DNA from: Halosegnis rubeus
GTDB lineage: Archaea > Halobacteriota > Halobacteria > Halobacteriales > Haloarculaceae
Assembly (NCBI RefSeq): GCF_009184545.1
Contig: NZ_QJOW01000001.1
Coordinates: 62,001 to 126,000, forward strand
Direction: 5' to 3'
DNA length: 64,000 bases
Under the pieces are notes generated by a model. That model had not been told where the DNA came from. It made no database searches and saw nothing but the letters and a program-made list of their open reading frames with translations. The position numbers and the translations under genes are program-made. This document shows, in pieces, positions 1 through 64,000 of this stretch (the first letter of the stretch is position 1; every line of letters begins with the position of its first letter).

Positions 1-603
1 GTCGAGCAGTCGCTCCCAGGCGTCGTCTTCTATCGCGGCGACCGTTTCGTCGAAGGTGTGGCGGTCCGCGGCGTCGACGGAGACGTACAGCTGGGTCGGG
101 TCACACGCGTCGAGCACCTCGGGCCGGGTGCCGTTGGAGACGAGGAAGGTCGTGATGTCGCGGTCGTGAAACGCCTCGATGAGCTCCGGCAGATACGGGT
201 ACAGCGTCGGCTCGCCGTCCAGCGAGATGGCGACGTGGCGCGGCTCCATCGCCTCGTCGAAGACGCGGCGCGGAACCTCGTCGTTGCCCCCGAAGCCGGA
301 CAGCAGTTTGCGCTGCAGCTCGATGGAGGCGTCGACGACCGCTTCGGGGTCGTCCCACTCGACCTCGTCGAGTTCGTACGCGTGGCCCGCGTGGTCGCGC
401 CAGCAGAAGACACACCGCTCGTTGCACTTCACGACGGGCGTCATCTGGATACAGCGGTGTGACTGAATGCCGTAGAAGGTGTTCTTGTAACAGCGTCCTT
501 CGCCGCGGAGGGCGTTCGCCGTCCACCCGCAGGTCTGTGCGGCGGTGTGGTTCCGGCTGTGGTACTCCGGGTCGTCCACCTGTTTCGGCCCGGTGTCGCT
601 CAT
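1..603 (-). CDS. taw1: 4-demethylwyosine synthase Taw1/TYW1 (N-terminal 201 residues; runs off the left edge)
   Basis: Radical-SAM enzyme that builds the tricyclic base of wyosine on tRNA-Phe G37 from N1-methylguanosine and pyruvate. From the ATG at 603 the frame is open to base 1. The N-terminal region contains the family block around CGWTAN and FYGIQSHRCIQMTP, then the radical-SAM cluster motif CNERCVFCW, followed by a (beta/alpha) segment with VAISLDGEPTLYP and LVSNGTRP. The C-terminal part, including the rest of the barrel, lies outside the window. No partner gene for wyosine synthesis is visible beside it. The identification rests on strong motif agreement with archaeal TYW1. Confidence 0.93.
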   Translation of the reverse strand, partial: MSDTGPKQVDDPEYHSRNHTAAQTCGWTANALRGEGRCYKNTFYGIQSHRCIQMTPVVKCNERCVFCWRDHAGHAYELDEVEWDDPEAVVDASIELQRKLLSGFGGNDEVPRRVFDEAMEPRHVAISLDGEPTLYPYLPELIEAFHDRDITTFLVSNGTRPEVLDACDPTQLYVSVDAADRHTFDETVAAIEDDAWERLLD

Positions 604-639
604 ACCCGACGGTCGCGGGCCGCGGGCCTAAAGCCGTCG

Positions 640-915
640 CTGTCGGGGCGAAACAGATGAGAACAGAGGGGTAATTCTGGGTCACTTCCGGCGGCAGTCG
701 GAACACGGCGAGTCCCGAGGAGCCGACGGCCACGTCGGGGTAGACGTTCTCGCTGTCGGGAGCCGGCCGACCGTATCGGGCTTCGAGCAGATTGCCTTCC
801 ACCGGAGAGTCGAGTTGCGTCCACTGGGCGTCTTCTCGAAGATACACCCGGAGTTGCCCACCACGAGCTTCTTGTCGTCCTCGCGAGTGACGCAGTTTTA
901 GCGGCGCTGAATGTT
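640..915 (-). pseudogene. Decayed remnant of a secreted DUF4352-like protein (tentative)
   Basis: Reading the minus strand, one frame gives a plausible peptide (VTREDDKKLVVGNSG, about 895-850) and a different frame then continues it with YLREDAQWTQLDSPVEGNL and a patch reading NVYPDVAVGSSGLAVFRLPP. The order suggests one reading frame broken by a frameshift, with no plausible start and no stop before taw1. The Gly-rich stretch followed by LAVFRLP resembles the end of DUF4352-type domains of exported haloarchaeal proteins, but this is a resemblance by eye. The sequence just upstream (900-960) is AT-richer than its surroundings, consistent with a deletion scar. Confidence 0.35.
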
Positions 916-1101
916 GAATTTCACTGTTGTTTGCGACAAAATAGATTACCACTCCGTGCTCCCACGGGTGATTCGACGTTCCTACCTACGTTACTACTGC
1001 TCGCGTTGTCCGCCACTCATCTCTGCGTGTCGCTCGCTCTGCTCGCTCCCGCGTCGGTTGAGATTGGCTCGCTGCGCTCACCGATCATCTCCGCAAGCCC
1101 C

Positions 1102-1107
1102 TTTATC
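1102..1107 (+). promoter_or_regulatory. TATA-like box of argS
   Basis: TTTATC is centred about 24 nt before the argS ATG, the spacing that gives leaderless or nearly leaderless mRNA in haloarchaea. No Shine-Dalgarno sequence is needed or clearly present. Confidence 0.5.
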
Positions 1108-1127
1108 ACTCACAGGAAACGGGAGCC

Positions 1128-2858
1128 ATGTTCATCGCCTTCCGCGAGGAGGTCTCGGCCGTCCTCGCCGACGCGCTCGACGACTGCGGCTATCCGAGCG
1201 ACGACCTCGGTATCGAGGTTCCGCCCGAGGAGTTCGACGCCGTCCTCGCGTCTTCGGTCGCCTTCCGACTCGCCAGCGAAGCCGGCGCACCACCACCGCA
1301 GGTCGCCGGCGAGCTCGCCGACGCGGTCGACCTCTCCGAGACCATCTACGTCGACTCGGTCGCGACACAGGGTCCGTACGTCAATTTCACGCCCAGCAAG
1401 ACCTACTTCGCCGACGCGCTCGCCGTCCGCGAGGAGAGCGGCCGCCTCGACTCGATCGGCGACTCCGTCGTCGTCGAACACACGAGCGCGAACCCGACCG
1501 GCCCGGTCCACGTCGGCCGTGCGCGCAACCCCATCGTCGGGGACGCCGTCGCGAACCTGCTCGAATACGCCGGCAACGACGTGGACCGCCACTACTACGT
1601 CAACGACGCCGGCCGCCAGATGGCCGTCTTCACGTGGGCGTACGAGACGTTCGACGAGTCCGACCTCCCGGAGCCGGAGCGCGACCGCATCGAGTACGAC
1701 ATGGTCCGCTACTACCGCACGGGCAACGAGTTTCTCGAGTCCGCCGACGAGACCGCCGTCGAGGCCGCCGAAGCCGAAATCGAATCGATTCTGCAGGGGC
1801 TGGAGGCGGGCGACGACGACACCTACGAGCGCGTGGGCGAGGTTGTCGACGCGGTGCTCGGTGGGATGAAGGAGTGTCTCGCGCGCCTGCCGGCGGCGTT
1901 CGACGAGTTCGTCAAGGAGACGCGATTCATGAAGAACGGCGACACCGACGACGTGGTCGCCCGGCTGAAGAGCCTCGACGAGGCCGTCTACGAGGAGGAT
2001 GCGTGGCAACTCGACTTGGACGGCTTCGAGAAGAACCTCGTCTTCTTGCGCTCTGACGGTACGTCGCTGTACACGACCCGCGATTTGGCCCACCACGAGT
2101 GGAAGTTCGACAACTACGACCGTGCCGTGACCGTGTTGGGCGAAGACCACAAGCTCCAGGCCGGCCAGCTGAAGGAGACGCTCGGGCTGCTCGGCAACGA
2201 CACCGACCAACTGGAATCGGTCATCTACTCGTACGTGAACCTCCCGGAGGGGAAGATGTCGACGCGTGCGGGCACGGGTATCGACCTCGATGACCTGCTC
2301 GATGAGGCGATCGTTCGCGCCCGCGACGAGGTGGAGTCGCGACTCGACACGCGCGACCGCGACGACGATCTCGAGGAGGCGGACATCGAGCGCATCGCCC
2401 GTCAGGTCGGTATCGGTGCGGTTCGGTACGACATCGTGAGCAAACAGCCGACGAAGGCCATCACCTTCGAGTGGGAGCGCGCGCTCGACTTCGAGGCGCA
2501 GTCCGCGCCGTACGTCCAGTACGTCCACGCGCGTTGTTGTGGTATCCTCGACGACGCCGGCGAGGTACCCGACGGCGACGTGGATGCGCTCACCGAACCG
2601 GAAGCCCGCGACCTGCTGCGTGAGATCGCGCGCTTCGAGGGCGTCATCGACGAGGCAGCCACAGATCTCCAGCCACACCAGATTGCGACGTACACGCGTG
2701 ACCTCGCCGAGGCGTTCAACGCCTTCTACCGCGAGTGTCCGGTGCTGTCGGCCGAGGGGGAGGTGCGCGACGCTCGCGTCGCGCTCGTGGCCGCGGCTCG
2801 CCACACGATGGCGAACGCACTCGACATCATCGGCGTGGAAGCGCCGGTGTCGATGTAA
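1128..2858 (+). CDS. argS: Arginyl-tRNA synthetase
   Basis: Class I aminoacyl-tRNA synthetase that charges tRNA-Arg with arginine in the cytoplasm. The 576-residue protein has the N-terminal Add-1 domain (about 1-85), the class I HIGH signature in the form HVGR (128-131, within the block [12 protein letters not shown]), a KMSTR version of the KMSKS loop near residue 376, and a C-terminal DALR-type anticodon-binding domain ending at the stop. Length and order fit archaeal ArgRS. The ATG at 1128 is preceded by a TATA-like box at the leaderless distance. The gene is convergent with the small membrane protein gene downstream. Confidence 0.97.
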
Positions 2859-3005
2859 TCAGAGGGGAAGAACGAAGCCGCCGGAGTTGATGAGCGTCCC
2901 GCCGGCGAACTGGACGGCGGCCGCGCCGAGACCGAGCGCGAGCAACAGGAAGATGACAATCCACGACAGCGGGATGTTCGTATCGACGTTGTCTGGGTCG
3001 GGCAT
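2859..3005 (-). CDS. Small single-span membrane protein (48 aa), function unknown
   Basis: This 48-residue reading frame starts with an acidic leader (MPDPDNVDTN), continues with one hydrophobic helix (about residues 13-35, WIVIFLLLALGLGAAAV) and ends NSGGFVLPL. It is too short for most gene callers, but a good TATA-like box (ATTTAAG read on the minus strand, 3029-3035) sits 26-27 nt before the ATG and its stop abuts the argS stop. I do not recognise a function. The composition suggests a membrane-anchored microprotein. Confidence 0.7.
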   Translation of the reverse strand: MPDPDNVDTNIPLSWIVIFLLLALGLGAAAVQFAGGTLINSGGFVLPL

Positions 3006-3028
3006 ACCTCTGGTGGGGGGACGCGAGG

Positions 3029-3035
3029 CTTAAAT
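3029..3035 (-). promoter_or_regulatory. TATA box for the 48-aa membrane protein gene
   Basis: The minus strand reads ATTTAAG at leaderless spacing (about 27 nt) from the ATG at 3005. It is stronger than the plus-strand box ACTTACG (3067-3073) that probably serves the divergent prf1 gene. Confidence 0.5.
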
Positions 3036-3095
3036 CCTCACGACTCGGCGCAAGCGGTCAACAGGTACTTACGACGCATTACCGTAGCGCGTGTA

Positions 3096-4349
3096 ATGAG
3101 CCAGCAGGAACAGGAGAAGTCGGACAAACAGAAGTACGACTTCCGAAAGGTCATCGAGGAGCTACAGGAGTACGAAGGCTCCGGCACGCAGTTGGTGAGC
3201 ATCTACATCCCCGAAGACCGGCTCATCTCCGACGTGGCCGCCCACATCACCCAGGAACACTCCGAGGCGTCCAACATCAAGTCGAAACAGACCCGCACCG
3301 CCGTCCAAGACGCGCTCACGTCGCTGAAGGACCGACTCAAGTACTACGACGTGCGCCCGCCGGAAAACGGGATGGTCATGTTCTCCGGGGCGATCAACAG
3401 CGGCGGCGGCCAGACGGACATGATTACGCGCGTCCTCGAATCGCCACCCGACCCCGTCGAGTCGTTCCGCTATCACTGTGACTCGGCGTTCCTCACCGAC
3501 CCGCTCGAACACATGCTCGCGGACAAGGGGCTGTTCGGGCTCATCGTCTTGGACCGACGCGAGGCGAACGTCGGCTGGCTGAAGGGGAAACGCGTCGAGC
3601 CGGTCAAGTCGGCGTCGTCGCTCGTCCCCGGCAAGCAGCGTAAGGGTGGCCAGTCCGCCCAGCGATTCGCCCGTCTCCGACTGGAAGCCATCGACAACTT
3701 CTATCAGGAGGTCGCGGAGATGGCAAACGATCTGTTCGTCGCCAAACGCCACGAAATCGACGGCATCATCGTCGGCGGTCCCTCGCCGACGAAAGACGAG
3801 TTCCTCGACGGCGACTACCTCCACCACGAGCTTCAGGACAGCGTCCTCGGGAAGTTCGACGTGTCATACACCGACGAGTCCGGGCTGTATGACCTCGTCG
3901 ACGCCGCAGAGGACGTACTCGCCGAGACAGAGGTGATGAAGGACAAAGAGCAGATGAACGAGTTCTTCAAAGAGCTACACGACGGGGAGAAAGCCACCTA
4001 CGGCTTCGAGCAGACCCGTCGCAACCTCATCATGGGCTCGGTCGACCGCCTGCTCATCTCCGAGGACCTCCGCGACGACGTGGTCACCTACGAGTGTTCG
4101 AACGGTCACGAGGAGCGGGAGGTCATCGACCGCCGGAAGAACACCTCCGACCATGAGTGCAGCGAGTGTGGCGAGGTCGTTGAGGGTGACGACGAGAACC
4201 GCGAGGACGTCATCGAACACCTCATCGACATCGCCGAACAGCGCGGCACGGAGACGAAGTTCATCTCGACGGACTTCGAGAAGGGCGAGCAGCTGCTGAC
4301 TGCCTTCGGTGGGATTGCCGGCATTTTACGCTACTCGACTGGCGTGTAA
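3096..4349 (+). CDS. prf1: Peptide chain release factor aRF1
   Basis: Class I termination factor that reads all three stop codons in the ribosomal A site and triggers hydrolysis of peptidyl-tRNA. The 417-residue protein shows the stop-decoding NIKS motif at 60-63 in the N domain, the catalytic GGQ at 184-186 (RKGGQSAQRF) in the M domain, and a C-terminal domain with a Cys-containing mini-domain (CSNGHEE ... CSECGE). This is the normal archaeal/eukaryotic eRF1 layout and length. The gene stands alone with its own weak TATA box (ACTTACG, 3067-3073). Confidence 0.97.
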   Translation: MSQQEQEKSDKQKYDFRKVIEELQEYEGSGTQLVSIYIPEDRLISDVAAHITQEHSEASNIKSKQTRTAVQDALTSLKDRLKYYDVRPPENGMVMFSGAINSGGGQTDMITRVLESPPDPVESFRYHCDSAFLTDPLEHMLADKGLFGLIVLDRREANVGWLKGKRVEPVKSASSLVPGKQRKGGQSAQRFARLRLEAIDNFYQEVAEMANDLFVAKRHEIDGIIVGGPSPTKDEFLDGDYLHHELQDSVLGKFDVSYTDESGLYDLVDAAEDVLAETEVMKDKEQMNEFFKELHDGEKATYGFEQTRRNLIMGSVDRLLISEDLRDDVVTYECSNGHEEREVIDRRKNTSDHECSECGEVVEGDDENREDVIEHLIDIAEQRGTETKFISTDFEKGEQLLTAFGGIAGILRYSTGV

Positions 4350-4370
4350 ACGTCAAAAACGCTCGCCGCG

Positions 4371-5018
4371 TTAGTTACTCGTCGCTGTTCCTTCTGGTAC
4401 CGGTGTCGGGCCGTTGCCCGACTGCACCGTCGCCGTCAGCTCGGTTTCGGCTCCCTCATAGTCGACGGTGACCTCGATCTCCTCGGCGTCGCTCGGCACC
4501 GCAAACGTCACCTCACCGTTCGCGTCGGTCGTGTACTCGGTGCCGTCGTACGTGACGGTCGCGCCCTCGACGACCTCGCCGTCCCGTGCGACGTGGACGG
4601 TCGTGTTCTCACCGGCGATGACGATTCCCTCGAAGGTGGCCGAAAGCTCACCGCTCGCGGTCGGCGTCGTCGTCTCCGCGTCGTCGCCCGTCGCGTCCTC
4701 GCTCTCTGACGCCTCGGGGTCGTCGACGCGCTTGATTGGTACGTCGGTCCCCGACTCGCTCGCGACCGGACGGATATTGTAGCCGCCGTTCCCTCGCTCC
4801 ACGACGTTGATGTCGTAGACGAAGTCGACCGACGAGCCGCTCTCGACGGTGAAGTTCTGGTTCAGTTGGAGCTTGCCGGACGGAAGCTTCACGTCCGCCG
4901 ATTCGCCGGATGTGAGCCTCCCGTCTACCTCGCTCACGTTCAAGAACACCTTCGTGTAGTCGCCGCTCGCAACGTCGTACTCATCGACGAGCGACGAGTT
5001 CGCTCCCTTCAGCGTAAT
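4371..5018 (-). pseudogene. DUF4382 protein, N-terminal part lost at a TnpB element
   Basis: The minus-strand frame is open from the left end of the TnpB element to the stop at 4371. Read from about 5016 it begins mid-domain (TLKGANSSLVDEYDV, then YTKVFLNVSEVDGRL, KLPSGKLQLNQNF, VDFVYDINV), which is the DUF4382 domain of haloarchaeal lipoproteins. A Ser/Thr/acidic linker and a C-terminal Big-like beta domain (VTYDGTEYTTDANGEV) follow. The signal peptide, lipobox and first part of DUF4382 are absent, and the sequence upstream of the break is transposon end. A GTG at 4949 could start an internal product, but this is most likely a broken gene. Confidence 0.8.
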
Positions 5019-5030
5019 GCAAGGTGGAGC

Positions 5031-5073
5031 CTCCGACCTCAGGGAGCGAGCGTAGCGAGCGAGTAGGTCGGAG
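5031..5073 (+). repeat. Left-end hairpin of TnpB element 1
   Basis: Arms CTCCGACCT (5031-5039) and AGGTCGGAG (5065-5073) are perfectly complementary over 9 bp, with a GA/CG-rich loop. The layout (AGCC before the 5' arm, CA after it, TAGG opening the 3' arm) matches the right-end hairpin of the same element, although the arm sequence differs. Such paired subterminal hairpins are what Y1 transposases bind in IS200/IS605 elements. It could instead be a solo right end from an older insertion. Confidence 0.65.
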
Positions 5074-5152
5074 AGGAAACCGACCCGGTACTACGCTCCC
5101 CAAGCTCGATGGCTGGCCGACTCCCTCACAAGCCGTTAGTAGTATAAAGACT

Positions 5153-5158
5153 GCAGCC
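5153..5158 (+). promoter_or_regulatory. TATA box of tnpB element 1
   Basis: TATAAA lies about 20 nt before the tnpB ATG at 5175, suggesting that the nuclease gene is transcribed from within the element with little or no leader. Confidence 0.55.
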
Positions 5159-5174
5159 TACGTCTGACGTACGG

Positions 5175-6449
5175 ATGGAGGTACGTCGCACTGTCCCCGT
5201 CAAACTCGACGTGGCCGACAGCGACGCCGACCTTCTCCACGAAACCATCTCCGAGTTCCTGTGGGCCGCTAACTACGTCGTAGACCACGCGTGGCAAGGC
5301 GAGTACAAGACGACGAGCAAAGCCGAACTTCAACGCGAAACCTACGACGACGTGCGGGCCGAAACGAGGCTCCAAGCGAACCTCGTCCAGAACGCCCGCA
5401 ACAAGGCCGCCGAAGCGGTGAAAGGCGTCGTCGCGCGTTGGAAGCACGGTGACTATGCGGGAAAGCCGAACTTCTCCGCGCCGACGCTTGTCTACGACAA
5501 GCGGTGTGCGACGTTCAACGACGACCACGCCACACTCTCAACCGTTGAAGGACGCATCACTGCCGAGTACGTTCTTCCTGACGAGAGCCGCGAGACACCC
5601 CACTCGGAGTATCTATTCAACGACGACTACGAAGTGACGGGCGCAGAACTCCACTACCGAGACGGCGAGTTCTATCTTCACGTCCGAACAAAGGCGGACG
5701 TGGAGTCCGAGACTGCCGACGACGGCAACGACGAGCACAGCACAGTCCTCGGCGTTGACCTCGGCATCGAAAACGTCGCCGTCACGTCCACAGGAACGTT
5801 CTGGAACGGGTCGGAGGTGAACCACTGGCATCGTGAGTTCGAGAAGCGACGGGGGTCGCTTCAACAGCGTGAAACGCGAGCTGCTCACGAAACTATCCAG
5901 TCGGTCGGGCGCACCGAGACGGGACGCTACGACCACTTCTTACACACCGTCTCGAAAGAACTCGTCGCGGAAGCTATCGCGAATGATTGCGACGTGATCG
6001 CGTTTGAGAACCTGACTGGGATTCGTGAGCGGATGCCTCGCGCTAAGAAGTTCCACGCCTGGGCGTTCCGACGCCTGTTCGAGTACGTCGAGTACAAAGC
6101 CGAGATAGTTGGTATCTCGATTGGACAGGTAAATCCCGAGTACACCTCCCAACGGTGTTCCAAGTGCGGGACGACGCTCCGCGAGAACCGCCAGACGCAA
6201 GAGCGGTTCTGTTGCCAGAAGTGTGGCTACGAAGTGAACGCCGACTATAACGCGGCGAAGAACATCGGTCTGAAGTATCTCCGCGCGGCGCAAACGTCGT
6301 CGGACGGAGGCGCACCCGTAGACGTGCGCTTGAATCGCGGGATGTTGAACGTGAACGGCGAGTACGAGCCTGCCTATGAAGGCCAGAACGGGAGTCCACG
6401 CGAAAGCCCCACCCTCAACGAAGCGAACGGCGACGCCGTGAGCGAGTAG
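5175..6449 (+). CDS. tnpB: TnpB RNA-guided endonuclease (intact, 424 aa)
   Basis: TnpB proteins are RNA-guided DNA nucleases, ancestors of Cas12, that help their transposon persist. This copy keeps all landmarks: RuvC-I Asp195 (LGVDLGIEN), RuvC-II Glu278 (IAFENLTGI), a four-Cys zinc ribbon (C328/C331 and C347/C350) and RuvC-III Asp357 (NADYNAAKN). The N-terminal region (1-110) is the helical/beta recognition part. The stop codon TAG lies inside the right-end hairpin. Its sequence is clearly different from the other three TnpB copies in the window, so it belongs to another subgroup. A complete catalytic set suggests it may be active. Confidence 0.93.
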
Positions 6450-6464
6450 GGTGGGGTAGTTTAC
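6407..6464 (+). ncRNA. Right-end hairpin, 3' part of the putative omega RNA of TnpB element 1
   Basis: CCCCACCCT (6407-6415) pairs with AGGGTGGGG (6448-6456). An inner stem ACGGC/GCCGT lies at about 6427-6439, and the segment ends GTAGTTTAC. It overlaps the last codons and stop of tnpB, as omega (guide) RNAs of TnpB elements do. Sense-overlapping RNAs from IS1341-type genes are known in Halobacterium. The guide would be read from the flank after 6464. Transcription is inferred, not shown. Confidence 0.65.
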
Positions 6465-6563
6465 GCTCTGAAGTCGAATCGCCGGACAGCGGGACGGTCG
6501 TGTCACTCACTTGTCGACGCCGCGCTTCGACACCCGTTTACCGCCCCCGCCACTGGTGTCCGT

Positions 6564-7490
6564 ATGACACTTGCCGTCACCTTCCTCGGGACGAGTGGGG
6601 CCGTTCCGACGGGCCAGCGGAACACGAGTTCGGTGTTCCTCCGCCGCGAGGGGGATTGTTTCCTCTTCGACTGTGGCGAGGGGACACAACGACAGATGAT
6701 GCGGTTTGGAACCGGCTTCGGTATCGACCACATCTTTCTCAGCCACACGCACGGCGACCACGTGCTCGGACTGCCGGGCCTGCTCCAGACGTGGGACTTC
6801 AACGAGCGCGACCGCGCCATCGCCATCCACACGCCCAACGGCACTCGCCAGCTCGTCCGGAATCTCACCAGCGCGACCGGCGCGCGCCCCTCCTACCCCG
6901 TTCGCGTCCACGAGGTCGGTCCCGGCGACACCGTCCTCGACGCAGAGGAGTACGAGGTTCGCGCCTTCGAGACGGACCACCGCGCGAAGTCCGTCGGCTA
7001 CGCGCTCATCGAAGACGACCGCAAGGGCCGATTCGACCGCGAGCGCGCCGAGGAACTCGGCGTTCCCGTCGGGCCGAGGTTCTCGACGCTCCACGCCGGT
7101 GACGCGGTCGAACTCGACGACGGCACCGTCGTCCACCCCGACGAGGTCGTCGGTGACCCGCGTCCCGGCCGGACGGTCGCGTACACCGGCGACACCCGCC
7201 CAATCGGTGCGACCGTCGAGGCGGCCGCCGACGCCGACCTGCTCATCCACGACGCGACCTTCCTCGACGACCGACGCGAGCGCGCCGGCGAGACGGGCCA
7301 CTCGACGGCCGTTCAGGCCGCCGAAATCGCCAACCGCGCGAACGCGAAGCGACTCGCACTCACGCACGTCTCCTCCCGGTATGCCGGCCACGAGTACGAC
7401 ATCGAGGACGAGGGCCAGGCGTTCTTCGACGGCGAGGCCTTCCTCCCCGACGACGGCGACGAAATCGAGGTTCCGTACCCCGACGACTAA
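6564..7490 (+). CDS. rnz: Ribonuclease Z (tRNA 3' endonuclease)
   Basis: Metallo-beta-lactamase-fold endonuclease that removes the 3' trailer of tRNA precursors. The 308-residue length is the short, homodimeric tRNase Z form. The zinc motif HTHGDH is at 61-66. Further ligand motifs are GHSTAVQAAEIA (His in the Asp/His block), AYTGDT (Asp) and LTHVSSRY (His). The N-terminal stretch MTLAVTFLGTSGAVPT is typical of the family. The ATG at 6564 is the only good start after the transposon end. No operon partner is evident beyond the small gene 49 nt downstream. Confidence 0.96.
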   Translation: MTLAVTFLGTSGAVPTGQRNTSSVFLRREGDCFLFDCGEGTQRQMMRFGTGFGIDHIFLSHTHGDHVLGLPGLLQTWDFNERDRAIAIHTPNGTRQLVRNLTSATGARPSYPVRVHEVGPGDTVLDAEEYEVRAFETDHRAKSVGYALIEDDRKGRFDRERAEELGVPVGPRFSTLHAGDAVELDDGTVVHPDEVVGDPRPGRTVAYTGDTRPIGATVEAAADADLLIHDATFLDDRRERAGETGHSTAVQAAEIANRANAKRLALTHVSSRYAGHEYDIEDEGQAFFDGEAFLPDDGDEIEVPYPDD

Positions 7491-7538
7491 TCGACTCGGC
7501 CGCGCCACCCCTTTCTCCCTGCCCGCCGTTGCTCGGGT

Positions 7539-7871
7539 ATGGACCGCTACGACGCAGTCGAGCGCTACTACCACGCCATCGACGCCGACGAGTACGAGGA
7601 GTTGCGCGCGCTGTTGGCCGACGATTTCGTCCACGACCGCGGCGACATGCGACTCGACGGGGCCGATGCCTTCGTCGCGTTCATGCGCGACGACCGCCCC
7701 GACACCGAGACGAGCCACGAACTCACGGCCATCTACGAGAGCGACGCCGGTGTCGCCGCCGAAGGGACGCTCAGACGCGCTTCGGGTGAGCCGATGTTCT
7801 CCTTCGTGGACACGTTTCGCTTCGAAAACGAGAAGCTGTACGCGCTGACGACCTACACGCACCCGGCGTGA
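7539..7871 (+). CDS. SnoaL/NTF2-like protein, substrate unknown
   Basis: This 110-residue protein has the cone-shaped alpha/beta fold pattern of NTF2/SnoaL-like proteins: a first helix with DAVERYYHAIDADEYEELRALLADDFVHDRG, then a helix with GADAFVAFMRD, then beta strands ending FVDTFRFENEKLYALTTYTHP. Members are small-molecule isomerases, hydrolases or binding proteins, and the sequence does not say which. It follows rnz on the same strand and is convergent with serS, with 1 nt between the stops. Confidence 0.75.
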   Translation: MDRYDAVERYYHAIDADEYEELRALLADDFVHDRGDMRLDGADAFVAFMRDDRPDTETSHELTAIYESDAGVAAEGTLRRASGEPMFSFVDTFRFENEKLYALTTYTHPA

Positions 7872-7872
7872 G

Positions 7873-9249
7873 CTACTCTTTTTTGCCTGCGCCGACCGCC
7901 GACTCGCCGACCGGCTCCGACCCCTCGATGGTGTCGGTCCCCATATACGACTGGAGCACCTCGGGCACGTCGACGGTGTCGTCGGCGTTCTGGTAGTATT
8001 CGAGAATCGCGACGACGACCCGCGGGACGGCGACCCCCGACCCGTTCAGCGTGTGAAGATACTCCGCCGACTCGTGGCGCTCCGGTCGGTACTGGATGTC
8101 CGCCCGCCGTGCCTGGAAGTCGTGGAAGTTCGACACCGACGAGACTTCGAGCCAGCGACCCCCCTCTTCCGGGCCGTCCTCGTCGTCGTTGCCCGGTGCC
8201 CACACCTCGATGTCGTACTTCTTCGCCTGCGTGAACCCCATGTCGCCGGTACACATCTCGAGCACGCGGTAGGGGAGTTCCAGCGCGTCGAGCACCGAAC
8301 ACGCCTCCGCGACGAGCTCCTCGAACCGGTCTTCGCTCTCTTCTGGACGGACGAAGTTGACGAGTTCGACCTTGTTGAACTGGTGTGACCGGACCATCCC
8401 CCGCGTCTCGGTGCCGTGTTCGCCGGCCTCGCGCCGGAAGTTCGGCGAGTACGCCTGCTTTTTCAACGGGAGGTCGTCGTCAAGCAGAATCTCGCCGCGG
8501 TACATGTTCGTGACCGGCACCTCCGCGGTCGGGAGCAGCCAGAGGTCGTCGTCGTCGTACGGTTCATCGTTGTCACCGCCCAGCCGGTAGGCGTCTTCCA
8601 CGAACTTCGGAAACTGACCGGTCCCCCGCATCGAGGCCGAGTTGACCGGAATCGGTGGGAACACGTCCTCGTACGACTGCTCGCGGTGGGTCTCGAGGAA
8701 GAACTGGATGAGCGCGTGCTCCAGCATTGCGCCCTCGCCCTTCGTGAAGTAGAAGCCGCCGCCCGACACCTTCGCGCCGCGCTCGAAATCGAGGATGTCC
8801 AACTGCTCGCCGATGTCGTAGTGGGGAGCGACCTCATCGGGGAGGGTACGCAGCTCCTCGAATCCCTCGCGTCGGAGTTCCACGTTGTCCGACTCGTCGT
8901 CGCCCACGGGGGCCTCCTCGACCGGGACGTTCGGCAGCGTGAGCAGCGCGTGTTCGAGTTCCGACTCCAGCTCGTCGGCGCGCTCCTCGACGGTCTCGAT
9001 TTCGGCTTTTAGCTCGCCCGACCGGTCGATTGCGTCCTGTGCTTCCTCCGCTTTGCCCTCCTGTTTGAGCTGGCCGATACGCGATGAGATCTCGTTGCGC
9101 TCCTTCCGGAGGTCGTCGCCCTTCGATTTGAGCTCGCGCCACTCCTCGTCGATTTCGAGCACGTGGGCGAGGTCCACGTCGACGCCTTTCGTGTCGAGGG
9201 CACGCCGCACCTCGTCGGGGTTTTCGCGGACAAACTGCCGTGATAACAT
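7873..9249 (-). CDS. serS: Seryl-tRNA synthetase
   Basis: Class II synthetase charging tRNA-Ser (and the tRNA-Sec type where present). The 458-residue protein begins with the long antiparallel coiled-coil arm that grips the tRNA variable arm (about 25-110, rich in E/K/R heptads), then the catalytic core with motif 2 (NFRREAGEHGTETRGMVRSH) and motif 3 (GSGVAVPRVVVAILE). It is the common bacterial-type SerRS, not the rare methanogen form. The ATG at 9249 gives MLSRQFVRENPDEVRR, the usual family start. Confidence 0.97.
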   Translation of the reverse strand: MLSRQFVRENPDEVRRALDTKGVDVDLAHVLEIDEEWRELKSKGDDLRKERNEISSRIGQLKQEGKAEEAQDAIDRSGELKAEIETVEERADELESELEHALLTLPNVPVEEAPVGDDESDNVELRREGFEELRTLPDEVAPHYDIGEQLDILDFERGAKVSGGGFYFTKGEGAMLEHALIQFFLETHREQSYEDVFPPIPVNSASMRGTGQFPKFVEDAYRLGGDNDEPYDDDDLWLLPTAEVPVTNMYRGEILLDDDLPLKKQAYSPNFRREAGEHGTETRGMVRSHQFNKVELVNFVRPEESEDRFEELVAEACSVLDALELPYRVLEMCTGDMGFTQAKKYDIEVWAPGNDDEDGPEEGGRWLEVSSVSNFHDFQARRADIQYRPERHESAEYLHTLNGSGVAVPRVVVAILEYYQNADDTVDVPEVLQSYMGTDTIEGSEPVGESAVGAGKKE

Positions 9250-9333
9250 AGTCGGAATTCACGACTCGCCGGCAAAGGAATGTCGGTGGCGTGTGACACC
9301 GCCACTTTACTATCGCGGCGACGGAGACGGGCT

Positions 9334-10245
9334 ATGGTCACCGTCGACGTACACGAGATCACACAGGAGTCGGTTTCGGACATCTACTACTTCGACACCG
9401 GGATGTACGACACCCCGGAGTACGGAGCGGTCTACATCATCGACGCGCCCGAACCCACAGTCGTCGATACCGGGATGGGACCGGACGTGGAGAAGACCCT
9501 CGCCGCCCTCGGCGAGGTCGGTATCGACCACGACGACGTGGCGAACATCGTCCCCACGCACGTCCATCTCGACCACGCGGGCGGGGCCGGCTATCTCGCT
9601 GACGCCTGCGAGAACGCGACCGTCCACTGTCCGGCCGTCGGCGCGCACCACCTCGCCGACCCCGAACGCCTCTGGGAGGGGACCCGCCGCGCCGTCGGCG
9701 ACCAGTTCCAGTACTACCGCGAGCCGAAGCCGATTCCGGAATCGCGCATCGAGGAGCTTCACGACGGGGACGAACTCGACATCGGCGACCGGACGCTCCA
9801 CGTCCACGACGCACCGGGTCACGCTCCCCATCAGTGTCTCTTCTACAGCCCCGACGACGACGCCGTCTTCACGGCCGACGCGGCCGGCTTGTACGTCCGC
9901 CAGACGGGCGAGATTCGCCCCACGTCGCCGCCGTCGAACTTCGACTTCGAGCAGTGTCTCGCCGATATCGACACGATCCGCGACATCGACCCCGCCGTCC
10001 TGCTGTACCCGCACTTCGGCCCGGCCGACACGGGTGAGAAACTCGATACCTACGAGCGCGTCCTCACGGAGTGGGTGGAACGGGTCGAACAGGCGCGCAC
10101 GGAACACGAGACCGACGCGGCGGTCGTTGAGGCGGTCGCCACACGCGTCGAGGGGACGGAGCCGTGGCCCGACGAGAAGGTGTACAACGAGGCGGCGATG
10201 AACGTCCGCGGCGTCTTGGGGTATCTCGACGCCCGCGAGGAGTGA
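9334..10245 (+). CDS. MBL-fold metallohydrolase (glyoxalase II-like)
   Basis: Metallo-beta-lactamase superfamily hydrolase of 303 residues. The metal motif HVHLDH is at 76-81. Later ligands are His in PGHAPHQ (about 170), Asp in FTADAAG and His in LYPHFG (about 225). The open active site and C-terminal helical domain (LDTYERVLTEWVERVEQ) resemble hydroxyacylglutathione-hydrolase-like or quorum-lactonase-like proteins, but the substrate cannot be read from sequence. A start at 9334 removes an upstream extension that has no family counterpart. The gene is divergent from serS. Confidence 0.85.
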   Translation: MVTVDVHEITQESVSDIYYFDTGMYDTPEYGAVYIIDAPEPTVVDTGMGPDVEKTLAALGEVGIDHDDVANIVPTHVHLDHAGGAGYLADACENATVHCPAVGAHHLADPERLWEGTRRAVGDQFQYYREPKPIPESRIEELHDGDELDIGDRTLHVHDAPGHAPHQCLFYSPDDDAVFTADAAGLYVRQTGEIRPTSPPSNFDFEQCLADIDTIRDIDPAVLLYPHFGPADTGEKLDTYERVLTEWVERVEQARTEHETDAAVVEAVATRVEGTEPWPDEKVYNEAAMNVRGVLGYLDAREE

Positions 10246-10306
10246 CCGCATCATCTCGGGGATTAATAGGTAGCCTCCTGAACCAAGAGACGATGGAGGG
10301 TCTCTG

Positions 10307-12217
10307 ATGGCTGGTGGTTCGAGCGTGCTCATCGCGACCGTCGCAGCCATTATCGGGCTGGGAGTCGGCGCACAGATACTCGCAGACCGGTTCCAGCTGC
10401 CGAGTATCATCTTCCTCATCGCCGCCGGACTCGCGTTAGGGCCCGGTTCCGGACTCGTGCTCGAGTCGGCGCTCGTGACGCGTGGCTCGTTCGGGAGTTC
10501 GCTCCCCGCCATCGTCGGACTCTCGGTCGCGATTATCGTCTTCGAGGGGGCCTTCCACCTCCGTCTCGACAATCTCAGAGAGGCTCCCGCGGAGAACGTT
10601 CGACTCGTCACCGTCGGTGCACTCATCGCGCTGCTGGCGACGGCCGCCGTGACGAAGTTCACCTTCGGCGTGGCGTGGGACATCTCCTTTCTCATCGGGG
10701 CGCTGCTCGTCGCGACCGGACCGACCGTCATCGCGCCCATCGTCGAGGTGGTGGCCGTCCGAGACCGCGTCGAAGCGGCGCTCGAAACCGAGGGTATCGT
10801 CAACGACGTGACCGCCGCCATCGCGGCTGTCGCCGTGTTCAAACTCATCATGAACCCCAACCAGGGGAACTTCCCCACGCTGTTCGTCGAGCGGCTCGGC
10901 ATCGGCGTGGTCGTCGGCATCACCGTCGCGGCGGTGTTGTGGTATCTGCTTCGCTACATCGACCTCTCGCCGGGGAACGCCCCACAGAACGCCCGACTGC
11001 TCGTGCTCGCGGGCGCGCTCGTCGCGTACGCGGTCGCGAACTACTTCGCCGCCGAGGCGGGCGTCGCCGCGGTCGCGACCGCCGGGGTCGTCCTCGGTAA
11101 CATGGACATTCCCTACGAGGAGAATATCGCCGAGTTCAAAGGCGACGTGACGCTCGTCGTCCTGTCGTTCGTCTTCATCGCGCTCGCGGCGCTGCTCGAC
11201 TTCGGCCAGCTCGTCAGCCTCGGCTACCGGGGTATCGTCGTCGTCGTCGCGGTCGCGCTCGTCATCCGACCGGTGCTCGTCTTCGTCTCCACCATCGGCG
11301 ACCGGTTCACAACTGAAGAGAAAGTGTTCATGAGCCTGGTCGGTCCCCGCGGTATCATCCCGGCGTCGGTCGCGACGCTGTTCGCCGTCGAGATGCAGAC
11401 GCGGGCGACGGAACTCCGAGAGGCCGGCATGATTGCTCAGGCAGACCAACTGGCACAGGGCGCGACGCTGTTGGTCAGTGTCGTCTTCCTCGTCATCCTC
11501 GCGACGGTCGTATTCGAGGGCGGCCTCGCGCGGTATCTCGCGGACTACCTCGACGTGATTCCAATGCGTGTACTCGTTATCGGAGGTGGACGGGTGGGCC
11601 GGACGCTCGCCGGTCGCCTCGAAGAGAGAGGAGAGAACGTCGTCATCGTCGAGAACGACGAAACACAGGTCGAGGCCGCTCGCAACGAGGGCCACACGGT
11701 CCACATCGGTGACGGCACCGACACGGAGGTGCTCAAGACCGCCGGCGTGGACAACGCACGAATCGTCGCCGCCGCCACCGGCGACGACGACGCGAACCTG
11801 CTTGTCGCACAGCTCGCCTCCTCGAAGTTCGGCGTGGAGACGGTCATCGCCCGCGCCAACGACCCCGACAACGTCGACGCGTTCGAGGACCTCGGCGTCC
11901 GGACCATCTCCTCGACGCTCGCCACCGCACAGGCGCTCGACAACGCCATCGAGCGCCCGGCGCTGGCCGACTGGATGGGCGAAATCGGCCGTTCGGGCGA
12001 CGTACAGGAGGTCGAAGTGACTAACGAGGAGCTCATCGGACGCCCGATACGTGAGATCGGTCCGGACCTCCCGTCGGGGACGCTCATCACGCTCGTCGCG
12101 CGCGACGGCGAGACGCGGGTGCCGAGTGCCGACTCCGTGCTCGAAGCCGGCGACCGAATCACGCTCATCGGGCAGAAAGAGGGCGTTCGCGAGGCGATGG
12201 AGTACTGTAGTCGTTAA
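10307..12217 (+). CDS. CPA-type Na+(K+)/H+ antiporter with C-terminal TrkA-N/TrkA-C domains
   Basis: Membrane antiporter of 636 residues. Residues 1-415 form about 12 hydrophobic helices with the exchanger signatures LLVATGPTVIAPIVE and the unwound helix ETEGIVNDVTAA, as in NhaP-like proteins. A Rossmann RCK/TrkA-N domain follows at about 423-540 (VLVIGGGRVGRTLAGRL, then IVENDE), and a TrkA-C domain at about 560-635. RCK domains gate transport by binding nucleotides or Ca2+. In a halophile the likely role is Na+ export or K+/pH control. The stop overlaps that of the convergent thioesterase gene by a few bases. Confidence 0.9.
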   Translation: MAGGSSVLIATVAAIIGLGVGAQILADRFQLPSIIFLIAAGLALGPGSGLVLESALVTRGSFGSSLPAIVGLSVAIIVFEGAFHLRLDNLREAPAENVRLVTVGALIALLATAAVTKFTFGVAWDISFLIGALLVATGPTVIAPIVEVVAVRDRVEAALETEGIVNDVTAAIAAVAVFKLIMNPNQGNFPTLFVERLGIGVVVGITVAAVLWYLLRYIDLSPGNAPQNARLLVLAGALVAYAVANYFAAEAGVAAVATAGVVLGNMDIPYEENIAEFKGDVTLVVLSFVFIALAALLDFGQLVSLGYRGIVVVVAVALVIRPVLVFVSTIGDRFTTEEKVFMSLVGPRGIIPASVATLFAVEMQTRATELREAGMIAQADQLAQGATLLVSVVFLVILATVVFEGGLARYLADYLDVIPMRVLVIGGGRVGRTLAGRLEERGENVVIVENDETQVEAARNEGHTVHIGDGTDTEVLKTAGVDNARIVAAATGDDDANLLVAQLASSKFGVETVIARANDPDNVDAFEDLGVRTISSTLATAQALDNAIERPALADWMGEIGRSGDVQEVEVTNEELIGRPIREIGPDLPSGTLITLVARDGETRVPSADSVLEAGDRITLIGQKEGVREAMEYCSR

Positions 12218-12654
12218 TCGTCGTACGGAATCTCCTTGCCGTCCCGCCACGCGTTTCCACCCTCGCCGCCGCCGGTTTTGTAGACCCCCCGAGCCTCGGC
12301 TATCTGTCGGCCGTCGCCGTCCGTGACGGTCACGTCGGCGACGGCGACGCTGCTGCCGGACCGGACGAGGTCTGCCGTCGCTTCTATCCGGTCACCATCG
12401 CCGGGCGCGAGATAGTCGATTCGCATGTCGATGGTCGGGGTCGGCTTGCCGGCCCGAGAGATGACCGCGGCCCCACCGACCGTGTCAGCCAGCGTGTAGG
12501 CCACGCCCCCGTGGGCGACACCGTTGTCCGGCGAGGAGGTGTGTTCATCCCCCAGTTCGATGTGGCCGGCGGCGTGTCCGTCCTCGGCGGCCGTCATCTC
12601 GATACCGACGTGTTGTGCGAAGGGCATCTGCTCGAACAGCGTCGCAACGTCCAT
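12214..12654 (-). CDS. PaaI-family hotdog thioesterase
   Basis: Cytoplasmic acyl-CoA thioesterase fold of 146 residues. The family motif around HGGVAYTLADTVGGAA contains the conserved His-Gly-Gly and the downstream acidic residue of the hotdog helix. TIDMRIDYLAPGDG is the characteristic central strand. The start chosen is the ATG at 12654 (MDVATLFEQMPFAQHVGIEM). A longer form starting at 12672 would run into the neighbouring transposon remnant. The natural substrate is not evident, although the thiolase 0.7 kb away uses CoA esters too. Confidence 0.87.
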   Translation of the reverse strand: MDVATLFEQMPFAQHVGIEMTAAEDGHAAGHIELGDEHTSSPDNGVAHGGVAYTLADTVGGAAVISRAGKPTPTIDMRIDYLAPGDGDRIEATADLVRSGSSVAVADVTVTDGDGRQIAEARGVYKTGGGEGGNAWRDGKEIPYDD

Positions 12655-12677
12655 ACTCGGCGAACGGCCCACCGTGT

Positions 12678-12896
12678 GAGAAAGATTACTGTCCCTCGTG
12701 TGGGTTCGAGGCAGATAGAGACGCGAACGCGGCGTGGAACATTCGTTCTCGCGGTATCACAAAGCGGTTAGGAGCGGGACGCTCCGAATTAACGCCTGTG
12801 GAGACTGCGCTCCCTGTGGATACACCTGTATCTGCAAAGCGCGTCGTCGAAACAGGAAGCCCCACCCTCAAGCGCGAGCCGTCAGGCGAGCGGTAG
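12678..12896 (+). pseudogene. C-terminal fragment of tnpB
   Basis: The frame encodes half of the zinc ribbon (CPSCGFEAD), the RuvC-III motif (DRDANAAWNI) and the variable tail ending PVSAKRVVETGSPTLKREPSGER. RuvC-I, RuvC-II and everything N-terminal are missing, so no nuclease can be made. The tail matches that of the 44.8-kb remnant, placing both in the same TnpB subgroup as the 41.6-kb copy. A reading frame opening at 12615 is fortuitous and lies antisense to the thioesterase start. Confidence 0.85.
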
Positions 12897-12911
12897 GGTG
12901 GGGCAGTTCAC
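12860..12911 (+). ncRNA. Right-end hairpin of TnpB element 2 (possible orphan omega RNA)
   Basis: A 9-bp perfect stem with a CA-start and GCGAGCGGT-end loop, followed by GGGGCAGTTCAC, is identical in plan to the ends of elements 1, 3 and 4. If still transcribed it could be a guide-RNA scaffold without its own TnpB, served in trans by a related copy such as that at 41.6 kb. Expression is not shown by the sequence. Confidence 0.45.
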
Positions 12912-12955
12912 GTGTCGTCCCGTGTGTTGAAGCCAGTGCTCTTCGTCGCCCCGGT

Positions 12956-13315
12956 ATGGTCGAACCCACGACGATTGCGGCGGCCGTCGGCGGACTGGTC
13001 GTGCTCGCCGGTCTCGCCGCCCTGCTGCGAGGCAACGGCGACGACAAGTACGACGACCCCGAGGCACAGGCCGCCCACGAAGCCGCACAGCAACGCGACC
13101 CGAGCGACGTTGCCCCGGTCGGCAGCGAACACACGACTGTCGTACAGGAGCTCGTCGACGGCGGCGACACCGCGCGCGTCTCGATTCAGGGGCTGTACGT
13201 GTTCGTCGAGGATATTCCGAGCGGCGTCTCGGTGAACGACACCATCGACATCAAAATCACCGACCACGGCCCGGACGGAACCTCCGGCCGGGCGACATTC
13301 CTCGGTCGACAGTAA
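12956..13315 (+). CDS. TRAM-domain protein with N-terminal membrane helix
   Basis: This 119-residue protein has a hydrophobic N-terminal helix (about 5-24, TTIAAAVGGLVVLAGLAALL), an acidic linker, and an OB-fold TRAM domain at about 60-119 (TTVVQELVDGGDTARVSIQG, VFVEDIPSGVSVNDTIDIKI, ATFLG). TRAM domains bind RNA, and in archaea small TRAM proteins act as RNA chaperones, whereas this one appears membrane-tethered. The ATG at 12956 is the first after the transposon remnant. It is convergent with the thiolase gene. Confidence 0.8.
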   Translation: MVEPTTIAAAVGGLVVLAGLAALLRGNGDDKYDDPEAQAAHEAAQQRDPSDVAPVGSEHTTVVQELVDGGDTARVSIQGLYVFVEDIPSGVSVNDTIDIKITDHGPDGTSGRATFLGRQ

Positions 13316-13317
13316 TC

Positions 13318-14457
13318 TTAGTTCGGCAGTGAGAACTCGATGGCCGCGCCCTGCCCGAAGCCCACACACTCGGTCGCGATGCCGTTGTCCGCGTTGCGCT
13401 TGTGCATCTCGTGGATGAGCGTGACCGGGAGCCGTGCGCCCGAGGCACCCAGCGGGTGACCGAGCGCGATTGCGCCGCCGTTCACGTTGTAGATGTCCTC
13501 GTCGAAGCCGAGCTGTTGACGGCAGTACTCACACTGGGAGGCGAACGCCTCGTTCAGTTCGACGAGGTCGTAATCCTCCGCGGAGGTTCCAGACCGCTCG
13601 AACAGTTGCTGGCAGGCCGGAATCGGGCCGATGCCCATGACCTCGGGGTCGACGCCGGCGACGGCGTTGTTGCCGACCTCCGCGAGAATCTCGAGGTCGT
13701 GCTCCTCGGCGAACGCGCGCGAGGTGACGAGCGTCGCGGCCGCGCCGTCCGTGATCTGGGAGGCGTTGCCCGGCGTGACGGTCCCCTCGGACTTGAACAC
13801 GGTCGGTAGCTCTGAGAGCTTGTCGCGGCTGATGTCGTGGCGAATCCCCTCGTCGGTGTCGACGACGCCGTCGTCGGTTTCGATGGGGACGATTTCGTCG
13901 TCAAAACGCCCTTCCTCGGTCGCCTCGCTGGCGCGGACGTGGCTGCGATACGCGTAGTCGTCCTGCGTCTCGCGGGACACGTCGTAGCGCTCGGCGACGG
14001 CCTCGGCGGTCATCCCCATCGAGAGGGCGGCGACGTTGTAGTCGTCGTTGAGACCGGGGTGCATCTCGTTGTTCGCGCCCATCTTGACGCGGGACATGGA
14101 CTCGACGCCGCCAGCGATGATGGCGTCGCGTTGACCGGCGCGAATCGCGTCCGACGCGGAGATAATCGTCTGGGCCGAAGAGGCACACCAGCGGTTGACG
14201 GTCGTCGCTGGGACCGATTCGCCCAGCTCGGACAGCAGCGCGATGATACGCGCCATGTTGTTGCCCTGCTCGGAGCGCTGCTGTGCACAGCCCCACATCA
14301 GGTCGTCGATTGTCTCGCCGTCGAGACCGGTCTCGTCGAGGATGTCGTCGATGAGCGCCACGGAGAGGTCCTCCGGGCGCGTGTCGGCGAAGACGCCGTC
14401 CTCCTTGCCGAACGGGGTTCGAACCGCCTGCACGATTACCGGGTCGCTGTCGCTCAT
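13318..14457 (-). CDS. Thiolase (acetyl-CoA C-acyltransferase)
   Basis: Catalyses thiolytic cleavage of 3-ketoacyl-CoA or the reverse Claisen condensation of two acetyl-CoA. The 379-residue protein carries the nucleophilic Cys91 (NRWCASSAQT), the His of GHPLGASGA near 335, and the C-terminal Cys of CVGFGQGAA near 365. The last motif has CVGFGQG where most thiolases have C-x-G-G-G-x-G. The N-terminal block IVQAVRTPFGK is typical. No beta-oxidation genes are adjacent, so degradative versus biosynthetic use is undecided. Confidence 0.93.
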   Translation of the reverse strand: MSDSDPVIVQAVRTPFGKEDGVFADTRPEDLSVALIDDILDETGLDGETIDDLMWGCAQQRSEQGNNMARIIALLSELGESVPATTVNRWCASSAQTIISASDAIRAGQRDAIIAGGVESMSRVKMGANNEMHPGLNDDYNVAALSMGMTAEAVAERYDVSRETQDDYAYRSHVRASEATEEGRFDDEIVPIETDDGVVDTDEGIRHDISRDKLSELPTVFKSEGTVTPGNASQITDGAAATLVTSRAFAEEHDLEILAEVGNNAVAGVDPEVMGIGPIPACQQLFERSGTSAEDYDLVELNEAFASQCEYCRQQLGFDEDIYNVNGGAIALGHPLGASGARLPVTLIHEMHKRNADNGIATECVGFGQGAAIEFSLPN

Positions 14458-14609
14458 TGTACGCTAACCGTGTGTCGCTGGCGTGGTAAAGCTATCCCGA
14501 CCGTGTGACAACAACTGTAAGCGCGCCGTCGGCTGTTGTTTCCAACGGAAACAAATCACCGCCGCGAGGACGATGCGCTTAACTGCCAGCCCGTCGTTAG
14601 TTCCGTGAG

Positions 14610-15923
14610 ATGACCAGCCCCGAGGTCGACATCGTCGAGTTTCTCCTCACGACCCGACTGTACAACGAGCACAGCGAACTGGACGAACGCGACCTTCCTC
14701 CCAGCTACCGGCGCGTCTTCTGGTCGGAGGGCGAACTCGAACGCCCGCTGTCGGCGACGAGCAACAACGCCGCGGCCGCGACCAACGTCGACCGCCCGTG
14801 GGAGGTCGTCTCCGGGCTGATGTTCACCGACCGCGACGACTTCTCCGGCTCCATCAGCTTCACCGACGAGGGGATGGCCGAGACGTGGCTGCTCGACCGC
14901 CTCGAACCCGAGGACGTGGCCGCGAACCCGACGCTCGCGTACGTCTTCGGCGACCAGTTCGACGTGGAGTACGAGGAGAGCCGCCAGTCGAACCGCCCGA
15001 TTCACGCCGACCGCGTCTGGATCGACTCCCTGCTCGATGAGATGTTTGACGAGGACGAAGAGGAGATGCTCGACCTCGTCGACATCCGCGCGCCCGAGGA
15101 AATCGAGATGCAACTCGACGACCTCGTGCTCACCGAAGACCAGGAGGGCGAGATAGAGAAGGTCGTCAAGGCCATCGAACACCGCGACTACCTCGCCCGC
15201 ATCGGCCTGCGCGAGATCGGGAAGCTGCTGTTCGTCGGCCCGCCGGGCACCGGGAAGACGAGCGTCGCGCGCGCGCTCGCTCACCAACTCGACCTCCCGT
15301 TCGTCGAGGTGAAGCTGTCGATGATTACCAGCCAGTATCTCGGCGAGACGGCGAAAAACGTCGACAAGACGTTCGAGGTCGCAAAGCGGCTCTCGCCGTG
15401 TATCCTCTTCATGGACGAGTTCGACTTCGTCGCGAAGACGCGCTCGTCGGACGAGCACGCGGCCATCAAGCGGGCGGTCAACACCCTGCTGAAATCCATC
15501 GACGAGATCTCGCTGATTCAGGACGAGGTGCTGCTCATCGGTGCGACGAACCACCCCGACCAACTCGACTCGGCGGCGTGGCGACGCTTCGACGAAATCG
15601 TCAACTTCCCGAAGCCGGACTCCGGGATGCGACGGGACATCCTCATGCTCATCACCCGGAGCATGGACATCGACGAGTTCGACCCGCAGGCAATCGCCGA
15701 CATCACACAGGGGCTCACGGGAAGCGACCTCCGGCTCGTGATGCGCGAGGCCGTCCTCGATGCGCTTACCGAGGAACGCATGACACTCACACAAGACGAT
15801 CTTGAACGGGCTGTCGAAGGGTTCGAGGAGCGTGACAATCTCAAGAACATGGACATGATGTCCGACGAGACCGCGCCCGTCGCGGGCGACGGCGGTGACC
15901 ACGACCACGATCACGACCACTGA
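14610..15923 (+). CDS. AAA+ ATPase with a haloarchaeal N-domain
   Basis: Single AAA module in a 437-residue protein. The N-terminal 190 residues (LLTTRLYNEHSELDERDLPPSY and so on) are not a domain I can name. Walker A GPPGTGKTS is at about 210-218, Walker B ILFMDEFD near 266-273, a sensor region is LLIGATNH, and the arginine-finger region is AAWRRFD. The C-terminus ends in an unusual Asp/His run (GDHDHDHDH) that could bind metal. Its stop overlaps the start of the MBL gene (TGATG), implying translational coupling. Substrate unknown. Confidence 0.88.
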   Translation: MTSPEVDIVEFLLTTRLYNEHSELDERDLPPSYRRVFWSEGELERPLSATSNNAAAATNVDRPWEVVSGLMFTDRDDFSGSISFTDEGMAETWLLDRLEPEDVAANPTLAYVFGDQFDVEYEESRQSNRPIHADRVWIDSLLDEMFDEDEEEMLDLVDIRAPEEIEMQLDDLVLTEDQEGEIEKVVKAIEHRDYLARIGLREIGKLLFVGPPGTGKTSVARALAHQLDLPFVEVKLSMITSQYLGETAKNVDKTFEVAKRLSPCILFMDEFDFVAKTRSSDEHAAIKRAVNTLLKSIDEISLIQDEVLLIGATNHPDQLDSAAWRRFDEIVNFPKPDSGMRRDILMLITRSMDIDEFDPQAIADITQGLTGSDLRLVMREAVLDALTEERMTLTQDDLERAVEGFEERDNLKNMDMMSDETAPVAGDGGDHDHDHDH

Positions 15924-16741
15924 TGCAGGTGACCTTGCTCGGGACGGGCGACACGACGGGAACGCCGACCCCGGGCTGTGACTGTGACACCTGCGAGCGC
16001 GCCCGCGAGCTGGGGGTCGAGCGCACGCGATTTTCCGTACACATCCACAACGAGGTGACCGACGAGTCGCTGTTGGTCGATATCTCGCCCGACTTCCGCC
16101 ACCAGATGCTCGACCACGAGGTGTCGCTGCCGGATGCTGCCCTCGTCACCCACATCCACTTCGACCATCTCCACGGGATGGGCAACGCCTACCGACTCCT
16201 GTCGAGTCTCCCCGTCCACGCCGCGGACGAGACCGACCCCGAGACGGGGAAGTCGGTCGCTGAGACCGTCGCCGGCGACTACGACTACCTCGATGCGGTG
16301 ACCGTCACTGGTCACGACGCGCACGAGTCCTTCGAGGTGTGTGGCTTCGAGGTGACGTTCGTCCCCGTCGTCCACCCGCCACTGGTGTGTTACGGCGTCC
16401 GCATCGACCACGGCGACGCCTCGCTGGCTATCACCGGCGACACGAACTTCGGAATCGCGGACGCCTCACGGGAGGCGCTCAGCGGGGCCGACCTGCTGCT
16501 CGCGGACGGTATCACGCCCGCCTCGCGGTGTCAGTACCACCCGCTCGGCGGCGACCACCACGACGACGATGGGGTTCCTCGCACGTTCGGGACGAAACAC
16601 ATGACAATCGAGGGGGCACGCGACCTCGCAGCGGAACTCGACGCCGACCGCTACCGCGTGCTCCACGTCTCACACTTCACCCCGGCCGACCGCGCCTTCG
16701 AGGACCCGCTCGCCGTCGACGGCGAGCAGTATCAGCTGTAG
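15923..16741 (+). CDS. MBL-fold hydrolase of the PhnP/phosphodiesterase type
   Basis: This 272-residue metallo-beta-lactamase-fold protein starts with LLGTGDTTGTPTPGCDCDTCERA. The Cys triplet after TPGC is typical of PhnP-like cyclic phosphodiesterases. The metal motif HIHFDH is at 77-82, with later ligands in VVHPPLVCYG, ITGDTNFG and HVSHFTP. PhnP-type enzymes open cyclic phosphate esters and some act on nucleotides, but the exact substrate here is unknown. It overlaps the AAA ATPase stop by 1 nt and is probably co-translated with it. Confidence 0.85.
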   Translation: MQVTLLGTGDTTGTPTPGCDCDTCERARELGVERTRFSVHIHNEVTDESLLVDISPDFRHQMLDHEVSLPDAALVTHIHFDHLHGMGNAYRLLSSLPVHAADETDPETGKSVAETVAGDYDYLDAVTVTGHDAHESFEVCGFEVTFVPVVHPPLVCYGVRIDHGDASLAITGDTNFGIADASREALSGADLLLADGITPASRCQYHPLGGDHHDDDGVPRTFGTKHMTIEGARDLAAELDADRYRVLHVSHFTPADRAFEDPLAVDGEQYQL

Positions 16742-17673
16742 CGGTCCAAGCCGACCTGCTTGTCTCTCGCGCCTGCCGGGTCGCGAACCCACGGGGAGTG
16801 TTCCGCCCGGCGCGCGTCGACATCGACCTCGGGACCCTCGTCCTCGCTCTCGCAGGCGTCCGCCGGCCGGACGAACTGCTCTTGGCGGGTGCAGTAGGCC
16901 AGCCCGTCGACGCCGGCAACCGCTCGCTCCTCGACGTGCGGGCAGTCGGGGAAGGCGACGCGCCACCCCTTCCCGTAGGCGCGCTCTGCGACGCGCCGTC
17001 GATACTTCCGTTTCTCCTCGTCGGTCACCGTCCGTATCTCGGTGTGGCCCGGATGCGTCTCCAGAATCTCGATCCCCCCGCGCTTCGGGTCGAGCGGCGT
17101 CGCCTCCCGAACCGTCGTCCGGTCGCCCGTCTCGGGGTCGACGCGCCAGACGCCGACTCCCTCGGGGATGCGGTTCAGGTGTGCGCCCGTGACGTGGCTG
17201 GCGGTCGCGAGCCACACCTCATCAAACAGGGACAGCGACACATCTTTGCGCAGTTGGAGTTCCAACTCGCCCGGTCGGTCGAGGTCGGGCTTGTTCTCGA
17301 TGCCGACGAGCCCGTCGAACCACCGGTCGGGGTAGCGTGTCGTCGCCCGAACGTACTCCTGGCCGCCGCGTCGCTCCCGGGTGAGGTAACCGCAGTCGAT
17401 ACCCGCCTCGATTGCGCCGCGCGCGTAGCCCGACCCGCCGACCGTGTTCTGGGGTCGTCTCGCCGTCCCGGGACCGATGTCGGTCTCGAGGAGCCGGGGC
17501 GGAATCGTCTCGCTCGTCAGCCGGCGGCGGTCGTCGAACTCGGCTCCCGGCTCCACGACGACCGTATCTATCACGCGCGAGCCGTGGATACTGCCGGCGA
17601 GCTGGCGAGAAACGAGCTTGCCGTCGCGCTCCAGCCCGGCACAGACGGCCACCTCGAAGTCGAACTCGCGCAC
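16732..17673 (-). CDS. DUF5787 protein, function unknown
   Basis: Haloarchaeal family protein of 313 residues. The body contains VAVCAGLERDGKLVSRQLAGSIHGSRV, the block GIENKPDLDRPGELELQLRKDVSLSLFDEVWLAT and ATPLDPKRGGIEILE. The E-x-K-P-D-L pattern after a conserved Asp recalls the core of PD-(D/E)XK nuclease folds, but that is inference only. The C-terminus has Cys residues (FPDCPHVEE ... YCTRQ). The start is taken as the GTG at 17673, with a T-rich box about 26 nt before it. It overlaps the convergent MBL gene by 10 nt. Confidence 0.75.
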   Translation of the reverse strand: MREFDFEVAVCAGLERDGKLVSRQLAGSIHGSRVIDTVVVEPGAEFDDRRRLTSETIPPRLLETDIGPGTARRPQNTVGGSGYARGAIEAGIDCGYLTRERRGGQEYVRATTRYPDRWFDGLVGIENKPDLDRPGELELQLRKDVSLSLFDEVWLATASHVTGAHLNRIPEGVGVWRVDPETGDRTTVREATPLDPKRGGIEILETHPGHTEIRTVTDEEKRKYRRRVAERAYGKGWRVAFPDCPHVEERAVAGVDGLAYCTRQEQFVRPADACESEDEGPEVDVDARRAEHSPWVRDPAGARDKQVGLDRYS

Positions 17674-17738
17674 GGTCGAGGTTGGCCGCTCGCGAGCAAA
17701 AGCCCGACGGCTAAGCCCCCCGCGCTCCTCACCCCGGT

Positions 17739-17834
17739 ATGGACTGGAGTGAGTTGTTCGCCCGCGGCGAACAGTACGACGTGACAGCGCCTGACATCGA
17801 GACGCGTCTTGCCGAGCTTCGCGACGATGAGTGA
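17739..17834 (+). CDS. 31-aa microprotein preceding a PIN-domain gene
   Basis: The frame encodes MDWSELFARGEQYDVTAP followed by DIETRLAELRDDE. It overlaps the next gene by 8 nt (ATGAGTGA), so the two are probably translationally coupled. The peptide has an N-terminal aromatic helix and a second charged helix. The upstream promoter would lie in the divergent spacer with the DUF5787 gene. I do not recognise a family. Its size and position are those of an antitoxin-like or regulatory partner. Confidence 0.55.
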   Translation: MDWSELFARGEQYDVTAPDIETRLAELRDDE

Positions 17835-18297
17835 CGAACCGGACCTGACGCGCATCGTCGTCGACGCTGACGTGCTCGCGGCCGACCTGCTCGTCGGCGG
17901 CCACGCTCGGCTGGTCCTCGACAGGATTCGAAGCCACTCGTGGCTCACGCTCGTCGTCTCCGAACCGCTGCTCGATGACACCGAGCGGCTCGTCGCCGGC
18001 CTCGCGGACGCCGACCTCGCGGCCGACCACCGGTCGAAACTCGAATCGCTCGCCGAGGTGGTCGACCATCCCGAGGGCGACCACCCCGGACTGGCGGCAG
18101 CCTACCGCGGCAACGCGGCGCACCTCGTCACCTTCGACGACAATCTGACGAGCGTCGAGGCCGGGGCGGTGTTGAAACAACACGTCACCGTGAGCATCCG
18201 CCCGCCGAGCGCGTTCGCCCGGCTGTTCGACCCCGAAGTCCTGTGGCCGGAAGTCGGCGAGGGAGAGTACCCCGGCCCGGACCGCGAGCTACAGTGA
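17827..18297 (+). CDS. PIN-domain-like protein (haloarchaeal, DUF7384-like)
   Basis: This 156-residue protein begins RIVVDADVLAADLLVGG, with the acidic residues expected at the first PIN active-site position. It continues SEPLLDDTERLV and has LVTFDDNLTS, equivalent to the third acidic site. PIN folds are Mg2+-dependent RNA nucleases, often toxins or RNA-processing enzymes. The C-terminal tail (PPSAFARLFDPEVLWP) is not part of the PIN core. The start overlaps the 31-aa microprotein. The 3' end overlaps the convergent acetyltransferase gene by 9 nt. Confidence 0.7.
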   Translation: MSDEPDLTRIVVDADVLAADLLVGGHARLVLDRIRSHSWLTLVVSEPLLDDTERLVAGLADADLAADHRSKLESLAEVVDHPEGDHPGLAAAYRGNAAHLVTFDDNLTSVEAGAVLKQHVTVSIRPPSAFARLFDPEVLWPEVGEGEYPGPDRELQ

Positions 18298-18744
18298 TTT
18301 CTCCATCCTGACGACCTCGATGCCGCCGGGACTCGCCTCGGCCGCGTCCGCCTCGTAGCAGGCGGTCTCGTAGAAGCCGACAGCGTTTAACGACGACTGC
18401 AGAGATAGTGACTCGACTCCCCGGCCGCGTGCGTATCCCTCTACGTGTGCGAGCAGTGCGGTCCCGACGCCGCGGCGTTCACAGTCGGGGTGAACGTACA
18501 CCGCTCGAACCTCGCCGGCGTCGGGAACGACCTCGCTGAAGCCGCAGACGCGGTCGGTGACGGCGACGACGAAGTGACTCGCCGGGTCGTCGACCGGGTA
18601 GTCGTCGGGACCTCGTTCGCCGCGTTTCGCCCACGCCGCGGTCGTCGACTCGTCGTACGCGCGCCGGCCACCGGCTTCGGCCGCGGCGGTGTGGAGTTCG
18701 GCGACCGCCGACAGCTCTGTCGGGGTCGGTGGACGCACCTGCAT
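18289..18744 (-). CDS. GNAT-family N-acetyltransferase
   Basis: This 151-residue acetyl-CoA-dependent acyltransferase has the acetyl-CoA-binding motif A in VRAVYVHPDCERRGVGTALLAHVEGYA (R-x-x-G-x-G/A form, about 79-105) and motif B in SLNAVGFYETACYE. The substrate, which could be a protein N-terminus, an amine or an antibiotic-like compound, is not indicated. It lies downstream of the XTP pyrophosphatase gene in the same direction, 56 nt away, and may be co-transcribed. Confidence 0.85.
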   Translation of the reverse strand: MQVRPPTPTELSAVAELHTAAAEAGGRRAYDESTTAAWAKRGERGPDDYPVDDPASHFVVAVTDRVCGFSEVVPDAGEVRAVYVHPDCERRGVGTALLAHVEGYARGRGVESLSLQSSLNAVGFYETACYEADAAEASPGGIEVVRMEKSL

Positions 18745-18800
18745 ACCCGGTGTTTGGCTGCCGAGCGCAAAGATACCCCGAACGCGCAGATACGACTGCG

Positions 18801-19448
18801 TTACCGGTCGGCGTACCAGTCGGCGAACGTCGCGAGCGCGCGCCCGCGGTGTGAGATGGCGTTCTTCTGGTCGGCGGCCATCTCCGCGAACGTCTGGCCG
18901 TCGTGTTCGAAGATGGGGTCGTAGCCGAAGCCGTCGTCGCCCCGCGGCTCGACGATACGCCCCGGAACCGAACCGACGAACAGCTTGACCGGAAGCTCAC
19001 CCTCCGCGACGGTGTCGTCGGTCGCGGCGCGGTCGCGGTCGTCGGCGGAGAGGTCCTGTCCGCGGCGCTCGCCCCGGTCGACTGGCTCCGGCGTCGCGGC
19101 GAACGGCTCGCCGTCGCAGTAGGCGAGCACGCACCGGAACGCCGCCCGCGTCGCGCCCGCGTCGCGGGCGATTTCGCCGACACGCTCGACGCCGAGCGTG
19201 TGCTCGACGTACGCCGAGTACGGTCCCGGGAAGCCGTCGAGTCCCTCGATGAACAATCCGGCGTCGTCCACGATGACCGGCTCGCCGGCCACGCGATACG
19301 CCTCTCGTGCACCGGCCGCGGCGATGGGTTCGAGTTCGTCGGCCTGCGGCTCGGCGTAGTCGTAATCGAGTTGGGTCACGTCGTCGTCGAGATACGACAG
19401 CGCTTCCCGGGTCTTCCCCTCGTTCGTCGTGACGTAGCGGAGGCTCAC
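18801..19448 (-). CDS. XTP/dITP pyrophosphatase (RdgB/HAM1 family)
   Basis: House-cleaning enzyme hydrolysing deaminated purine nucleoside triphosphates (XTP, dITP) to monophosphates. The 215-residue protein shows the N-terminal TTNEGKTREA nucleotide loop, IVDDAGLFIEGLDGFPGPYS and the C-terminal GFGYDPIF and NAISHRGRAL signatures. Between about residues 112 and 150 it has an acidic, Arg-rich insertion (EPVDRGERRGQDLSADDRD) beyond the core of bacterial homologues. It is probably part of the long minus-strand cluster that begins with eIF2-gamma. Confidence 0.93.
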   Translation of the reverse strand: MSLRYVTTNEGKTREALSYLDDDVTQLDYDYAEPQADELEPIAAAGAREAYRVAGEPVIVDDAGLFIEGLDGFPGPYSAYVEHTLGVERVGEIARDAGATRAAFRCVLAYCDGEPFAATPEPVDRGERRGQDLSADDRDRAATDDTVAEGELPVKLFVGSVPGRIVEPRGDDGFGYDPIFEHDGQTFAEMAADQKNAISHRGRALATFADWYADR

Positions 19449-19491
19449 GAGCGTACTGCGGCCGAAGTCAGTAAAGTCGCGTCGAACTCCG

Positions 19492-19758
19492 TTACTCGTC
19501 GACCAGCACTTCGACCGGCTCGTCGTCGGTCTCGTCGCTCCCGCCGCGCTCCTGTTGGTAAAACAGCGCGCCGATGAGACCGACGACGAGCCATGACCGC
19601 CAGTTGGCCAGATTCAGCGTGTAGCCGACGCCGAACGGCTTCTCGACGAGTATTCCCTCGCCCGGCTGCCAGTAGGCCGACAGCATCCGGCCGAGCGACG
19701 GTCGCTCGAAGTTGTACGGGATTCCAAGCAGTTCGCCCGACTCAGGTGTGTCGCTCAT
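19492..19758 (-). CDS. DUF5808 small membrane protein
   Basis: This 88-residue protein starts at the ATG at 19758. It contains the DUF5808 block (GIPYNFERPSLGRMLSAYWQ, then KPFGVGYTLNLANW) followed by a hydrophobic helix (SWLVVGLIGALFY) and an acidic tail. DUF5808 occurs in archaea and Firmicutes membrane proteins, and its role is unknown. It sits between kae1-bud32 and the XTP pyrophosphatase gene on the same strand. Confidence 0.8.
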   Translation of the reverse strand: MSDTPESGELLGIPYNFERPSLGRMLSAYWQPGEGILVEKPFGVGYTLNLANWRSWLVVGLIGALFYQQERGGSDETDDEPVEVLVDE

Positions 19759-19797
19759 ATGCGGAGTTCGACGCGCCGACAAAAGGAGTTACCGGTC

Positions 19798-21390
19798 TCA
19801 CTGGTAGCGGCCGCGTCCTTCCACCTCGCGGAGCTGCGCGATGACCTCGGCGTCGCCGCGCGACTCGTATCCGGCCTCGAAGGCCTCGGTCAGCCGGTCG
19901 GCGTCGTCGCTCGTCCCGGCGAGTGACCCCTCGAAGACGTGGAGGTCCATCGCGTAGTCCTCGACGTGTTCGGTGTGGTAGCCGAGACCGAAGTCGATGA
20001 GGAACACGCGGTCGTCGCCGACCCGCGCGTTCCGCGGCGTCGGGTCGCCGTGGACGAAGCCCGCACCGTGACACGCGGCGAGGTGTCGACCTACGGCCCG
20101 CACGTTTGACTCGGTCAGCGCCTCGCGCAAATCCCGGTCGCCGACGCGCTCGAATCGGAGCACGCAATCGGTGTCGTCCACGTCGAAGACGACGGGCGTC
20201 GGGACGCCCTCCCGGCGCGCGAGACTCGTCAGCCGGGCCTCCTGTCGGGTTCGCTCGCTCCGGAGCCGCTCGTCCAGCGTCGGGTGGCGGTACGCCTTGC
20301 CGACGCGTTCTTTCCTGACGCGCTCGCCCATCGTGACGACCGCCTCTGCGCCGCGAATCTCGTTCGCCTGCGGGCGCGTGACGGACACGTCGCCGCCGGC
20401 GTCCCACGTCACGTCCACCTGGTTCGGGCGGAAGTCGGAGTCGATGGCCGACGCCGAGACGGGAATCGTGTCGCCGGCCTCGTACATCCGCGCGCCGAGG
20501 ACGGCAATCATCCCGGCGTTGTCACGCAGGAATCGAGGTTCCGGCGCGTGGAACTTTGCACCCCGCGTCTCACACATCGTCGCGAGCATCTCACGCAGCC
20601 GGGCGTTCTGGCCGACTCCCCCGCCCAAGACGAGTTCCTCTGCGCCGGTCAGCGACAGCGCCCGCTCGGAGACCTCCGTCAACATCGCGAACATCGTCTC
20701 TTGGAGCGAGAAACACACGTCTTCGACCGGCACGCCGTCGTCGACGGCCTGCTTTGCCGCGCTCATGATTCCGGAAAACGAGAAGTCCATCCCCTTTACG
20801 ACGTACGGGAGCGGGACGTACTCGCCCGACGCGGCTCTCTGTTCCACCTTCGGCCCGCCCGGATGCGACCAGCCGAGATGGCGCGTGAACTTGTCGATTG
20901 CGTTGCCGACGCCGGTGTCCATCGTCTCCCCGAGGATGCGGTAGCGGCCGCCCCGGTAGCCGAGCAGGTGGGCGTTCGCGCCGCTGGCGTTCAGACAGAC
21001 GGGCGACCGGAAGCCGGACCCATGGCGGCCGATTTCGAGATGTGCGACCATGTGGTTCACGCCGACGAGCGGCACGTCGAGCGCGAGCGAGAGCGCCCGC
21101 GCCGCGGTCGCGACGATACGGAGACACGGACCGAGTCCCGGTCCCCGCGAGAAGGCGACGGCATCGATTGCAGGCTCACCGTCGCCCGCCATCCGCTCGG
21201 CCCGCTGGCGTGCCGCCCGGACGACGCGAGGAATTGTCTCGCGCATGTGTTCGGCGGCCTCGCGCGGGTGGATACCGCCGCTATCGGGTTCGTAGGCGTC
21301 GGACTCGATGACGGTCTCGTCGGTCGCGGTGTCGTGGACGGCGGCGCTTGCACACCACGCGGTTCCTTCGATACCGAGGACGCGGCTCAC
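19798..21390 (-). CDS. kae1-bud32: Kae1-Bud32 fusion (tRNA t6A synthase catalytic subunit and KEOPS kinase)
   Basis: KEOPS component that transfers the threonylcarbamoyl group to A37 of ANN-decoding tRNAs. Residues 1 to about 325 are Kae1 (ASKHA fold), with iron ligands His113 and His117 (NHMVAHLEIGR) and the C-terminal DNAGMIAVLG motif. Residues about 345-530 are the small Bud32 kinase/ATPase with HGDPTPRNARV (catalytic loop) and DFGLGYHTEHVED (metal-binding Asp). Fusion of the two is common in Euryarchaeota. The gene closes the conserved operon beginning at eIF2-gamma. Confidence 0.96.
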   Translation of the reverse strand: MSRVLGIEGTAWCASAAVHDTATDETVIESDAYEPDSGGIHPREAAEHMRETIPRVVRAARQRAERMAGDGEPAIDAVAFSRGPGLGPCLRIVATAARALSLALDVPLVGVNHMVAHLEIGRHGSGFRSPVCLNASGANAHLLGYRGGRYRILGETMDTGVGNAIDKFTRHLGWSHPGGPKVEQRAASGEYVPLPYVVKGMDFSFSGIMSAAKQAVDDGVPVEDVCFSLQETMFAMLTEVSERALSLTGAEELVLGGGVGQNARLREMLATMCETRGAKFHAPEPRFLRDNAGMIAVLGARMYEAGDTIPVSASAIDSDFRPNQVDVTWDAGGDVSVTRPQANEIRGAEAVVTMGERVRKERVGKAYRHPTLDERLRSERTRQEARLTSLARREGVPTPVVFDVDDTDCVLRFERVGDRDLREALTESNVRAVGRHLAACHGAGFVHGDPTPRNARVGDDRVFLIDFGLGYHTEHVEDYAMDLHVFEGSLAGTSDDADRLTEAFEAGYESRGDAEVIAQLREVEGRGRYQ

Positions 21391-21453
21391 GCTCTCCCCG
21401 CCCGCGGACGCAAACGAGAGGAAAACGAAACGTCGGTCATGCCCGGACGGGCG

Positions 21454-21594
21454 TTACTCGTCGGTGTACTCGGTGTAGCCGCACTTCCCACAGTGGAGCC
21501 GGTCGCCGTGGTCACCAAGGAAGGTGTCACCACACCGCGGACACTGCTGTTTGTCCGTGGTGCCGTCGTCGTTATAGTACTCGTGGCGGGCCAT
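21454..21594 (-). CDS. rps27ae: 30S ribosomal protein S27ae
   Basis: This 46-residue small-subunit protein is essentially one zinc ribbon, C18-x2-C21 and C35-x2-C38 (CPRCG ... CGKCG), ending YTEYTDE. Unlike in eukaryotes there is no ubiquitin fusion. The ATG at 21594 overlaps the rps24e stop codon (TAATG), as is usual for this archaeal gene pair. It is too short for length-limited gene calling. Confidence 0.95.
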
Positions 21595-21905
21595 TATGCC
21601 TCAGCCTCCTCCGTCTCTTCCTCCTCGTCTTCGATTTTGTTGCGGTCGAGCATGTACTCCTGTTCAACCTCGGTGGCGACCTCCGCGTTGTCGTACACCT
21701 TCGCGTAGCCGACGGTCGTCCGCATCCCATATTTGGTGTCGAGATTGTGGATGACGACCTCGTCGGCGTCCTTGTTGAGCGTGGCGGCGAGCGAGTCACG
21801 CACGGAGAGCCGCGACGGGCTTGCCTCCTCGTGAGTCACCTCGAACCGCACGTCCGTCCGGTGCAACATGGGGTTCTCGTCTTCGGAGATAACGTCGATT
21901 TCCAT
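21594..21905 (-). CDS. rps24e: 30S ribosomal protein S24e
   Basis: This 103-residue small-subunit protein starts [19 protein letters not shown]. The core [32 protein letters not shown] is diagnostic. An acidic tail follows ([12 protein letters not shown]), as is common in halophiles. A 55-nt gap with a TTTTACG box separates it from the DUF359 gene, so the S24e-S27ae pair may have its own promoter in addition to operon read-through. Confidence 0.96.
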
Positions 21906-21960
21906 GGTTCGTTGCCCGTATATCCCGCCGAAATGCGTAAAAGGATTTCGAGTCGCCGAC

Positions 21961-22491
21961 TCAGACGCCCAGAATCTCGTACGCTCGCTCGTGGTTTCCG
22001 ACGAACGAGTCGAGAAGCTCCCGTACCTGCTCGCGTAGCTCCGGTGTCACCGTCGCCAGCACCATCCCCTGGTCTGGCTGGCCGTAGACGACGCTCGCCC
22101 CGTCGGGCAAAACGAGCACCGCTGGCAGGGCAGCGAGGTCCTCCTCGCCGAGCACCTCCACCAGCGTTGAGCCGCCACGCTCCGCGACGAGCGCCTCCAG
22201 TATCGCCGCCGACAGCGCGCCGGCGGGCGATTCGAGTTCGATGCGCTCGCCGAAGCCGGTCGTCGCCTCTCGTACCGACTCCCGGACGCGTTCGCGCTTC
22301 GTCTTCCCGTCAACGAGCGCGAGCGCCGGGTAGTAGCCCGCCTCCAGCAGGTGGTAGGTGACGATATCGCCGACCGCGACGACCGGTTCGCCGGCCGCCG
22401 CAAGCAGTTCGTCGGCGTCCTGATAGATTGGACCCAGCGGGTCTTTGAGTTCGCTGCGAAGGTCGGCCGGCAGTTCGAGGAGGACGCCCAT
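21961..22491 (-). CDS. GTP-dependent dephospho-CoA kinase (DUF359)
   Basis: Final step of archaeal coenzyme A synthesis: phosphorylation of dephospho-CoA at the ribose 3'-OH using GTP. The 176-residue DUF359 protein has the pattern PADLRSELKDPLGPIY, VAVGDIVTYHLLEAG, ALVDGKTKRERV and the late segment VVYGQPDQGMVLATVTPE. The start ATG at 22491 overlaps the spt4 stop (TAATG). The DUF359-Spt4 neighbourhood is conserved in archaea, which supports both the start and the identity. Confidence 0.9.
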   Translation of the reverse strand: MGVLLELPADLRSELKDPLGPIYQDADELLAAAGEPVVAVGDIVTYHLLEAGYYPALALVDGKTKRERVRESVREATTGFGERIELESPAGALSAAILEALVAERGGSTLVEVLGEEDLAALPAVLVLPDGASVVYGQPDQGMVLATVTPELREQVRELLDSFVGNHERAYEILGV

Positions 22492-22688
22492 TACCGGACT
22501 TTCAGTGCGTACTTGCCCGGCTCGGTAATCTCCATCTCGGTCGCAATCTGTGACTCCTCCGGGTGGGTGATGACGACGTAGCCCGCCCAGTCTTCCGTCA
22601 AGGAGTTCGAGCCACAGGCCGGACACTGCTCGCCGTCCTCGACATCGAGCACGCGGTGGCAGTCACGACAGACGAGTCGTTGGGCCAT
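22491..22688 (-). CDS. spt4: Transcription elongation factor Spt4 (RpoE'')
   Basis: This 65-residue zinc-ribbon partner of Spt5 forms the processivity clamp on RNA polymerase. Cysteines lie in CRDCHRVL and CPACGSNSL, followed by DWAGYVVITHPEESQIA, which closes the Spt4 fold. It is immediately next to rpoE1, with the rpoE1 stop touching its ATG, the usual archaeal order. Confidence 0.95.
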   Translation of the reverse strand: MAQRLVCRDCHRVLDVEDGEQCPACGSNSLTEDWAGYVVITHPEESQIATEMEITEPGKYALKVR

Positions 22689-23270
22689 CTAGTTGCCTCC
22701 ACTCGCCCGCTCTTTGCGGTTCTCCTCGAGCCACCCGTGTTTGCCGAGCCCGACCTGCTTTGCGGTCAGGCCGATCTTCGAGTCGCGGGGATTGCGCTCG
22801 TCGATACTCTTCGTGACGATGCGCGTCCGAACCGCGTCGCCGACGCCGAGAAGCCGCCCGGAGTCGCGGGAGGCGAGCTGTTCGTTCTCGCCGTCGAAGG
22901 CGAGATACTCGTCGGAGATCTGTGAGACGTGGAGCAGTCCGTCGACCGGACCGATGCCGACGAACGCGCCGAAGTTGACCGCCTCGACGACCTCACCGTC
23001 GACGACCTCCTGCATCTGCGGGTCGTAGGTGATGGCCTCGAAGGTGGCCTCGTAGTAGACGCTTGGCTGGTTTGGGACGACCGCGCCGGTCCCGATGTTC
23101 GTCACGTTCGTGACGGTGACGACGGAGCCGACCTGCTCGTCCATCTTCCCCTCCAGCTTCTGCTGGAGCAGCTGTTTGATTAGTTCCGACGGTACGTCCG
23201 GGGAGGTGCGGTCCGGTAGAAACTCCGGGGGCACCTCCACCGTATCCTTGAGTGTGACCTTCTTGTACAT
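22689..23270 (-). CDS. rpoE1: RNA polymerase subunit Rpo7 (E')
   Basis: Stalk subunit of archaeal RNA polymerase that binds Rpo4 and contacts nascent RNA. The 193-residue protein has the N-terminal tip domain (MYKKVTLKDTVEVPPEFL) and a C-terminal S1/OB domain from about 80 (VVDGEVVEAVNFGAFVGIGPVDGLLHVSQI). A short acidic/Gly tail is added after GLGKHGWLE. It shares a 1-nt overlap with the upstream PIN gene. Confidence 0.97.
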   Translation of the reverse strand: MYKKVTLKDTVEVPPEFLPDRTSPDVPSELIKQLLQQKLEGKMDEQVGSVVTVTNVTNIGTGAVVPNQPSVYYEATFEAITYDPQMQEVVDGEVVEAVNFGAFVGIGPVDGLLHVSQISDEYLAFDGENEQLASRDSGRLLGVGDAVRTRIVTKSIDERNPRDSKIGLTAKQVGLGKHGWLEENRKERASGGN

Positions 23271-23638
23271 TAGTTCGTTATCGCGAGTTTATGCTCCCCG
23301 CGTAAACAGATTACGGGAACGCCAGCGTCCGCGAGCCGCTGTCGCAGTGGTTTGTCGTTCGTTACGGCGTATGCACACTCTTCTCCGAGTGCCAGCACCG
23401 CATCGTCAGCGTACGACTCGTCGGTAGCCACGACGGTACACCGGTCGACGAGGTCACGGCCGACGGAGGCGGCGACCCCCTCCTGTCCGTTCCCCTCGGC
23501 CAGCTTGTCGAGTTCCGCGACGACCGTCTCCGGGACGACCAGCTCGTAGTCGTCGAGCAGCCGGTCCAGCTCGTCGAACAGTCGCACGTCACACTCGACG
23601 GGCATCATCAGCGCGTTCGTGTCTACCGCGACCCGCAT
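23270..23638 (-). CDS. PIN-domain nuclease of the eIF2-gamma/RpoE operon
   Basis: This 122-residue PIN protein has acidic sites at D6 (VAVDTNALMMP), Glu in ETVVAELDKLAEG, Asp in YADDAVLAL and Asp in VTNDKPLRQRL. It resembles Fcf1/Utp24-like archaeal PIN proteins thought to act in rRNA processing. The position between eIF2-gamma and Rpo7 is conserved widely in Euryarchaeota. It overlaps both neighbours by 1 nt, so it is tightly co-translated. Confidence 0.88.
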   Translation of the reverse strand: MRVAVDTNALMMPVECDVRLFDELDRLLDDYELVVPETVVAELDKLAEGNGQEGVAASVGRDLVDRCTVVATDESYADDAVLALGEECAYAVTNDKPLRQRLADAGVPVICLRGEHKLAITN

Positions 23639-24849
23639 TATTCGAGCGTCCCGACGCCGATGAGTCGCCAGCGCGCGCCGACTCGGCGACTGATCGCAAT
23701 CTTCGCGCCCGCCTCGGCACAGACGGGTCGCTGGAGCGTGACCTCGGCCTCCTCGTCGCGCGCGGAGGTGACCGAACCGACCGTCGTGGCCGTCCCGACC
23801 GTCAACATCAGCGGCTCGTTCGTCGAGATCGGCTCGATCTCGTCGTCGTCGCTCACCACGCGGTCCAACAGCTCCACGTCCATCGTGAAGCTATCGTGGA
23901 CCGGCGGCAGCGAGTCGCCCGGCCCGGCCACCTGCCCGGCCAACCCGTCGCCCTTCGTCAGCGACGGGTCGAGTCCCGTGCCGACGCCGATGAGTCCACC
24001 GGGCGTGGCGGAGTCGACGGTCGACCCACCCGCCTGCAGCGAGCGGACCGTCGTCGCGACCGGGTCGTAGTCGCCGTCGTCCTCGCGGCCGGGGCGAATC
24101 TCGATGTCCGTGTCCACGTCGAGGGTCCCCTGCGTGAGCGAGCCACCGATGACGCCACCGGTGAGCGTGTCGAATGTCGTCCCCGGACGGTTGATGTCGA
24201 AGGAGCGAGCGACGAGCAGCCGCGGGTCCGCCTCGGGGTCGCGTTCCGGCGTCGGAATCGTCTCCTCGATGGCGTCGATGAGCACGTCGATATTGATCTC
24301 CTGTTCTGCGGAAATCGGGACGACCGGCGCGTCCTCGGCGACGGTGCCCTCGACGAACTCCTGGATCTGCTCGTAGTTCTCGCGGGCCTGCCCGCTGTCC
24401 ACGAGGTCAATCTTGTTCTGTGCGATGACGACGTTCTCGATACCGATGATATCGAGTGCCATCAGGTGCTCTTCCGTCTGTGCCTGTGGCACGTCCTCGT
24501 TTGCCCCCACGACGAGGACGGCCCCGTCCATGATCGAGGCCCCAGAGAGCATCGTCGCCATCAGCGTCTCGTGGCCGGGCGCGTCCACGAAGGAGACAGT
24601 GCGGACGTGCTCGGTCTCGACGCCGTCCACCTCGTTCGCGACGGTGTAGCAGTCGGGGGCGTCGACGTCCGGCCGTCGCCGGAACGTCGAGTCCGCGTAG
24701 CCGAGCCGGATGGAGATTCCGCGCTTCATCTCCTCGGAGTGCTGGTCGGTCCACTCGCCCGAAAGCGCCTGCACGAGCGTCGTCTTCCCGTGGTCGACGT
24801 GACCCACCAGTCCGATGTTCACCTCCGGTTGTTGATGATTTGCAGTCAT
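23638..24849 (-). CDS. eif2g: Translation initiation factor 2 subunit gamma
   Basis: GTPase that carries initiator Met-tRNA to the small subunit. The 403-residue protein has G1 GHVDHGKT (16-23), switch II DAPGH, G4 NKID and domains II/III (for example [27 protein letters not shown]). The zinc knuckle seen in many archaeal homologues before DAPGH is reduced to a single Cys (DAPDCYTV). The ATG at 24849 starts directly at the G domain. The longer upstream frame has no homology. It is the first gene of an eight-gene operon, behind a TATA box at 24883-24888. Confidence 0.96.
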
Positions 24850-24882
24850 TGCGTAATTGTGTAGATTTGGCTCCGTGCGACT

Positions 24883-24888
24883 GATAAA
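24883..24888 (-). promoter_or_regulatory. TATA box of the eIF2-gamma operon
   Basis: The minus strand reads CTTTATC about 35 nt before the ATG at 24849, giving a predicted leader of about 10 nt. This would be the main promoter for the translation/transcription operon down to kae1-bud32. Confidence 0.5.
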
Positions 24889-24956
24889 GCTACCGTGTCG
24901 CAGAAAGCACCCGTGACGCAGCGAACGGTTTAGTGGCTCTCTCCCGAAGCAGACGT

Positions 24957-25856
24957 ATGAGTGACGCCCCACCGAGCGACACCGAGTCGCTACTCGCCTG
25001 CGAGGAGTGTCTCGCCCCCTCCGAGGCCTTTGCCGTCGTCGGCAACGAGACGCGCCTCTCCATCCTCGAAGCCCTCTGGACGCTCGACCGCCCCGCCGCC
25101 TTCTCCGACATTCGCCGCGAGGTCGGGATGTCAGACTCCGCACAGTTCAACTACCATCTCTCGAAGCTCCGCGGCCAGTTCATCCACAAGACCGACGACG
25201 GCTACGAGTTCCGCGCCGCCGGTCGGTCGGTCATCGCCGCCGTGCTCTCGGGCACGCTGAATCAGGACCCCTCGCTGGAGCCGTTCACCGTCGCCGGCTC
25301 CTGTCTCTCGTGTGATGGCCCGCTCGAAGCCGTCTACGAGGACGAACGCATCGAGATTCGGTGTCGTGACTGCGAGCGCAGCCACGGCGGCTACGCCTTC
25401 CCGCCCGGCGGTATCGAGGACCGCACCCGCGAGGAGCTGATGGCAGCGTTCAATCAGCGCGCCCGCCATCTCTCGTGTCTCTCCGCCGACGGCGTCTGTC
25501 CCGACTGCTCCGGGCGCATGGAGACGCATCTGGCCGACGTACGCGATACGGACGACCCCGAGCGCGTGCGCGTCGAACACGAGTGCCAGCGGTGTCACCA
25601 CTCCATCCGGTCGTCGGTCGGACTCGTGCTCTTAGACGACGCCCGTATCGTCTCCTTCTATCAGGACCACGATATCGACCTGAACAGCGTCCCCTTCTGG
25701 ACGCTCGACTGGTGCGTCTCCGACCGCCACACGACCGTCGAGCGGAGCAGTGACCCGTGGCGGCTCACTCTCTCGATCCCCCTCGACGACGAACAGCTCG
25801 TCTTAGACCTCGACGGTGACCTCTCCGTGCTCGCCGCCGAGCGCCGCCCCGTCTGA
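24957..25856 (+). CDS. ArsR-like winged-helix regulator with C-terminal zinc-binding domain
   Basis: This 299-residue protein has an N-terminal winged helix at about 20-95 ([43 protein letters not shown]), the ArsR/HTH pattern common in haloarchaea. A domain with paired Cys motifs follows ([34 protein letters not shown]), probably two zinc ribbons, then a beta-rich C-terminus. It probably represses or activates nearby genes, but the target is unknown. It is divergent from the eIF2-gamma operon with a 107-nt spacer. Confidence 0.83.
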
Positions 25857-25893
25857 CCCCCACGGCTAAACCGCCGCCGGACATCCTTGGGGT

Positions 25894-26571
25894 ATGCTCG
25901 CCACTGACCGTATCACGACGCTCACCTTCGACTCCTACAGCACTATCGTCGACGTCGGCTCCGCCGTCGACGCGCTCGCCGACTACGTCCCGAACCCCGA
26001 GCAGGTGGCAGAGCGGTGGCGCTCGCAGTCGCTCATGTACTCGGTCGTCGTCAACGATGTGGACAGCTACGAGTCGTTTTACGAGCTGAACCGCCGCGCG
26101 CTCACCTACGCGCTCGAGACCGCCGGCGCGGACGTGACCGACGACGAGCGCGAGGAGATTCTGTCGGTGTACATGGATCTCCACGTCTTCTCGGACGTGC
26201 GCGCCGGCCTCGACCGGCTCACCGACGCGTACGACTGCTGGGTCGTCTCGAACGGCAACCCCGAGATGCTCGACCGGATGTTCGAGGTGGCGGACCTCCA
26301 CGACCGCGTCGAGGGGTACGTCAGCGCCGACGAGGTGGAGACGTTCAAGCCGGACGGCGAACTGTACCGCCACGCCGCCGGCCGCATCGACACGCCAATC
26401 GAGGAGGTCGCCCACGTCACCGCCGGCTGGTTCGACGTGGCGGGCGCTGAGGCGGCCGGAATGCAGGGCGTCTGGGTGAACCGCGACGACGGTCCCTACC
26501 CGAACGTCGGTCCGGACCCGTCACTGGAGGTCGACTCCTTCACCGCGCTGGCCGAGGAACTCGGACTGTAG
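25894..26571 (+). CDS. HAD hydrolase, haloacid dehalogenase type II-like
   Basis: This 225-residue HAD-fold protein has the nucleophile region LTFDSYSTIVDV, in which the usual second Asp of DxDx(T/V) is Tyr, as in L-2-haloacid dehalogenases. Motif II is VVSNGNPEML, motif III is the Lys of ETFKPDGELY, and motif IV GWFDVAGAEAAGM ends in WVNRDD. This matches the type II dehalogenase pattern, but many haloarchaeal paralogues are phosphatases of unknown substrate. It follows the regulator by 37 nt on the same strand. Confidence 0.85.
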   Translation: MLATDRITTLTFDSYSTIVDVGSAVDALADYVPNPEQVAERWRSQSLMYSVVVNDVDSYESFYELNRRALTYALETAGADVTDDEREEILSVYMDLHVFSDVRAGLDRLTDAYDCWVVSNGNPEMLDRMFEVADLHDRVEGYVSADEVETFKPDGELYRHAAGRIDTPIEEVAHVTAGWFDVAGAEAAGMQGVWVNRDDGPYPNVGPDPSLEVDSFTALAEELGL

Positions 26572-26610
26572 AACCACCACGACTATACGTTATTCTGCGA
26601 ATATCGCGGC

Positions 26611-27927
26611 ATGGATACAGGACGCGCCACCGTGCTCGTGTTGGTGGTACTGCTCTCCACGTCCTTGCTCGCCGGCGTCGCCTACAGCAGCGGGTCGGTC
26701 CAAGAGACGACGACGACCGATGAACGGTACACCCTCTTCGGCGTACAGGCAGACGGCTGGTTCGGCTACAACAACGGCTACGCGGCCGTCGTGGACGAGT
26801 CCGGCAACACCGTCTGGAACTGGTCGGTTCCCAACTCTCGAGTGTTCGACACCGAGCAGTTGGAGAACGGGAACATCCTCACCAGCGTGGCAGTCTCCGT
26901 TCCGCAGTCGGAGTGTCCCACGCACTACCAGGAAGACCAGTACGACCGCCCGTGCGTCGAGAACCGCGTCGTCGAGGTCGATTACGAAACGAAAGACGTT
27001 GTCTGGGAGTACTCGTGGTTCGACGCCTTCCCGAACCACCACGAGGTGCACGACGCCGACCGACTGGAGAGCGGCGAGACCGCCATCGCCGACATGGGGA
27101 ACCACCGCGCGTTCACCGTCGACCAGTCCGGCACCATCACCTGGGAGTGGAACGCCAGCGACCACATCAGCCGCGGGACGGAGTGGTTCGACGAACACGT
27201 CCCCGAAGGGAGCGAAGAGGAGTTCGCCCGCAGCGGTCCCGAGTCCGACTGGACCCACCTCAACGACATCGACCACTTGGAGAACGGGAACTTCCTGCTC
27301 TCGGTGCGCAACTACGACGTGACGCTGGAGGTCGCGCGCAACGAGACCATCGTCGAGACGTACGGCGAACCGGGGAACCACTCGATCATGAACGAACAGC
27401 ACAACCCGAACCTGCTGGAGAACACGGGGACGCTCGTGGTCGCTGATTCGGGCAACGACCGCATCGTCGAGATCAACGCGACGACCGAAGAGGTCATCTC
27501 CGAGTACGGCTCCGTCCCCACAGACTCCAACGTCGGTGACCCGTCGCTCCGGTGGCCCCGCGACGCCGACCGCCTCCCCAACGGGAACACGCTCATCACC
27601 GACTCGCGGCGGTTCCGCATCCTCGAGGTCGCGCCCAACGGCACGGTCGTCTGGTCACACCTCCGGCAGGAGGAGCGCTCGCTCGTCTACGAGGCCGACC
27701 GCATCCGACTCGACGACGAGTATCTCCCCGAGGAGCCGTCCGTCGCGGATACCGACGGGACGCTCGTCACGCGAACGAACAGCCCGCTGACCGACCTCTA
27801 CGCGACGCTCGACTCGTATCTCGCCTTCGTCCCCTTCTTGCCGACGTGGCTCGGCCCGCTGCCGCTGTTGGTCGCTATCGGTGATCTCGGTGCAGGACTG
27901 CTGCTCGTGCGAGAAATCCGGCGATAA
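26611..27927 (+). CDS. Arylsulfotransferase (ASST)-like membrane-anchored protein
   Basis: This 438-residue protein has an N-terminal signal/anchor (residues 7-25), then a six-bladed beta-propeller with repeated ENGN/ESGE motifs (LENGNILTS, LESGETAIADMGNHRAF, LENGNFLLSVRNY, LPNGNTLITDSRRF). The block FPNHHEVHDADRL resembles the His region of ASST enzymes. A second hydrophobic helix near the C-terminus (FLPTWLGPLPLLVAIGDLGAGLLLV) anchors it in the membrane. ASSTs move sulfate between phenols, but no donor or acceptor can be deduced. Confidence 0.8.
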   Translation: MDTGRATVLVLVVLLSTSLLAGVAYSSGSVQETTTTDERYTLFGVQADGWFGYNNGYAAVVDESGNTVWNWSVPNSRVFDTEQLENGNILTSVAVSVPQSECPTHYQEDQYDRPCVENRVVEVDYETKDVVWEYSWFDAFPNHHEVHDADRLESGETAIADMGNHRAFTVDQSGTITWEWNASDHISRGTEWFDEHVPEGSEEEFARSGPESDWTHLNDIDHLENGNFLLSVRNYDVTLEVARNETIVETYGEPGNHSIMNEQHNPNLLENTGTLVVADSGNDRIVEINATTEEVISEYGSVPTDSNVGDPSLRWPRDADRLPNGNTLITDSRRFRILEVAPNGTVVWSHLRQEERSLVYEADRIRLDDEYLPEEPSVADTDGTLVTRTNSPLTDLYATLDSYLAFVPFLPTWLGPLPLLVAIGDLGAGLLLVREIRR

Positions 27928-27936
27928 TCGAGGTAC

Positions 27937-28875
27937 TCAGCGTTCGCGGTGACGGCGCGTTGGCTTCGACAGTTCGGGCGGGCGCTCGAACTCGTCGAAG
28001 GAGACGAACCCCTCCGGTAAGGTGTAATCGAGTTCGCGCTCCTCGCTGTTGTCGGTGAGCGACCCCTCCTCGAAGGTCACGTCGTCCTCGAAGCCCGGCT
28101 TCACGCGCACGGCCTTCGCCGGCTGACCGACCGCGACGTGGTGGGCCGGAATGTCGCCCGTGACGGTTGAGCGCGCGCCGGCGACGCTGTTTTCGCCAAC
28201 CCTGACCCCGGCGGTCACCATCACGTCGTAGGTGACGCGGGCGTCGTTCTCGATGACGGTGTGGTAGTTTCGGACCTCGGTCTGGTCGACGATGTCGTGG
28301 TCGTGGCTGTACACGTGCGCCCGGTCGGAGATGGAGACGCGGTCGCCGACGGTGAGCTTTCCGCGGTCGTCGAGGTGGACGTCGTCGTGGACGACCACGT
28401 TGTCGCCTATCGTGATGTTGTGGCCGTACGAGAAGGTGACCCCCTTGAAGATGCGGACGTTCTCCCCCACCTCGTCGAACAGGTGGTTCGCGAGCATCTC
28501 CCGGAACCGGAGCGCGAAGGCGATGTTGTCGGCCATCGGTGTGGCGTCGAACTGCCGCCAGAGCCACTGGAGATGTTTCGACCGCTCGAACCGCTCTTCG
28601 TCCTTCTCGGCGTAGTACTCGCTCTCCAGCGTGGAGTTGCACGGGTCGTACCCCTGCAGGCGGACGCGCTCTGCTGCCGACACCGACTTGCCCGACTGCC
28701 AGCGCTCGTACGCCTCGCGGTCCCCGTGGAGGTCCACGAGCACGTCTTGGACGACCTCGCAGGTGCTCTCGCCGCCCTCGGTGCGCGCGGCGGTCAGCCG
28801 CTCGTCGACCTCTGTGACGAGCGCTTCGAGTCCGGCCTCCGCGTCGGGCGGGAGTCGGACGTGTCGCTTTGTCAT
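27937..28875 (-). CDS. Left-handed beta-helix acyltransferase (LbH/maltose O-acetyltransferase-like)
   Basis: This 312-residue protein has an N-terminal helical part (1-115) ahead of a hexapeptide-repeat beta-helix at about 130-240 (VGENVRIFKGVTFSYGHNITIGDNVVVHDDVHLDD, VGDRVSISDRAHVYSHDHDI, RVGENSVAGARSTVTGDIPAHHVAVGQPAKAV). The repeat and the closing VAVGQPAK are typical of acetyltransferases acting on sugars or small molecules. The acceptor is unknown. It is divergent from the site-2 protease gene. Confidence 0.87.
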   Translation of the reverse strand: MTKRHVRLPPDAEAGLEALVTEVDERLTAARTEGGESTCEVVQDVLVDLHGDREAYERWQSGKSVSAAERVRLQGYDPCNSTLESEYYAEKDEERFERSKHLQWLWRQFDATPMADNIAFALRFREMLANHLFDEVGENVRIFKGVTFSYGHNITIGDNVVVHDDVHLDDRGKLTVGDRVSISDRAHVYSHDHDIVDQTEVRNYHTVIENDARVTYDVMVTAGVRVGENSVAGARSTVTGDIPAHHVAVGQPAKAVRVKPGFEDDVTFEEGSLTDNSEERELDYTLPEGFVSFDEFERPPELSKPTRRHRER

Positions 28876-29026
28876 ACCTGCTCGTATCTCCGCGGTGCGT
28901 ATCAGCGTTTCCGTCGGCGAACCGTTACCTCGCGGTAACCGCCCGCAGGGGGCTGCTCCGGGCTATCGCGGGGCCGCAGGCGGGAGAGCCGGAACCCTCT
29001 TGCGCCGGGCGGTCGTTTTTCAGATA

Positions 29027-30799
29027 ATGGTGGATACGCTGACGCTCGTGCTCGCCGCCGTTGTCGGCTTCATGCTGGCCGGACTCGGCGCGAAATCACG
29101 CGGTCTGCTTCCGGACTGGATTCGCCTCTCCGGGCCGATTGTGACGCTCCACACCGAGCGCGGGAAGGCCTTCCTCGACTGGCTCGCCCGCCCGAAGCGG
29201 TTCTGGCGCGCGTGGGGGAATCTCGGTGTCGGCATCGCCCTCGTCGTGATGGCCGGCTCCTTCGTGCTCGTCTTGCTCGGCGGGATTCAGGCCCTCAACA
29301 ACCCACAGCCGACACAGCTGACCCAGCCACGCAACGTCCTCGCGATTCCGGGCGTGAACGACTTCCTCCCGCTGTCGGCCGCGCCCGAAATCGTCGCCGC
29401 GCTCCTCGTCGGGCTTGTCGTGCACGAGGGCGGCCACGGCCTGCTCTCGCGTGTGGAGGATATCGAGGTGGACTCGATGGGGCTGGCGCTGTTCACATTC
29501 ATCCCCGTCGGCGCGTTCGTGGAACCGGACGACGAACAGCGCCGGCAGTCGAGCCGCGGCGCACAGACCCGGATGTTCGCGGCCGGCGTCACCAACAACT
29601 TTGCCGTCGCCATCGTCGCCTTCGCACTCCTGTTCGGTCCGGTCGCCGGCTCCATCGCCGTCGTCTCGGGCGCACCAATCGCCGGCGCACTCCCCGGTGG
29701 TGCCGCCGCACAGGGCGGTGTCGACCGCGGTGACGTGATTACGGGCGTCGACGGCATAGAGGTGACAAACTCCTCTGAGTTCGACGACCTCCTTGACGAG
29801 ACCGACCGCCGCACCGTCTCCGTCGCGCTCGAGTCGGGTGAGACGGCGACCGTCGACCGCTCGCTCACCGTCGTCGGGGCAGCACCCACGGCACCGTTCG
29901 ATATCAACACGACCATCACCGAGGTGAACGGGACGGCCGTCTACACCGAGCCGGGGCTGAACGCGGCGCTTCGGGACCGCGAGGTCGCGACGTTGGAGAG
30001 TTCGACCGGCGAGACCGTCACCACGCCGATCGGCGCGTACACGAACGTCTCCGACCCGAGCGACCCCGGTCCGTCACCGCTTGCTGACGTGTCCGGGCTC
30101 GGCGGTGAGGCGTTCATCGTCACCGCCATCGACGGTGAGCGCGTCCTCGACAGCGCGACCCTCGGAGCGATTCTCGACGAGACGACCGCCGGCCAGTCGG
30201 TCACCGTCGCCGGGTATCACGACGGCGAGCGGCGAACGTTCGACGTAGAGCTCGCCGACCACCCGCGCGAGGACACCGGCTTCATCGGCGTCACAATCCA
30301 GCCCGGCACCACCGGGATGAGCGTGGACGACTTCGGTATCGAGGGGTATCCGGCGGAGTTCTTCTTGACCGCGATTGGTGGCGGGAGCGGCGACGGTCTC
30401 AACGGTATCCAGCGGGCGGCGTTCACCATCAGCCTCCCCTTCGCGGCCGTGACGCTCCCGAGCATCGACCAGCCGTTCCCCGGCTTCGTCGGCATCTACG
30501 AGAACTTCTACGTCGTCGGTGACGGTCCGCTCGCGTTCCTCGGTACCGGTCCGATCCTGCTGTTCGGGACGCTGTTGTTCTGGGTCGCGTGGATCAACGT
30601 CATCCTCGGGCAGTTCAACTGCGTGCCGGCGTTCCCACTCGACGGCGGCCACATCCTCCGAACCTCGACGCAGGCCGTCGTCTCTCGATTCCCGCTGTCT
30701 GATAAACACGCCGCGACCCGCGCTGTCACCATCACCATCGGGTTGGCGATGCTCGCGTCGCTGCTCGCAACCATCTTCGCCCCGCAGCTGCTTGGGTAG
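29027..30799 (+). CDS. Site-2 intramembrane metalloprotease (M50) with PDZ domains
   Basis: Membrane zinc protease of 590 residues. The zinc motif HEGGH is at 133-137 within a membrane helix, and a C-terminal FPLDGGH motif near 540 supplies the third ligand. Two PDZ-like regions lie between them (GGVDRGDVITGVDGIEV, and a second around VTAIDGERVLDSATL). Site-2 proteases cut membrane-bound regulators or signal-peptide remnants. The ATG at 29027 is chosen because the frame upstream of it lies antisense to the acyltransferase gene and has no membrane segments. Confidence 0.9.
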   Translation: MVDTLTLVLAAVVGFMLAGLGAKSRGLLPDWIRLSGPIVTLHTERGKAFLDWLARPKRFWRAWGNLGVGIALVVMAGSFVLVLLGGIQALNNPQPTQLTQPRNVLAIPGVNDFLPLSAAPEIVAALLVGLVVHEGGHGLLSRVEDIEVDSMGLALFTFIPVGAFVEPDDEQRRQSSRGAQTRMFAAGVTNNFAVAIVAFALLFGPVAGSIAVVSGAPIAGALPGGAAAQGGVDRGDVITGVDGIEVTNSSEFDDLLDETDRRTVSVALESGETATVDRSLTVVGAAPTAPFDINTTITEVNGTAVYTEPGLNAALRDREVATLESSTGETVTTPIGAYTNVSDPSDPGPSPLADVSGLGGEAFIVTAIDGERVLDSATLGAILDETTAGQSVTVAGYHDGERRTFDVELADHPREDTGFIGVTIQPGTTGMSVDDFGIEGYPAEFFLTAIGGGSGDGLNGIQRAAFTISLPFAAVTLPSIDQPFPGFVGIYENFYVVGDGPLAFLGTGPILLFGTLLFWVAWINVILGQFNCVPAFPLDGGHILRTSTQAVVSRFPLSDKHAATRAVTITIGLAMLASLLATIFAPQLLG

Positions 30800-30827
30800 C
30801 CAGCGTTCCTCCGTTGTCTGGGCGCGG

Positions 30828-31355
30828 CTACGACGTGCGCCACTCGTCGCTCAACAGGTCGTACCGGACCATGTCCCGATACGCGCCCCGCTGGAAGACC
30901 GCATCGCGCGCAACGCCCACCTTCGAGAAGCCCAGCGAGCGAACCAGCCCGCGCGACGGTTCGTTGTCGGCCAGCGCCTTCGCGCGAATCCGGTGAAGTC
31001 CGAGGTCCGAAAAGCCGTGGTCGACGAGCAGTTCCGACGCCTCGCGGCCGTACTCCTCGCCGTGGTACTCCGGGAACAGCCACGCCGCCAACTCGGCGCT
31101 GTGACGGGAGATATCGAACAGGACGACCGTCCCCGCCGGTTCGCCGTCGATACAGACGACGAGGTTCACGTTCCCGTCACCGAGCACCGTCGACTCGTAG
31201 AAGGACTCGATGTCGTCCATCGTCGACGGCGTCTCGAAGGTGAGCCACGAGCGAATCGCGGGGTCGTTGCGCGACCGGTGGAGCAGATTGAGGTCGTCGC
31301 GTTCGAGCGTCCGGAGCGTCACGTCCTCGCTGTCGATGAATACGGGACCGGGCAT
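30828..31355 (-). CDS. GNAT acetyltransferase, RimJ/RimL type
   Basis: This 175-residue protein has RimL-like features: an N-terminal VTLRTLERDDLNLL, the central AELAAWLFPEYHGEEYGREASELLVDHGF (acetyl-CoA loop), and LHRIRAKALADNEPSRGLVRSLGFSKVG, the motif B helix-strand. Such enzymes acetylate protein N-termini or small amines. It is convergent with the site-2 protease gene and divergent from the PitA-like gene. Confidence 0.87.
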   Translation of the reverse strand: MPGPVFIDSEDVTLRTLERDDLNLLHRSRNDPAIRSWLTFETPSTMDDIESFYESTVLGDGNVNLVVCIDGEPAGTVVLFDISRHSAELAAWLFPEYHGEEYGREASELLVDHGFSDLGLHRIRAKALADNEPSRGLVRSLGFSKVGVARDAVFQRGAYRDMVRYDLLSDEWRTS

Positions 31356-31438
31356 ATCTCTCGTGGGAGTGGTCCGTGGAAAACGATTTCGCGACGACCA
31401 ACCGAACAGCCCATGAAACCCCAGACCAAATTGGAGGT

Positions 31439-33352
31439 ATGACCCGACGTGATGCTCCCGCGACAGAGGAAGGGTGGTACGCGCTCCACGACTTCCGCCG
31501 TATCGACTGGGATGCGTGGCGCGAGGCCCCCGACAACGAACGCGACCGCGCGCTCGCCGAGGGCGTCGAGTTCCTGCGCGACCGCGAGAACCTCTCGGAC
31601 GCCGAGCAGGGCGGCTCTGCGGTGTTCACCGTCGCCGGCCACGAGGCCGACATCATGGTGTTGCATCTCCGCCCGCAGACCGAACAGCTCGACCGCATCG
31701 AGCGCGCCTTCGAACACACCGCACTCGCCGGCTTCACCGAGCGCACCGACTCGTACGTCTCCGTCACCGAGATTTCGGGCTACGTCACCGAGGAACTCGA
31801 AGCCGGCATCGAGAACATCGAGGACGACGGAACGCGCAACTACATGCTCCAGCGGCTCTACCCGTCGATTCCGGACGCCGAGCACGTCTGTTTCTACCCG
31901 ATGGACAAGCGCCGCGATCCCGAGTACAACTGGTATGACCTCCCGTTCGACGAGCGGGCGGACCTCATCTCCGGCCACGGCGACATCGGCCGCGAGTACG
32001 CCGGGAAGGTGACACAAATTATCACCGGCTCGATGGGCTTCGACGACCACGAGTGGGGGGTCACCCTCTTCGCCGACGACCCGACCGAAATCAAGCATCT
32101 GCTTGCAGACATGCGATTCGACCCCTCCTCCTCGCGGTACGCGGAGTTCGGTCGCTTCCGGTTCGGCCGCCGGTTCGCGCCCGAACATCTCCCCGAGCTG
32201 TTCGCCGGCGAGCCGCTGCCGGCGTACGGCTCCACCGACGTGGAGGCCGCGACTACCGACGCCGAGGAATCTGAACCCGACGACGGCGGTGCTGAGACGG
32301 ACGACGAAGGTGGCGACTCGGACGACTCCGGCGACCGACCCGACCCCGGAACACCGCCACACGACGCCGCGACGACCGAGGAGTTAGAGGAGGAGCTCCG
32401 CCGTCTCGGCATCGACGCGAGCGAGTATCCCGACGCCGGCTTCGGTCTCGTCTTCTACAGCGACGAGAACGCCGAGGCGCTCGTCGACGAGGTGGACGGG
32501 CTGCGGGGCAACTTCGAGCACTACGACACGCACCTGCTCACGTCCGTGCGCGCCCACGCAGGTCGAACCGCGGTTGTCTCGCTGTGGAAAAACGAGCGCG
32601 CAGCCAACACGGCCTCCGGCTTCCTCGGTGACCTCGCCGGCGTCGACGGCGACGGCATCGGCGGGCCGCTGGCAGACCGCGACGCCGCCGAGCGTGCTGA
32701 CACGACGGCCGCAGACGACGGCGGCGACACCGCGCCGCCCGAGGTCGAAGGGACCGGCGACGAAGCGGACGACGACATCCGCGGTGAGCTTTCTGACCTC
32801 GACATCTATGCCGGCAAACCCCACGGCGAGGACGTGTACGCGATGGTGCTCTACTCCGAGGCCGATACCGACGACCTCCGCGAGGAGGTCGAGTCGCTCT
32901 CGGGCGGCTTCGACCGCTACGACACCCACGTCGGCACGTCGCTGTACAAGGGGACCGCGACCGACCGCGCGGCCGTCGTCTCGCTGTGGGAGACGCGCGA
33001 CGCCGCCGACACGGCCGGCGATTACCTCTCCGACCTGCCAGACATCGTCGGGCGCGCCGGCGAGGAGTCCACGTTCGGGACGATGGGGATGTTCTACACC
33101 GTGAAGCCGGAACACCGCGAGGACTTCGTCGACCACTTCGGCACCGTCGGCGAGATGCTCGGCGACATGGACGGCCACATCGAGACGGACCTGATGGTGA
33201 ACGTCGACGACGAGAACGACATGTTCATCGCCAGCCAGTGGGAGGACCGAGAGGACGCGATGGACTTCTTCCGCTCTGACGCGTTCCGCGACACGGTCCA
33301 ATGGGGTCGCGACATTCTCGCGGACCGGCCGCGGCACGTGTTCCTCGCGTAG
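31439..33352 (+). CDS. PitA-like heme protein: chlorite dismutase domain, duplicated middle module, Abm domain
   Basis: Residues 1 to about 265 are a chlorite dismutase/HemQ domain, with YPMDKRR (153-159), the presumed proximal heme ligand His180 (SGHGDIGREYAG) and IITGSMGFDDHEWGVTLF. A long acidic linker follows. Two similar modules then occur at about 334-402 (FGLVFYSDE ... YDTHLLTSV ... AVVSLWKNERAANTASGFLGDL) and 465-537 (VYAMVLYSE ... YDTHVGTSL ... AVVSLWETRDAADTAGDYLSDL). An antibiotic-biosynthesis-monooxygenase-like domain ends the protein (FYTVKPEHREDFVDHFG ... FIASQW). Known PitA proteins, to my knowledge, have one middle module, and the 637-residue length here reflects a second. The ATG at 31439 follows GGAGGT. 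Confidence 0.88.
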   Translation: MTRRDAPATEEGWYALHDFRRIDWDAWREAPDNERDRALAEGVEFLRDRENLSDAEQGGSAVFTVAGHEADIMVLHLRPQTEQLDRIERAFEHTALAGFTERTDSYVSVTEISGYVTEELEAGIENIEDDGTRNYMLQRLYPSIPDAEHVCFYPMDKRRDPEYNWYDLPFDERADLISGHGDIGREYAGKVTQIITGSMGFDDHEWGVTLFADDPTEIKHLLADMRFDPSSSRYAEFGRFRFGRRFAPEHLPELFAGEPLPAYGSTDVEAATTDAEESEPDDGGAETDDEGGDSDDSGDRPDPGTPPHDAATTEELEEELRRLGIDASEYPDAGFGLVFYSDENAEALVDEVDGLRGNFEHYDTHLLTSVRAHAGRTAVVSLWKNERAANTASGFLGDLAGVDGDGIGGPLADRDAAERADTTAADDGGDTAPPEVEGTGDEADDDIRGELSDLDIYAGKPHGEDVYAMVLYSEADTDDLREEVESLSGGFDRYDTHVGTSLYKGTATDRAAVVSLWETRDAADTAGDYLSDLPDIVGRAGEESTFGTMGMFYTVKPEHREDFVDHFGTVGEMLGDMDGHIETDLMVNVDDENDMFIASQWEDREDAMDFFRSDAFRDTVQWGRDILADRPRHVFLA

Positions 33353-33362
33353 ACTGCGAGCG
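33305..33362 (+). repeat. 58-bp direct repeat, copy A (end of the PitA-like gene)
   Basis: This segment encodes the last residues (GRDILADRPRHVFLA) plus the stop and 10 nt beyond. Copy B at 33477-33534 matches it at 56 of 58 positions. Confidence 0.95.
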
Positions 33363-33476
33363 CAGCGAGCAGCTTTTCGGTCCAGACTTTTCGACGAGCG
33401 GCTCTCCACAGCGCCCGGCGAGCATCGCGAGCCGACAGCGCGAGGAAGCCCGAGAAGAAAAGGGTGGGTTATGTGA

Positions 33477-33534
33477 GGTCGCGACATTCTCGCGGACCGG
33501 CCGCGACACGTGTTCCTCGCGTAAACTGCGAGCG
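33477..33534 (+). repeat. 58-bp direct repeat, copy B (duplicated 3' end of the PitA-like gene)
   Basis: Fifty-six of 58 bases match copy A. The two differences are silent or in the stop region (GCGGCACG to GCGACACG, GTAGACT to GTAAACT). It lies 124 nt after the gene and carries no start, so it looks like the scar of a former tandem PitA paralogue or of a local duplication. Confidence 0.9.
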
Positions 33535-33554
33535 GGCGAACATCAGATTTCCTC

Positions 33555-34330
33555 TCAGTCGTCTGCCGGCGCGTCGGCGCGCGTCGTCGTCACGTAGACG
33601 CTCTCGCGGCCGAAGACGAACTCGTCGAGGAACGCCGTCACGTAGACGACGCCCTGACAGAACAGGTAGCCCCACAGCGTGATGGCGGCGAGCAGTTCCG
33701 TCGGGTGGTGGCCGTAGCCGTGGCGGTGGTCGCGTACGAATATGAGCAGCGAGGTGATGAAGGGCGCGACACCGACCGCACTCCACAACAGCCAGTCGTA
33801 CGGAAGGAAGGTCCCGCCCGTGAGGACCGTCCGGTCGAGCAGCAACATCGGCGCGGCGACGATGGTGATGACGGGGACGAGCGCGTAGACGAAAGTGTAG
33901 GCGGCGTCGAAGCGCGCGCGCCGCGAGAGCGTCGAGTCGAACGGGAGCCGCGGCAGATACCGGACGGCGACCTGCATCCAGCCGCGGGCCCACCGAGTGC
34001 GCTGGCTCCACCAGGCAGACAGCGTCGCGGGATTCTCCTCGTAAGTGACGACATCGGGGTCGACGCGGAGGCGTTTGCCCGCCGCGTGAATCCGTGCGGA
34101 CATGTCGATGTCCTCGACGAGAATCTCCTCGTCGAACGCGCCGAGTTCGTCGAACAGCTCCCGACGGAAGAAGGTCTGGCCGCCGCCGAAGATGGTGAAG
34201 CCGCCGAGCACCTCGCGGCCGAACAGGTCCGCGAGTTCGGCGATGTGGCGTTCGACGGTGGCGTGTAACGCGAGCAGCGAATCGGTCGGGTTCGAGCCGT
34301 AACAGCGCCCCTTCACACACCACGTGTCCT
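33555..34330 (-). pseudogene. Family 2 glycosyltransferase lacking its N-terminal half
   Basis: The frame begins in mid-domain with GRCYGSNPTDSLLALHATVERHIAE and continues FTIFGGGQTFFRRELFDELGAFDE, the ED-containing EDIDMSARIHAAGK and the acceptor motif QRTRW (all typical of membrane GT2/cellulose-synthase-like enzymes), then four C-terminal membrane helices. The nucleotide-sugar-binding half with the first two Asp motifs is missing, and upstream DNA belongs to another small gene. The open frame to 34412 adds unrelated residues. It is probably inactive. Confidence 0.7.
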
Positions 34331-34400
34331 CGTCGGCTCCGTCGGTCCCGAATCGGGGACGCCACACGACCGGACTTCGGTCGCGGCGCTCGAATCCCGA

Positions 34401-34613
34401 ATGGCGGCCCACGAGGAGGTGTGGCTCATCTTCTCACACGTCGCGGACAGAGAGGAGCGACGCCTCGAACGGCTGGCCGACGAGCGCCACGAGCAACGGT
34501 TCACACGCTCGTTCGTCGGTATCACGGTCGTCGGATACGAAAGAGCCGAAAACGAGACGATTACTTCCGGAGAGCTACCTCCGACCGGCTGTGACGTGCG
34601 AATCGGCGATTAG
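34401..34613 (+). CDS. Hypothetical 70-aa protein
   Basis: MAAHEEVWLIFSHVADREER and a later segment SFVGITVVGYERAENETITSG give a plausible alpha-then-beta peptide with normal codon use for this genome (third positions mostly G or C). I do not recognise a family. It is convergent with the aldo/keto reductase gene with a 4-nt stop overlap, and it sits where the missing half of the glycosyltransferase should be. Confidence 0.45.
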   Translation: MAAHEEVWLIFSHVADREERRLERLADERHEQRFTRSFVGITVVGYERAENETITSGELPPTGCDVRIGD

Positions 34614-35665
34614 TCGGCGTTGAGGATGCCGGCCGCGCGGAGGTCGTCGCCGTCGACGCTGGTGCGGTACTCCTCTTTTTCCATCCCGTCGAAGCGGTCG
34701 ATGCCGAAGTCGTTGGCGTACAGCTCTTCGACCTTGGTTCGCTCCTCGTCGGACAGCGCCGGCGTCTCGGGGGCGCTCGCCCACTCGTCGATGTCGGCCT
34801 TCGACCGGAACGTCGGGGTCACGCTCGCGACCGAATCGTACGAGAGCAGCCACTGGATGGCCGCCTGTCCCATCGTGCGCTCGCCGTCGCGCTCGAGGAA
34901 GCGGAGGGTCTCCACTTTCTCGAAGCCGGTGTCGTACCACTCGTCAGGCCGGAAGCCGCGGTGGTCGCCCGCTTCCAGTTCGGTGTCGGGCGTGACCTGC
35001 TCGTTCAACAGCCCCGAGGAGTGCGGGACCCGGGGGATGAGCGACGTGTTCGCGCCCTCGCGGTCGACCGTCTCGACGAAGTGGCGGTGGACGTCCTGTT
35101 CGAGCATGTTGCCGACGTACTGGACGCCGTCGAACTCCTGTTCGATGGCGAAGTCGCCCTCGGCGAGCCAGCCAATGGAGGGACCGAGCGCGACGCCGAT
35201 GGCGTCGGCCACGTCCTCCTCGCGGAGCTCATCCAGCAGCTCCAGCACCTCCGTGTTCATCTCCGCCACGTCCGGGTTGTGGAGCTGGAGATACTCGACG
35301 TGGTCCGTCCCGAGCCGGTCGAGCGACTTCTCGACTGCATCGCGCAGATACTCGGCGTCGTACTCCTTCGGGAGCTCGCCGTGGCCGGCCTGTGGGTTGT
35401 TGTAGAAGTCGTAGCCGACCTTCGTGGCGACGACCATCTCGTCGCCCCGCTCGTCGAGCACCTCGCCGAGTAGCTCCTCCGAGCGACCGTGGCCGTACAC
35501 GTCGCTGGTGTCGAAGTAGTTAATGCCGGCGTCGAGCGCGTATTCGACCATCTCCAGGGCGTCGGACTCGTCGCGGTCACCCCACCAGTCGGTGCCGATG
35601 ACCCACGCACCGAAGCCGACCTCACTCACGTCGATGCCAGAGTCGCCAAGTTCCCGATGTTGCAT
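34610..35665 (-). CDS. Aldo/keto reductase
   Basis: NADPH-dependent oxidoreductase with a TIM barrel, 351 residues. The catalytic tetrad is visible: Asp and Tyr in FDTSDVYGHGRSEE (about 50 and 55), Lys in VVATKVGYD (about 84) and His in LQLHNPD (about 125). The C-terminal cofactor region reads QAAIQWLLSYDSVASVTPTFRS. The carbonyl substrate is unknown. The start MQHRELGDSGIDVSEVGFGAW is the standard family start. Confidence 0.92.
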   Translation of the reverse strand: MQHRELGDSGIDVSEVGFGAWVIGTDWWGDRDESDALEMVEYALDAGINYFDTSDVYGHGRSEELLGEVLDERGDEMVVATKVGYDFYNNPQAGHGELPKEYDAEYLRDAVEKSLDRLGTDHVEYLQLHNPDVAEMNTEVLELLDELREEDVADAIGVALGPSIGWLAEGDFAIEQEFDGVQYVGNMLEQDVHRHFVETVDREGANTSLIPRVPHSSGLLNEQVTPDTELEAGDHRGFRPDEWYDTGFEKVETLRFLERDGERTMGQAAIQWLLSYDSVASVTPTFRSKADIDEWASAPETPALSDEERTKVEELYANDFGIDRFDGMEKEEYRTSVDGDDLRAAGILNAD

Positions 35666-35702
35666 ACTCGGGCTTGGTGATTCGGCTACTTAGCGGAAAC
35701 GG

Positions 35703-37334
35703 TTACTCGCGCAGCCGTAGCCGTTCGGTGACGAACGTCCGGTCCAGCGCCGCGAGGAATGGCCCGAGACGCGGTCCCTGCTGTTCATCGAGGAAGAGCC
35801 GGTAGCCTGCGGTGAAGAAGTCGCCCACCTCGACGCCGTGGTCGCGGGCGGTCTCGAAGATCTCCTCGTGGAGCGTCTCGCCGTCGGGCCGTTCGGTCTC
35901 GACGTAGTCGGCGAGGTCCGCGAGCGCGTTCGTCGTCGCGTCGTCGAAGGCGACCTCGGGCAGCTCCTCGGCCAGCCGGTAGTTGTACTCGTTGTCCGTG
36001 CGCACGGCCCACGCGCGGGCCTTCTCGACGCGGCCGAGGGCACGCTCGACCTGTTCGTCGCTCGCGTCCTCGGGGAGATGTCCGGACCGGCGCGCCATCG
36101 TCGCCCGAAGCTCGTCGTCGTCGGTCATCCCGAGCACGGCCGCGAAGGTGTACGGGATGCGGATGCGCGCTGCGTCGGGGTCGGTGACGAACGGATACGC
36201 GCGCTCGGCGCGTGCGGTCTCGGTCTCGCCGCCGTCTTCCTCGCCGAAGTAGAGCCGCTCGAAGCGGTCGAACTCGTCGACCAGCTGGTCGAGCCGCTCG
36301 ATGGAGAAGTCACGAGCACGCTTGGGGTCTTTCGTGAAGAAGTACCGGACCACCTCGGGTTCGAGCAGTTCCAGCACCTCCGAGACCATGACGACGTTAC
36401 CAGCAGACGAGGAGAACGCCTCTCCGTCGAGGGTGAACCACTCGTACACCATCGGAACGGGCGGCTCGTTGCCCAGCAGGCTACGGGCGATGTGCTCGCC
36501 GGAGGGCCAGGACCCCTCGGCGTGGTCCTTGCCGAACGGCTCGAAGTCCACGTCGAGGGTCTGCCACTGGGCGGGCCACTCGAACCGCCACGGTAGCTTC
36601 CCCTCTCGGAGCGTCGCGGTGCCTTCGTGACCACACCCCTCGATGGTCTGGCCCCCGGCCTCGATGTCCGTACACCGGTACTCGACGGTGCCGGCCACGG
36701 CGTCGATGCTCGTGACGGTCTCGGTCACCGTCCCGCACTCCGCACAGATCGGGTTGAACGGAACGTACGACGCGTCGACCTTGTCCTGATACTCGCCCAG
36801 TATCTCGCGGGCCTCGTCCGCGTGTGCGAGGATGTGGCGGGTCACGTCCTCGAACGCGCCCGACTCGTAGAGGTCGGTGTTCGAGCGGATGTCGAGGTCG
36901 ATACCGAGCAGGTCGGCCGACTGGCGGATAATCTCGGAGAAGTGGTCGCCGTAGGAGTCACAGCAGCCGAACGGGTCCGGGATGTCGGTGTACGGTCTCC
37001 CGAGGTTCGTCCCGAGCGCCGAGGCGTCCACCTCGCCCAGTCCGACGATGTTACCGTCGAGGTCGGCGAGCTTCCGGGGGAGCTTGCGCAGCGGGTCGCG
37101 GTCGTCGGTGGTGAACACCTGTCGAACATCGTGACCGCGCTCGCGGAGCACCTCGGCGACGAAGTGGCCCCGCATCAGTTCGTTCATGTTTCCGAAGTGC
37201 GGGACGCCGGACGGCGAGATACCGCCCTTGATGACGATTTCTTCACCCGCTTCGACGCGCTCCTCGACGGCATCGGCGGCGGCGTCGGCCCAGAAGTCGT
37301 ACTGGCGGTCGGCGAGCGTGTGCGGCGAGGTCAT
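35703..37334 (-). CDS. lysS: Lysyl-tRNA synthetase, class I
   Basis: Class I LysRS, the form typical of many archaea and some bacteria, charging tRNA-Lys. The HIGH-type motif is HFGN at 46-49 (GGISPSGVPHFGNMNELMRGHF). The KMSKS-type loop is FSSSAGNVV. A Cys pair (CAECGTVTETV) and a second Cys (EGCGHEG) form the zinc-binding insert. The 543-residue length fits. Its ATG overlaps the pyrH stop (ATGA), so pyrH and lysS form one operon. Confidence 0.96.
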   Translation of the reverse strand: MTSPHTLADRQYDFWADAAADAVEERVEAGEEIVIKGGISPSGVPHFGNMNELMRGHFVAEVLRERGHDVRQVFTTDDRDPLRKLPRKLADLDGNIVGLGEVDASALGTNLGRPYTDIPDPFGCCDSYGDHFSEIIRQSADLLGIDLDIRSNTDLYESGAFEDVTRHILAHADEAREILGEYQDKVDASYVPFNPICAECGTVTETVTSIDAVAGTVEYRCTDIEAGGQTIEGCGHEGTATLREGKLPWRFEWPAQWQTLDVDFEPFGKDHAEGSWPSGEHIARSLLGNEPPVPMVYEWFTLDGEAFSSSAGNVVMVSEVLELLEPEVVRYFFTKDPKRARDFSIERLDQLVDEFDRFERLYFGEEDGGETETARAERAYPFVTDPDAARIRIPYTFAAVLGMTDDDELRATMARRSGHLPEDASDEQVERALGRVEKARAWAVRTDNEYNYRLAEELPEVAFDDATTNALADLADYVETERPDGETLHEEIFETARDHGVEVGDFFTAGYRLFLDEQQGPRLGPFLAALDRTFVTERLRLRE

Positions 37335-38029
37335 GCCGTCTCCTCGTCGGGTACGATGCGCGTCCCGTCGAAGGAGTCGTGCTCGACGGCGTCGGTCACC
37401 CGAGTCGGGTCAGCGCCGTCGAGCACGACCGTCTCCAACCCGGCGCGCTGGATGACCTTCGTCGCGAGCAGGTCGACGGGTGCGGACGCGCCGGCCGTCA
37501 TCTCCATCGACGCGACGGTGTCGACCAGCTCACTTGCCGTGAGTTCGTCGTGGCGCTCGGCGTCGTCGACCTCGTTCGGGTCGGCGGTGAAGACGCCCGG
37601 GACGGAGGTGGCGAAGACGAGTCGGTTGGCGTCGACGTACTCGGCGAGCACGGCCGAGACCGCGTCGGTTGTCTGTGCCGGGACGACACCGCCCATGACG
37701 GTTACGTCGCCGCGCTGCACGTCGGTGCGCGCCTGTTCGTAGTTCTCGGGGACGACGGACGCGGTAATCGACTCGTCGATCGCGGCGAGCAGGAGCTTCG
37801 CGTTCAGCCGAGTGACGGCGATACCGAGCTGGTCGAGTTCGCTCTCGTTGGCTCCGACCTCGCGGGCCGCGCCGATGTACTCGCGGGCGACGCCGCCACC
37901 GCCGACGACGACGGCGACCTCGTGGCCCGACTCGACCAACCCCTCGATGACGGTCGCGTACTCGTCGACCCGGTTGGTGGCCGGGTCGGGGACGAGGACG
38001 CTCCCGCCGACAGAAACGACGACTCTCAT
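37331..38029 (-). CDS. pyrH: Uridylate kinase
   Basis: Amino-acid-kinase-fold enzyme converting UMP to UDP. The 232-residue archaeal form starts MRVVVSVGGSVLVPDPA, with VAVVVGGGGVAREYIGAARE (phosphate loop), VTVMGGVVPAQTTDAVSAVLAEYVDANRLVFATSVPGVFTADPN (nucleotide site) and a C-terminal TRIVPDEE. It is the first gene of the pyrH-lysS pair and divergent from moaE. Confidence 0.94.
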   Translation of the reverse strand: MRVVVSVGGSVLVPDPATNRVDEYATVIEGLVESGHEVAVVVGGGGVAREYIGAAREVGANESELDQLGIAVTRLNAKLLLAAIDESITASVVPENYEQARTDVQRGDVTVMGGVVPAQTTDAVSAVLAEYVDANRLVFATSVPGVFTADPNEVDDAERHDELTASELVDTVASMEMTAGASAPVDLLATKVIQRAGLETVVLDGADPTRVTDAVEHDSFDGTRIVPDEETA

Positions 38030-38120
38030 TGTTCCAGATGTTCCGCGTTCGCCGCTTAAGACTTATCAAGCGCGTAGGCGAGCGCGACAGCTACAAGCCC
38101 CTCGCGTACAACCGCCTAAC

Positions 38121-38897
38121 GTGTACACGCTGGGCGTCGTCGGCCCGTCGGCCCGCGCAACCGCGACCGAAATCGCCGCCACGCTCTCGGGTCGAATCGC
38201 GCTCGTCGGGACCGGCGAGGTCGCTCTCCCCGGGAACGTCGCGACGACGACCACCCTCGGAGACGGATGGCAGGCAACTAGCGACGGCGACTGCACCCTC
38301 GACGAGACGCTGGACCGACTCGCGTGCAGTCACGACTACGCGCTCGTCCTCGACATGCCAGCCGCCGACATTCCCCATCTCGTCCTCGATGACACCGCCG
38401 TCTCGACCCCGCTGTTCGAGACGGAACCGGACTCTGTCCCCCCGGTTCACCCCGACCGCGTGGTCGATGCTCTCCACGAATGTCCCGAGTACGAGAGTCT
38501 GGGGTCGCTGATCGCGTCCGTCAAGGGGTCACAAGACGGTGACCGCGCGGGCGCAATCGCGACCTTTACCGGCAGAGTCCGGCGGTTCGATTCCCCCGAC
38601 GACGTGGCGACCACACACCTCGATTTCGAGATGTACGACGAGGTGGCCGAGACCCGGATGGCGAGCATCGAGACTGACCTCGAAGCCCGCGACGGTGTCT
38701 TCGACGTGCGCCTCCACCACCGGCAGGGCGTCATCGAGGCCGGCGAGGACATCGTCTTCGTCGTCGTGCTCGCGGGCCACCGCGAGGAGGCGTTCGCGGC
38801 GGTCTCCGACGGCATCGACCGGCTAAAAGACGAAGTGCCGATCTTCAAGCAGGAAGTCACCGACGAGGGGGAGTTCTGGGTGGACGCCGACGGCTAA
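38121..38897 (+). CDS. moaE: Molybdopterin synthase large subunit MoaE with degenerate MobB-like N-domain
   Basis: The C-terminal part (about 125-258) is MoaE, which with thiocarboxylated MoaD inserts sulfur into precursor Z. Motifs are GAIATFTGRVR, LDFEMYDEVAE, VRLHHRQGVIEAGEDIVFVVVLAGHREEAF and DEVPIFKQE, with the active-site Lys. The first 120 residues resemble MobB (GVVGPSARATATEIAATL) but lack the GKT of a P-loop. The start is the GTG at 38121. The Mo-cofactor partner genes are not adjacent. Confidence 0.9.
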   Translation: MYTLGVVGPSARATATEIAATLSGRIALVGTGEVALPGNVATTTTLGDGWQATSDGDCTLDETLDRLACSHDYALVLDMPAADIPHLVLDDTAVSTPLFETEPDSVPPVHPDRVVDALHECPEYESLGSLIASVKGSQDGDRAGAIATFTGRVRRFDSPDDVATTHLDFEMYDEVAETRMASIETDLEARDGVFDVRLHHRQGVIEAGEDIVFVVVLAGHREEAFAAVSDGIDRLKDEVPIFKQEVTDEGEFWVDADG

Positions 38898-39176
38898 CCG
38901 CCGCGCACCACCGAGATGCGGGTGAGGTCTGGCTAACTATCGGCTGTTTTCGCCGCATCTTTGCGGGAACACCGGTGTCTGTTCGCCGGATTTCTGGGTT
39001 CGAATTGAATGTCTTAGAACAGTTCGTAAAATGTCTAAGCAATTTTGAGGCGTTTGTGAACGGTTCGTTTCACCCCGATTTGTGCTGGTTTTCTCCGAAC
39101 GGAGCCGAAGTGAGTCGAAGCGTCTCGTATTTATATACCGATGTGGCTTCCTTGTGGAAGTGAGGCGAGATACCCT
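38898..39176 (+). promoter_or_regulatory. Long AT-rich regulatory spacer before the DUF7123 gene
   Basis: This 279-nt gene-free stretch is notably AT-richer than the rest of the window. It holds related CTTAG (39013-39017) and CTAAG (39035-39039) sites that can pair as an inverted repeat, and a strong promoter near its right end. No RNA gene was recognised. The length and composition suggest regulator binding sites. Confidence 0.5.
39128..39137 (+). promoter_or_regulatory. Strong TATA box (TATTTATATA) of the DUF7123 gene
   Basis: This is one of the best TATA-box matches noted in the window. It predicts transcription starting near 39160 with a leader of about 17 nt before the ATG at 39177. 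Confidence 0.65.
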
Positions 39177-39425
39177 ATGAGCGCAACAACCCCCGCAACC
39201 GAGTCCGACGCCGAGAGCAAGGAAAGCCGACTGAAGAACTACCTCGCGCAGAAGGCCGAGGACGGCGAGCTGTACTTCAAATCGAAGTTCATCGCGGACG
39301 AGGTCGGCCTCTCCTCCAAGGAGATCGGCGCGCTGATGGTGAAACTCCGAGACACCGCCACCGAAATCGACGTAGAGAAGTGGTCGTACACGAGCGCGAC
39401 CACGTGGCGTATCACCCCAGCGTAA
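39177..39425 (+). CDS. DUF7123 winged-helix-like protein
   Basis: This 82-residue haloarchaeal protein has a Ser/Thr/acidic N-terminus, then SRLKNYLAQKAEDGELYFKSKFIADEVGLSSKEIGALMVKL and a closing strand EKWSYTSATTWRIT, which reads as a winged helix. The family is conserved across Halobacteria and normally strongly expressed. A DNA-binding role is likely but unproven. The ATG at 39177 is preferred over an upstream frame start because the conserved protein begins here. Confidence 0.82.
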   Translation: MSATTPATESDAESKESRLKNYLAQKAEDGELYFKSKFIADEVGLSSKEIGALMVKLRDTATEIDVEKWSYTSATTWRITPA

Positions 39426-39494
39426 CGACGACCGGCACTTCGGTCCCCTTCCTCCACACGGGGGTTTATCCCCCTGTCCTCCCTTCATTCGGTG

Positions 39495-40661
39495 ATGAGT
39501 GACGACGAGGGATACGACTCCCTCCCGACGCCCGCAGCGCTCGCGGACGTGTTCCACGTCGAGGAGCGACGCGCCGAGGAGGACCGCGTCGTCTACGTCG
39601 GCGAACCGCTGTTGCCGACCGAGACGCTCGAACGGCAGTTGTGGCCGCTGTTCCGCGAGGCTGGCTACGACGTACGCCTCCAGACGATTACCGACAGCGA
39701 GGAAGACCCCATCTCGGGAGTCCAACTTCGGTCCCGACGACACGCGCTCGTCGCCACGCCTGCGGGCAACAGTCTCGACGGTATCCCGTGGACGAACGTC
39801 ATCATGTTCGCGCTCACGGTCGTGACGACGCTGTTCGTCGGCTCTATCTGGTATCACGAACCCGCGTGGGGACCGGTCGAGTTGGTCACCGGCGAGAACT
39901 GGAAGTTCAGCGCCGCGGTGTTATCCGTGCTCGCCACCCACGAACTCGGCCACTACGTCTTCGCCCGGTATCACGACGTGAACGCCTCGCTCCCGTACTT
40001 CATCCCGTTCCCGACGCTCATCGGGACGATGGGCGCGGTTATCCGGATGAAGGGGCGACTCCCGAGTCGGAAGGCGCTGTTCGACATCGGCGTCGCCGGT
40101 CCGCTCGCCGGACTGGTCGCGACCGTCGTCGTGACGATTATCGGACTGACGGCCGACCCGATTACGGTGCCACAGCGAATCATCGAGAGTTCAGATACCG
40201 TCCAGGTGCAGTTCGGCTACCCGCCGCTCATCCAACTGCTCGCCGAGTTGGTGGGCCAACCACTGGAGTATCCGGACGACCCGACGCTCGCTGTTAGTCC
40301 CATCGTCTTCGGCGGGTGGACGGGAATGTTCATCACCTTTCTGAACCTGATTCCGGTGGGCCAACTCGACGGGGGCCACATCCTGCGTGCGATGGCCGGC
40401 GAGCGCGCGGAGTCCATCTCGAACGTCGTCCCCGGGCTCCTGTTCGGGTTGGCTGCGTACCTGTTCTTCTTCACGAACAGCGGCCGTGCGGCGTTCCTCT
40501 GGGGGATTTGGGGCGGGATGGCGGTGCTCGCCGGCGCGGCCGGCTTCGCCGAACCAATCTACGATGAACCACTCGACCGCGGCCGGTTCGCGATCGGGGC
40601 GTTCACCTTCCTGCTCGGGGCGCTCTGTTTCGTTCCGGTTCCGTTCCAGCTGATGAGTTAA
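39495..40661 (+). CDS. Site-2 protease family protein (M50), no PDZ
   Basis: This 388-residue membrane metalloprotease has a soluble N-terminal region (1-95) with LADVFHVEERRAEEDRVVYVG, then membrane helices with the zinc motif HELGH (149-153). GTMGAVIRMKGRLPSRKALFDIGVAGPLAGL is a conserved loop and helix, and QLDGGHILRA near 292 supplies the third ligand. It is similar to plant EGY-like and haloarchaeal S2P proteins. The ATG at 39495 is favoured over the adjacent GTG at 39492. It is convergent with thiL, overlapping by 4 nt. Confidence 0.92.
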   Translation: MSDDEGYDSLPTPAALADVFHVEERRAEEDRVVYVGEPLLPTETLERQLWPLFREAGYDVRLQTITDSEEDPISGVQLRSRRHALVATPAGNSLDGIPWTNVIMFALTVVTTLFVGSIWYHEPAWGPVELVTGENWKFSAAVLSVLATHELGHYVFARYHDVNASLPYFIPFPTLIGTMGAVIRMKGRLPSRKALFDIGVAGPLAGLVATVVVTIIGLTADPITVPQRIIESSDTVQVQFGYPPLIQLLAELVGQPLEYPDDPTLAVSPIVFGGWTGMFITFLNLIPVGQLDGGHILRAMAGERAESISNVVPGLLFGLAAYLFFFTNSGRAAFLWGIWGGMAVLAGAAGFAEPIYDEPLDRGRFAIGAFTFLLGALCFVPVPFQLMS

Positions 40662-41518
40662 TGTGTGTAGCCGCGGTCCGGAAGCGGTTCGCCGTCCATC
40701 TCGACACCAGCCTCGATTACCTCGCCAATTACGCTCACGGGAACCGGACTCACCTCGCGAACGTGTTCGGGGTCGTCGGTCGTGAACACTAACTCGAAGT
40801 CCTCGCCGAAGTGCACAGCTAACTCGCGTGCGTCGGTCCCGTCCGTTGCGACCGTCTCGACGCTCTCGTGTACCGGAAATCGGTCGTACTCGACGGCGAA
40901 GCCGCAGTCCGATGCCTCGCCGAGTTGGTGGAGCGAGCGCGCCACCCCATCGCTGGAATCCATCATCGCGCTCGCGTGTGGCGCGACCGCCCGGCCGGCA
41001 GCGACACGCGGCTCGAACCGAAACAGCTCGTTCGCGCGCTCGGGGTCGGTCTCGAACAGCCGGAAGCCGCCAGCAGACCGGCCGATTCGCCCGGTGACAC
41101 AGACCGACTCGCCGGGGGTCGCGCCGTCGCGCATGACGGGGGTGTCGGTCTCGCCCATCGCCGTCGTCGCGACGGTGAACTCCTCGTGGCCGTCGAGGTC
41201 GCCGCCGACGTAGCGTGCGCCCGTCGTCTCACACACCTCGCGTGCGCCCCGGAGGAAGTCACGTAGCTCCCGTTCCTCGAAGCTCGGTGCGCCGTAGACG
41301 GCGACCGCGGCGGTCGCCGCTGCTCCCATCGCGGCAACGTCGGATAGTGACGCGCCGACGCTACGCCAGCCGGCGGTGTAGCGGGTCGTCCCCGGCGGGA
41401 AATCGGTCGTCTCGTGGAGCATATCCGTCGTGATGACGGTCGACCCGACGACGGCACAGTCGTCGCCCGCGTCCGGCAGCGCGTCGCCGATGAGTCCGAG
41501 GGCGGCCCGTTCGTCCAT
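40658..41518 (-). CDS. thiL: Thiamine-monophosphate kinase
   Basis: Phosphorylates thiamine monophosphate to the active diphosphate with ATP. The 286-residue protein has the PurM/ThiL fold pattern: DERAALGLIGDALPDAGDDCAVV, the first Asp-rich site ITTDMLHETTDFPPG, GWRSVGASLSDVAAMGAAA, YVGGDLDG, MMDSSDGVARSLHQLGE and VHFGEDFELVFT. All metal-binding Asp clusters are present. No thiamine genes are adjacent. Confidence 0.94.
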   Translation of the reverse strand: MDERAALGLIGDALPDAGDDCAVVGSTVITTDMLHETTDFPPGTTRYTAGWRSVGASLSDVAAMGAAATAAVAVYGAPSFEERELRDFLRGAREVCETTGARYVGGDLDGHEEFTVATTAMGETDTPVMRDGATPGESVCVTGRIGRSAGGFRLFETDPERANELFRFEPRVAAGRAVAPHASAMMDSSDGVARSLHQLGEASDCGFAVEYDRFPVHESVETVATDGTDARELAVHFGEDFELVFTTDDPEHVREVSPVPVSVIGEVIEAGVEMDGEPLPDRGYTH

Positions 41519-41572
41519 ATTCGCCCCCGAACTGGCTGGCGTAAAGCCGTGTCGGTGGCGAGACCGAACGCG

Positions 41573-41623
41573 GTGAACTACCCCACCCTATTCGCGCCCT
41601 TCGGGCGCTCCTTGAGGGCGGGG
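41573..41623 (-). ncRNA. Right-end hairpin, 3' part of the putative omega RNA of TnpB element 3
   Basis: On the plus strand CCCCACCCT (41581-41589) pairs with AGGGCGGGG (41615-41623). Eight pairs are Watson-Crick and one is G-U in RNA. The tnpB stop lies at the base of the stem and GTTCAC follows it, as in the other copies. The putative guide would be read into the flank toward thiL. Confidence 0.65.
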
Positions 41624-42825
41624 CTTCCTGCTTCCACGACGCGCTGTGCAGGAACCGAATCGGTTCCCGTAGGGAGTGCAGTCTCCACAGGCGTTTGTTC
41701 GGAGTGACCCACTCCTACATCTTCGAGGCCCCGAGAAAGAACGTTCCACGCCGCGTTTGCATCCCTGTCTGCCTCGAACCCGCAGGCGGGACAGGAATGT
41801 TCACGGACCCACAGCGGTTTCACCGTCCCGACGCCGCATGACGCGCATTCTTTCGTCGTCCCTCTCGGATTCACTGCGACGAAGTGCGTTCCTTCGCGCC
41901 CACACTTGTATTCGAGCATCGAGATGAACGTTCGCCACGCCGACGATGCGGTGTTGCGGCTGTTCGACGGCGATTCCATCATCCCCTTCACGTCTAAGTC
42001 CTCCACGGCCACGAGGTCGTACTCCCGAGCGTAGTACGCTGAGAGTCGGTGGAGAAAGTCACGGCGTTTGCGCTTCAAGTCAGCGTGACACTCCGCGACT
42101 CGTCGGCGTTGCTTCTCGTAGTTGTTCGACCCGCGTTGCTTCTGCGAGAGTGACCGCTGTTCGCATTCCAGCCGCTCGCGTTCGCCTGAAAGGTCAAGCG
42201 ACCCCACGGCGAACCCGTCTGTATCGTGGGCGTACTTGAGAATACCCACATCGATGCCGACGCACCGCTCGGGATTCTCGGGCGGTTCGGGCGGTTCGCG
42301 GTCCATTTCGACGCCGAAGGTGGCGAACCACTCGCCCGTCGGTTCCTTCTTAACTGTGACCTGCTTCACGGTGGCGTCGTCGGGGATGGCGCGGTGGAGC
42401 CGAATCGGGATGTCTCCGAGTTTCGAGAGTGACAGCACAGTCTGACCGCCCTTCTTGTCGAGCTTGAAGCCAGATTGACTGTACGTGAAACTGCGGAACT
42501 CCCGTGGTGGCTTCCACTTGAGTTGACCGACACCGTAGCCGTTCTGCTTGAGCGCGGAGAGACCTTTCAGGTTGTCGAACAGGCGCTCCACGACGGTTTG
42601 GAGAACCTTCGAGTACACGTCCGAGAGGTCATCCCACCACGTCTTGAGGTCGGGGAGGTTCGACCGAAGCGTTGTCATGGACGGCAGTTCGCCGTGTTCG
42701 TCTTGGTACTCGCTGAGGCGGTAGCGCGTGTGGTTGTACAGTTGCCGACAAATATCGCGGTGGCGGTCCAACTCCTCACGGTGGGCGTCGGACGGATTGA
42801 GACGATACTTGTAGGCGTAGTACAT
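41578..42825 (-). CDS. tnpB: TnpB RNA-guided endonuclease (intact, 415 aa)
   Basis: Complete TnpB with the N-terminal OrfB-type helix (MYYAYKYRLNPSDAHREEL), RuvC-I Asp192 (VGIDVGILKYAHD), RuvC-II Glu275 (LVAVEDLDVKGM), a zinc ribbon (CASCG ... CPACG, about 328-348) and RuvC-III DRDANAAWN (353-361). It belongs to a different subgroup from the 5.2-kb copy but the same one as the remnants at 12.7 and 44.8 kb. Its ATG lies 3 nt after the stop of the small RHH gene, so the two are probably translated from one mRNA. Confidence 0.93.
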   Translation of the reverse strand: MYYAYKYRLNPSDAHREELDRHRDICRQLYNHTRYRLSEYQDEHGELPSMTTLRSNLPDLKTWWDDLSDVYSKVLQTVVERLFDNLKGLSALKQNGYGVGQLKWKPPREFRSFTYSQSGFKLDKKGGQTVLSLSKLGDIPIRLHRAIPDDATVKQVTVKKEPTGEWFATFGVEMDREPPEPPENPERCVGIDVGILKYAHDTDGFAVGSLDLSGERERLECEQRSLSQKQRGSNNYEKQRRRVAECHADLKRKRRDFLHRLSAYYAREYDLVAVEDLDVKGMMESPSNSRNTASSAWRTFISMLEYKCGREGTHFVAVNPRGTTKECASCGVGTVKPLWVREHSCPACGFEADRDANAAWNVLSRGLEDVGVGHSEQTPVETALPTGTDSVPAQRVVEAGSPALKERPKGANRVG

Positions 42826-42828
42826 CTG

Positions 42829-42948
42829 TTACTCTCGCTCCTCGATGAGTTGGTCGAGTTGGTCGCGGATGAACGACGAAAGGTTGAGATGGTTTTCCTC
42901 AATCCACTCGTCTTGGTCTTCGCGGATGGTGATTGTCTTCCGTTTCAC
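42829..42948 (-). CDS. Small ribbon-helix-helix protein encoded just before tnpB
   Basis: This 39-residue peptide, KRKTITIREDQDEWIEEN then HLNLSSFIRDQLDQLIEERE, has the beta strand, helix, helix layout of RHH/CopG DNA-binding proteins. The start is taken as the GTG at 42948, with a TATA box about 26 nt upstream. The GTG at 42957 is possible too. Only 3 nt separate its stop from the tnpB start. It may control transcription of the element or act as a TnpB partner. Confidence 0.7.
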   Translation of the reverse strand: MKRKTITIREDQDEWIEENHLNLSSFIRDQLDQLIEERE

Positions 42949-42974
42949 CGTATGCACGCTACACACGTAGGACG

Positions 42975-42981
42975 TAATAAA
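42975..42981 (-). promoter_or_regulatory. TATA box of the RHH-tnpB transcript
   Basis: The minus strand reads TTTATTA, about 26-30 nt before the proposed GTG start, consistent with a leaderless RHH-tnpB mRNA. Confidence 0.55.
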
Positions 42982-43018
42982 TGCATTGGGGGATTGCGGT
43001 GGGCCTGTAGGCTTGCAG

Positions 43019-43100
43019 TCGTACAGTGTACGAACAACGATGACGGCGTTGACGAGACGAGACGCGTCTCGTTCGCACACCAGAAATCAAAGATTTCTGG
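43019..43100. repeat. Cluster of three perfect palindromes in the left part of TnpB element 3
   Basis: TCGTAC-AGT-GTACGA (43019-43033), ACGAGACGCGTCTCGT (43057-43072, no loop) and CCAGAAATC-AAA-GATTTCTGG (43080-43100) lie between the left-end hairpin and the promoter. They could be RHH operators, transposase sites or hairpins that insulate the element from outside transcription. Confidence 0.75.
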
Positions 43101-43113
43101 GGACGCTGTATCT

Positions 43114-43169
43114 CCACCCTACTGCGCTCCTTGTCCGCTGGCGCGGACTGCGGTGCTCGTTGAGGGTGG
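43114..43169 (-). repeat. Left-end hairpin of TnpB element 3
   Basis: CCACCCT (43114-43120) pairs with AGGGTGG (43163-43169), with an inner stem GTCCGC/GCGGAC (43133-43138 with 43143-43148). The plan is the same as the left-end hairpin of element 1 and the right-end hairpins. The 3' arm is followed by GGAGA in both left ends but by GGGG plus GTTYAC in the right ends. Confidence 0.65.
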
Positions 43170-43219
43170 GGGCTTAGCGTCTGCAAACAGCTAAACGGCC
43201 GGCCCGTGAACCGACGGCC

Positions 43220-44245
43220 ATGGATATCGACCTGCGGGCGTCGGTCGTCGGCTTCGCGCTGGCGGGTGTCGTCCTCGCGGGCCTGCTGTGGGCCGTCGGG
43301 CCGATGGACGTGGCAGACGCCATCCGCCGTGCCGACCCGACGGTGCTCGCTGCCGTCTTCGCCGTCGCCGTCTGCTGGCTCTCCGCGTGGGGACTCGCGC
43401 TGTGGACCGTCCTCTCGGGGCTGGGAAGCTCCATCCGCGCACACGTCGCCATCCTCGTCTTCGCCGCCGCGACGTTCGCCAACAACGTCACGCCGTTCGG
43501 ACAGGCGGGCGGTGAACCCGTCGCCGCGCTGTTCATCTCCCGAAGCGCCGGCACCGAGTACGAGACCGGACTGGCGGCCATCGCCTCCGTCGACTCGATC
43601 AACTTCGTTCCCTCCATCGGGCTCGCGTCCGTCGGTATCGTGTACTTCTCCACGCAAGTCTCGTTCGGGTCGCGGCTCCAGTTTGCCTCCTACGCCGTCG
43701 CGGCCCTCGCTATCGCCGTCCCCGTCCTCGCCGTCGTTGGGTGGAACTACCGCTACCGCGTCGAGGCGGCTGCCGTGCGAGTCGCCACTCCGGTCGCGAG
43801 CCTCGTCGGTCGCGTGGTTCCGCGACGGTCGCCCCCGACCGCCGACGCGATCCGCTCCCGCGTCGAGGGGTTCTTCCACGCCATCGAGCGCGTGAGCGGG
43901 AACCGCCGCGGGCTGGCGCTCACCTTCGGGTTCGCGCTCCTCGGCTGGCTCTGTTTGGCCACCTCGCTGTGGCTCTCGCTGTTCGCGCTGGGCCAGACAG
44001 TCGCGTACCCCGTCGCACTCGTCGTCGTCCCCGTCGGTGCAATCGCTGGTGCAACCCCGCTTCCGGGTGGACTCGGCGGCGTCGAGGCCGTGCTTATCAC
44101 GCTGCTCGTCGCGCTTGGTGTCCCGAACGGGGCCGCCGCCGCCGCCGTCATCATCCACCGCACCGCCACCTACGTCCTCCCGACCGTCGTCGGCGGGGGT
44201 ATCGCCGGCGTCCTCGGCTCCGACACCTTCGCCGCCGGCTCGTGA
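43220..44245 (+). CDS. Lysylphosphatidylglycerol synthase TM region/UPF0104 membrane protein
   Basis: This 341-residue polytopic protein has about eight hydrophobic helices. The motif FAAATFANNVTPFGQAGGEPVAALFI (N-x-x-P-x-G-x-x-G) and the C-terminal GATPLPGGLGGVEAVLITLLVALG are the flippase-like signatures of this superfamily (MprF N-domain, AglD-related). In haloarchaea such proteins have been linked to lipid-carried sugar handling, but no substrate is known here. It has its own transcription unit between the TnpB element and rps19e. Confidence 0.85.
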   Translation: MDIDLRASVVGFALAGVVLAGLLWAVGPMDVADAIRRADPTVLAAVFAVAVCWLSAWGLALWTVLSGLGSSIRAHVAILVFAAATFANNVTPFGQAGGEPVAALFISRSAGTEYETGLAAIASVDSINFVPSIGLASVGIVYFSTQVSFGSRLQFASYAVAALAIAVPVLAVVGWNYRYRVEAAAVRVATPVASLVGRVVPRRSPPTADAIRSRVEGFFHAIERVSGNRRGLALTFGFALLGWLCLATSLWLSLFALGQTVAYPVALVVVPVGAIAGATPLPGGLGGVEAVLITLLVALGVPNGAAAAAVIIHRTATYVLPTVVGGGIAGVLGSDTFAAGS

Positions 44246-44254
44246 CCCCGTGTC

Positions 44255-44289
44255 GGAGTCACAGCCTCGCTTCGCTCGGCTCTGACTCC
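44255..44289 (+). terminator. Hairpin between the UPF0104 gene and rps19e
   Basis: GGAGTCACAGCC and GGCTCTGACTCC pair over 11 of 12 positions around a TCGCTTCGCTC loop. It starts 10 nt after the UPF0104 stop. No poly-T tract follows, so a role in termination or mRNA end stabilisation is only suggested. Confidence 0.4.
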
Positions 44290-44304
44290 CGTCTAACGTC
44301 AGAG

Positions 44305-44310
44305 TTAAAC
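44305..44310 (+). promoter_or_regulatory. TATA-like box of rps19e
   Basis: TTAAAC is centred about 27 nt before the rps19e ATG at 44334, which would give a leaderless mRNA. Confidence 0.45.
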
Positions 44311-44333
44311 AATCCCGACGGGAACAGAACCTA

Positions 44334-44789
44334 ATGGCAACACTCTACGACGCTCCGACCGAGGAGCTCATCGAGGCGACCGCCGCCAAGCTCGAAGACG
44401 AACTCGACCGGCCCGACTGGGCCGAGTTCACCAAGACCGGCGTGGCGAAGGAACTCCCCCCACAGCAGGAGAACTTCTGGGCGCTGCGTGGCGCATCGCT
44501 CCTCCGGAAGGTTGCCGTCGACGGACCCGTCGGCGTCGAGCGACTCTCCACCGCCTACGGCGACAAAAAGCAGGGGTCGACCCGCTACCGCGTCCGCCCG
44601 AACCGCAAGACTGACGGCTCGAAGAACGTCATCCGGACGCTGCTCCAGCAGCTCGACGACGCTGGCTACATCAACACGAACGAGAAGCGCGGCCGCGAGG
44701 TCACCGGCGACGGCAAGCAACTGCTCGATGAGACCGCCACCGAGGTCATCGAAGACCTCGACCGCCCGGAGCTCGAACGCTACGTGTGA
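44334..44789 (+). CDS. rps19e: 30S ribosomal protein S19e
   Basis: This 151-residue small-subunit protein starts MATLYDAPTEELIEATAAKL. The diagnostic core is WALRGASLLRKVAVDGPVGVERLS and TDGSKNVIRTLLQQLDDAGYI. It ends ELERYV with a stop (TGA, 44787-44789) that lies inside the right tip of the TnpB remnant, so the original end may have been altered slightly. In many archaea pdcd5 follows directly, whereas here the remnant separates them. Confidence 0.95.
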   Translation: MATLYDAPTEELIEATAAKLEDELDRPDWAEFTKTGVAKELPPQQENFWALRGASLLRKVAVDGPVGVERLSTAYGDKKQGSTRYRVRPNRKTDGSKNVIRTLLQQLDDAGYINTNEKRGREVTGDGKQLLDETATEVIEDLDRPELERYV

Positions 44790-44836
44790 ACTACCCCTGC
44801 CTACTCGCCGCCGTTGGCGGCTCCTTGAGGCAGGGG
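44786..44836 (-). ncRNA. Right-end hairpin of TnpB element 4 (putative omega RNA 3' part)
   Basis: The 9-bp perfect stem with the same loop edges as other copies is followed by GTTCAC. Relative to CCCCACCCT/AGGGTGGGG, two base pairs have changed on both arms (A-T to T-A and C-G to G-C). A transcript would run on the strand opposite to rps19e. Confidence 0.6.
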
Positions 44837-45711
44837 CTTCCTGTTTCCACGACGCGCTTTGCAGACACAACCGCAGTGTCCACAGGGAGCGCAGTCTCCA
44901 CAGGCGTTAATTCGGAGTGACCCACTCCTAGGTCGGTGAGTCCGCGAGAAAGAACGTTCCACGCCGCGTTTGCGTCCCTGTCAGCCTCAAAACCACAGGC
45001 AGGACAGGAGTGTTCACGTACCCACAGCGGTTTCTCGGTTTTGACGCCACACTGAGCGCACTCTTTGGTAGTGCCGTCAGGGTCAATCTCCACGAAGTGC
45101 GCGCCCTCGCGTTTGCACTTGTATTCGAGTAGGTCGGTGAACGTATTCCACGCCGCTGATGCCGTGTTGCGGCTGTTACGCGGCGATTCTATCATCCCTT
45201 TCACGTTGAGGTCTTCGACCGCGACTAGCTCGTACTCCTGAGCGTAGTAGTTCGAGAGTTTGTGTAGGAAATCACGCCGCTTGCGCTTGATTTGCTGGTG
45301 GCACTCAGCGACATGCTGACGTTGCTTCTCCCAGTTGTTCGACCCATGCTCTTTGCGTGAGAGCTTCCGTTGCTCTCGTTCAAGTCTGTCGCGTTCGTCC
45401 GAGAGATCAAGTGAACCAACTGCTGTGCCGTCAGTGTCGTGGGCATACTTCAGAATCCCCACGTCGATGCCAACCATGTCGTCGGCGTCAACATCTTCAA
45501 GCGACGGTTTGGAAGGTTCATCCTTGTCGTCAACGGCGAAGGAGGCGTACCGCTCTCCAGTCGGCTCTTTCTTGATCGTGACTTCCTTGACAGTCTCCTC
45601 ATCTGGGATGTCTCGGTGGCACTCAATCGGTATATCCGTAAGTTTCGACAGCGAGAGTACAGTCTGACCGTTCTTCTTGTCGAACTCTAACGCGGCGAAA
45701 CCGTTTTTCAT
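44791..45711 (-). pseudogene. tnpB lacking about its first 115 codons
   Basis: Homology with the 41.6-kb TnpB starts at the ATG at 45711 ([20 protein letters not shown]). All catalytic motifs remain: VGIDVGILKYAHD, LVAVEDLNVKGM, CAQCG ... CPACG and DRDANAAWN. The N-terminal nucleic-acid-binding region is gone. The frame continues upstream to 45834 only as antisense of pdcd5. A shortened protein could be made from 45711, but nuclease activity is unlikely. Confidence 0.85.
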
Positions 45712-45732
45712 CGCGCGCAAGTACACGCTGGT

Positions 45733-46077
45733 ATGAGTCAGGACGACGACGAGATTGATGAACTTCGACAGGAACGGCTCGAACAGCTGAAAGAGCAAAA
45801 GCAGGGCGAGGGTGCAAGCGAGGCGCGCGAACAACAGCGCCAGCAGGCCGAAGCCCAGAAGAAGGCCGCACTGCGGAAGACGCTCACCGACAGCGCCCGC
45901 CAGCGACTCAACTCGGTGAAGATGTCGAAACCCGAGTTCGCAGAGCAGGTCGAACAGCAGGTCGTCGCGCTGTCGCGGTCCGGTCGCGTGAACGGCAAAA
46001 TCGACGACGAGCAGATGAAGTCGCTGCTCTCGGAGCTCCAGCCCGACAAGCAGGAGTTCAACATCAAACGCCGGTAG
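45733..46077 (+). CDS. PDCD5-family DNA-binding protein
   Basis: This 114-residue helical protein is homologous to eukaryotic programmed cell death 5. It has a charged N-terminal helix ([20 protein letters not shown]) and a core [48 protein letters not shown]. Archaeal members bind DNA non-specifically. The neighbour normally upstream is rps19e, here separated by a TnpB remnant. The PP-loop gene starts at the very next base after its stop. Confidence 0.93.
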
Positions 46078-46671
46078 ATGGACGCCGGCGTGCTGTTCTC
46101 GGGAGGCAAGGACTCGTCGCTCGCCGCGCTCTTACTCGGTGAGTTCTACGACGTGACACTCGTCCACGTCGGCTTCGGCGTCGGCGATGCGGCCACCCAT
46201 GCCGAGGCGACTGCCGACGCGCTCGGATTTCCGTTCGCCGAGCGCGAACTCGACGCCGAGGTCGGCGACGAGGTGGTCGCCCAACTCCGCGAGGACGGCT
46301 TTCAGCGCAACGGCATCCAGATGCTCCACGAACGCGCGCTCGATGCCGTCGCCGGGGACGGGTACGACGCCGTCGCCGACGGCACTCGGCGCGACGACCG
46401 CGTTCCGAGCGTCTCCCGCGCGTGGGCACAGTCGCTGGAAGAACGCCACGACATCGACTACCTCTCGCCGCTCGCCGGCTTCGGTCGCCGCGCCGTCGAC
46501 CGACTTGCCGAGGAGACGCTCGAAGTCGAGGAGGCCCCCGCCGCCGACCTCGAAAAGGGCGATTACGAGGGTGAGCTCCGCGAACTCGTCCGCGAGGCCG
46601 GCGGCGACGAGGCCGTCGAGGAGGTCTTTCCCGAACACATGCAGACTCGCGTCACCGGGCGGCGGGCGTGA
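46078..46671 (+). CDS. PP-loop ATP pyrophosphatase (adenine nucleotide alpha-hydrolase fold)
   Basis: This 197-residue protein carries the PP-loop SGGKDS at 8-13 (VLFSGGKDSSLAALLL), used to adenylate a substrate in tRNA thiolation, diphthamide and 7-deazaguanine enzymes. VADGTRRDDRVPS and YLSPLAGFGRRAVDRL form the rest of the site. The substrate is unknown. It sits directly behind pdcd5 and overlaps the next gene (GTGA), so pdcd5, the PP-loop gene and the Nmad3-like gene appear to be one operon. Confidence 0.85.
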   Translation: MDAGVLFSGGKDSSLAALLLGEFYDVTLVHVGFGVGDAATHAEATADALGFPFAERELDAEVGDEVVAQLREDGFQRNGIQMLHERALDAVAGDGYDAVADGTRRDDRVPSVSRAWAQSLEERHDIDYLSPLAGFGRRAVDRLAEETLEVEEAPAADLEKGDYEGELRELVREAGGDEAVEEVFPEHMQTRVTGRRA

Positions 46672-47393
46672 CGCGCGCCGTCGCAGTCAACGTCGGCGCA
46701 AACACGAACCAACCGGGCATCCGCGCACCCGTCTATGCCGACGGCACGTTCGACTTCCTGCCGATTCCCGAGACAGAACCGACACGCGAGCCCGTCCCGA
46801 CGTACGGCGATCTCGCCTCCGACCTTCGGATGACGATCCCCGACGAGATCCGGGACATGTCCGTCCATCTCGACCCCGAGTTCGCCGGCTACCCCGAGTG
46901 TGACCACCACACCTACGGCGACCCGCACGGCGTGAAGGCGCGCCCGCTCTCTGACCTCGCCGCGGGCGACTGGGCGCTCTTCTACGCCACGCTCGACACC
47001 GCGAGTGACACGGCTGACGACCGCCCCGACTGGCACCCCTCGTCGTGGGGTGCGTATCTCGTCGGCGGGCTTCGACTCGCTCGCGATCCCGTCACCGACT
47101 GGGAGACGATTCCCGAGTCGGAGCGGGCCGTCTTCGCCAACAACGCCCACGTCAAGCGCGCGGAGATGGACGCGGCCGTTCTCCTCGCCGGTGACGAGGC
47201 GTCGGGGCTGTTCGACCGCGCGGTCCCGCTGTCGGCTCCCTCCGGCGGTGTCGACGCGAATGCCCTCGTCACGGAACTATCAGCAGACTCCGGGAAGGGA
47301 CCGTGGTGGCGACGCCCGCTCCGGTACGACGCTGACGCGACCGACCGCCTGCTGTCGGTCATCGACTCCCGCGAGTTCGCCCCGTGGCTGTGA
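46668..47393 (+). CDS. Nmad3-like hypothetical protein
   Basis: This 241-residue protein starts with GTG, overlapping the PP-loop stop. The N-terminus AVNVGANTNQPGIRAPVYADGTFDFLPIPE and the block HLDPEFAGYPECDHHTYGDPHGVKA resemble the nucleotide-modification-associated domain 3 (Nmad3) described in DNA base-modification systems. Then come GDWALFYATLD and WGAYLVGGLRLA. The match is by eye and not certain. Coupling to a PP-loop enzyme makes a nucleotide or tRNA modification role plausible but unproven. Confidence 0.6.
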   Translation: MTRAVAVNVGANTNQPGIRAPVYADGTFDFLPIPETEPTREPVPTYGDLASDLRMTIPDEIRDMSVHLDPEFAGYPECDHHTYGDPHGVKARPLSDLAAGDWALFYATLDTASDTADDRPDWHPSSWGAYLVGGLRLARDPVTDWETIPESERAVFANNAHVKRAEMDAAVLLAGDEASGLFDRAVPLSAPSGGVDANALVTELSADSGKGPWWRRPLRYDADATDRLLSVIDSREFAPWL

Positions 47394-47430
47394 CCGACAC
47401 ATCCGTACCCGTCCGCGCGCTACCTCCGGT

Positions 47431-47793
47431 ATGGTCGTCGACCTGAACGAAGCCTACGAGCAAATCGACTCCTACTGGGACCCACACGTCGCCGGCGAAC
47501 TGAACGACCAACACGTCAAGCTCGCCCGCATCGAGGGGGCGTTCGACTGGCACCACCACGAGGAGGCCGACGAGCTGTTTTTCGTCCACGAGGGCGAGCT
47601 AACGATTCGGTTCCGCGAACGCGAGGACGTGACGCTCACGCCCGGCCAGTTCCACGTCGTCCCCGCCGGAATCGACCACCAGCCGGTCGCAGACGAAGAG
47701 TGTCGAATCGTGCTGTTCGAGCCGGCAGACACGCTCAACACGGGGAACGTCGAGAGCGAAAAGACCGTTCGAGAAGAGAAGCGGATCGAATAG
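47431..47793 (+). CDS. Cupin-domain protein
   Basis: This 120-residue single-domain cupin has motif 1 at WHHHEEADELFFVHEGELTI (metal ligands His, His, Glu) and motif 2 at GQFHVVPAGIDHQP. The C-terminal tail is acidic. The substrate or binding role is not indicated. The ATG at 47431 is chosen because the upstream frame lies in the preceding gene. It follows the Nmad3-like gene by 37 nt in the same direction. Confidence 0.87.
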   Translation: MVVDLNEAYEQIDSYWDPHVAGELNDQHVKLARIEGAFDWHHHEEADELFFVHEGELTIRFREREDVTLTPGQFHVVPAGIDHQPVADEECRIVLFEPADTLNTGNVESEKTVREEKRIE

Positions 47794-47824
47794 AGAGTCA
47801 CCGCTTGCGAGCGTTCGAGACCAT

Positions 47825-47894
47825 GTGCCGTCCGGGAATTGAACCCGGGCTATTAGCTTGGGAAGCTAATGTCCTACCACTGGACCAACGGCAC
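47825..47894 (-). tRNA. tRNA-Gly (anticodon CCC)
   Basis: The 70-nt cloverleaf folds without mismatch: acceptor GTGCCGT/ACGGCAC, D arm GTCC/GGAC, anticodon stem TTAGC/GCTAA with loop TTCCCAA, and T arm CCGGG/CCCGG with TTCAATT. Anticodon CCC reads GGG. There is no intron and no encoded CCA. The terminal parts are unusual only in that the cloverleaf begins GTG. Confidence 0.97.
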
Positions 47895-48069
47895 TCTCTT
47901 CGGTCACACCGGGACTCGCGAGCGTCGCCCGCTCACCAGCGGCACTCCCGAATCACTCACGAGTACCCGACCGCTCTACTTGAACGTAGCGTTTCCACAG
48001 AACTCCACGCGTGTCCACGAATGGGCCGCCCACAGCACCTATTTGTCGCTCGCTCCCGTATACACTTTC

Positions 48070-48900
48070 ATGTCACAGTCAGTGCCGTTGGTGGAGGGGA
48101 ACGCGATTACGCTCGACCTTTCGGCCGAGGAACTCGACGCACAGCGCGACCACATCACGAGCTTCATCCAAGCGGTCGTCGACGACGCCGGCGCTGACGG
48201 CGCGGTCATCGGCCTGTCGGGGGGCATCGACTCGACGCTCACGGCCACGCTCGCCGTCGAAGCGCTCGGTGCCGACTCCGTCCACGGGCTGGTGATGCCC
48301 TCGGACGTGAACACCGACCAGAACATGAGCGACGCCGAACGCGTCGCCCAGTGGCTCGAAATCGAGTACGACGTGCTCGACATCAACCCCATCGTGGACG
48401 CCTTCTTCGAGGCGTATCCCGAGGGCGTCGACGACCAAATGGCCGCGGGTAACGTCCGCGTTCGCACCCGGGCGGTCCTCAACTACTTCGTCGCCAACGC
48501 CGAGTCGGGCGTCGTCCTCGGCACCGGAAACCGTTCGGAGGCGATGACCGGCTACTTCACGAAGTACGGCGACCAGGCCGTCGACTGCAATCCAATCGGC
48601 AACCTCTACAAGCGACAGGTGCGCCAGCTCGCCTCCCACATGGGCGTCGCCGACGACCTCGTGGAGAAGGCTCCGAGTGCCGAGATGTGGGAGGGCCAGA
48701 CCGACGAGGAGGAGATGGGTCTCGACTACGACACGCTCGACGCGGTTCTCGCGCTCCACGTCGACGGTCCCTTCTCCAAATCGGCGACCACCGAGTCGCT
48801 CGGTGTCCCCGAATCCGCGATAGACCGCGTCGTCGACCTCGTGGAACAGAGCGCGCACAAGCGGTCGATGCCGCCCGCGCCGGCCACGCTCCACCGCTGA
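48070..48900 (+). CDS. nadE: NH3-dependent NAD+ synthetase
   Basis: Last step of NAD+ synthesis: amidation of nicotinate adenine dinucleotide with ammonia and ATP. The 276-residue protein has the PP-loop SGGIDS at 50-55, GTGNRSEAMTGYFTKYGD and DCNPIGNLYKRQVRQLA, with no glutaminase domain. The ATG at 48070 gives the normal N-terminus. It is divergent from tRNA-Gly. Confidence 0.95.
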   Translation: MSQSVPLVEGNAITLDLSAEELDAQRDHITSFIQAVVDDAGADGAVIGLSGGIDSTLTATLAVEALGADSVHGLVMPSDVNTDQNMSDAERVAQWLEIEYDVLDINPIVDAFFEAYPEGVDDQMAAGNVRVRTRAVLNYFVANAESGVVLGTGNRSEAMTGYFTKYGDQAVDCNPIGNLYKRQVRQLASHMGVADDLVEKAPSAEMWEGQTDEEEMGLDYDTLDAVLALHVDGPFSKSATTESLGVPESAIDRVVDLVEQSAHKRSMPPAPATLHR

Positions 48901-48939
48901 GACCGAACGCCTATCTCTCCGGCCGTCGGGCGTTCGCGT

Positions 48940-50226
48940 ATGCAACTGGATATCGGGAACGCCCTCGATAGCGCCGCCACGCCCGGCGTCTCGACCGACG
49001 CGCTCGACCGCCTCGACGACGCGGTGGCCGACGCTCACGAAACTATCGCGGCGGGCATGTCCAACGCCCGTTTCGGCTACGCGAGTCTGAACCTCCCCGA
49101 GACGACGAGCGCTACCGGCATCGAGCGCGCCGTCGACCCCATCGACGCCGACGCCGTGCTCACGGTCGGCATCGGCGGCTCCGCCCTCGGCGCGAAGACC
49201 ATCACCGCCGCGCTCGGCGAGGCAAATCACTGCCTCCTCGACAACGTCGACCCCGAGGCGACGAATCGCCTGCTCGACGCCCTCGATTTCGACTCGACGG
49301 CTATCAACGTCGTCTCGAAGTCCGGTACGACCGCCGAGACGCTGGCGAACTTCCTCGTCGTCCGGGACGCCTACGAGGCCGCCGGCGTCGACTGGACCGA
49401 GCGCACGGTCGTCACGACGGGCGAGTCCGGCCCGCTCGCCGACCTCGCTGCCGAAGAAGAGCTTCCGAAGCTCGCCGTCCCGGACGGCGTGCCGGGTCGC
49501 TTCTCTGCGCTCTCTGCTGTCGGTCTCGTCGCGCCGGCCATCCTCGGCTACGACATCGAGGCCGTCCTCGACGGTGGACGCGAGGCGCGCGATTCCCTCA
49601 CCGGGAGCATCGACGACTGTCCCGCCTACGCGTATGGCGCGCTCGCGGTCGCGCTCGAGCGCCGCGGCGTCCACACCAACGCATTCATGCCCTACGCCGA
49701 GGCGCTGGAACCCTTCGCCGAGTGGTTCGCCCAGTTGTGGGCCGAGTCGCTCGGAAAGGACGGACAGGGCCAGACGCCCGCTCGCGCGCTCGGCGCGACG
49801 GACCAACACTCCCAACTCCAACTGTACCGCGCGGGTCGCCACGACACGATGGTCACGCTCGTCCACCCGACCGCCCGCGACGACAGGGAAATTCCGGCCG
49901 TCGACGTGGAGGGACTCGCCTACCTTGGCGACGCGACGCTCGGCGACCTTCTTGATGCGGAGTTCGAGGCGACGGAGGCGAGTCTCGCGGCCGCCGACAA
50001 ACCCTCGATCCGCGTCGAACTCGACCGCGTGGACGAACGCGGCATCGGTGACCTGCTCGTCTCGTTCGAGGCCGCCTGTATCATGGCCGGCGAGCTGATG
50101 GGCGTCGAGACGTTCACCCAGCCGGCAGTCGAGTGGGGGAAGAACGCCGCACGCGGGCTACTCGGCGGCGAGGAGACGGCCGAGGCCGCAGCCGTGCGAA
50201 ATAAACACAACTACCTGATTGAGTAA
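48940..50226 (+). CDS. pgi: Glucose-6-phosphate isomerase
   Basis: Interconverts glucose 6-phosphate and fructose 6-phosphate. The 428-residue PGI superfamily member is shorter than the 550-residue bacterial form but has the sugar-phosphate loops VGIGGSALGAKT and VVSKSGTTAET, the QLWAESLGKDGQGQTP block, and the C-terminal VEWGKNAARGLL with the catalytic Lys. It follows nadE by 39 nt. Confidence 0.94.
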   Translation: MQLDIGNALDSAATPGVSTDALDRLDDAVADAHETIAAGMSNARFGYASLNLPETTSATGIERAVDPIDADAVLTVGIGGSALGAKTITAALGEANHCLLDNVDPEATNRLLDALDFDSTAINVVSKSGTTAETLANFLVVRDAYEAAGVDWTERTVVTTGESGPLADLAAEEELPKLAVPDGVPGRFSALSAVGLVAPAILGYDIEAVLDGGREARDSLTGSIDDCPAYAYGALAVALERRGVHTNAFMPYAEALEPFAEWFAQLWAESLGKDGQGQTPARALGATDQHSQLQLYRAGRHDTMVTLVHPTARDDREIPAVDVEGLAYLGDATLGDLLDAEFEATEASLAAADKPSIRVELDRVDERGIGDLLVSFEAACIMAGELMGVETFTQPAVEWGKNAARGLLGGEETAEAAAVRNKHNYLIE

Positions 50227-50257
50227 GAGGTAACCTCCCGCGGCTGCTATCGCGGGT

Positions 50258-51010
50258 GTGTCACACGATACGTCAGGGACGGAGTCACCCATACAGCGGC
50301 TCCGCGCGGTCGGGACCGGGCTGTTGCTCGCGATTGTCGCCTTCCTCGTCGGCATCGTCGCGTCCGTGCTCGCGCTGGGACTGCTACAGGGCGTGGGCGT
50401 CGTCCTCACTCAGGACGACTGGCGACTCTACGCGCTCCAGACCGTCGGTCTCCAGGGGGTCGGCTTCGGACTCACCTCGCTGCTCTTCTTGAAGCTACAG
50501 GACAGATTCGACATCATCAACGTTCGTCTCCCGACGCGCAACGACGTGAAACTGGCCGTGTTTGGCGTGTTCGGACTGCTCGCCGTCGTGTTAGTGCTCA
50601 GCGCGCTGTACACCCAGTTCGACGTGCAGCTGCCGGAGACGACGCTGCCGGGCGTCATTGAGCGGCAACCCGACACCGCCCTGTATCTGATTCCCTTCAC
50701 CATCCTGTTTGTCGCGCCCGGCGAGGAGCTGCTCGCCCGGGGAGTTATCCAAGGCCGGTTGAAGGACGCGTACCCGCCGATCGCGGCGATTGTGCTCGCG
50801 TCGGTCGTGTTCACCCTCGGCCACGTCGGCAACCTCGTCGCAACGCCGCTCGGACGTGCGCTCCCGTACTTCGCTCAGCTGTTCGTGTTGAGCCTCGTGC
50901 TCGGGTGGCTCTACGAGCGCAGCGAGAACCTCCTCGTCGTCGTCTTCGTCCACGCGGTGTACAACTGCATCACGTTCCTCTCACAGTACGCCGCCGCCAC
51001 CGCTCCCTGA
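50258..51010 (+). CDS. CPBP-family intramembrane glutamic endopeptidase
   Basis: This 250-residue integral membrane protein has about eight helices. The ABI/CPBP signatures are present: the EE motif in FVAPGEELLARGVIQGRL, the second His site in FTLGHVGN, and the final HAVYNC. Homologues include Rce1-like prenyl proteases and immunity proteins. The start is the GTG at 50258. It is preceded by pgi with a 31-nt gap and may be co-transcribed. Confidence 0.87.
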   Translation: MSHDTSGTESPIQRLRAVGTGLLLAIVAFLVGIVASVLALGLLQGVGVVLTQDDWRLYALQTVGLQGVGFGLTSLLFLKLQDRFDIINVRLPTRNDVKLAVFGVFGLLAVVLVLSALYTQFDVQLPETTLPGVIERQPDTALYLIPFTILFVAPGEELLARGVIQGRLKDAYPPIAAIVLASVVFTLGHVGNLVATPLGRALPYFAQLFVLSLVLGWLYERSENLLVVVFVHAVYNCITFLSQYAAATAP

Positions 51011-51038
51011 CGGGCGGCTGACGGCTGTCTGACTGACA

Positions 51039-51058
51039 CTTATTACCGTGTGTATTAC
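51039..51058 (+). promoter_or_regulatory. TATA box overlapping a TATTAC direct repeat before the RHH gene
   Basis: CTTATTA (51039-51045) is at leaderless distance from the ATG at 51068. TATTAC occurs at 51041-51046 and again at 51053-51058, 12 bp apart start to start (about one helical turn), a placement suited to a self-repressing RHH protein. Confidence 0.45.
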
Positions 51059-51067
51059 TGTCATGGT

Positions 51068-51220
51068 ATGGAGCGATTCGAGTATCTGGCCTCCCAGTCG
51101 ACCGCGCGTGAGATACGAGCCCTCGCTCGCGAGTACGGACTGACGGAGAGTGAGGTACTCGACCAGCTCGTCGAGCTCGGTCTCGAAGAGCTGGAGGACG
51201 GCCGGCGCGTCGAACCCTGA
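51068..51220 (+). CDS. Small RHH-type DNA-binding protein (50 aa)
   Basis: MERFEYLASQSTAREIRALA then REYGLTESEVLDQLVELGLEE reads as a short strand followed by two helices, as in CopG/MetJ-type RHH regulators. The gene is below the usual size cut-off, but it has its own promoter and normal codon use. The likely role is repression of itself or of hisS just downstream (45 nt). Confidence 0.7.
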   Translation: MERFEYLASQSTAREIRALAREYGLTESEVLDQLVELGLEELEDGRRVEP

Positions 51221-51265
51221 CACCCGACCGTAGGACGTTTACGCCCGCCCGCGGAACCGACGCGT

Positions 51266-52540
51266 ATGTACGACCGGCTGAAGGGCTTTCGCGACTTCTA
51301 CCCCGAGGAGATGGCCGCTCGCCGCGAGATCATCGATACCGTCGAGGCGGCGTGTCGCCGCTACGGCTTCCGCGAGACGGCGAGTCCCCACCTCGAACGC
51401 GCCGAGATGTGGACCGACAAGTCCGGCGAGGACATCGTCGAGGAGCTGTACGCCTTCGAGGACAAAGGTGACCGCCACGTCACCCTCACGCCGGAGCTGA
51501 CCCCGACCGTCGCCCGCATGGTCGCGGCCAAACAGCAGGAGCTGTCGAAGCCGATCAAGTGGTTCTCGACGCGCCCGTTCTGGCGGTACGAGCAGGTCCA
51601 GCAGGGCCGATTCCGCGAGTTCTACCAGACCAACATCGACATCTTCGGGACGGACGACCCCCGTGCCGACGCCGAGGTCATCGCGCTCGGTGCACAGCTC
51701 CTCGTTGACTTGGGTCTCGACGCCGACGACTTCGAGTTCCGCGTCTCACACCGCGACATCCTCGGGGCCGTGCTCCGGAGCTTCGACGCCGACGTGGACG
51801 TGCCCGAGGCCGTCCGCGCCGTCGACAAGAGCGACAAGCTCGACGAGAACGAGTATCACGACCTCCTCGTGAACGCGGGCCTGAGCTACGAGCAGGCCGC
51901 GACCTTCGACGAGCGGCTCTCCGCGACGACCGTCGACACGCTCGATGCCCTCGCCGACTTCGCCGGCACCGAGGAGGCACACGAGGCCATCGACAATCTC
52001 GTCGCCGTCCTCGATGCGGTCGCGGAGTTCGGCGCGAGCGAGTACTGTGAGCTGTCGCTCGAAACCGCCCGCGGCTTCGACTACTACACGGGCGTCGTCT
52101 TCGAGTGTTTCGACGCGACCGGTGAGGTGTCACGCTCCGTCTTCGGCGGCGGGCGCTACGACGACCTCATCGAGTCCTTCGGCGGCGAGCCGACGCCGGC
52201 GGTCGGGTTCGCGCCCGGCTACGCGACGCTTCCACTCTTGCTCGAACGCGCCGGCGTCGCCCCCGACGAGTCGCTCTCGACCGACTACTACGTCCTGCAG
52301 GTGGGCGACACCGAATCCAAGGCGGCGAGTGTTACCCGCGAGCTTCGAGCACAGGGGTACGTCGTCGAGACCGACATCTCCGACCGGAGCTTCGGTGCCC
52401 AGCTCGGCTACGCCGACTCCATCAACGCAGAGACGGTCGTCATCGTCGGCGAGAACGACCTCGCGGACGGCAACTACACGTTGCGCGACATGGAGACGGG
52501 CGACCAGGAGACGGTCCCTGTCTCCGAGTTTCCCGAGTAG
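51266..52540 (+). CDS. hisS: Histidyl-tRNA synthetase
   Basis: Class II synthetase charging tRNA-His. The 424-residue protein begins KGFRDFYPEEMAARR, with motif 2 STRPFWRYEQVQQGRFREFYQ, the HisA boxes LSLETARGFDYYTGVVFE and FGGGRYDDLIE (motif 3 region), and a C-terminal anticodon-binding domain (VLQVGDTESKAASVTRELRA). Its stop directly abuts the truA ATG, so hisS and truA are co-translated. Confidence 0.97.
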   Translation: MYDRLKGFRDFYPEEMAARREIIDTVEAACRRYGFRETASPHLERAEMWTDKSGEDIVEELYAFEDKGDRHVTLTPELTPTVARMVAAKQQELSKPIKWFSTRPFWRYEQVQQGRFREFYQTNIDIFGTDDPRADAEVIALGAQLLVDLGLDADDFEFRVSHRDILGAVLRSFDADVDVPEAVRAVDKSDKLDENEYHDLLVNAGLSYEQAATFDERLSATTVDTLDALADFAGTEEAHEAIDNLVAVLDAVAEFGASEYCELSLETARGFDYYTGVVFECFDATGEVSRSVFGGGRYDDLIESFGGEPTPAVGFAPGYATLPLLLERAGVAPDESLSTDYYVLQVGDTESKAASVTRELRAQGYVVETDISDRSFGAQLGYADSINAETVVIVGENDLADGNYTLRDMETGDQETVPVSEFPE

Positions 52541-53341
52541 ATGCGCCGCGCGTTCCGGGTAGCGTACGACGGGACCGCCTACCGGGGCTTCCAGCGCCAG
52601 CCTCACGCGGAAACCGTCGAGAACGACCTGTTTCGGGCGCTTGCCGCACTCGGTGTGACCCCCGACCCGCAGGTCCCGCCGGACGGCTACGCGGCGGCGG
52701 GCCGGACCGACGCCGGCGTCTCCGCCCGCGCACAGACCGTCTCACTCGACTGCCCGGAGTGGCTCTCGCCCGTCGCGCTCAACAGCGAACTCCCGGCCGA
52801 CGTGCGGGCGTGGGCCAGCGCCGACGTGGCCGAGACGTTCCACGCCCAGTACGACGCCCGGTCGCGCCGGTACCGCTACTTCCTCCACGCGCCCGACGCT
52901 GCCGATAGCCGTGTCCAAGATGCGCTCGACCGCCTTGCCGGCAGTCACGACTTCCACAACCTCACGCCCGACGAGACCGGCACGGAACGCGACCTCCGGA
53001 CCGGGTTCGAGCGCGACGGCGAGTTCCTGGTGTGTACCTTCGAGGCGGGCGGGTTCCCACGGTCGTTCGTCCGGCGGGCGGTCCGGCTGGTCGAGTGGGT
53101 CGCGAGCGGTGAGCGCGACCCCGAATTCGTCGGCCGCGTGCTCGGCTCCGAGCCGGTGACCGGAGCCGACAGCTTCGGCGCGGCCCCGCCCGAACCGCTC
53201 GTGCTCGATTCGGTCGCCCACCCGGTTCGGTTCGAGCGCGACGAGCAGGCGGTCGCGTCGCTGGCGTCGGTGTTCGGGCGTCGACGGGTCGAACGACAGA
53301 CCGGTGCCCGCGTCGCGGACCGGCTCACCCGCACCGACTGA
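52541..53341 (+). CDS. truA: tRNA pseudouridine synthase TruA
   Basis: Isomerises uridine to pseudouridine at positions 38-40 of the tRNA anticodon stem. The 266-residue protein has FRVAYDGTAYRGFQRQ, the catalytic Asp57 in AAAGRTDAGVSARAQ, and RSRRYRYFLHAP, HDFHNL and SFVRRAVRLVEW in the second half. It starts immediately after hisS. Confidence 0.94.
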   Translation: MRRAFRVAYDGTAYRGFQRQPHAETVENDLFRALAALGVTPDPQVPPDGYAAAGRTDAGVSARAQTVSLDCPEWLSPVALNSELPADVRAWASADVAETFHAQYDARSRRYRYFLHAPDAADSRVQDALDRLAGSHDFHNLTPDETGTERDLRTGFERDGEFLVCTFEAGGFPRSFVRRAVRLVEWVASGERDPEFVGRVLGSEPVTGADSFGAAPPEPLVLDSVAHPVRFERDEQAVASLASVFGRRRVERQTGARVADRLTRTD

Positions 53342-53389
53342 GTTCGCGTACCGGTGGGTTTAGGCGACTCGCGGGCGCAATTTCTGCCG

Positions 53390-55180
53390 ATGAGTTCAGT
53401 CCCAGAACGCGGCGATATCGACGAGGAGTTCACGTGGGCACTAGAGGAGATGTTCGTCTCGGACGCGGAGTGGGAGGAGGCCTACGAGACGGTCGAGTCT
53501 CGGCTCGACGAGCTGAGCGCCTACGAGGGGCGGGTCACCGAGGACGCCGAGACCTTGCTCGACGTGCTGGAACTGCGCGAGGAGCTGATGCGAACCGTCG
53601 CGAACGTCACGTCCTACGCCCGGATGCGGTCGGACGAGGACACCCGGAATCAGGAGCATCAGGCCCTGAAGGCCCGCGCACAGTCGCTTGCGAGTGACGC
53701 CTCCAGCGCGGCGTCGTTCATCGAGCCGGAACTGCAACGCGCCTCCCGCAAGGAGCTGGACGCGTTCGTGGAGAGCGAGCCGGCACTCGACCAGTACGAC
53801 CATTATCTCGACGACGTGCTCCGGATGAAGCCGCACACGCGCTCGCCGGAGGTCGAGGAGGTGCTCGCCGACCTCTCGGAGGTGACTGGCGCACCTTCTG
53901 ACATCTACGGCATGCTGGCGAACGCGGATATGTCGTTCCCGGTCGTCGAGGGACCCGACGGCGACGAGATCGAGATCACCCAGTCCAACTTCACCACCCA
54001 CCTCAAGGACGAGGACCGCGCGTTCCGACAGCGCGTCTACGAGGGGTATATGGGCGAGTGGGGAGCGTTCCGAAACACGGTCGGCTCCTCGCTGAAGAAC
54101 AGCGTCACGGCCGACGTGAAGACCGCCCGCGCCCGCAACTACGAGACGGCCCGCGAGGCCGCCCTCGATGGGACGAACGTTCCGCCGGCCGTCTACGATA
54201 ACCTCGTCGAGACGGTCCGGGACAACGTCGACGTGCTCCAGCGCCACGTCGACCTGAAGCGCGACCGCTTGGGCGTCGACACGCTGGAGATGTACGACCT
54301 CTACACGCCGCTGACCGACGAGGAGCCGCCCGAAGTCCCGTACGAACAGGCGAAGGAGTGGATCATCGAGGCCGTCGCTCCACTCGGCGAGGAGTACCAG
54401 TCGCGACTGGCCGAGGGACTCGACTCGCGGTGGGTCGACGTGTACGAGAACAAGGGGAAGCGGTCGGGGGCCTACTCCGGTGGCACCTACGACAGCCAGC
54501 CGTACATCCTGATGAACTATCAGGACGACGCCACCTCGATGTTCACGCTCGCACACGAACTCGGCCACTCGATGCACTCCGAGCTGACGAGCGAGGAACA
54601 GCCGTACGTCTACTCCAACTACGAGATCTTCGTGGCCGAGGTCGCAAGCACCGTCAACGAGGCACTGCTCACCCACTACCTGCTCGACACCGTCGAGGAC
54701 GAGACGCTCCGGCGACACGTCCTCGATGAGTATCTCGAACGGTTCCGGTCGACGCTGTTCCGCCAGACTCTGTTTGCGGACTTCGAACACCAGATTCACA
54801 ACGTCGTGGAGGAGGGCGGCGCGCTCACGCCCGACGCGATGGACGAGATGTACGGCGACCTCAAGCGGGAGTTCTACGCGAACGCCAACGTAGACGACCA
54901 CATCGAGCGCGAGTGGATGCGCATCCCGCACTTCTACTACAACTACTACGTCTACCAGTACGCGACCGGTATCTCGGCGGCCAACGCCATCGTCGACCGC
55001 ATCCTCGAGGAAGGCGAGCCGGCGGCACGAGATTACCTCGACTTCCTGCGGCTCGGCTCGCGGGAGTACCCGCTTGAGTTGCTTGCCGGTGCGGGCGTCG
55101 ATATGCGCTCGCCCGAGGTCGTCGAGTCGGCAATCGAGGCGTACGACGGCTACGTCGCCGAGTTCGAACAGCTGTCCTGA
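53390..55180 (+). CDS. pepF: Oligoendopeptidase F
   Basis: M3-family zinc peptidase that cuts short peptides in the cytoplasm, 596 residues. Zinc motif HELGH is at 389-393 (LAHELGHSMHSEL), the third ligand Glu is in SNYEIFVAEVASTVNEALL, and IPHFYYNYYVYQYATG is the conserved substrate pocket. The ATG at 53390 is preferred to an earlier one at 53354 because family proteins start near here. Confidence 0.95.
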   Translation: MSSVPERGDIDEEFTWALEEMFVSDAEWEEAYETVESRLDELSAYEGRVTEDAETLLDVLELREELMRTVANVTSYARMRSDEDTRNQEHQALKARAQSLASDASSAASFIEPELQRASRKELDAFVESEPALDQYDHYLDDVLRMKPHTRSPEVEEVLADLSEVTGAPSDIYGMLANADMSFPVVEGPDGDEIEITQSNFTTHLKDEDRAFRQRVYEGYMGEWGAFRNTVGSSLKNSVTADVKTARARNYETAREAALDGTNVPPAVYDNLVETVRDNVDVLQRHVDLKRDRLGVDTLEMYDLYTPLTDEEPPEVPYEQAKEWIIEAVAPLGEEYQSRLAEGLDSRWVDVYENKGKRSGAYSGGTYDSQPYILMNYQDDATSMFTLAHELGHSMHSELTSEEQPYVYSNYEIFVAEVASTVNEALLTHYLLDTVEDETLRRHVLDEYLERFRSTLFRQTLFADFEHQIHNVVEEGGALTPDAMDEMYGDLKREFYANANVDDHIEREWMRIPHFYYNYYVYQYATGISAANAIVDRILEEGEPAARDYLDFLRLGSREYPLELLAGAGVDMRSPEVVESAIEAYDGYVAEFEQLS

Positions 55181-55239
55181 CGCCGCCGCCAGCTCGGAGA
55201 CCCAAAGACACATTTACGTCTCGCACCTATCTTCAGGAA

Positions 55240-56457
55240 ATGTCTCGCAGTCCATCGCTTCCCGAACGACCAACGCTGGACTTAGACCCCGAGATGTCGC
55301 GAGAGGAGCGGCTCGCCGCCTTGCGCGAGCACTTCGCCGACATCATGGGCGTTCACGACCAGCTCGCCACCCAACTCGAAGACGCCCGGAGCCAACAGGA
55401 CGACCTCCGCGGTGAGGTCGAACAGCTACAGCGCGAGAACGAGACGCTGAAGACGTCCTCGCTGTACATCGCGACCGTCGAGGAGGTCAACGACGACGAG
55501 GTCGTCCTCAAGCAGCACGGCAACAACCAGGAGGTCTTGACCAATCTCTCGCCGCGGCTCTCCGAGACGCTGGAGGCCGGCGACCGCGTCGCAATCAACG
55601 ACTCGTTCACCATCCAGCGCGTGCTCGACGACGAGACCGACGCCCGCGCACAGGCGATGCAGGTCACCGAGCAGCCGACCGCCGAGTACGGCGATATCGG
55701 CGGCATCGACGAGCAGGTCCAGGAGGTGCGCGAGGCCGTCGAGGACCCGCTCACTAACCCCGAACAGTTCGTCGAGGTCGGCATCGAGCCGCCCACTGGC
55801 GTCCTGCTCCACGGGCCACCGGGAACGGGCAAGACGATGCTCGCGAAGGCCGTCGCCAACGAGACCGACGCCACGTTCATCAAGATGGCCGGCTCCGAGC
55901 TGGTCCAGAAGTTCATCGGCGAGGGCGCACGGCTCGTGCGCGACCTGTTCGAACTCGCCGCCGAGAACGAACCCGCCATCATCTTCATCGACGAGATCGA
56001 CGCCATCGCCTCCAAGCGCACGGAGTCGAAGACGTCGGGCGATGCGGAGGTCCAGCGCACGATGATGCAGCTCCTATCGGAGATGGACGGCTTCGAGGCT
56101 CGCGGTGACATCTCGATCATCGCCGCGACCAACCGTTTCGACATGCTCGACCGCGCCATCCTCCGACCGGGCCGCTTCGACCGCCTCATCGAGGTGCCGG
56201 AGCCGACCGTCGAGGGGCGCGAGAAGATTCTCGCCATCCACACTCGCGACATGAACCTCGCCGACGAGGTCGACTTCGCCGACCTCGCGGGCAAGACCGA
56301 GGGCTTCTCCGGCGCGGAGCTGGAGTCGCTGTGTACCGAGGCCGGCATGTTCGCGATTCGCGACGAGCGAACCGAGGTCCACACGGAAGACTTCGAGGAG
56401 GCGCTGGAGAAGATCGACCGCGACGACTCCCCCGGCACGCCGATCGCCTTCCACTAA
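55240..56457 (+). CDS. pan: Proteasome-activating nucleotidase
   Basis: Hexameric AAA+ unfoldase that feeds substrates to the archaeal 20S proteasome. The 405-residue protein has an N-terminal coiled coil (about 20-75), an OB domain (80-135), Walker A GPPGTGKT near 193-200, Walker B IIFIDEID near 247-254, the SRH AATNRFDMLDRAILRPGRFD, and a C-terminal helical domain. The last residues are IAFH. The HbYX docking motif (hydrophobic-Tyr-any) is here Ala-Phe-His, with Phe for Tyr. The gene stands alone with a nested hairpin after it. Confidence 0.96.
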   Translation: MSRSPSLPERPTLDLDPEMSREERLAALREHFADIMGVHDQLATQLEDARSQQDDLRGEVEQLQRENETLKTSSLYIATVEEVNDDEVVLKQHGNNQEVLTNLSPRLSETLEAGDRVAINDSFTIQRVLDDETDARAQAMQVTEQPTAEYGDIGGIDEQVQEVREAVEDPLTNPEQFVEVGIEPPTGVLLHGPPGTGKTMLAKAVANETDATFIKMAGSELVQKFIGEGARLVRDLFELAAENEPAIIFIDEIDAIASKRTESKTSGDAEVQRTMMQLLSEMDGFEARGDISIIAATNRFDMLDRAILRPGRFDRLIEVPEPTVEGREKILAIHTRDMNLADEVDFADLAGKTEGFSGAELESLCTEAGMFAIRDERTEVHTEDFEEALEKIDRDDSPGTPIAFH

Positions 56458-56463
56458 CGCACC

Positions 56464-56529
56464 TTTTTGAACTTCGGGCTTCCTCGGCGCGGCGGAGCCG
56501 CGCCTGCGGGGAGCCACTCAGTTCAAAAA
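56464..56529 (+). terminator. Nested hairpin after the PAN gene
   Basis: Outer arms TTTTTGAACT (56464-56473) and AGTTCAAAAA (56520-56529) are perfect over 10 bp. Inside is GGCGCGGC (56486-56493) with GCCGCGCC (56497-56504) around GGA. It starts 6 nt after the stop. The outer T run and GC-rich inner stem fit transcription termination or 3'-end protection on both strands. Confidence 0.55.
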
Positions 56530-56600
56530 TCTGCATCAAAAACACACAGCCGTCGCTCACTCCGTTCGCGACGGTGAACCGCTCGCTCCGCGAGCGGATG

Positions 56601-57341
56601 CTACAGGGCGGTGGTGACAGCAGTCGAGACCGTGTTCACGACGGTCTCCCAGACGGAGACGTCAGTCACGAGCGACTGCAGCGTGTCGACGCCGAAGAAG
56701 GCGAACAGAATCGCGCCGGCGAAGTGGGCCTTTCTGGCGTTGAACCGGTGGCTGAATCGGTAGAAGACGAACGCGTTGACCAGACTCACCGGGATGATGG
56801 CCGCCATCTCGCCGACCCAGATGGCCGTGCCGTGGGCGTACTGGGTCGCGAGTCCGATGGTGACGAGCTGCGTCTTGTCGCCGAACTCGCCGACCGCCAT
56901 CAGCGCGAAGATGGGGAGAAAGCCGCCAAACAGGTTCGGCACGCGCCAGCCGACGACCGGGACGCGCACGTCGAGGTCGCCGCCGTCAGTGAGGTTCGCC
57001 CGGTCGCTGTCTACCGCTGTGGTCGTGTCCGTCCCGCGGCTCATCGCGTCGGGGTCGCTTCCGGGGGAGGGTGCGCTCCGGAATAGCGCCAGCGCGAAGC
57101 CGAGGAACAACAGCCCCGTCGCCGCGTCGAGATAGTAGCCCGGAACTGCCGTCTGTAACGCGCTGCCGAGGTGGACTTCGAGTGCAGTCCAGCCTGCGAA
57201 GGCTGCTCCCGCGGCGGCGACCACCATCAGCGGGTGGAACCGCGTCGACAGCCCCGCGATAATGAACTGCACCTTCTCCCCGGGCAACACCGTCAACTGG
57301 GCGATGAACGCGACGATAGCGACCTCTACCCACGGCGTCAC
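56601..57341 (-). CDS. TMEM165/GDT1-family cation transporter-like protein
   Basis: This 246-residue protein has six membrane helices in two halves. The second half keeps the family motif VGEFGDKTQLVTIGLA. The first half has the altered VLPGEKVQFIIAG instead of E-x-G-D-K-(T/S). The family exchanges Ca2+ or Mn2+ for H+. The two GTG candidates are at 57350 and 57341. A good Shine-Dalgarno GGAGGT (57351-57356) is 9 nt before 57341 and would overlap nothing there, so 57341 is chosen. Confidence 0.85.
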   Translation of the reverse strand: MTPWVEVAIVAFIAQLTVLPGEKVQFIIAGLSTRFHPLMVVAAAGAAFAGWTALEVHLGSALQTAVPGYYLDAATGLLFLGFALALFRSAPSPGSDPDAMSRGTDTTTAVDSDRANLTDGGDLDVRVPVVGWRVPNLFGGFLPIFALMAVGEFGDKTQLVTIGLATQYAHGTAIWVGEMAAIIPVSLVNAFVFYRFSHRFNARKAHFAGAILFAFFGVDTLQSLVTDVSVWETVVNTVSTAVTTAL

Positions 57342-57459
57342 GATACCCACACCTCCCGAAGCGAGTTCACCATTCCACTACGAAAGGTTAGATACGTCTA
57401 ATTACTAAACCGCTGGGATACCGGGAGATGTTATACCCATCGTCGCCGTGGCGTCGTGT

Positions 57460-58398
57460 ATGCGACGGTTCGCCGTGGTCTGTCTCGTCCTGCTGGCCGG
57501 CTGCGTCGGGACGCCGGTGAGTGACGCACCGACGGAGTCTGTCGGGTCGACGCCGCCGCCCGACGCGACGACGACAGCGACGCCCACGCTGCCGGACACC
57601 TCTCTGACGGTCACCGTCACCCGGGTCGTGGACGGCGATACGCTCGATATCGTGTACGACAACGGGACGGAAGATACGCTCAGACTCGTCGGTGTCGACA
57701 CGCCCGAGGTGTACAGCGAGAACGACCCGGCGGAGTTCGAGGGAATCCCCGAGACGCAGGTCGGCCGCGACTGTCTCCGTCGGTGGGGTGAACGCGCGAG
57801 CGACCGGATGAGTCGCCTCGACGGCGAAACCGTCCGGCTCGCGTTCGATGAGTCCCTCGAGACGCGGGGCTACTACGACCGGCTGCTCGTCTACGTAGTC
57901 CACGACGGGCGGAACGTCAACTACGGGCTGGTCGCCAACGGCTACGCCCGGGTCTACGACTCCGACTTCTCGCGGGGCGGTGAGTTCTACGCCGCCGAGT
58001 CACAGGCGATGACGCGAGCGACCGGACTGTGGACCTGTGCAAGCGAGGGGGGAGAGACTGACGCGGCGAACGACGGACCACTCGCTATCGAGGTGCACGC
58101 CGACGCGGCCGGCAACGACAACGAGAACCTGAACGACGAGTACGTCGATTTCACGAACACCGGCGGCGACCCGCTCGTGCTCGACGGCTGGACGGTCGCC
58201 GACGCGGCCGACCACGAGCACACCTTCGAGAGCCTGACGCTCGCGCCCGGTGCGTCGGTGCGACTCCACACAGGGAGCGGTGACGACCGCGGAGGGCACC
58301 GCTACTGGGAGGCATCGGGTGCAATCTGGAACAACGGCGGCGACACGGTGACCGTCACCGCCGAAAACGGCACCGTCGTTGCCGAGGCGAACTACTGA
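57460..58398 (+). CDS. Secreted lipoprotein nuclease: thermonuclease domain plus lamin-tail domain
   Basis: This 312-residue protein has a signal peptide with lipobox (VCLVLLAGC, Cys near 15), a Thr/Pro/acidic linker, an SNase domain at about 50-190 (VTRVVDGDTLDIVYDNG, LRLVGVDTPEVYSEN, GYYDRLLVYVVHDGRNVNYGLVANGYARVY) and a C-terminal lamin-tail/Ig-like domain (NLNDEYVDFTNTGGDPLVLDGWTVAD). The catalytic Arg/Glu/Arg pattern can be followed except that I cannot place each residue with certainty. It would degrade external DNA or RNA at the cell surface. The ATG at 57460 starts the signal peptide. Confidence 0.9.
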   Translation: MRRFAVVCLVLLAGCVGTPVSDAPTESVGSTPPPDATTTATPTLPDTSLTVTVTRVVDGDTLDIVYDNGTEDTLRLVGVDTPEVYSENDPAEFEGIPETQVGRDCLRRWGERASDRMSRLDGETVRLAFDESLETRGYYDRLLVYVVHDGRNVNYGLVANGYARVYDSDFSRGGEFYAAESQAMTRATGLWTCASEGGETDAANDGPLAIEVHADAAGNDNENLNDEYVDFTNTGGDPLVLDGWTVADAADHEHTFESLTLAPGASVRLHTGSGDDRGGHRYWEASGAIWNNGGDTVTVTAENGTVVAEANY

Positions 58399-58853
58399 GG
58401 GTTCTTCCGTTCGAGGTCGCTTCCGCAGATCTCACACCGTTCGCGGTGCGTGCCGTACACGCGGCCACAGCCCTGACACTGGTAGTCCCAGTCGCGTCGC
58501 TCTTCGATGCCCTCCTTCGAGACGCTTTCCGTCGTCACGTCGAGTTCGTTGGCGACGTTTTGCATCGCGTAGTCGTCGGTGACGAGGACGGCGTCCAGTT
58601 CGAACGCGGCCGCGAGCAGCCGGCGGTCCACGTCCGATATCTCGGTGAAATCGCCGGTGGTGCGGGCGGCCCGCTCCACCTGTGTCTGTGGTCCCTCGCC
58701 GGGGACGTGGAGCCGCATTCCAGCGCCTTCGAGGGCGTCGAACCGATATCCGGAGGCGTCGTCGGTGAGCTCCTCGCGCACGGCCGGGACCGTCACCATC
58801 TCGTCGTCGGTGGTGTAGTCGTCGATGAACGCTGAAGCGTCGAGTACGCGCAT
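58392..58853 (-). CDS. nob1: rRNA endonuclease Nob1
   Basis: PIN-domain enzyme that makes the final cut at the 3' end of 16S rRNA. The 153-residue protein has the PIN acidic sites D5 (VLDASAFID), Glu in AVREELTDD, Asp in ISDVDRRLLAAA and Asp in LVTDDYAMQNVA. The C-terminal zinc ribbon is CQGCGRVYG ... CEICGSDL. It is adjacent to the PRC-barrel gene (its ATG abuts that stop), and the pair is co-oriented. It overlaps the nuclease gene by 7 nt convergently. Confidence 0.93.
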   Translation of the reverse strand: MRVLDASAFIDDYTTDDEMVTVPAVREELTDDASGYRFDALEGAGMRLHVPGEGPQTQVERAARTTGDFTEISDVDRRLLAAAFELDAVLVTDDYAMQNVANELDVTTESVSKEGIEERRDWDYQCQGCGRVYGTHRERCEICGSDLERKNPQ

Positions 58854-59090
58854 CTAGCGGGCGACGACGATGTGGTCTTTGACTGCCTGCACGTTGGAGA
58901 CGGGAATCTCGATGCGCCCGCGGTCGTTGACGCGGTGGCCGGAGCCGACGCCCTCTAGGGGGTCGACGAGGAGATGCTGGAGCGAGCCGTTCTTGAAGCT
59001 CATCGTGACGTTGTACAGCGTGCCGATTTCGGAGCCGTCGCTTCCGACGACGCGCTTGTCCGAGAGGTTCTCCGCGAGTATCTCCGTCAT
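58854..59090 (-). CDS. PRC-barrel domain protein
   Basis: This 78-residue protein is a single PRC barrel: LAENLSDKRVVGSDGSEIGTLYNVTMSFKNGSLQHLLVDP, then GRIEIPVSNVQAVKDHIVVA. Archaeal stand-alone PRC barrels are abundant and some take part in cell division (CdpB-like) or RNA metabolism. The start at 59090 is the only one fitting the domain. It precedes nob1 and is probably co-transcribed. Confidence 0.88.
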   Translation of the reverse strand: MTEILAENLSDKRVVGSDGSEIGTLYNVTMSFKNGSLQHLLVDPLEGVGSGHRVNDRGRIEIPVSNVQAVKDHIVVAR

Positions 59091-59201
59091 ATCTCTCCGT
59101 ATGCACGCCAGTACATAAACGACAGGGGGGCGTCGGACGCGCGTCAGCCACAGAGATCCACCCTGCAGTAGATGTATGACGCAGGAGCACCAATAGCACG
59201 T

Positions 59202-59744
59202 ATGCAGCGCCGCAGGTTTCTCACACGAATCGCACCGGTTGGACTCCTCGCACTCGCCGGCTGTAGCAGCGACGAGCCTGCCGATACGGCGACCGAGACA
59301 GCGACCGAGACGGCAACAGAGACCGCAACAGCGACCGAGACGCCGACCCAAACGGCGACGCCAACGGCCACCGACACGACCGGTGACGGCAGTGGCGGTG
59401 GCTACGGCGGCTACGGGGACGAAGACACGTCGACCGCAACCCAGACCGCGACAGCGACAGACGTTCCACAGACCGTGACCGTTGCACCTGACGGGAATCT
59501 CCAGTTCAGCCCGGCATCGTTCACGATTGCGGCCGGCGACACCGTCCGCTGGGTGTGGGACGAGTCGGGCCACAACGTCTCGCCGGGGTCGGTCCCATCC
59601 GGCGCTGAGTGGGACGGTCGCGACGGCGACGTGTACCCGTCGGGGACGACTTACACGCACACCTTCGAGACGACCGGAACGTACGAATACCACTGTGACC
59701 CACACGAGACCGCGGATATGGTCGGCTCGTTCACCGTCGAGTAG
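59202..59744 (+). CDS. Halocyanin-like blue copper lipoprotein
   Basis: This 180-residue protein has a Tat-type signal (RRRFLTRIAP) and lipobox LALAGC, so it would be an anchored exported protein. A Thr/Ala-rich low-complexity linker with a Gly/Tyr run (GGYGGYGDED) precedes the plastocyanin domain (about 95-180). The copper ligands are His in ESGHNVSPG, Cys and His in YHCDPHETADM, and the Met of DMVG. It acts as a small electron carrier on the outer face. The ATG at 59202 begins the signal peptide. Confidence 0.92.
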   Translation: MQRRRFLTRIAPVGLLALAGCSSDEPADTATETATETATETATATETPTQTATPTATDTTGDGSGGGYGGYGDEDTSTATQTATATDVPQTVTVAPDGNLQFSPASFTIAAGDTVRWVWDESGHNVSPGSVPSGAEWDGRDGDVYPSGTTYTHTFETTGTYEYHCDPHETADMVGSFTVE

Positions 59745-59798
59745 CGCGTTCTGAAAGAGTTATCTGTCGGCGGCGGCGAGCGTACCTAAGAACGTCTC

Positions 59799-61604
59799 AT
59801 GTCTGATTCTGACGCCACAGTGGCCAACGCGACGGGGCTGCGAACGCCCATCGTCGCCGTCCTCGGCCACGTCGACCACGGGAAGACCACGCTCTTGGAT
59901 AAGGTGCGTGGGTCCGCAGTGCAGGAGGGGGAAGCCGGTGCAATCACCCAGCACATCGGCGCGACGGCCGTCCCGCTCGACACTATCGGGGAGATGGCGG
60001 GTGAACTCGTCGACCCCGACGACTTCGACCTTCCGGGACTCCTCTTTATCGACACGCCCGGCCACCACTCCTTCTCGACGCTGCGCTCGCGGGGCGGTGC
60101 ACTCGCCGATATCGCCATCCTCGTCGTGGACGTGAACGACGGCTTCCAGCCGCAGACGCTCGAAGCGCTCGATATCCTCAAGCGGACCCAGACGCCGTTC
60201 GTCGTCGCCGCCAACAAGGTCGACACGATTCCGGGGTGGAAACCACAGGAAGGTCTCCCGATTCAGCAGTCGCTCGACCACCAGTCGGACCGCGCCGAGG
60301 ACCGTCTCAACGAGAAGCTGTACGAGGTCATCGGTCAGATGTCTGACAACGGCTTCTCGGCTGATATGTACTGGCGGGTCCAGGACTTCCGGTCGAACAT
60401 CGGCGTCGTGCCCCTCTCCGCGATGACCGGCGAGGGGATTCCCGACCTACTCACCGTGATGATGGGGCTGTCCCAGCGGTATCTGAAAGAGGACATGTCT
60501 ATCGACGTGACCGGTCCCGGGGCGGGGACCGTCCTCGAAGTGAAGGACGAACAGGGGTTCGGGACGACTATCGATATCGTGCTGTATGACGGCACCGTCA
60601 CCGGCGAGGACACCATCGTCGTCGGAGGGAAGAACAGTCCCATCGTGACCGACGTGCGGGCGCTGCTCCACCCGCGCCCGCTCGCGGAGATTCGCACCGA
60701 GAAACACTTCGAGAAGGTCGACTCGGTGTCAGCCGCGACCGGCATCAAGATCGCCGCGCCCGACCTCGACGACGCGATGGCCGGCGCGCCGGTCCGGGTC
60801 GTCCGCGACCGCGACGTTGACGACGTGATTGCCGAGGTCGAGGCCGAACTCTCGGATTTGAGCGTCGAAACCGAGGAGAACGGCATCGTCGTGAAGGCCG
60901 ACACGCTCGGCTCGCTCGAAGCGATCGCCAACACGCTGGCCGAAGAGGAGATTCCTATCGTCCGCGCCGAGGTCGGCGACGTGGCCCCGCGTGACGTGGC
61001 CGTCGCCTCTACCGCCGATGAGGAGACCAACGAGGTGATCCTCGCGTTCAACCTCGACGTGTTGCCCGACGCCGAAGCGCAGGCCACACAGGACGGCGTC
61101 CGCATCTTCGAGGACGACGTCATCTACCAGCTCATCGAGGAGTACGAGGCGTTCGTCACCGACATCGAGGAGGCCCAACAAGAGCAGGTGCTCGACAAAA
61201 TCGCCCGGCCGTGTCGCTTCCAGATTTTACAAGACCACACGTTCCGGCAGTCGAACCCCGCCGTCGTCGGCGTCGAGGTGCTCGCCGGCACGCTCAAGCG
61301 CAACTCCCGCGTCGAGAAGTGGGAAGACGGCGAGGCCGTCCGCGTCGGTCAGCTCAAATCCTTACAGGACGACGGCGAGGACGTAGACGAGGCCCGCGCC
61401 GGCGACCGCGTCGCCGCCTCCATCGACGGTCCGACCGTCGGCCGGCAAATCAACGAGGGCGACACGCTGTGGTCACAACTGCCGGAAAAGCACGCGAAGA
61501 TTCTCGAACAGGAAGTGACCGAGGAACTGCCGACAGACGAGCGTGAGGCCCTCCAGATGTACCTGGAGAAGAAGCGCAACCGCGACCCCTTCTGGGGGAA
61601 GTAG
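59799..61604 (+). CDS. infB: Translation initiation factor aIF5B
   Basis: GTPase promoting subunit joining and initiator tRNA placement. The 601-residue protein starts close to the G domain ([20 protein letters not shown]), with [29 protein letters not shown] and a C-terminal SKLQ-type domain ([18 protein letters not shown] end). No intein is present, although this gene often carries one in archaea. It is convergent with the DUF5811 gene. Confidence 0.97.
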
Positions 61605-61605
61605 G

Positions 61606-61929
61606 CTACTGACCGGTCGGCTGGTGGCGCGAGGGATTCGACATCGCCTCCAGTGCCGCGCCCGCTGCAATCTGTTGTGCGATATCGTCGGTTCCGCCGT
61701 CTTCGGCGAGTTCAGACAGTTGGAACCCGGCCGAGACGACGGTGCCGTTCGGCGGCTGGACCGCGACCGCGGCCTGGACACCGTCGTGGCTGTCCACCAA
61801 CTCCGTGCCGACGACGAACTCCCGCGAGAGGAGTTCGCGCGTCCGGGCGGCGACGGCGGTCCCACCGGCGCGAAGCTGCCGGCGCTCGTCCGTCGTCAGT
61901 TCCGTCGTTTCGTCGTGGTTACTGTGCAT
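61606..61929 (-). CDS. DUF5811 protein, function unknown
   Basis: This 107-residue haloarchaeal protein has an acidic N-terminus, then ELTTDERRQLRAGGTAVAARTRELLSREFVVGTELVDSHDGVQAAVAVQPPNGTVVSAGF and a helix ending AAGAALEAMS. The pattern fits DUF5811. No catalytic motif is apparent. It lies 1 nt from the infB stop (convergent). Confidence 0.78.
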   Translation of the reverse strand: MHSNHDETTELTTDERRQLRAGGTAVAARTRELLSREFVVGTELVDSHDGVQAAVAVQPPNGTVVSAGFQLSELAEDGGTDDIAQQIAAGAALEAMSNPSRHQPTGQ

Positions 61930-61984
61930 TCGACTCCCCTAGCCGGCTTGCTCGCAAAAACCCACCGCTTTCCGTGATATAGTT

Positions 61985-62464
61985 TCACAAGATTTGCTCG
62001 CTCTCGCCGTAGACGGCGACGACGACAGCCGAGGTGTACGCCTCGGCGTCGGGGTCGGCGACGACGAGCTGATGTGTTTGGCCGGTGAACGGCCAGTCAC
62101 GCAGCGAGCGCCCGCTGGTGATTCCTTCTGTGACCGCGCCCCGGACCGTGCTCTCGTCGCGACCCGACGCCTCGTAGAACAGGCCCCTCCCCGAGTCGGT
62201 CGTCGCCCAGGCCAGCCCGGCACAGGCAGGGTCGCGGTCGCCGACGGGGACGGTTTCGTGTGCTTGAACGACCGTGAGTCGGTTCCCGACCGGGCCGAGG
62301 TCCGGTGCGGTGTCGGTTTCCTCGACGGTCGCGCCGTCGGGAATCACCGACGAGACGGCGACGAGATTGTAGTTCTCGATGCCGGCCGCTGCAAGCGCCG
62401 CGTCGTAGGCAGCCATCTCCGTCGCCGCACGTCCGGTCCCCCAGACGACGCGAATCGGCTCCAT
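61985..62464 (-). CDS. pdaD: Pyruvoyl-dependent arginine decarboxylase
   Basis: Produces agmatine from arginine for polyamine and agmatidine synthesis. The 159-residue proenzyme would self-cleave between Ser38 and Ser39 (LVAVSSVIPDG), creating the pyruvoyl group on the second chain. Other landmarks are VWGTGRAATEMAAYDAAL and TGQTHQLVVADPD. The ATG at 62464 matches family length. The upstream longer frame has no homology. Confidence 0.92.
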   Translation of the reverse strand: MEPIRVVWGTGRAATEMAAYDAALAAAGIENYNLVAVSSVIPDGATVEETDTAPDLGPVGNRLTVVQAHETVPVGDRDPACAGLAWATTDSGRGLFYEASGRDESTVRGAVTEGITSGRSLRDWPFTGQTHQLVVADPDAEAYTSAVVVAVYGESEQIL

Positions 62465-62558
62465 ACCGAGCGTGGGGGAGTCGTCGGTATCCCGATTACG
62501 ATTCGGCGAAGCCTCCCGCGACCGAAATCCCCTACATCCTCGCCGTCCACCGGCAAGT

Positions 62559-62861
62559 ATGAGCGACTTCGAAGCCGACCTGACGCCGGTGTTCACCGAA
62601 CAGTACGGCGCTGACCGAGCGACCGCCGAGACGGCGGCCGCCAACGTCACCGAGTTCCACGAGACGCACGCCGAGGACCTCACGACCGAGCAGTTCCTCG
62701 ACGCGCTCGAATCGGCCGACGCGTATGACGAGTTCCCCCACCGGTTCGACCTCGCCATCGGTGAACTCGCCGCCGCCCACGAGGACTGCACCGACTCGCG
62801 GCCGTTCCGACTCGGCGGCTTCGATTCTTTCGCCGCAGACGAGTCTATCGGCGCGGATTGA
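62559..62861 (+). CDS. Conserved hypothetical haloarchaeal protein (100 aa)
   Basis: This acidic helical protein starts MSDFEADLTPVFTEQYGADR, continues AANVTEFHETHAEDLTTEQFLDALESADAYDEFPHRFDLAIGELAAAHEDC and ends in a short FRLGGFDSFAA tail. There are no obvious metal or nucleotide motifs. It is divergent from pdaD and convergent with malate synthase. Function unknown. Confidence 0.7.
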   Translation: MSDFEADLTPVFTEQYGADRATAETAAANVTEFHETHAEDLTTEQFLDALESADAYDEFPHRFDLAIGELAAAHEDCTDSRPFRLGGFDSFAADESIGAD

Positions 62862-62901
62862 CCTCGAAACTTCGATAAAACGAGAAAGGGTCGGGTAGCC
62901 C

Positions 62902-64000
62902 TTAGTTGCCGACGCTCGCTGCTCGCTCGACCACGTCCTCGCTGTACAGCTCCGCGAGGTCGTCGTGCTGGTCCGGACGGTGCTCGTACACGTCCTGGAA
63001 CAGCGTAATCGGCGTTTTCGCGGCCTGATACGTCGCCTCGTCCCACATTCGGTCGGTGGCGATGTCCATCTCGACGCCGTCGATGTCGAGCGTCGCCGAG
63101 CGGGTGATGGCGATTGCGCCGGTGCCGGCGTCGCGGGCCGCTTCGAACTCCTCCATCGAGTCGACGATGTCGTCCATGCTCGGGACGTAGGAGGTGAGAC
63201 CGAGCAGTTCGTCGACGAGTTCGTCCTCATCGAGCGTCTGCTCGTCGCCCCCGACCGCGAGGGTGTACTCGTCGCCCTCCTCGGTGAGGCTGATGCGGTC
63301 GCCGTTGTAGACGAAGACGCCGTCCTCCTCGGTGAGTTCGACCTCGCGGCCGTCGGCGTCGAGGAGCCAGCTCCCGGTCGCCGGCGGGAGCGGATTCGTG
63401 TTCGCTTCCACGACCTGTCCCGGCGTGAGCGACCAGATGCCGAGCATCCCCTTCGCCTGATTGTCGGTCATGCGCTCGTTGTAGCCGTCCACGTCGCGAA
63501 TGTCGTCGTAGGGACCGTCCACGGCGATACAGCCGGCCGCGCTCGCGCCGCGGGAGGTGTTGTGACGGAGCTCCGGCCACTCCGGCAGCCCGCCCGTCGG
63601 GGTAATCGCGCGCATATCCTTCGTGTAGTCGACCTCACCGTCCACGAGCAGGAACATGCGTTCGAGGTTGTTGTCCGGCTTGCCCATCTCGTCGCGAAGT
63701 TTGCGCATCGCCAGCTCGGCCGCGCCCGACTCGATGATGACGGACATCGCGAGCGACCCCTCTTCGAGGTCGTGCTCGTGTTCGACGATGGTGAAGAACT
63801 CGTCTGCCTTCTTCCAGTCGTCGATACCGCCGACTTCGGGAATGACGAAGCCGTCGAGATTGTCGATAGCGCCGTTGTCCGGGTCGGCGATTTCGAGCAT
63901 GTGTTTGAATCCCTGATGGCGGGTCGTCGGGCTGTCGCGGTGCCAGACGACGCGCGGGTGGACCTCACCCGGGAACCCGTCGCCCTTCTCGGCGAGCACG
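62902..64000 (-). CDS. aceB: Malate synthase, haloarchaeal type (C-terminal part; runs off the right edge)
   Basis: Glyoxylate-cycle enzyme condensing acetyl-CoA with glyoxylate. About 366 residues are visible. The characteristic short haloarchaeal form is seen from GEVHPRVVWHRDSP through FVIPEVGGIDDWKKADEF, LLVDGEVDYTKDMRAITPTGG, ELRHNTSRGASAAG, TGSWLLDADG and WDEATYQAAKTPITLFQDVYEHRPDQH. The N-terminus is outside the window. A GTG at 63999 is an artefact of the edge. Isocitrate lyase would be expected next to it but is not in the window. Confidence 0.96.
   Translation of the reverse strand, partial: VLAEKGDGFPGEVHPRVVWHRDSPTTRHQGFKHMLEIADPDNGAIDNLDGFVIPEVGGIDDWKKADEFFTIVEHEHDLEEGSLAMSVIIESGAAELAMRKLRDEMGKPDNNLERMFLLVDGEVDYTKDMRAITPTGGLPEWPELRHNTSRGASAAGCIAVDGPYDDIRDVDGYNERMTDNQAKGMLGIWSLTPGQVVEANTNPLPPATGSWLLDADGREVELTEEDGVFVYNGDRISLTEEGDEYTLAVGGDEQTLDEDELVDELLGLTSYVPSMDDIVDSMEEFEAARDAGTGAIAITRSATLDIDGVEMDIATDRMWDEATYQAAKTPITLFQDVYEHRPDQHDDLAELYSEDVVERAASVGN

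Follow-up and report, generated by a model that had tools for sequence, protein, structure and literature searches.

A described counterpart of the locus reported here is a ribosomal gene cluster of M. jannaschii, for which the accessible part of PMC10833476 gives the order S19e-COG2118-COG2117-L39e and states that COG2117 is missing from the other archaea examined there. An excerpt of PMC1852104 places the COG2117 ATPase PAB0172 (Pyrococcus abyssi) among the Euryarchaeota-specific proteins, Thermoplasmata excepted. COG2117 is probably the family DUF7411, judging by its position beside COG2118 in M. jannaschii. The alternative assignment to arCOG00044 was dropped; the text seen of PMC4390880 groups arCOG00044 with TilS/MesJ. 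COG2117, arCOG00044, PDCD5, and S19 are all unmentioned in PMC2948915. For the second family considered here, Nmad3, the nearest described proteins by predicted fold are those with EVE and related domains, which are readers of base modifications in both kinds of nucleic acid, DNA or RNA, according to the accessible text of PMC7641849, where the word "Nmad" does not occur. Literature searches by family or gene name (DUF7411, MJ0690, PRK14561, PF24167, PF18754, and Nmad3) returned no relevant paper; they found no biochemistry for the DUF7411 or the Nmad3 protein and nothing on archaeal PDCD5 together with S19e. Neither DUF7411 nor Nmad3 is new as a family; both are known and uncharacterized.

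The window (a 64,000-nucleotide stretch of the Halosegnis rubeus contig NZ_QJOW01000001.1) contains, at positions 45733 to 47393, three genes arranged head to tail, i.e., pdcd5, a DUF7411 PP-loop gene, and an Nmad3 gene. These genes and their surroundings are as follows:

44334..44789, plus strand: rps19e, ribosomal protein S19e, first gene of the S19e-PDCD5-DUF7411 string (Pfam Ribosomal_S19e, E 2.4e-42)
44786..45686 (approximate, by eye), minus strand: inserted remnant of the TnpB type (IS200/IS605 family) in the gap between rps19e and pdcd5 (OrfB_IS605 and Cas12f1-like TNB matches)
45733..46077, plus strand: pdcd5 homolog (Pfam dsDNA_bind, E 6.8e-29; NCBIfam PRK04239, E 5.8e-38)
46078..46671, plus strand: DUF7411 PP-loop enzyme of the MJ0690 family, PRK14561 (Pfam PF24167, E 3.8e-80)
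46668..47393, plus strand: Nmad3-family protein with a predicted EVE/YTH/ASCH-like fold (Pfam PF18754, E 1.2e-46)
47431..47793, plus strand: gene for a small cupin protein, 3' of Nmad3 (Pfam Cupin_2, E 9.6e-12)
47824..47894, minus strand: tRNA-Gly(CCC), between the cupin gene and nadE (ARAGORN; Rfam RF00005, 71.9 bits)
47869..48900, plus strand: nadE (NAD synthase) ORF, longest frame (ORF list; cluster shared with L027:11242-12096)

The first-pass annotation of this DNA had described a PP-loop gene that starts at the base after the pdcd5 stop and is overlapped through GTGA by an Nmad3-like gene. The ORF list and the sequence bear out both junctions: the pdcd5 stop codon, TAG, is followed at the very next base by the ATG at 46078, and the TGA stop of the PP-loop gene (46669-46671) has GTGA in common with the GTG start of Nmad3 at 46668. 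The family calls are likewise correct. The upstream gene is a pdcd5 homolog, and the PP-loop protein is a real one, scoring 268.5 bits against DUF7411 (cut-off, 28.7) and 251.4 bits against PRK14561 (cut-off, 207). The Nmad3 call had been proposed for checking by a profile search, which gave a strong match of 159.8 bits (cut-off, 27) over profile positions 1 to 245 of 247, i.e., near full length; NCBIfam has no family matching this protein. In a comparison with one congener (G047), the dN/dS ratio was ~0.10 for DUF7411 (0.077/0.799) and ~0.15 for Nmad3 (0.086/0.591), both well below 1, and therefore both genes look real and constrained by purifying selection. In two congeners (L032 and L033), the gap between S19e and pdcd5 is 42 and 40 bp, respectively, and shows the site without the TnpB-type insert. 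The cluster mate of the window's nadE ORF, L027:11242-12096, matches NAD_synthase (E 6.4e-75); because the longest frame overlaps tRNA-Gly, the true start of nadE lies further in.

Our preferred reading, to which we assign a probability of roughly 0.7, is that a recent rearrangement joined two unrelated genes, one for a DUF7411 PP-loop enzyme and the other for Nmad3 as a PUA-type base binder. A profile comparison of Nmad3 with DUF7411 detected no relation. The first-pass annotation had instead proposed a coupled two-gene modification unit, in which the PP-loop enzyme would activate a substrate and Nmad3 would help modify DNA or tRNA. PP-loop enzymes do modify tRNA, Nmad families are named from base-modification systems, and the 4-base overlap is retained in three genomes of one genus, with an identical DUF7411-Nmad3 junction in two genomes besides the window's (G047 and G035). 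The distribution of the two genes argues against such a unit. We compared gene match coordinates in 57 genomes of the window's family, drawn from a larger group. DUF7411 was scored as present from matches of at least 195 bits (47 rows in 46 genomes), and rows of at most 33 bits were dropped as presumed members of other PP-loop families; at E 0.001, the tally becomes 57/57, weak matches to other PP-loop proteins included. For Nmad3 and PDCD5, every match row was kept. DUF7411 occurs in 46/57 genomes, PDCD5 in 56/57, and Nmad3 in 47/57 (21 of 22 genera), with a single Nmad3 match in 45 of the 47. Both DUF7411 and Nmad3 are present in 40 genomes, DUF7411 alone in 6, Nmad3 alone in 7 (including G010 and G031, which are 60% and 57% complete), and neither in 4 (Fisher p = 0.088 for co-presence). 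Of the 40 genomes with both genes, 3 have them side by side, a count in which contig breaks could hide a few adjacencies, with only 27 pairs lying on one contig. All three genomes, the window's included, belong to one genus, and in a fourth sampled genome of this genus the genes are 58 kb apart (distances run between match ends, not gene ends). Among the best 80 of 244 named Nmad3 loci of haloarchaea, DUF7411 adjoins Nmad3 in 1 and lies inside the fetched flanks in 8.

Of 40 genomes with both genes, the adjacency thus occurs in 3, all from a single genus, and the two-gene unit, for which lack of conservation of the pair had been named as a refutation, is unsupported and in our view highly improbable. 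The DUF7411-Nmad3 adjacency is a genus-level neighborhood and no conserved partnership. Nor is the 4-base overlap peculiar to DUF7411, since Nmad3 overlaps various other upstream genes by 4 bases in other genomes (L019; L021 and L029; L050). Within the genus, however, the overlap is retained by three of the four genomes in the sample, and there may be a lineage-specific link between the genes; the overlap may couple their translation in this genus. In two Halorarius loci (L080 and L081), S19e-PDCD5-DUF7411 and, ~6.5 kb further on, Nmad3-NadE share a strand, so that losing the intervening stretch would yield the window's gene order. Such a loss would be the simplest history of this order, and we infer its direction as a rearrangement that, in one haloarchaeal genus, placed Nmad3 behind an old rps19e-pdcd5-DUF7411 string. 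With the tempting two-gene "modification system" resolved into a genus-level neighborhood, two widespread archaeal families gain a testable footing, and the EVE-like fold of Nmad3 and the cysteine-free, PDCD5-linked PP-loop enzyme are each of separate interest.

The conserved partner of DUF7411 is pdcd5, not Nmad3. The two genes are adjacent and on the same strand in every one of the 46 sampled family genomes where DUF7411 matches strongly, so this part of the string is retained across the whole haloarchaeal family sample. A cluster of S19e proteins (14 members) lies upstream of pdcd5 in many relatives, and DUF7411 is the third gene of the string rps19e-pdcd5-DUF7411. MJ0690 of M. jannaschii occupies the same place after pdcd5, and the string there continues to L39e (both from the accessible part of PMC10833476), whereas the string in the window runs into Nmad3.

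The likeness to MJ0690 extends to sequence and fold. The PP-loop protein of the window matches the MJ0690 structure (PDB 3k32) by sequence (E 6e-39), with 40 to 42% identity, and belongs to the same family. The AF2 model of DUF7411 (pLDDT, 90.8) superimposes on 3k32 over the full-length fold (Z, 25.1; rmsd, 1.8; 192 aligned residues). Both proteins have the PP-loop motif SGGKDS and the block ADGTRRDDRVP, and the invariant residues of the family comprise S8, G10, K11, D12, and S13 of the PP-loop together with an ADG.RRDDR.P block. The next folds, namely Cap9, MnmA, YcfA, and QueC, share the PP-loop fold with DUF7411 at Z scores of 12.0 to 12.6, which we counted as tied; their conserved blocks differ from those of DUF7411. 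The nitrile synthetase ArtA follows at a Z of 10.8.

The tRNA thiolases of the MnmA and TtuA types have conserved catalytic or cluster-binding cysteines, and QueC has a zinc-binding cysteine set. DUF7411 differs from these enzymes in both respects. The window's protein contains no cysteine, cysteine occurs in at most 3 of 14 proteins at any alignment column, and the MJ0690 residues in the alignment shown are likewise free of it. With no conserved cysteine, a thiolase of the MnmA/TtuA type, whether working through a persulfide or through iron-sulfur, is unlikely and was rejected. QueC was also set aside as an identity for this protein, which has no cysteines for the zinc site and scores 13.8 bits against Pfam QueC (cut-off, 22). 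The absence of a conserved cysteine makes a ligase likelier than a thiolase, and DUF7411 is, on its sequence, probably a ligase. Chemistry powered by ATP, with a nitrogen nucleophile as the attacking group, suits it better than thiolation does. DUF7411 would most likely activate its substrate, plausibly a tRNA base, through ATP-dependent adenylation of a carbonyl oxygen, after which the nitrogen nucleophile would attack. A tRNA is favored as the substrate because the neighbors S19e and pdcd5 are linked to translation. DUF7411 could also act on a small molecule (a cofactor or nucleotide precursor), and this is a possible reading to which we give about one chance in three. Small molecules are the substrates of several enzymes with a close fold (LarE, argininosuccinate synthase, YcfA, and QueC); MnmA, which works on tRNA, is equally close, however. 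The conserved S19e-pdcd5 string, with L39e in M. jannaschii (as given in the available text of PMC10833476), points instead to translation.

A more specific proposal is that DUF7411 is the putative nitrile-forming enzyme of archaeal tRNA 5-cyanomethyluridine (cnm5U), which we regard as a doubtful candidacy with odds under one in five. In this pathway, Elp3 would add a carboxymethyl group to the wobble uridine U34, and DUF7411 would then act in a QueC-like manner, with ATP and ammonia, to convert the carboxymethyl group to an amide and the amide to a nitrile. Tied to S19e and PDCD5, DUF7411 is a speculative candidate for archaeal wobble-uridine modification, whose enzymes are described as unknown in a 2020 review (accessible part of PMC7694415). 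The same source reports cnm5U in haloarchaea, M. maripaludis, and M. jannaschii and its absence from other archaea, and the available text of PMC11323500 adds cnm5U and cnm5s2U in T. kodakarensis. In the papers retrieved by our literature searches, as far as their text was accessible, none assigned a cnm5U enzyme. We counted for this role the PP-loop fold near QueC and ArtA, the lack of a conserved cysteine, and the ribosomal-gene context. DUF7411 was found in 3 of 14 controls at E 1e-20 (M. jannaschii, H. volcanii, and M. acetivorans) and, at the same threshold, not in S. acidocaldarius or the ten other controls. The distributions of DUF7411 and cnm5U agree for these few species, the Pyrococcus listing of COG2117 included (accessible part of PMC1852104), which is weak evidence. 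We counted against the role the absence of DUF7411 at E 1e-20 from 80 of 196 genomes of the phylum (a sample drawn from a larger group), while Elp3 is present in 191 of the 196 and is uninformative as a co-distribution partner. A recheck of 18 of the 80 genomes at E 0.001 turned up nothing beyond short matches of at most 33.7 bits, which passed the cut-off in 3 genomes. For one M. maripaludis tRNA, passages of PMC7668247 propose cn5U rather than cnm5U; they also name cnm5U among the position 34 modifications in a set of three archaea to which S. acidocaldarius belongs, the species not being specified. If that cnm5U belongs to S. acidocaldarius, the role in cnm5U formation is disfavored, since DUF7411 was not found there.

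For Nmad3, we built an AF2 model from 58 aligned sequences (the window's protein and 57 from the best 80 loci), with a mean pLDDT of 93.2 and a pTM of 0.91. The best Foldseek match in the PDB was 6p0f, the N-terminal domain of McrB from Thermococcus gammatolerans (E 7.3e-4; probability, 0.99), followed by 6p0g, PH1033, and MJECL36. Of 103 matches, this was the only one at E ≤0.001; the best query-length TM-score among the leading rows was 0.37, and unrelated folds (flavin monooxygenases and PheRS) appeared from E ~0.1 on. The 50 entries listed by VIA-align consisted of structures of YTH, ASCH, THYN1, and VcaM4I, together with five types whose titles name no family (PH1033, MJECL36, PSPTO5229, Q88CH6, and a Leishmania protein) and which we take to be of the EVE type. 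The best listed entry had a Z of 7.8, an rmsd of 4.4, and 138 aligned residues, and a Z below 8 may reflect only a common arrangement. The best fold matches of the model are thus EVE, YTH, ASCH, and archaeal McrB N-terminal domains. Nmad3 is longer than EVE-type domains (241 versus about 145 amino acids) and ~8 to 14% identical to them in the alignments. Pfam EVE (PF01878) gave no match to the protein at E up to 1, a PDB sequence search with it found nothing credible, and a BFVD search found nothing at E up to 0.001. An hhalign comparison with 11 archaeal EVE proteins was weak (8.4% and 4.7% probability) and paired the GD..FY block of Nmad3 with the GD..IY block of EVE. With this weak sequence and profile support and a Z below 8, we describe Nmad3 as EVE-like in fold rather than as a member of the EVE family, i.e., as a predicted single-domain protein with an EVE/YTH/ASCH-like (PUA-type) fold.

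Since the model is nearest to reader domains, Nmad3 is likelier to be a reader than a modifier, and its most likely role would be to bind modified bases in a nucleic acid, either RNA or DNA; the evidence from sequence for this role is weak. The earlier suggestion that the pair could modify tRNA or DNA is partly supported: tRNA is a reasonable substrate for the PP-loop gene alone, and Nmad3 does not look like a modifier. Haloarchaeal Nmad3 would then be a common protein, EVE-like and possibly a reader of modified bases. Among ASCH proteins there is a hydrolase precedent in bacterial YqfB, which is an N4-acetylcytidine amidohydrolase, and Nmad3 might be a hydrolase of the ASCH kind with a modified nucleoside as its substrate instead of a reader. 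ASCH chains from Zymomonas mobilis reach a Z of 7.0, tied with EVE among the entries listed, and many polar residues of Nmad3 are invariant (N8, R19, E35, H67, D69, K90, H161, R164, D207, R215, and R216). We consider the hydrolase unlikely, at about one chance in five, as the best Foldseek scores belong to the reader domains (the McrB N-terminal domain and EVE).

The accessible portions of PMC11846954 and PMC13092281 deal with phages and defense, covering Nmad5 and NMAD domains of unspecified type, and contain nothing on archaeal Nmad3. A part for haloarchaeal Nmad3 in a DNA hypermodification or defense system on mobile elements might be suspected from three archaeal genomes outside the window's taxonomic order (G233, G095, and G125), in which Nmad3, of the same family PF18754, directly follows Nmad2. 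In three others (G067, G126, and G205), Nmad2 is present with no Nmad3 match beside it. Distant tblastn matches to Nmad3 occur on four plasmid records, one of them haloarchaeal (95% coverage), and there is a match to a PHROG (function unknown; E 6.1e-10). The same model that finds Nmad2 in 6/196 phylum genomes finds it in 0/57 genomes of the window's family, so haloarchaeal Nmad3 is not in the Nmad2-Nmad3 setting. PADLOC gave no match for Nmad3 or DUF7411, tblastn of Nmad3 against phage records returned none, and of 29 pattern matches on viral contigs none was confirmed. We judge this part very unlikely, and Nmad3 as a mobile defense gene was rejected on its broad presence in the family, most often as one copy per genome (see the counts above).

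We also clustered the neighbors of Nmad3 in the best 80 of the 244 loci, calling ORFs by length and similarity rather than by annotation; the counts are lower bounds, some loci being cut by contig ends. Families were named for 20 cluster representatives, among which no base-modification gene was found, and c10, c12, c17, c19, c22, c24, c27 to c30, c36, and c46 were counted only. A hexapeptide-repeat protein lies near Nmad3 in 62/80 loci, a DUF7577 zinc ribbon in 43/80, NadE in 35/80, KaiC in 25/80, and a cupin of the window's cluster in 7/80. The nadE gene downstream in the window belongs to the setting in which relatives carry Nmad3. The window is haloarchaeal; its closest named relatives by Nmad3, among the matches listed, are Halobacteriales MAGs and Halorarius. 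A divergent Nmad3 branch, seen in three genomes of a single genus (L037, L039, and L040), has riboflavin genes next to it.

Haloarchaeal genera that lack the DUF7411 PP-loop gene constitute natural test cases for the function of this family. No DUF7411 was detected in any sampled genome of three genera of the family (g5, g7, and g12) or of two further genera of the order (g23 and g32). PDCD5 is retained in g5, g7, and g12, and the wobble-U34 enzyme Elp3 was seen in g7, g23, and g32.

Haloarchaeal Nmad3 proteins fall into two subfamilies (loci L037 to L045, L053, and L054 of relatives versus the window). One carries an N-terminal GANTN..G motif and ends in SDSGKGPWWRR; the other carries GVGAD..N and has a different C-terminus. 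In three genomes of a single genus (loci L037, L039, and L040), a divergent Nmad3 branch lies immediately 3' of riboflavin genes encoding RibBA, RibH, and the lumazine-binding RibE. Tandem Nmad2 and Nmad3 genes, which look like a true Nmad partnership, were found in three sampled genomes, all outside the window's order:

G233, contig C58, 1003-2221: Nmad2 and Nmad3 in tandem
G095, contig C104, 3886-5048: Nmad2 and Nmad3 in tandem
G125, contig C83, 3109-4356 (locus L055): Nmad2 and Nmad3 in tandem

A longer Nmad3-containing frame occurs in another genome, G212:

Locus L056, 5872-7533, minus strand: 554-aa open frame with an Nmad3 match

The match covers residues 324-511. Since a Pfam search with the initial 320 residues gave no match, this frame may represent a fusion or simply be overlong.

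Within the window, rps19e and pdcd5 are separated by a mobile-type element:

Window, 44786-45686, minus strand: TnpB-type element (Pfam matches to the OrfB_IS605 and TNB domains)

Its insertion point is the S19e stop codon, and the TnpB N-terminus appears to be missing, with the beginning of the frame apparently consisting of host sequence. The congeneric loci L032 and L033 are free of the element.
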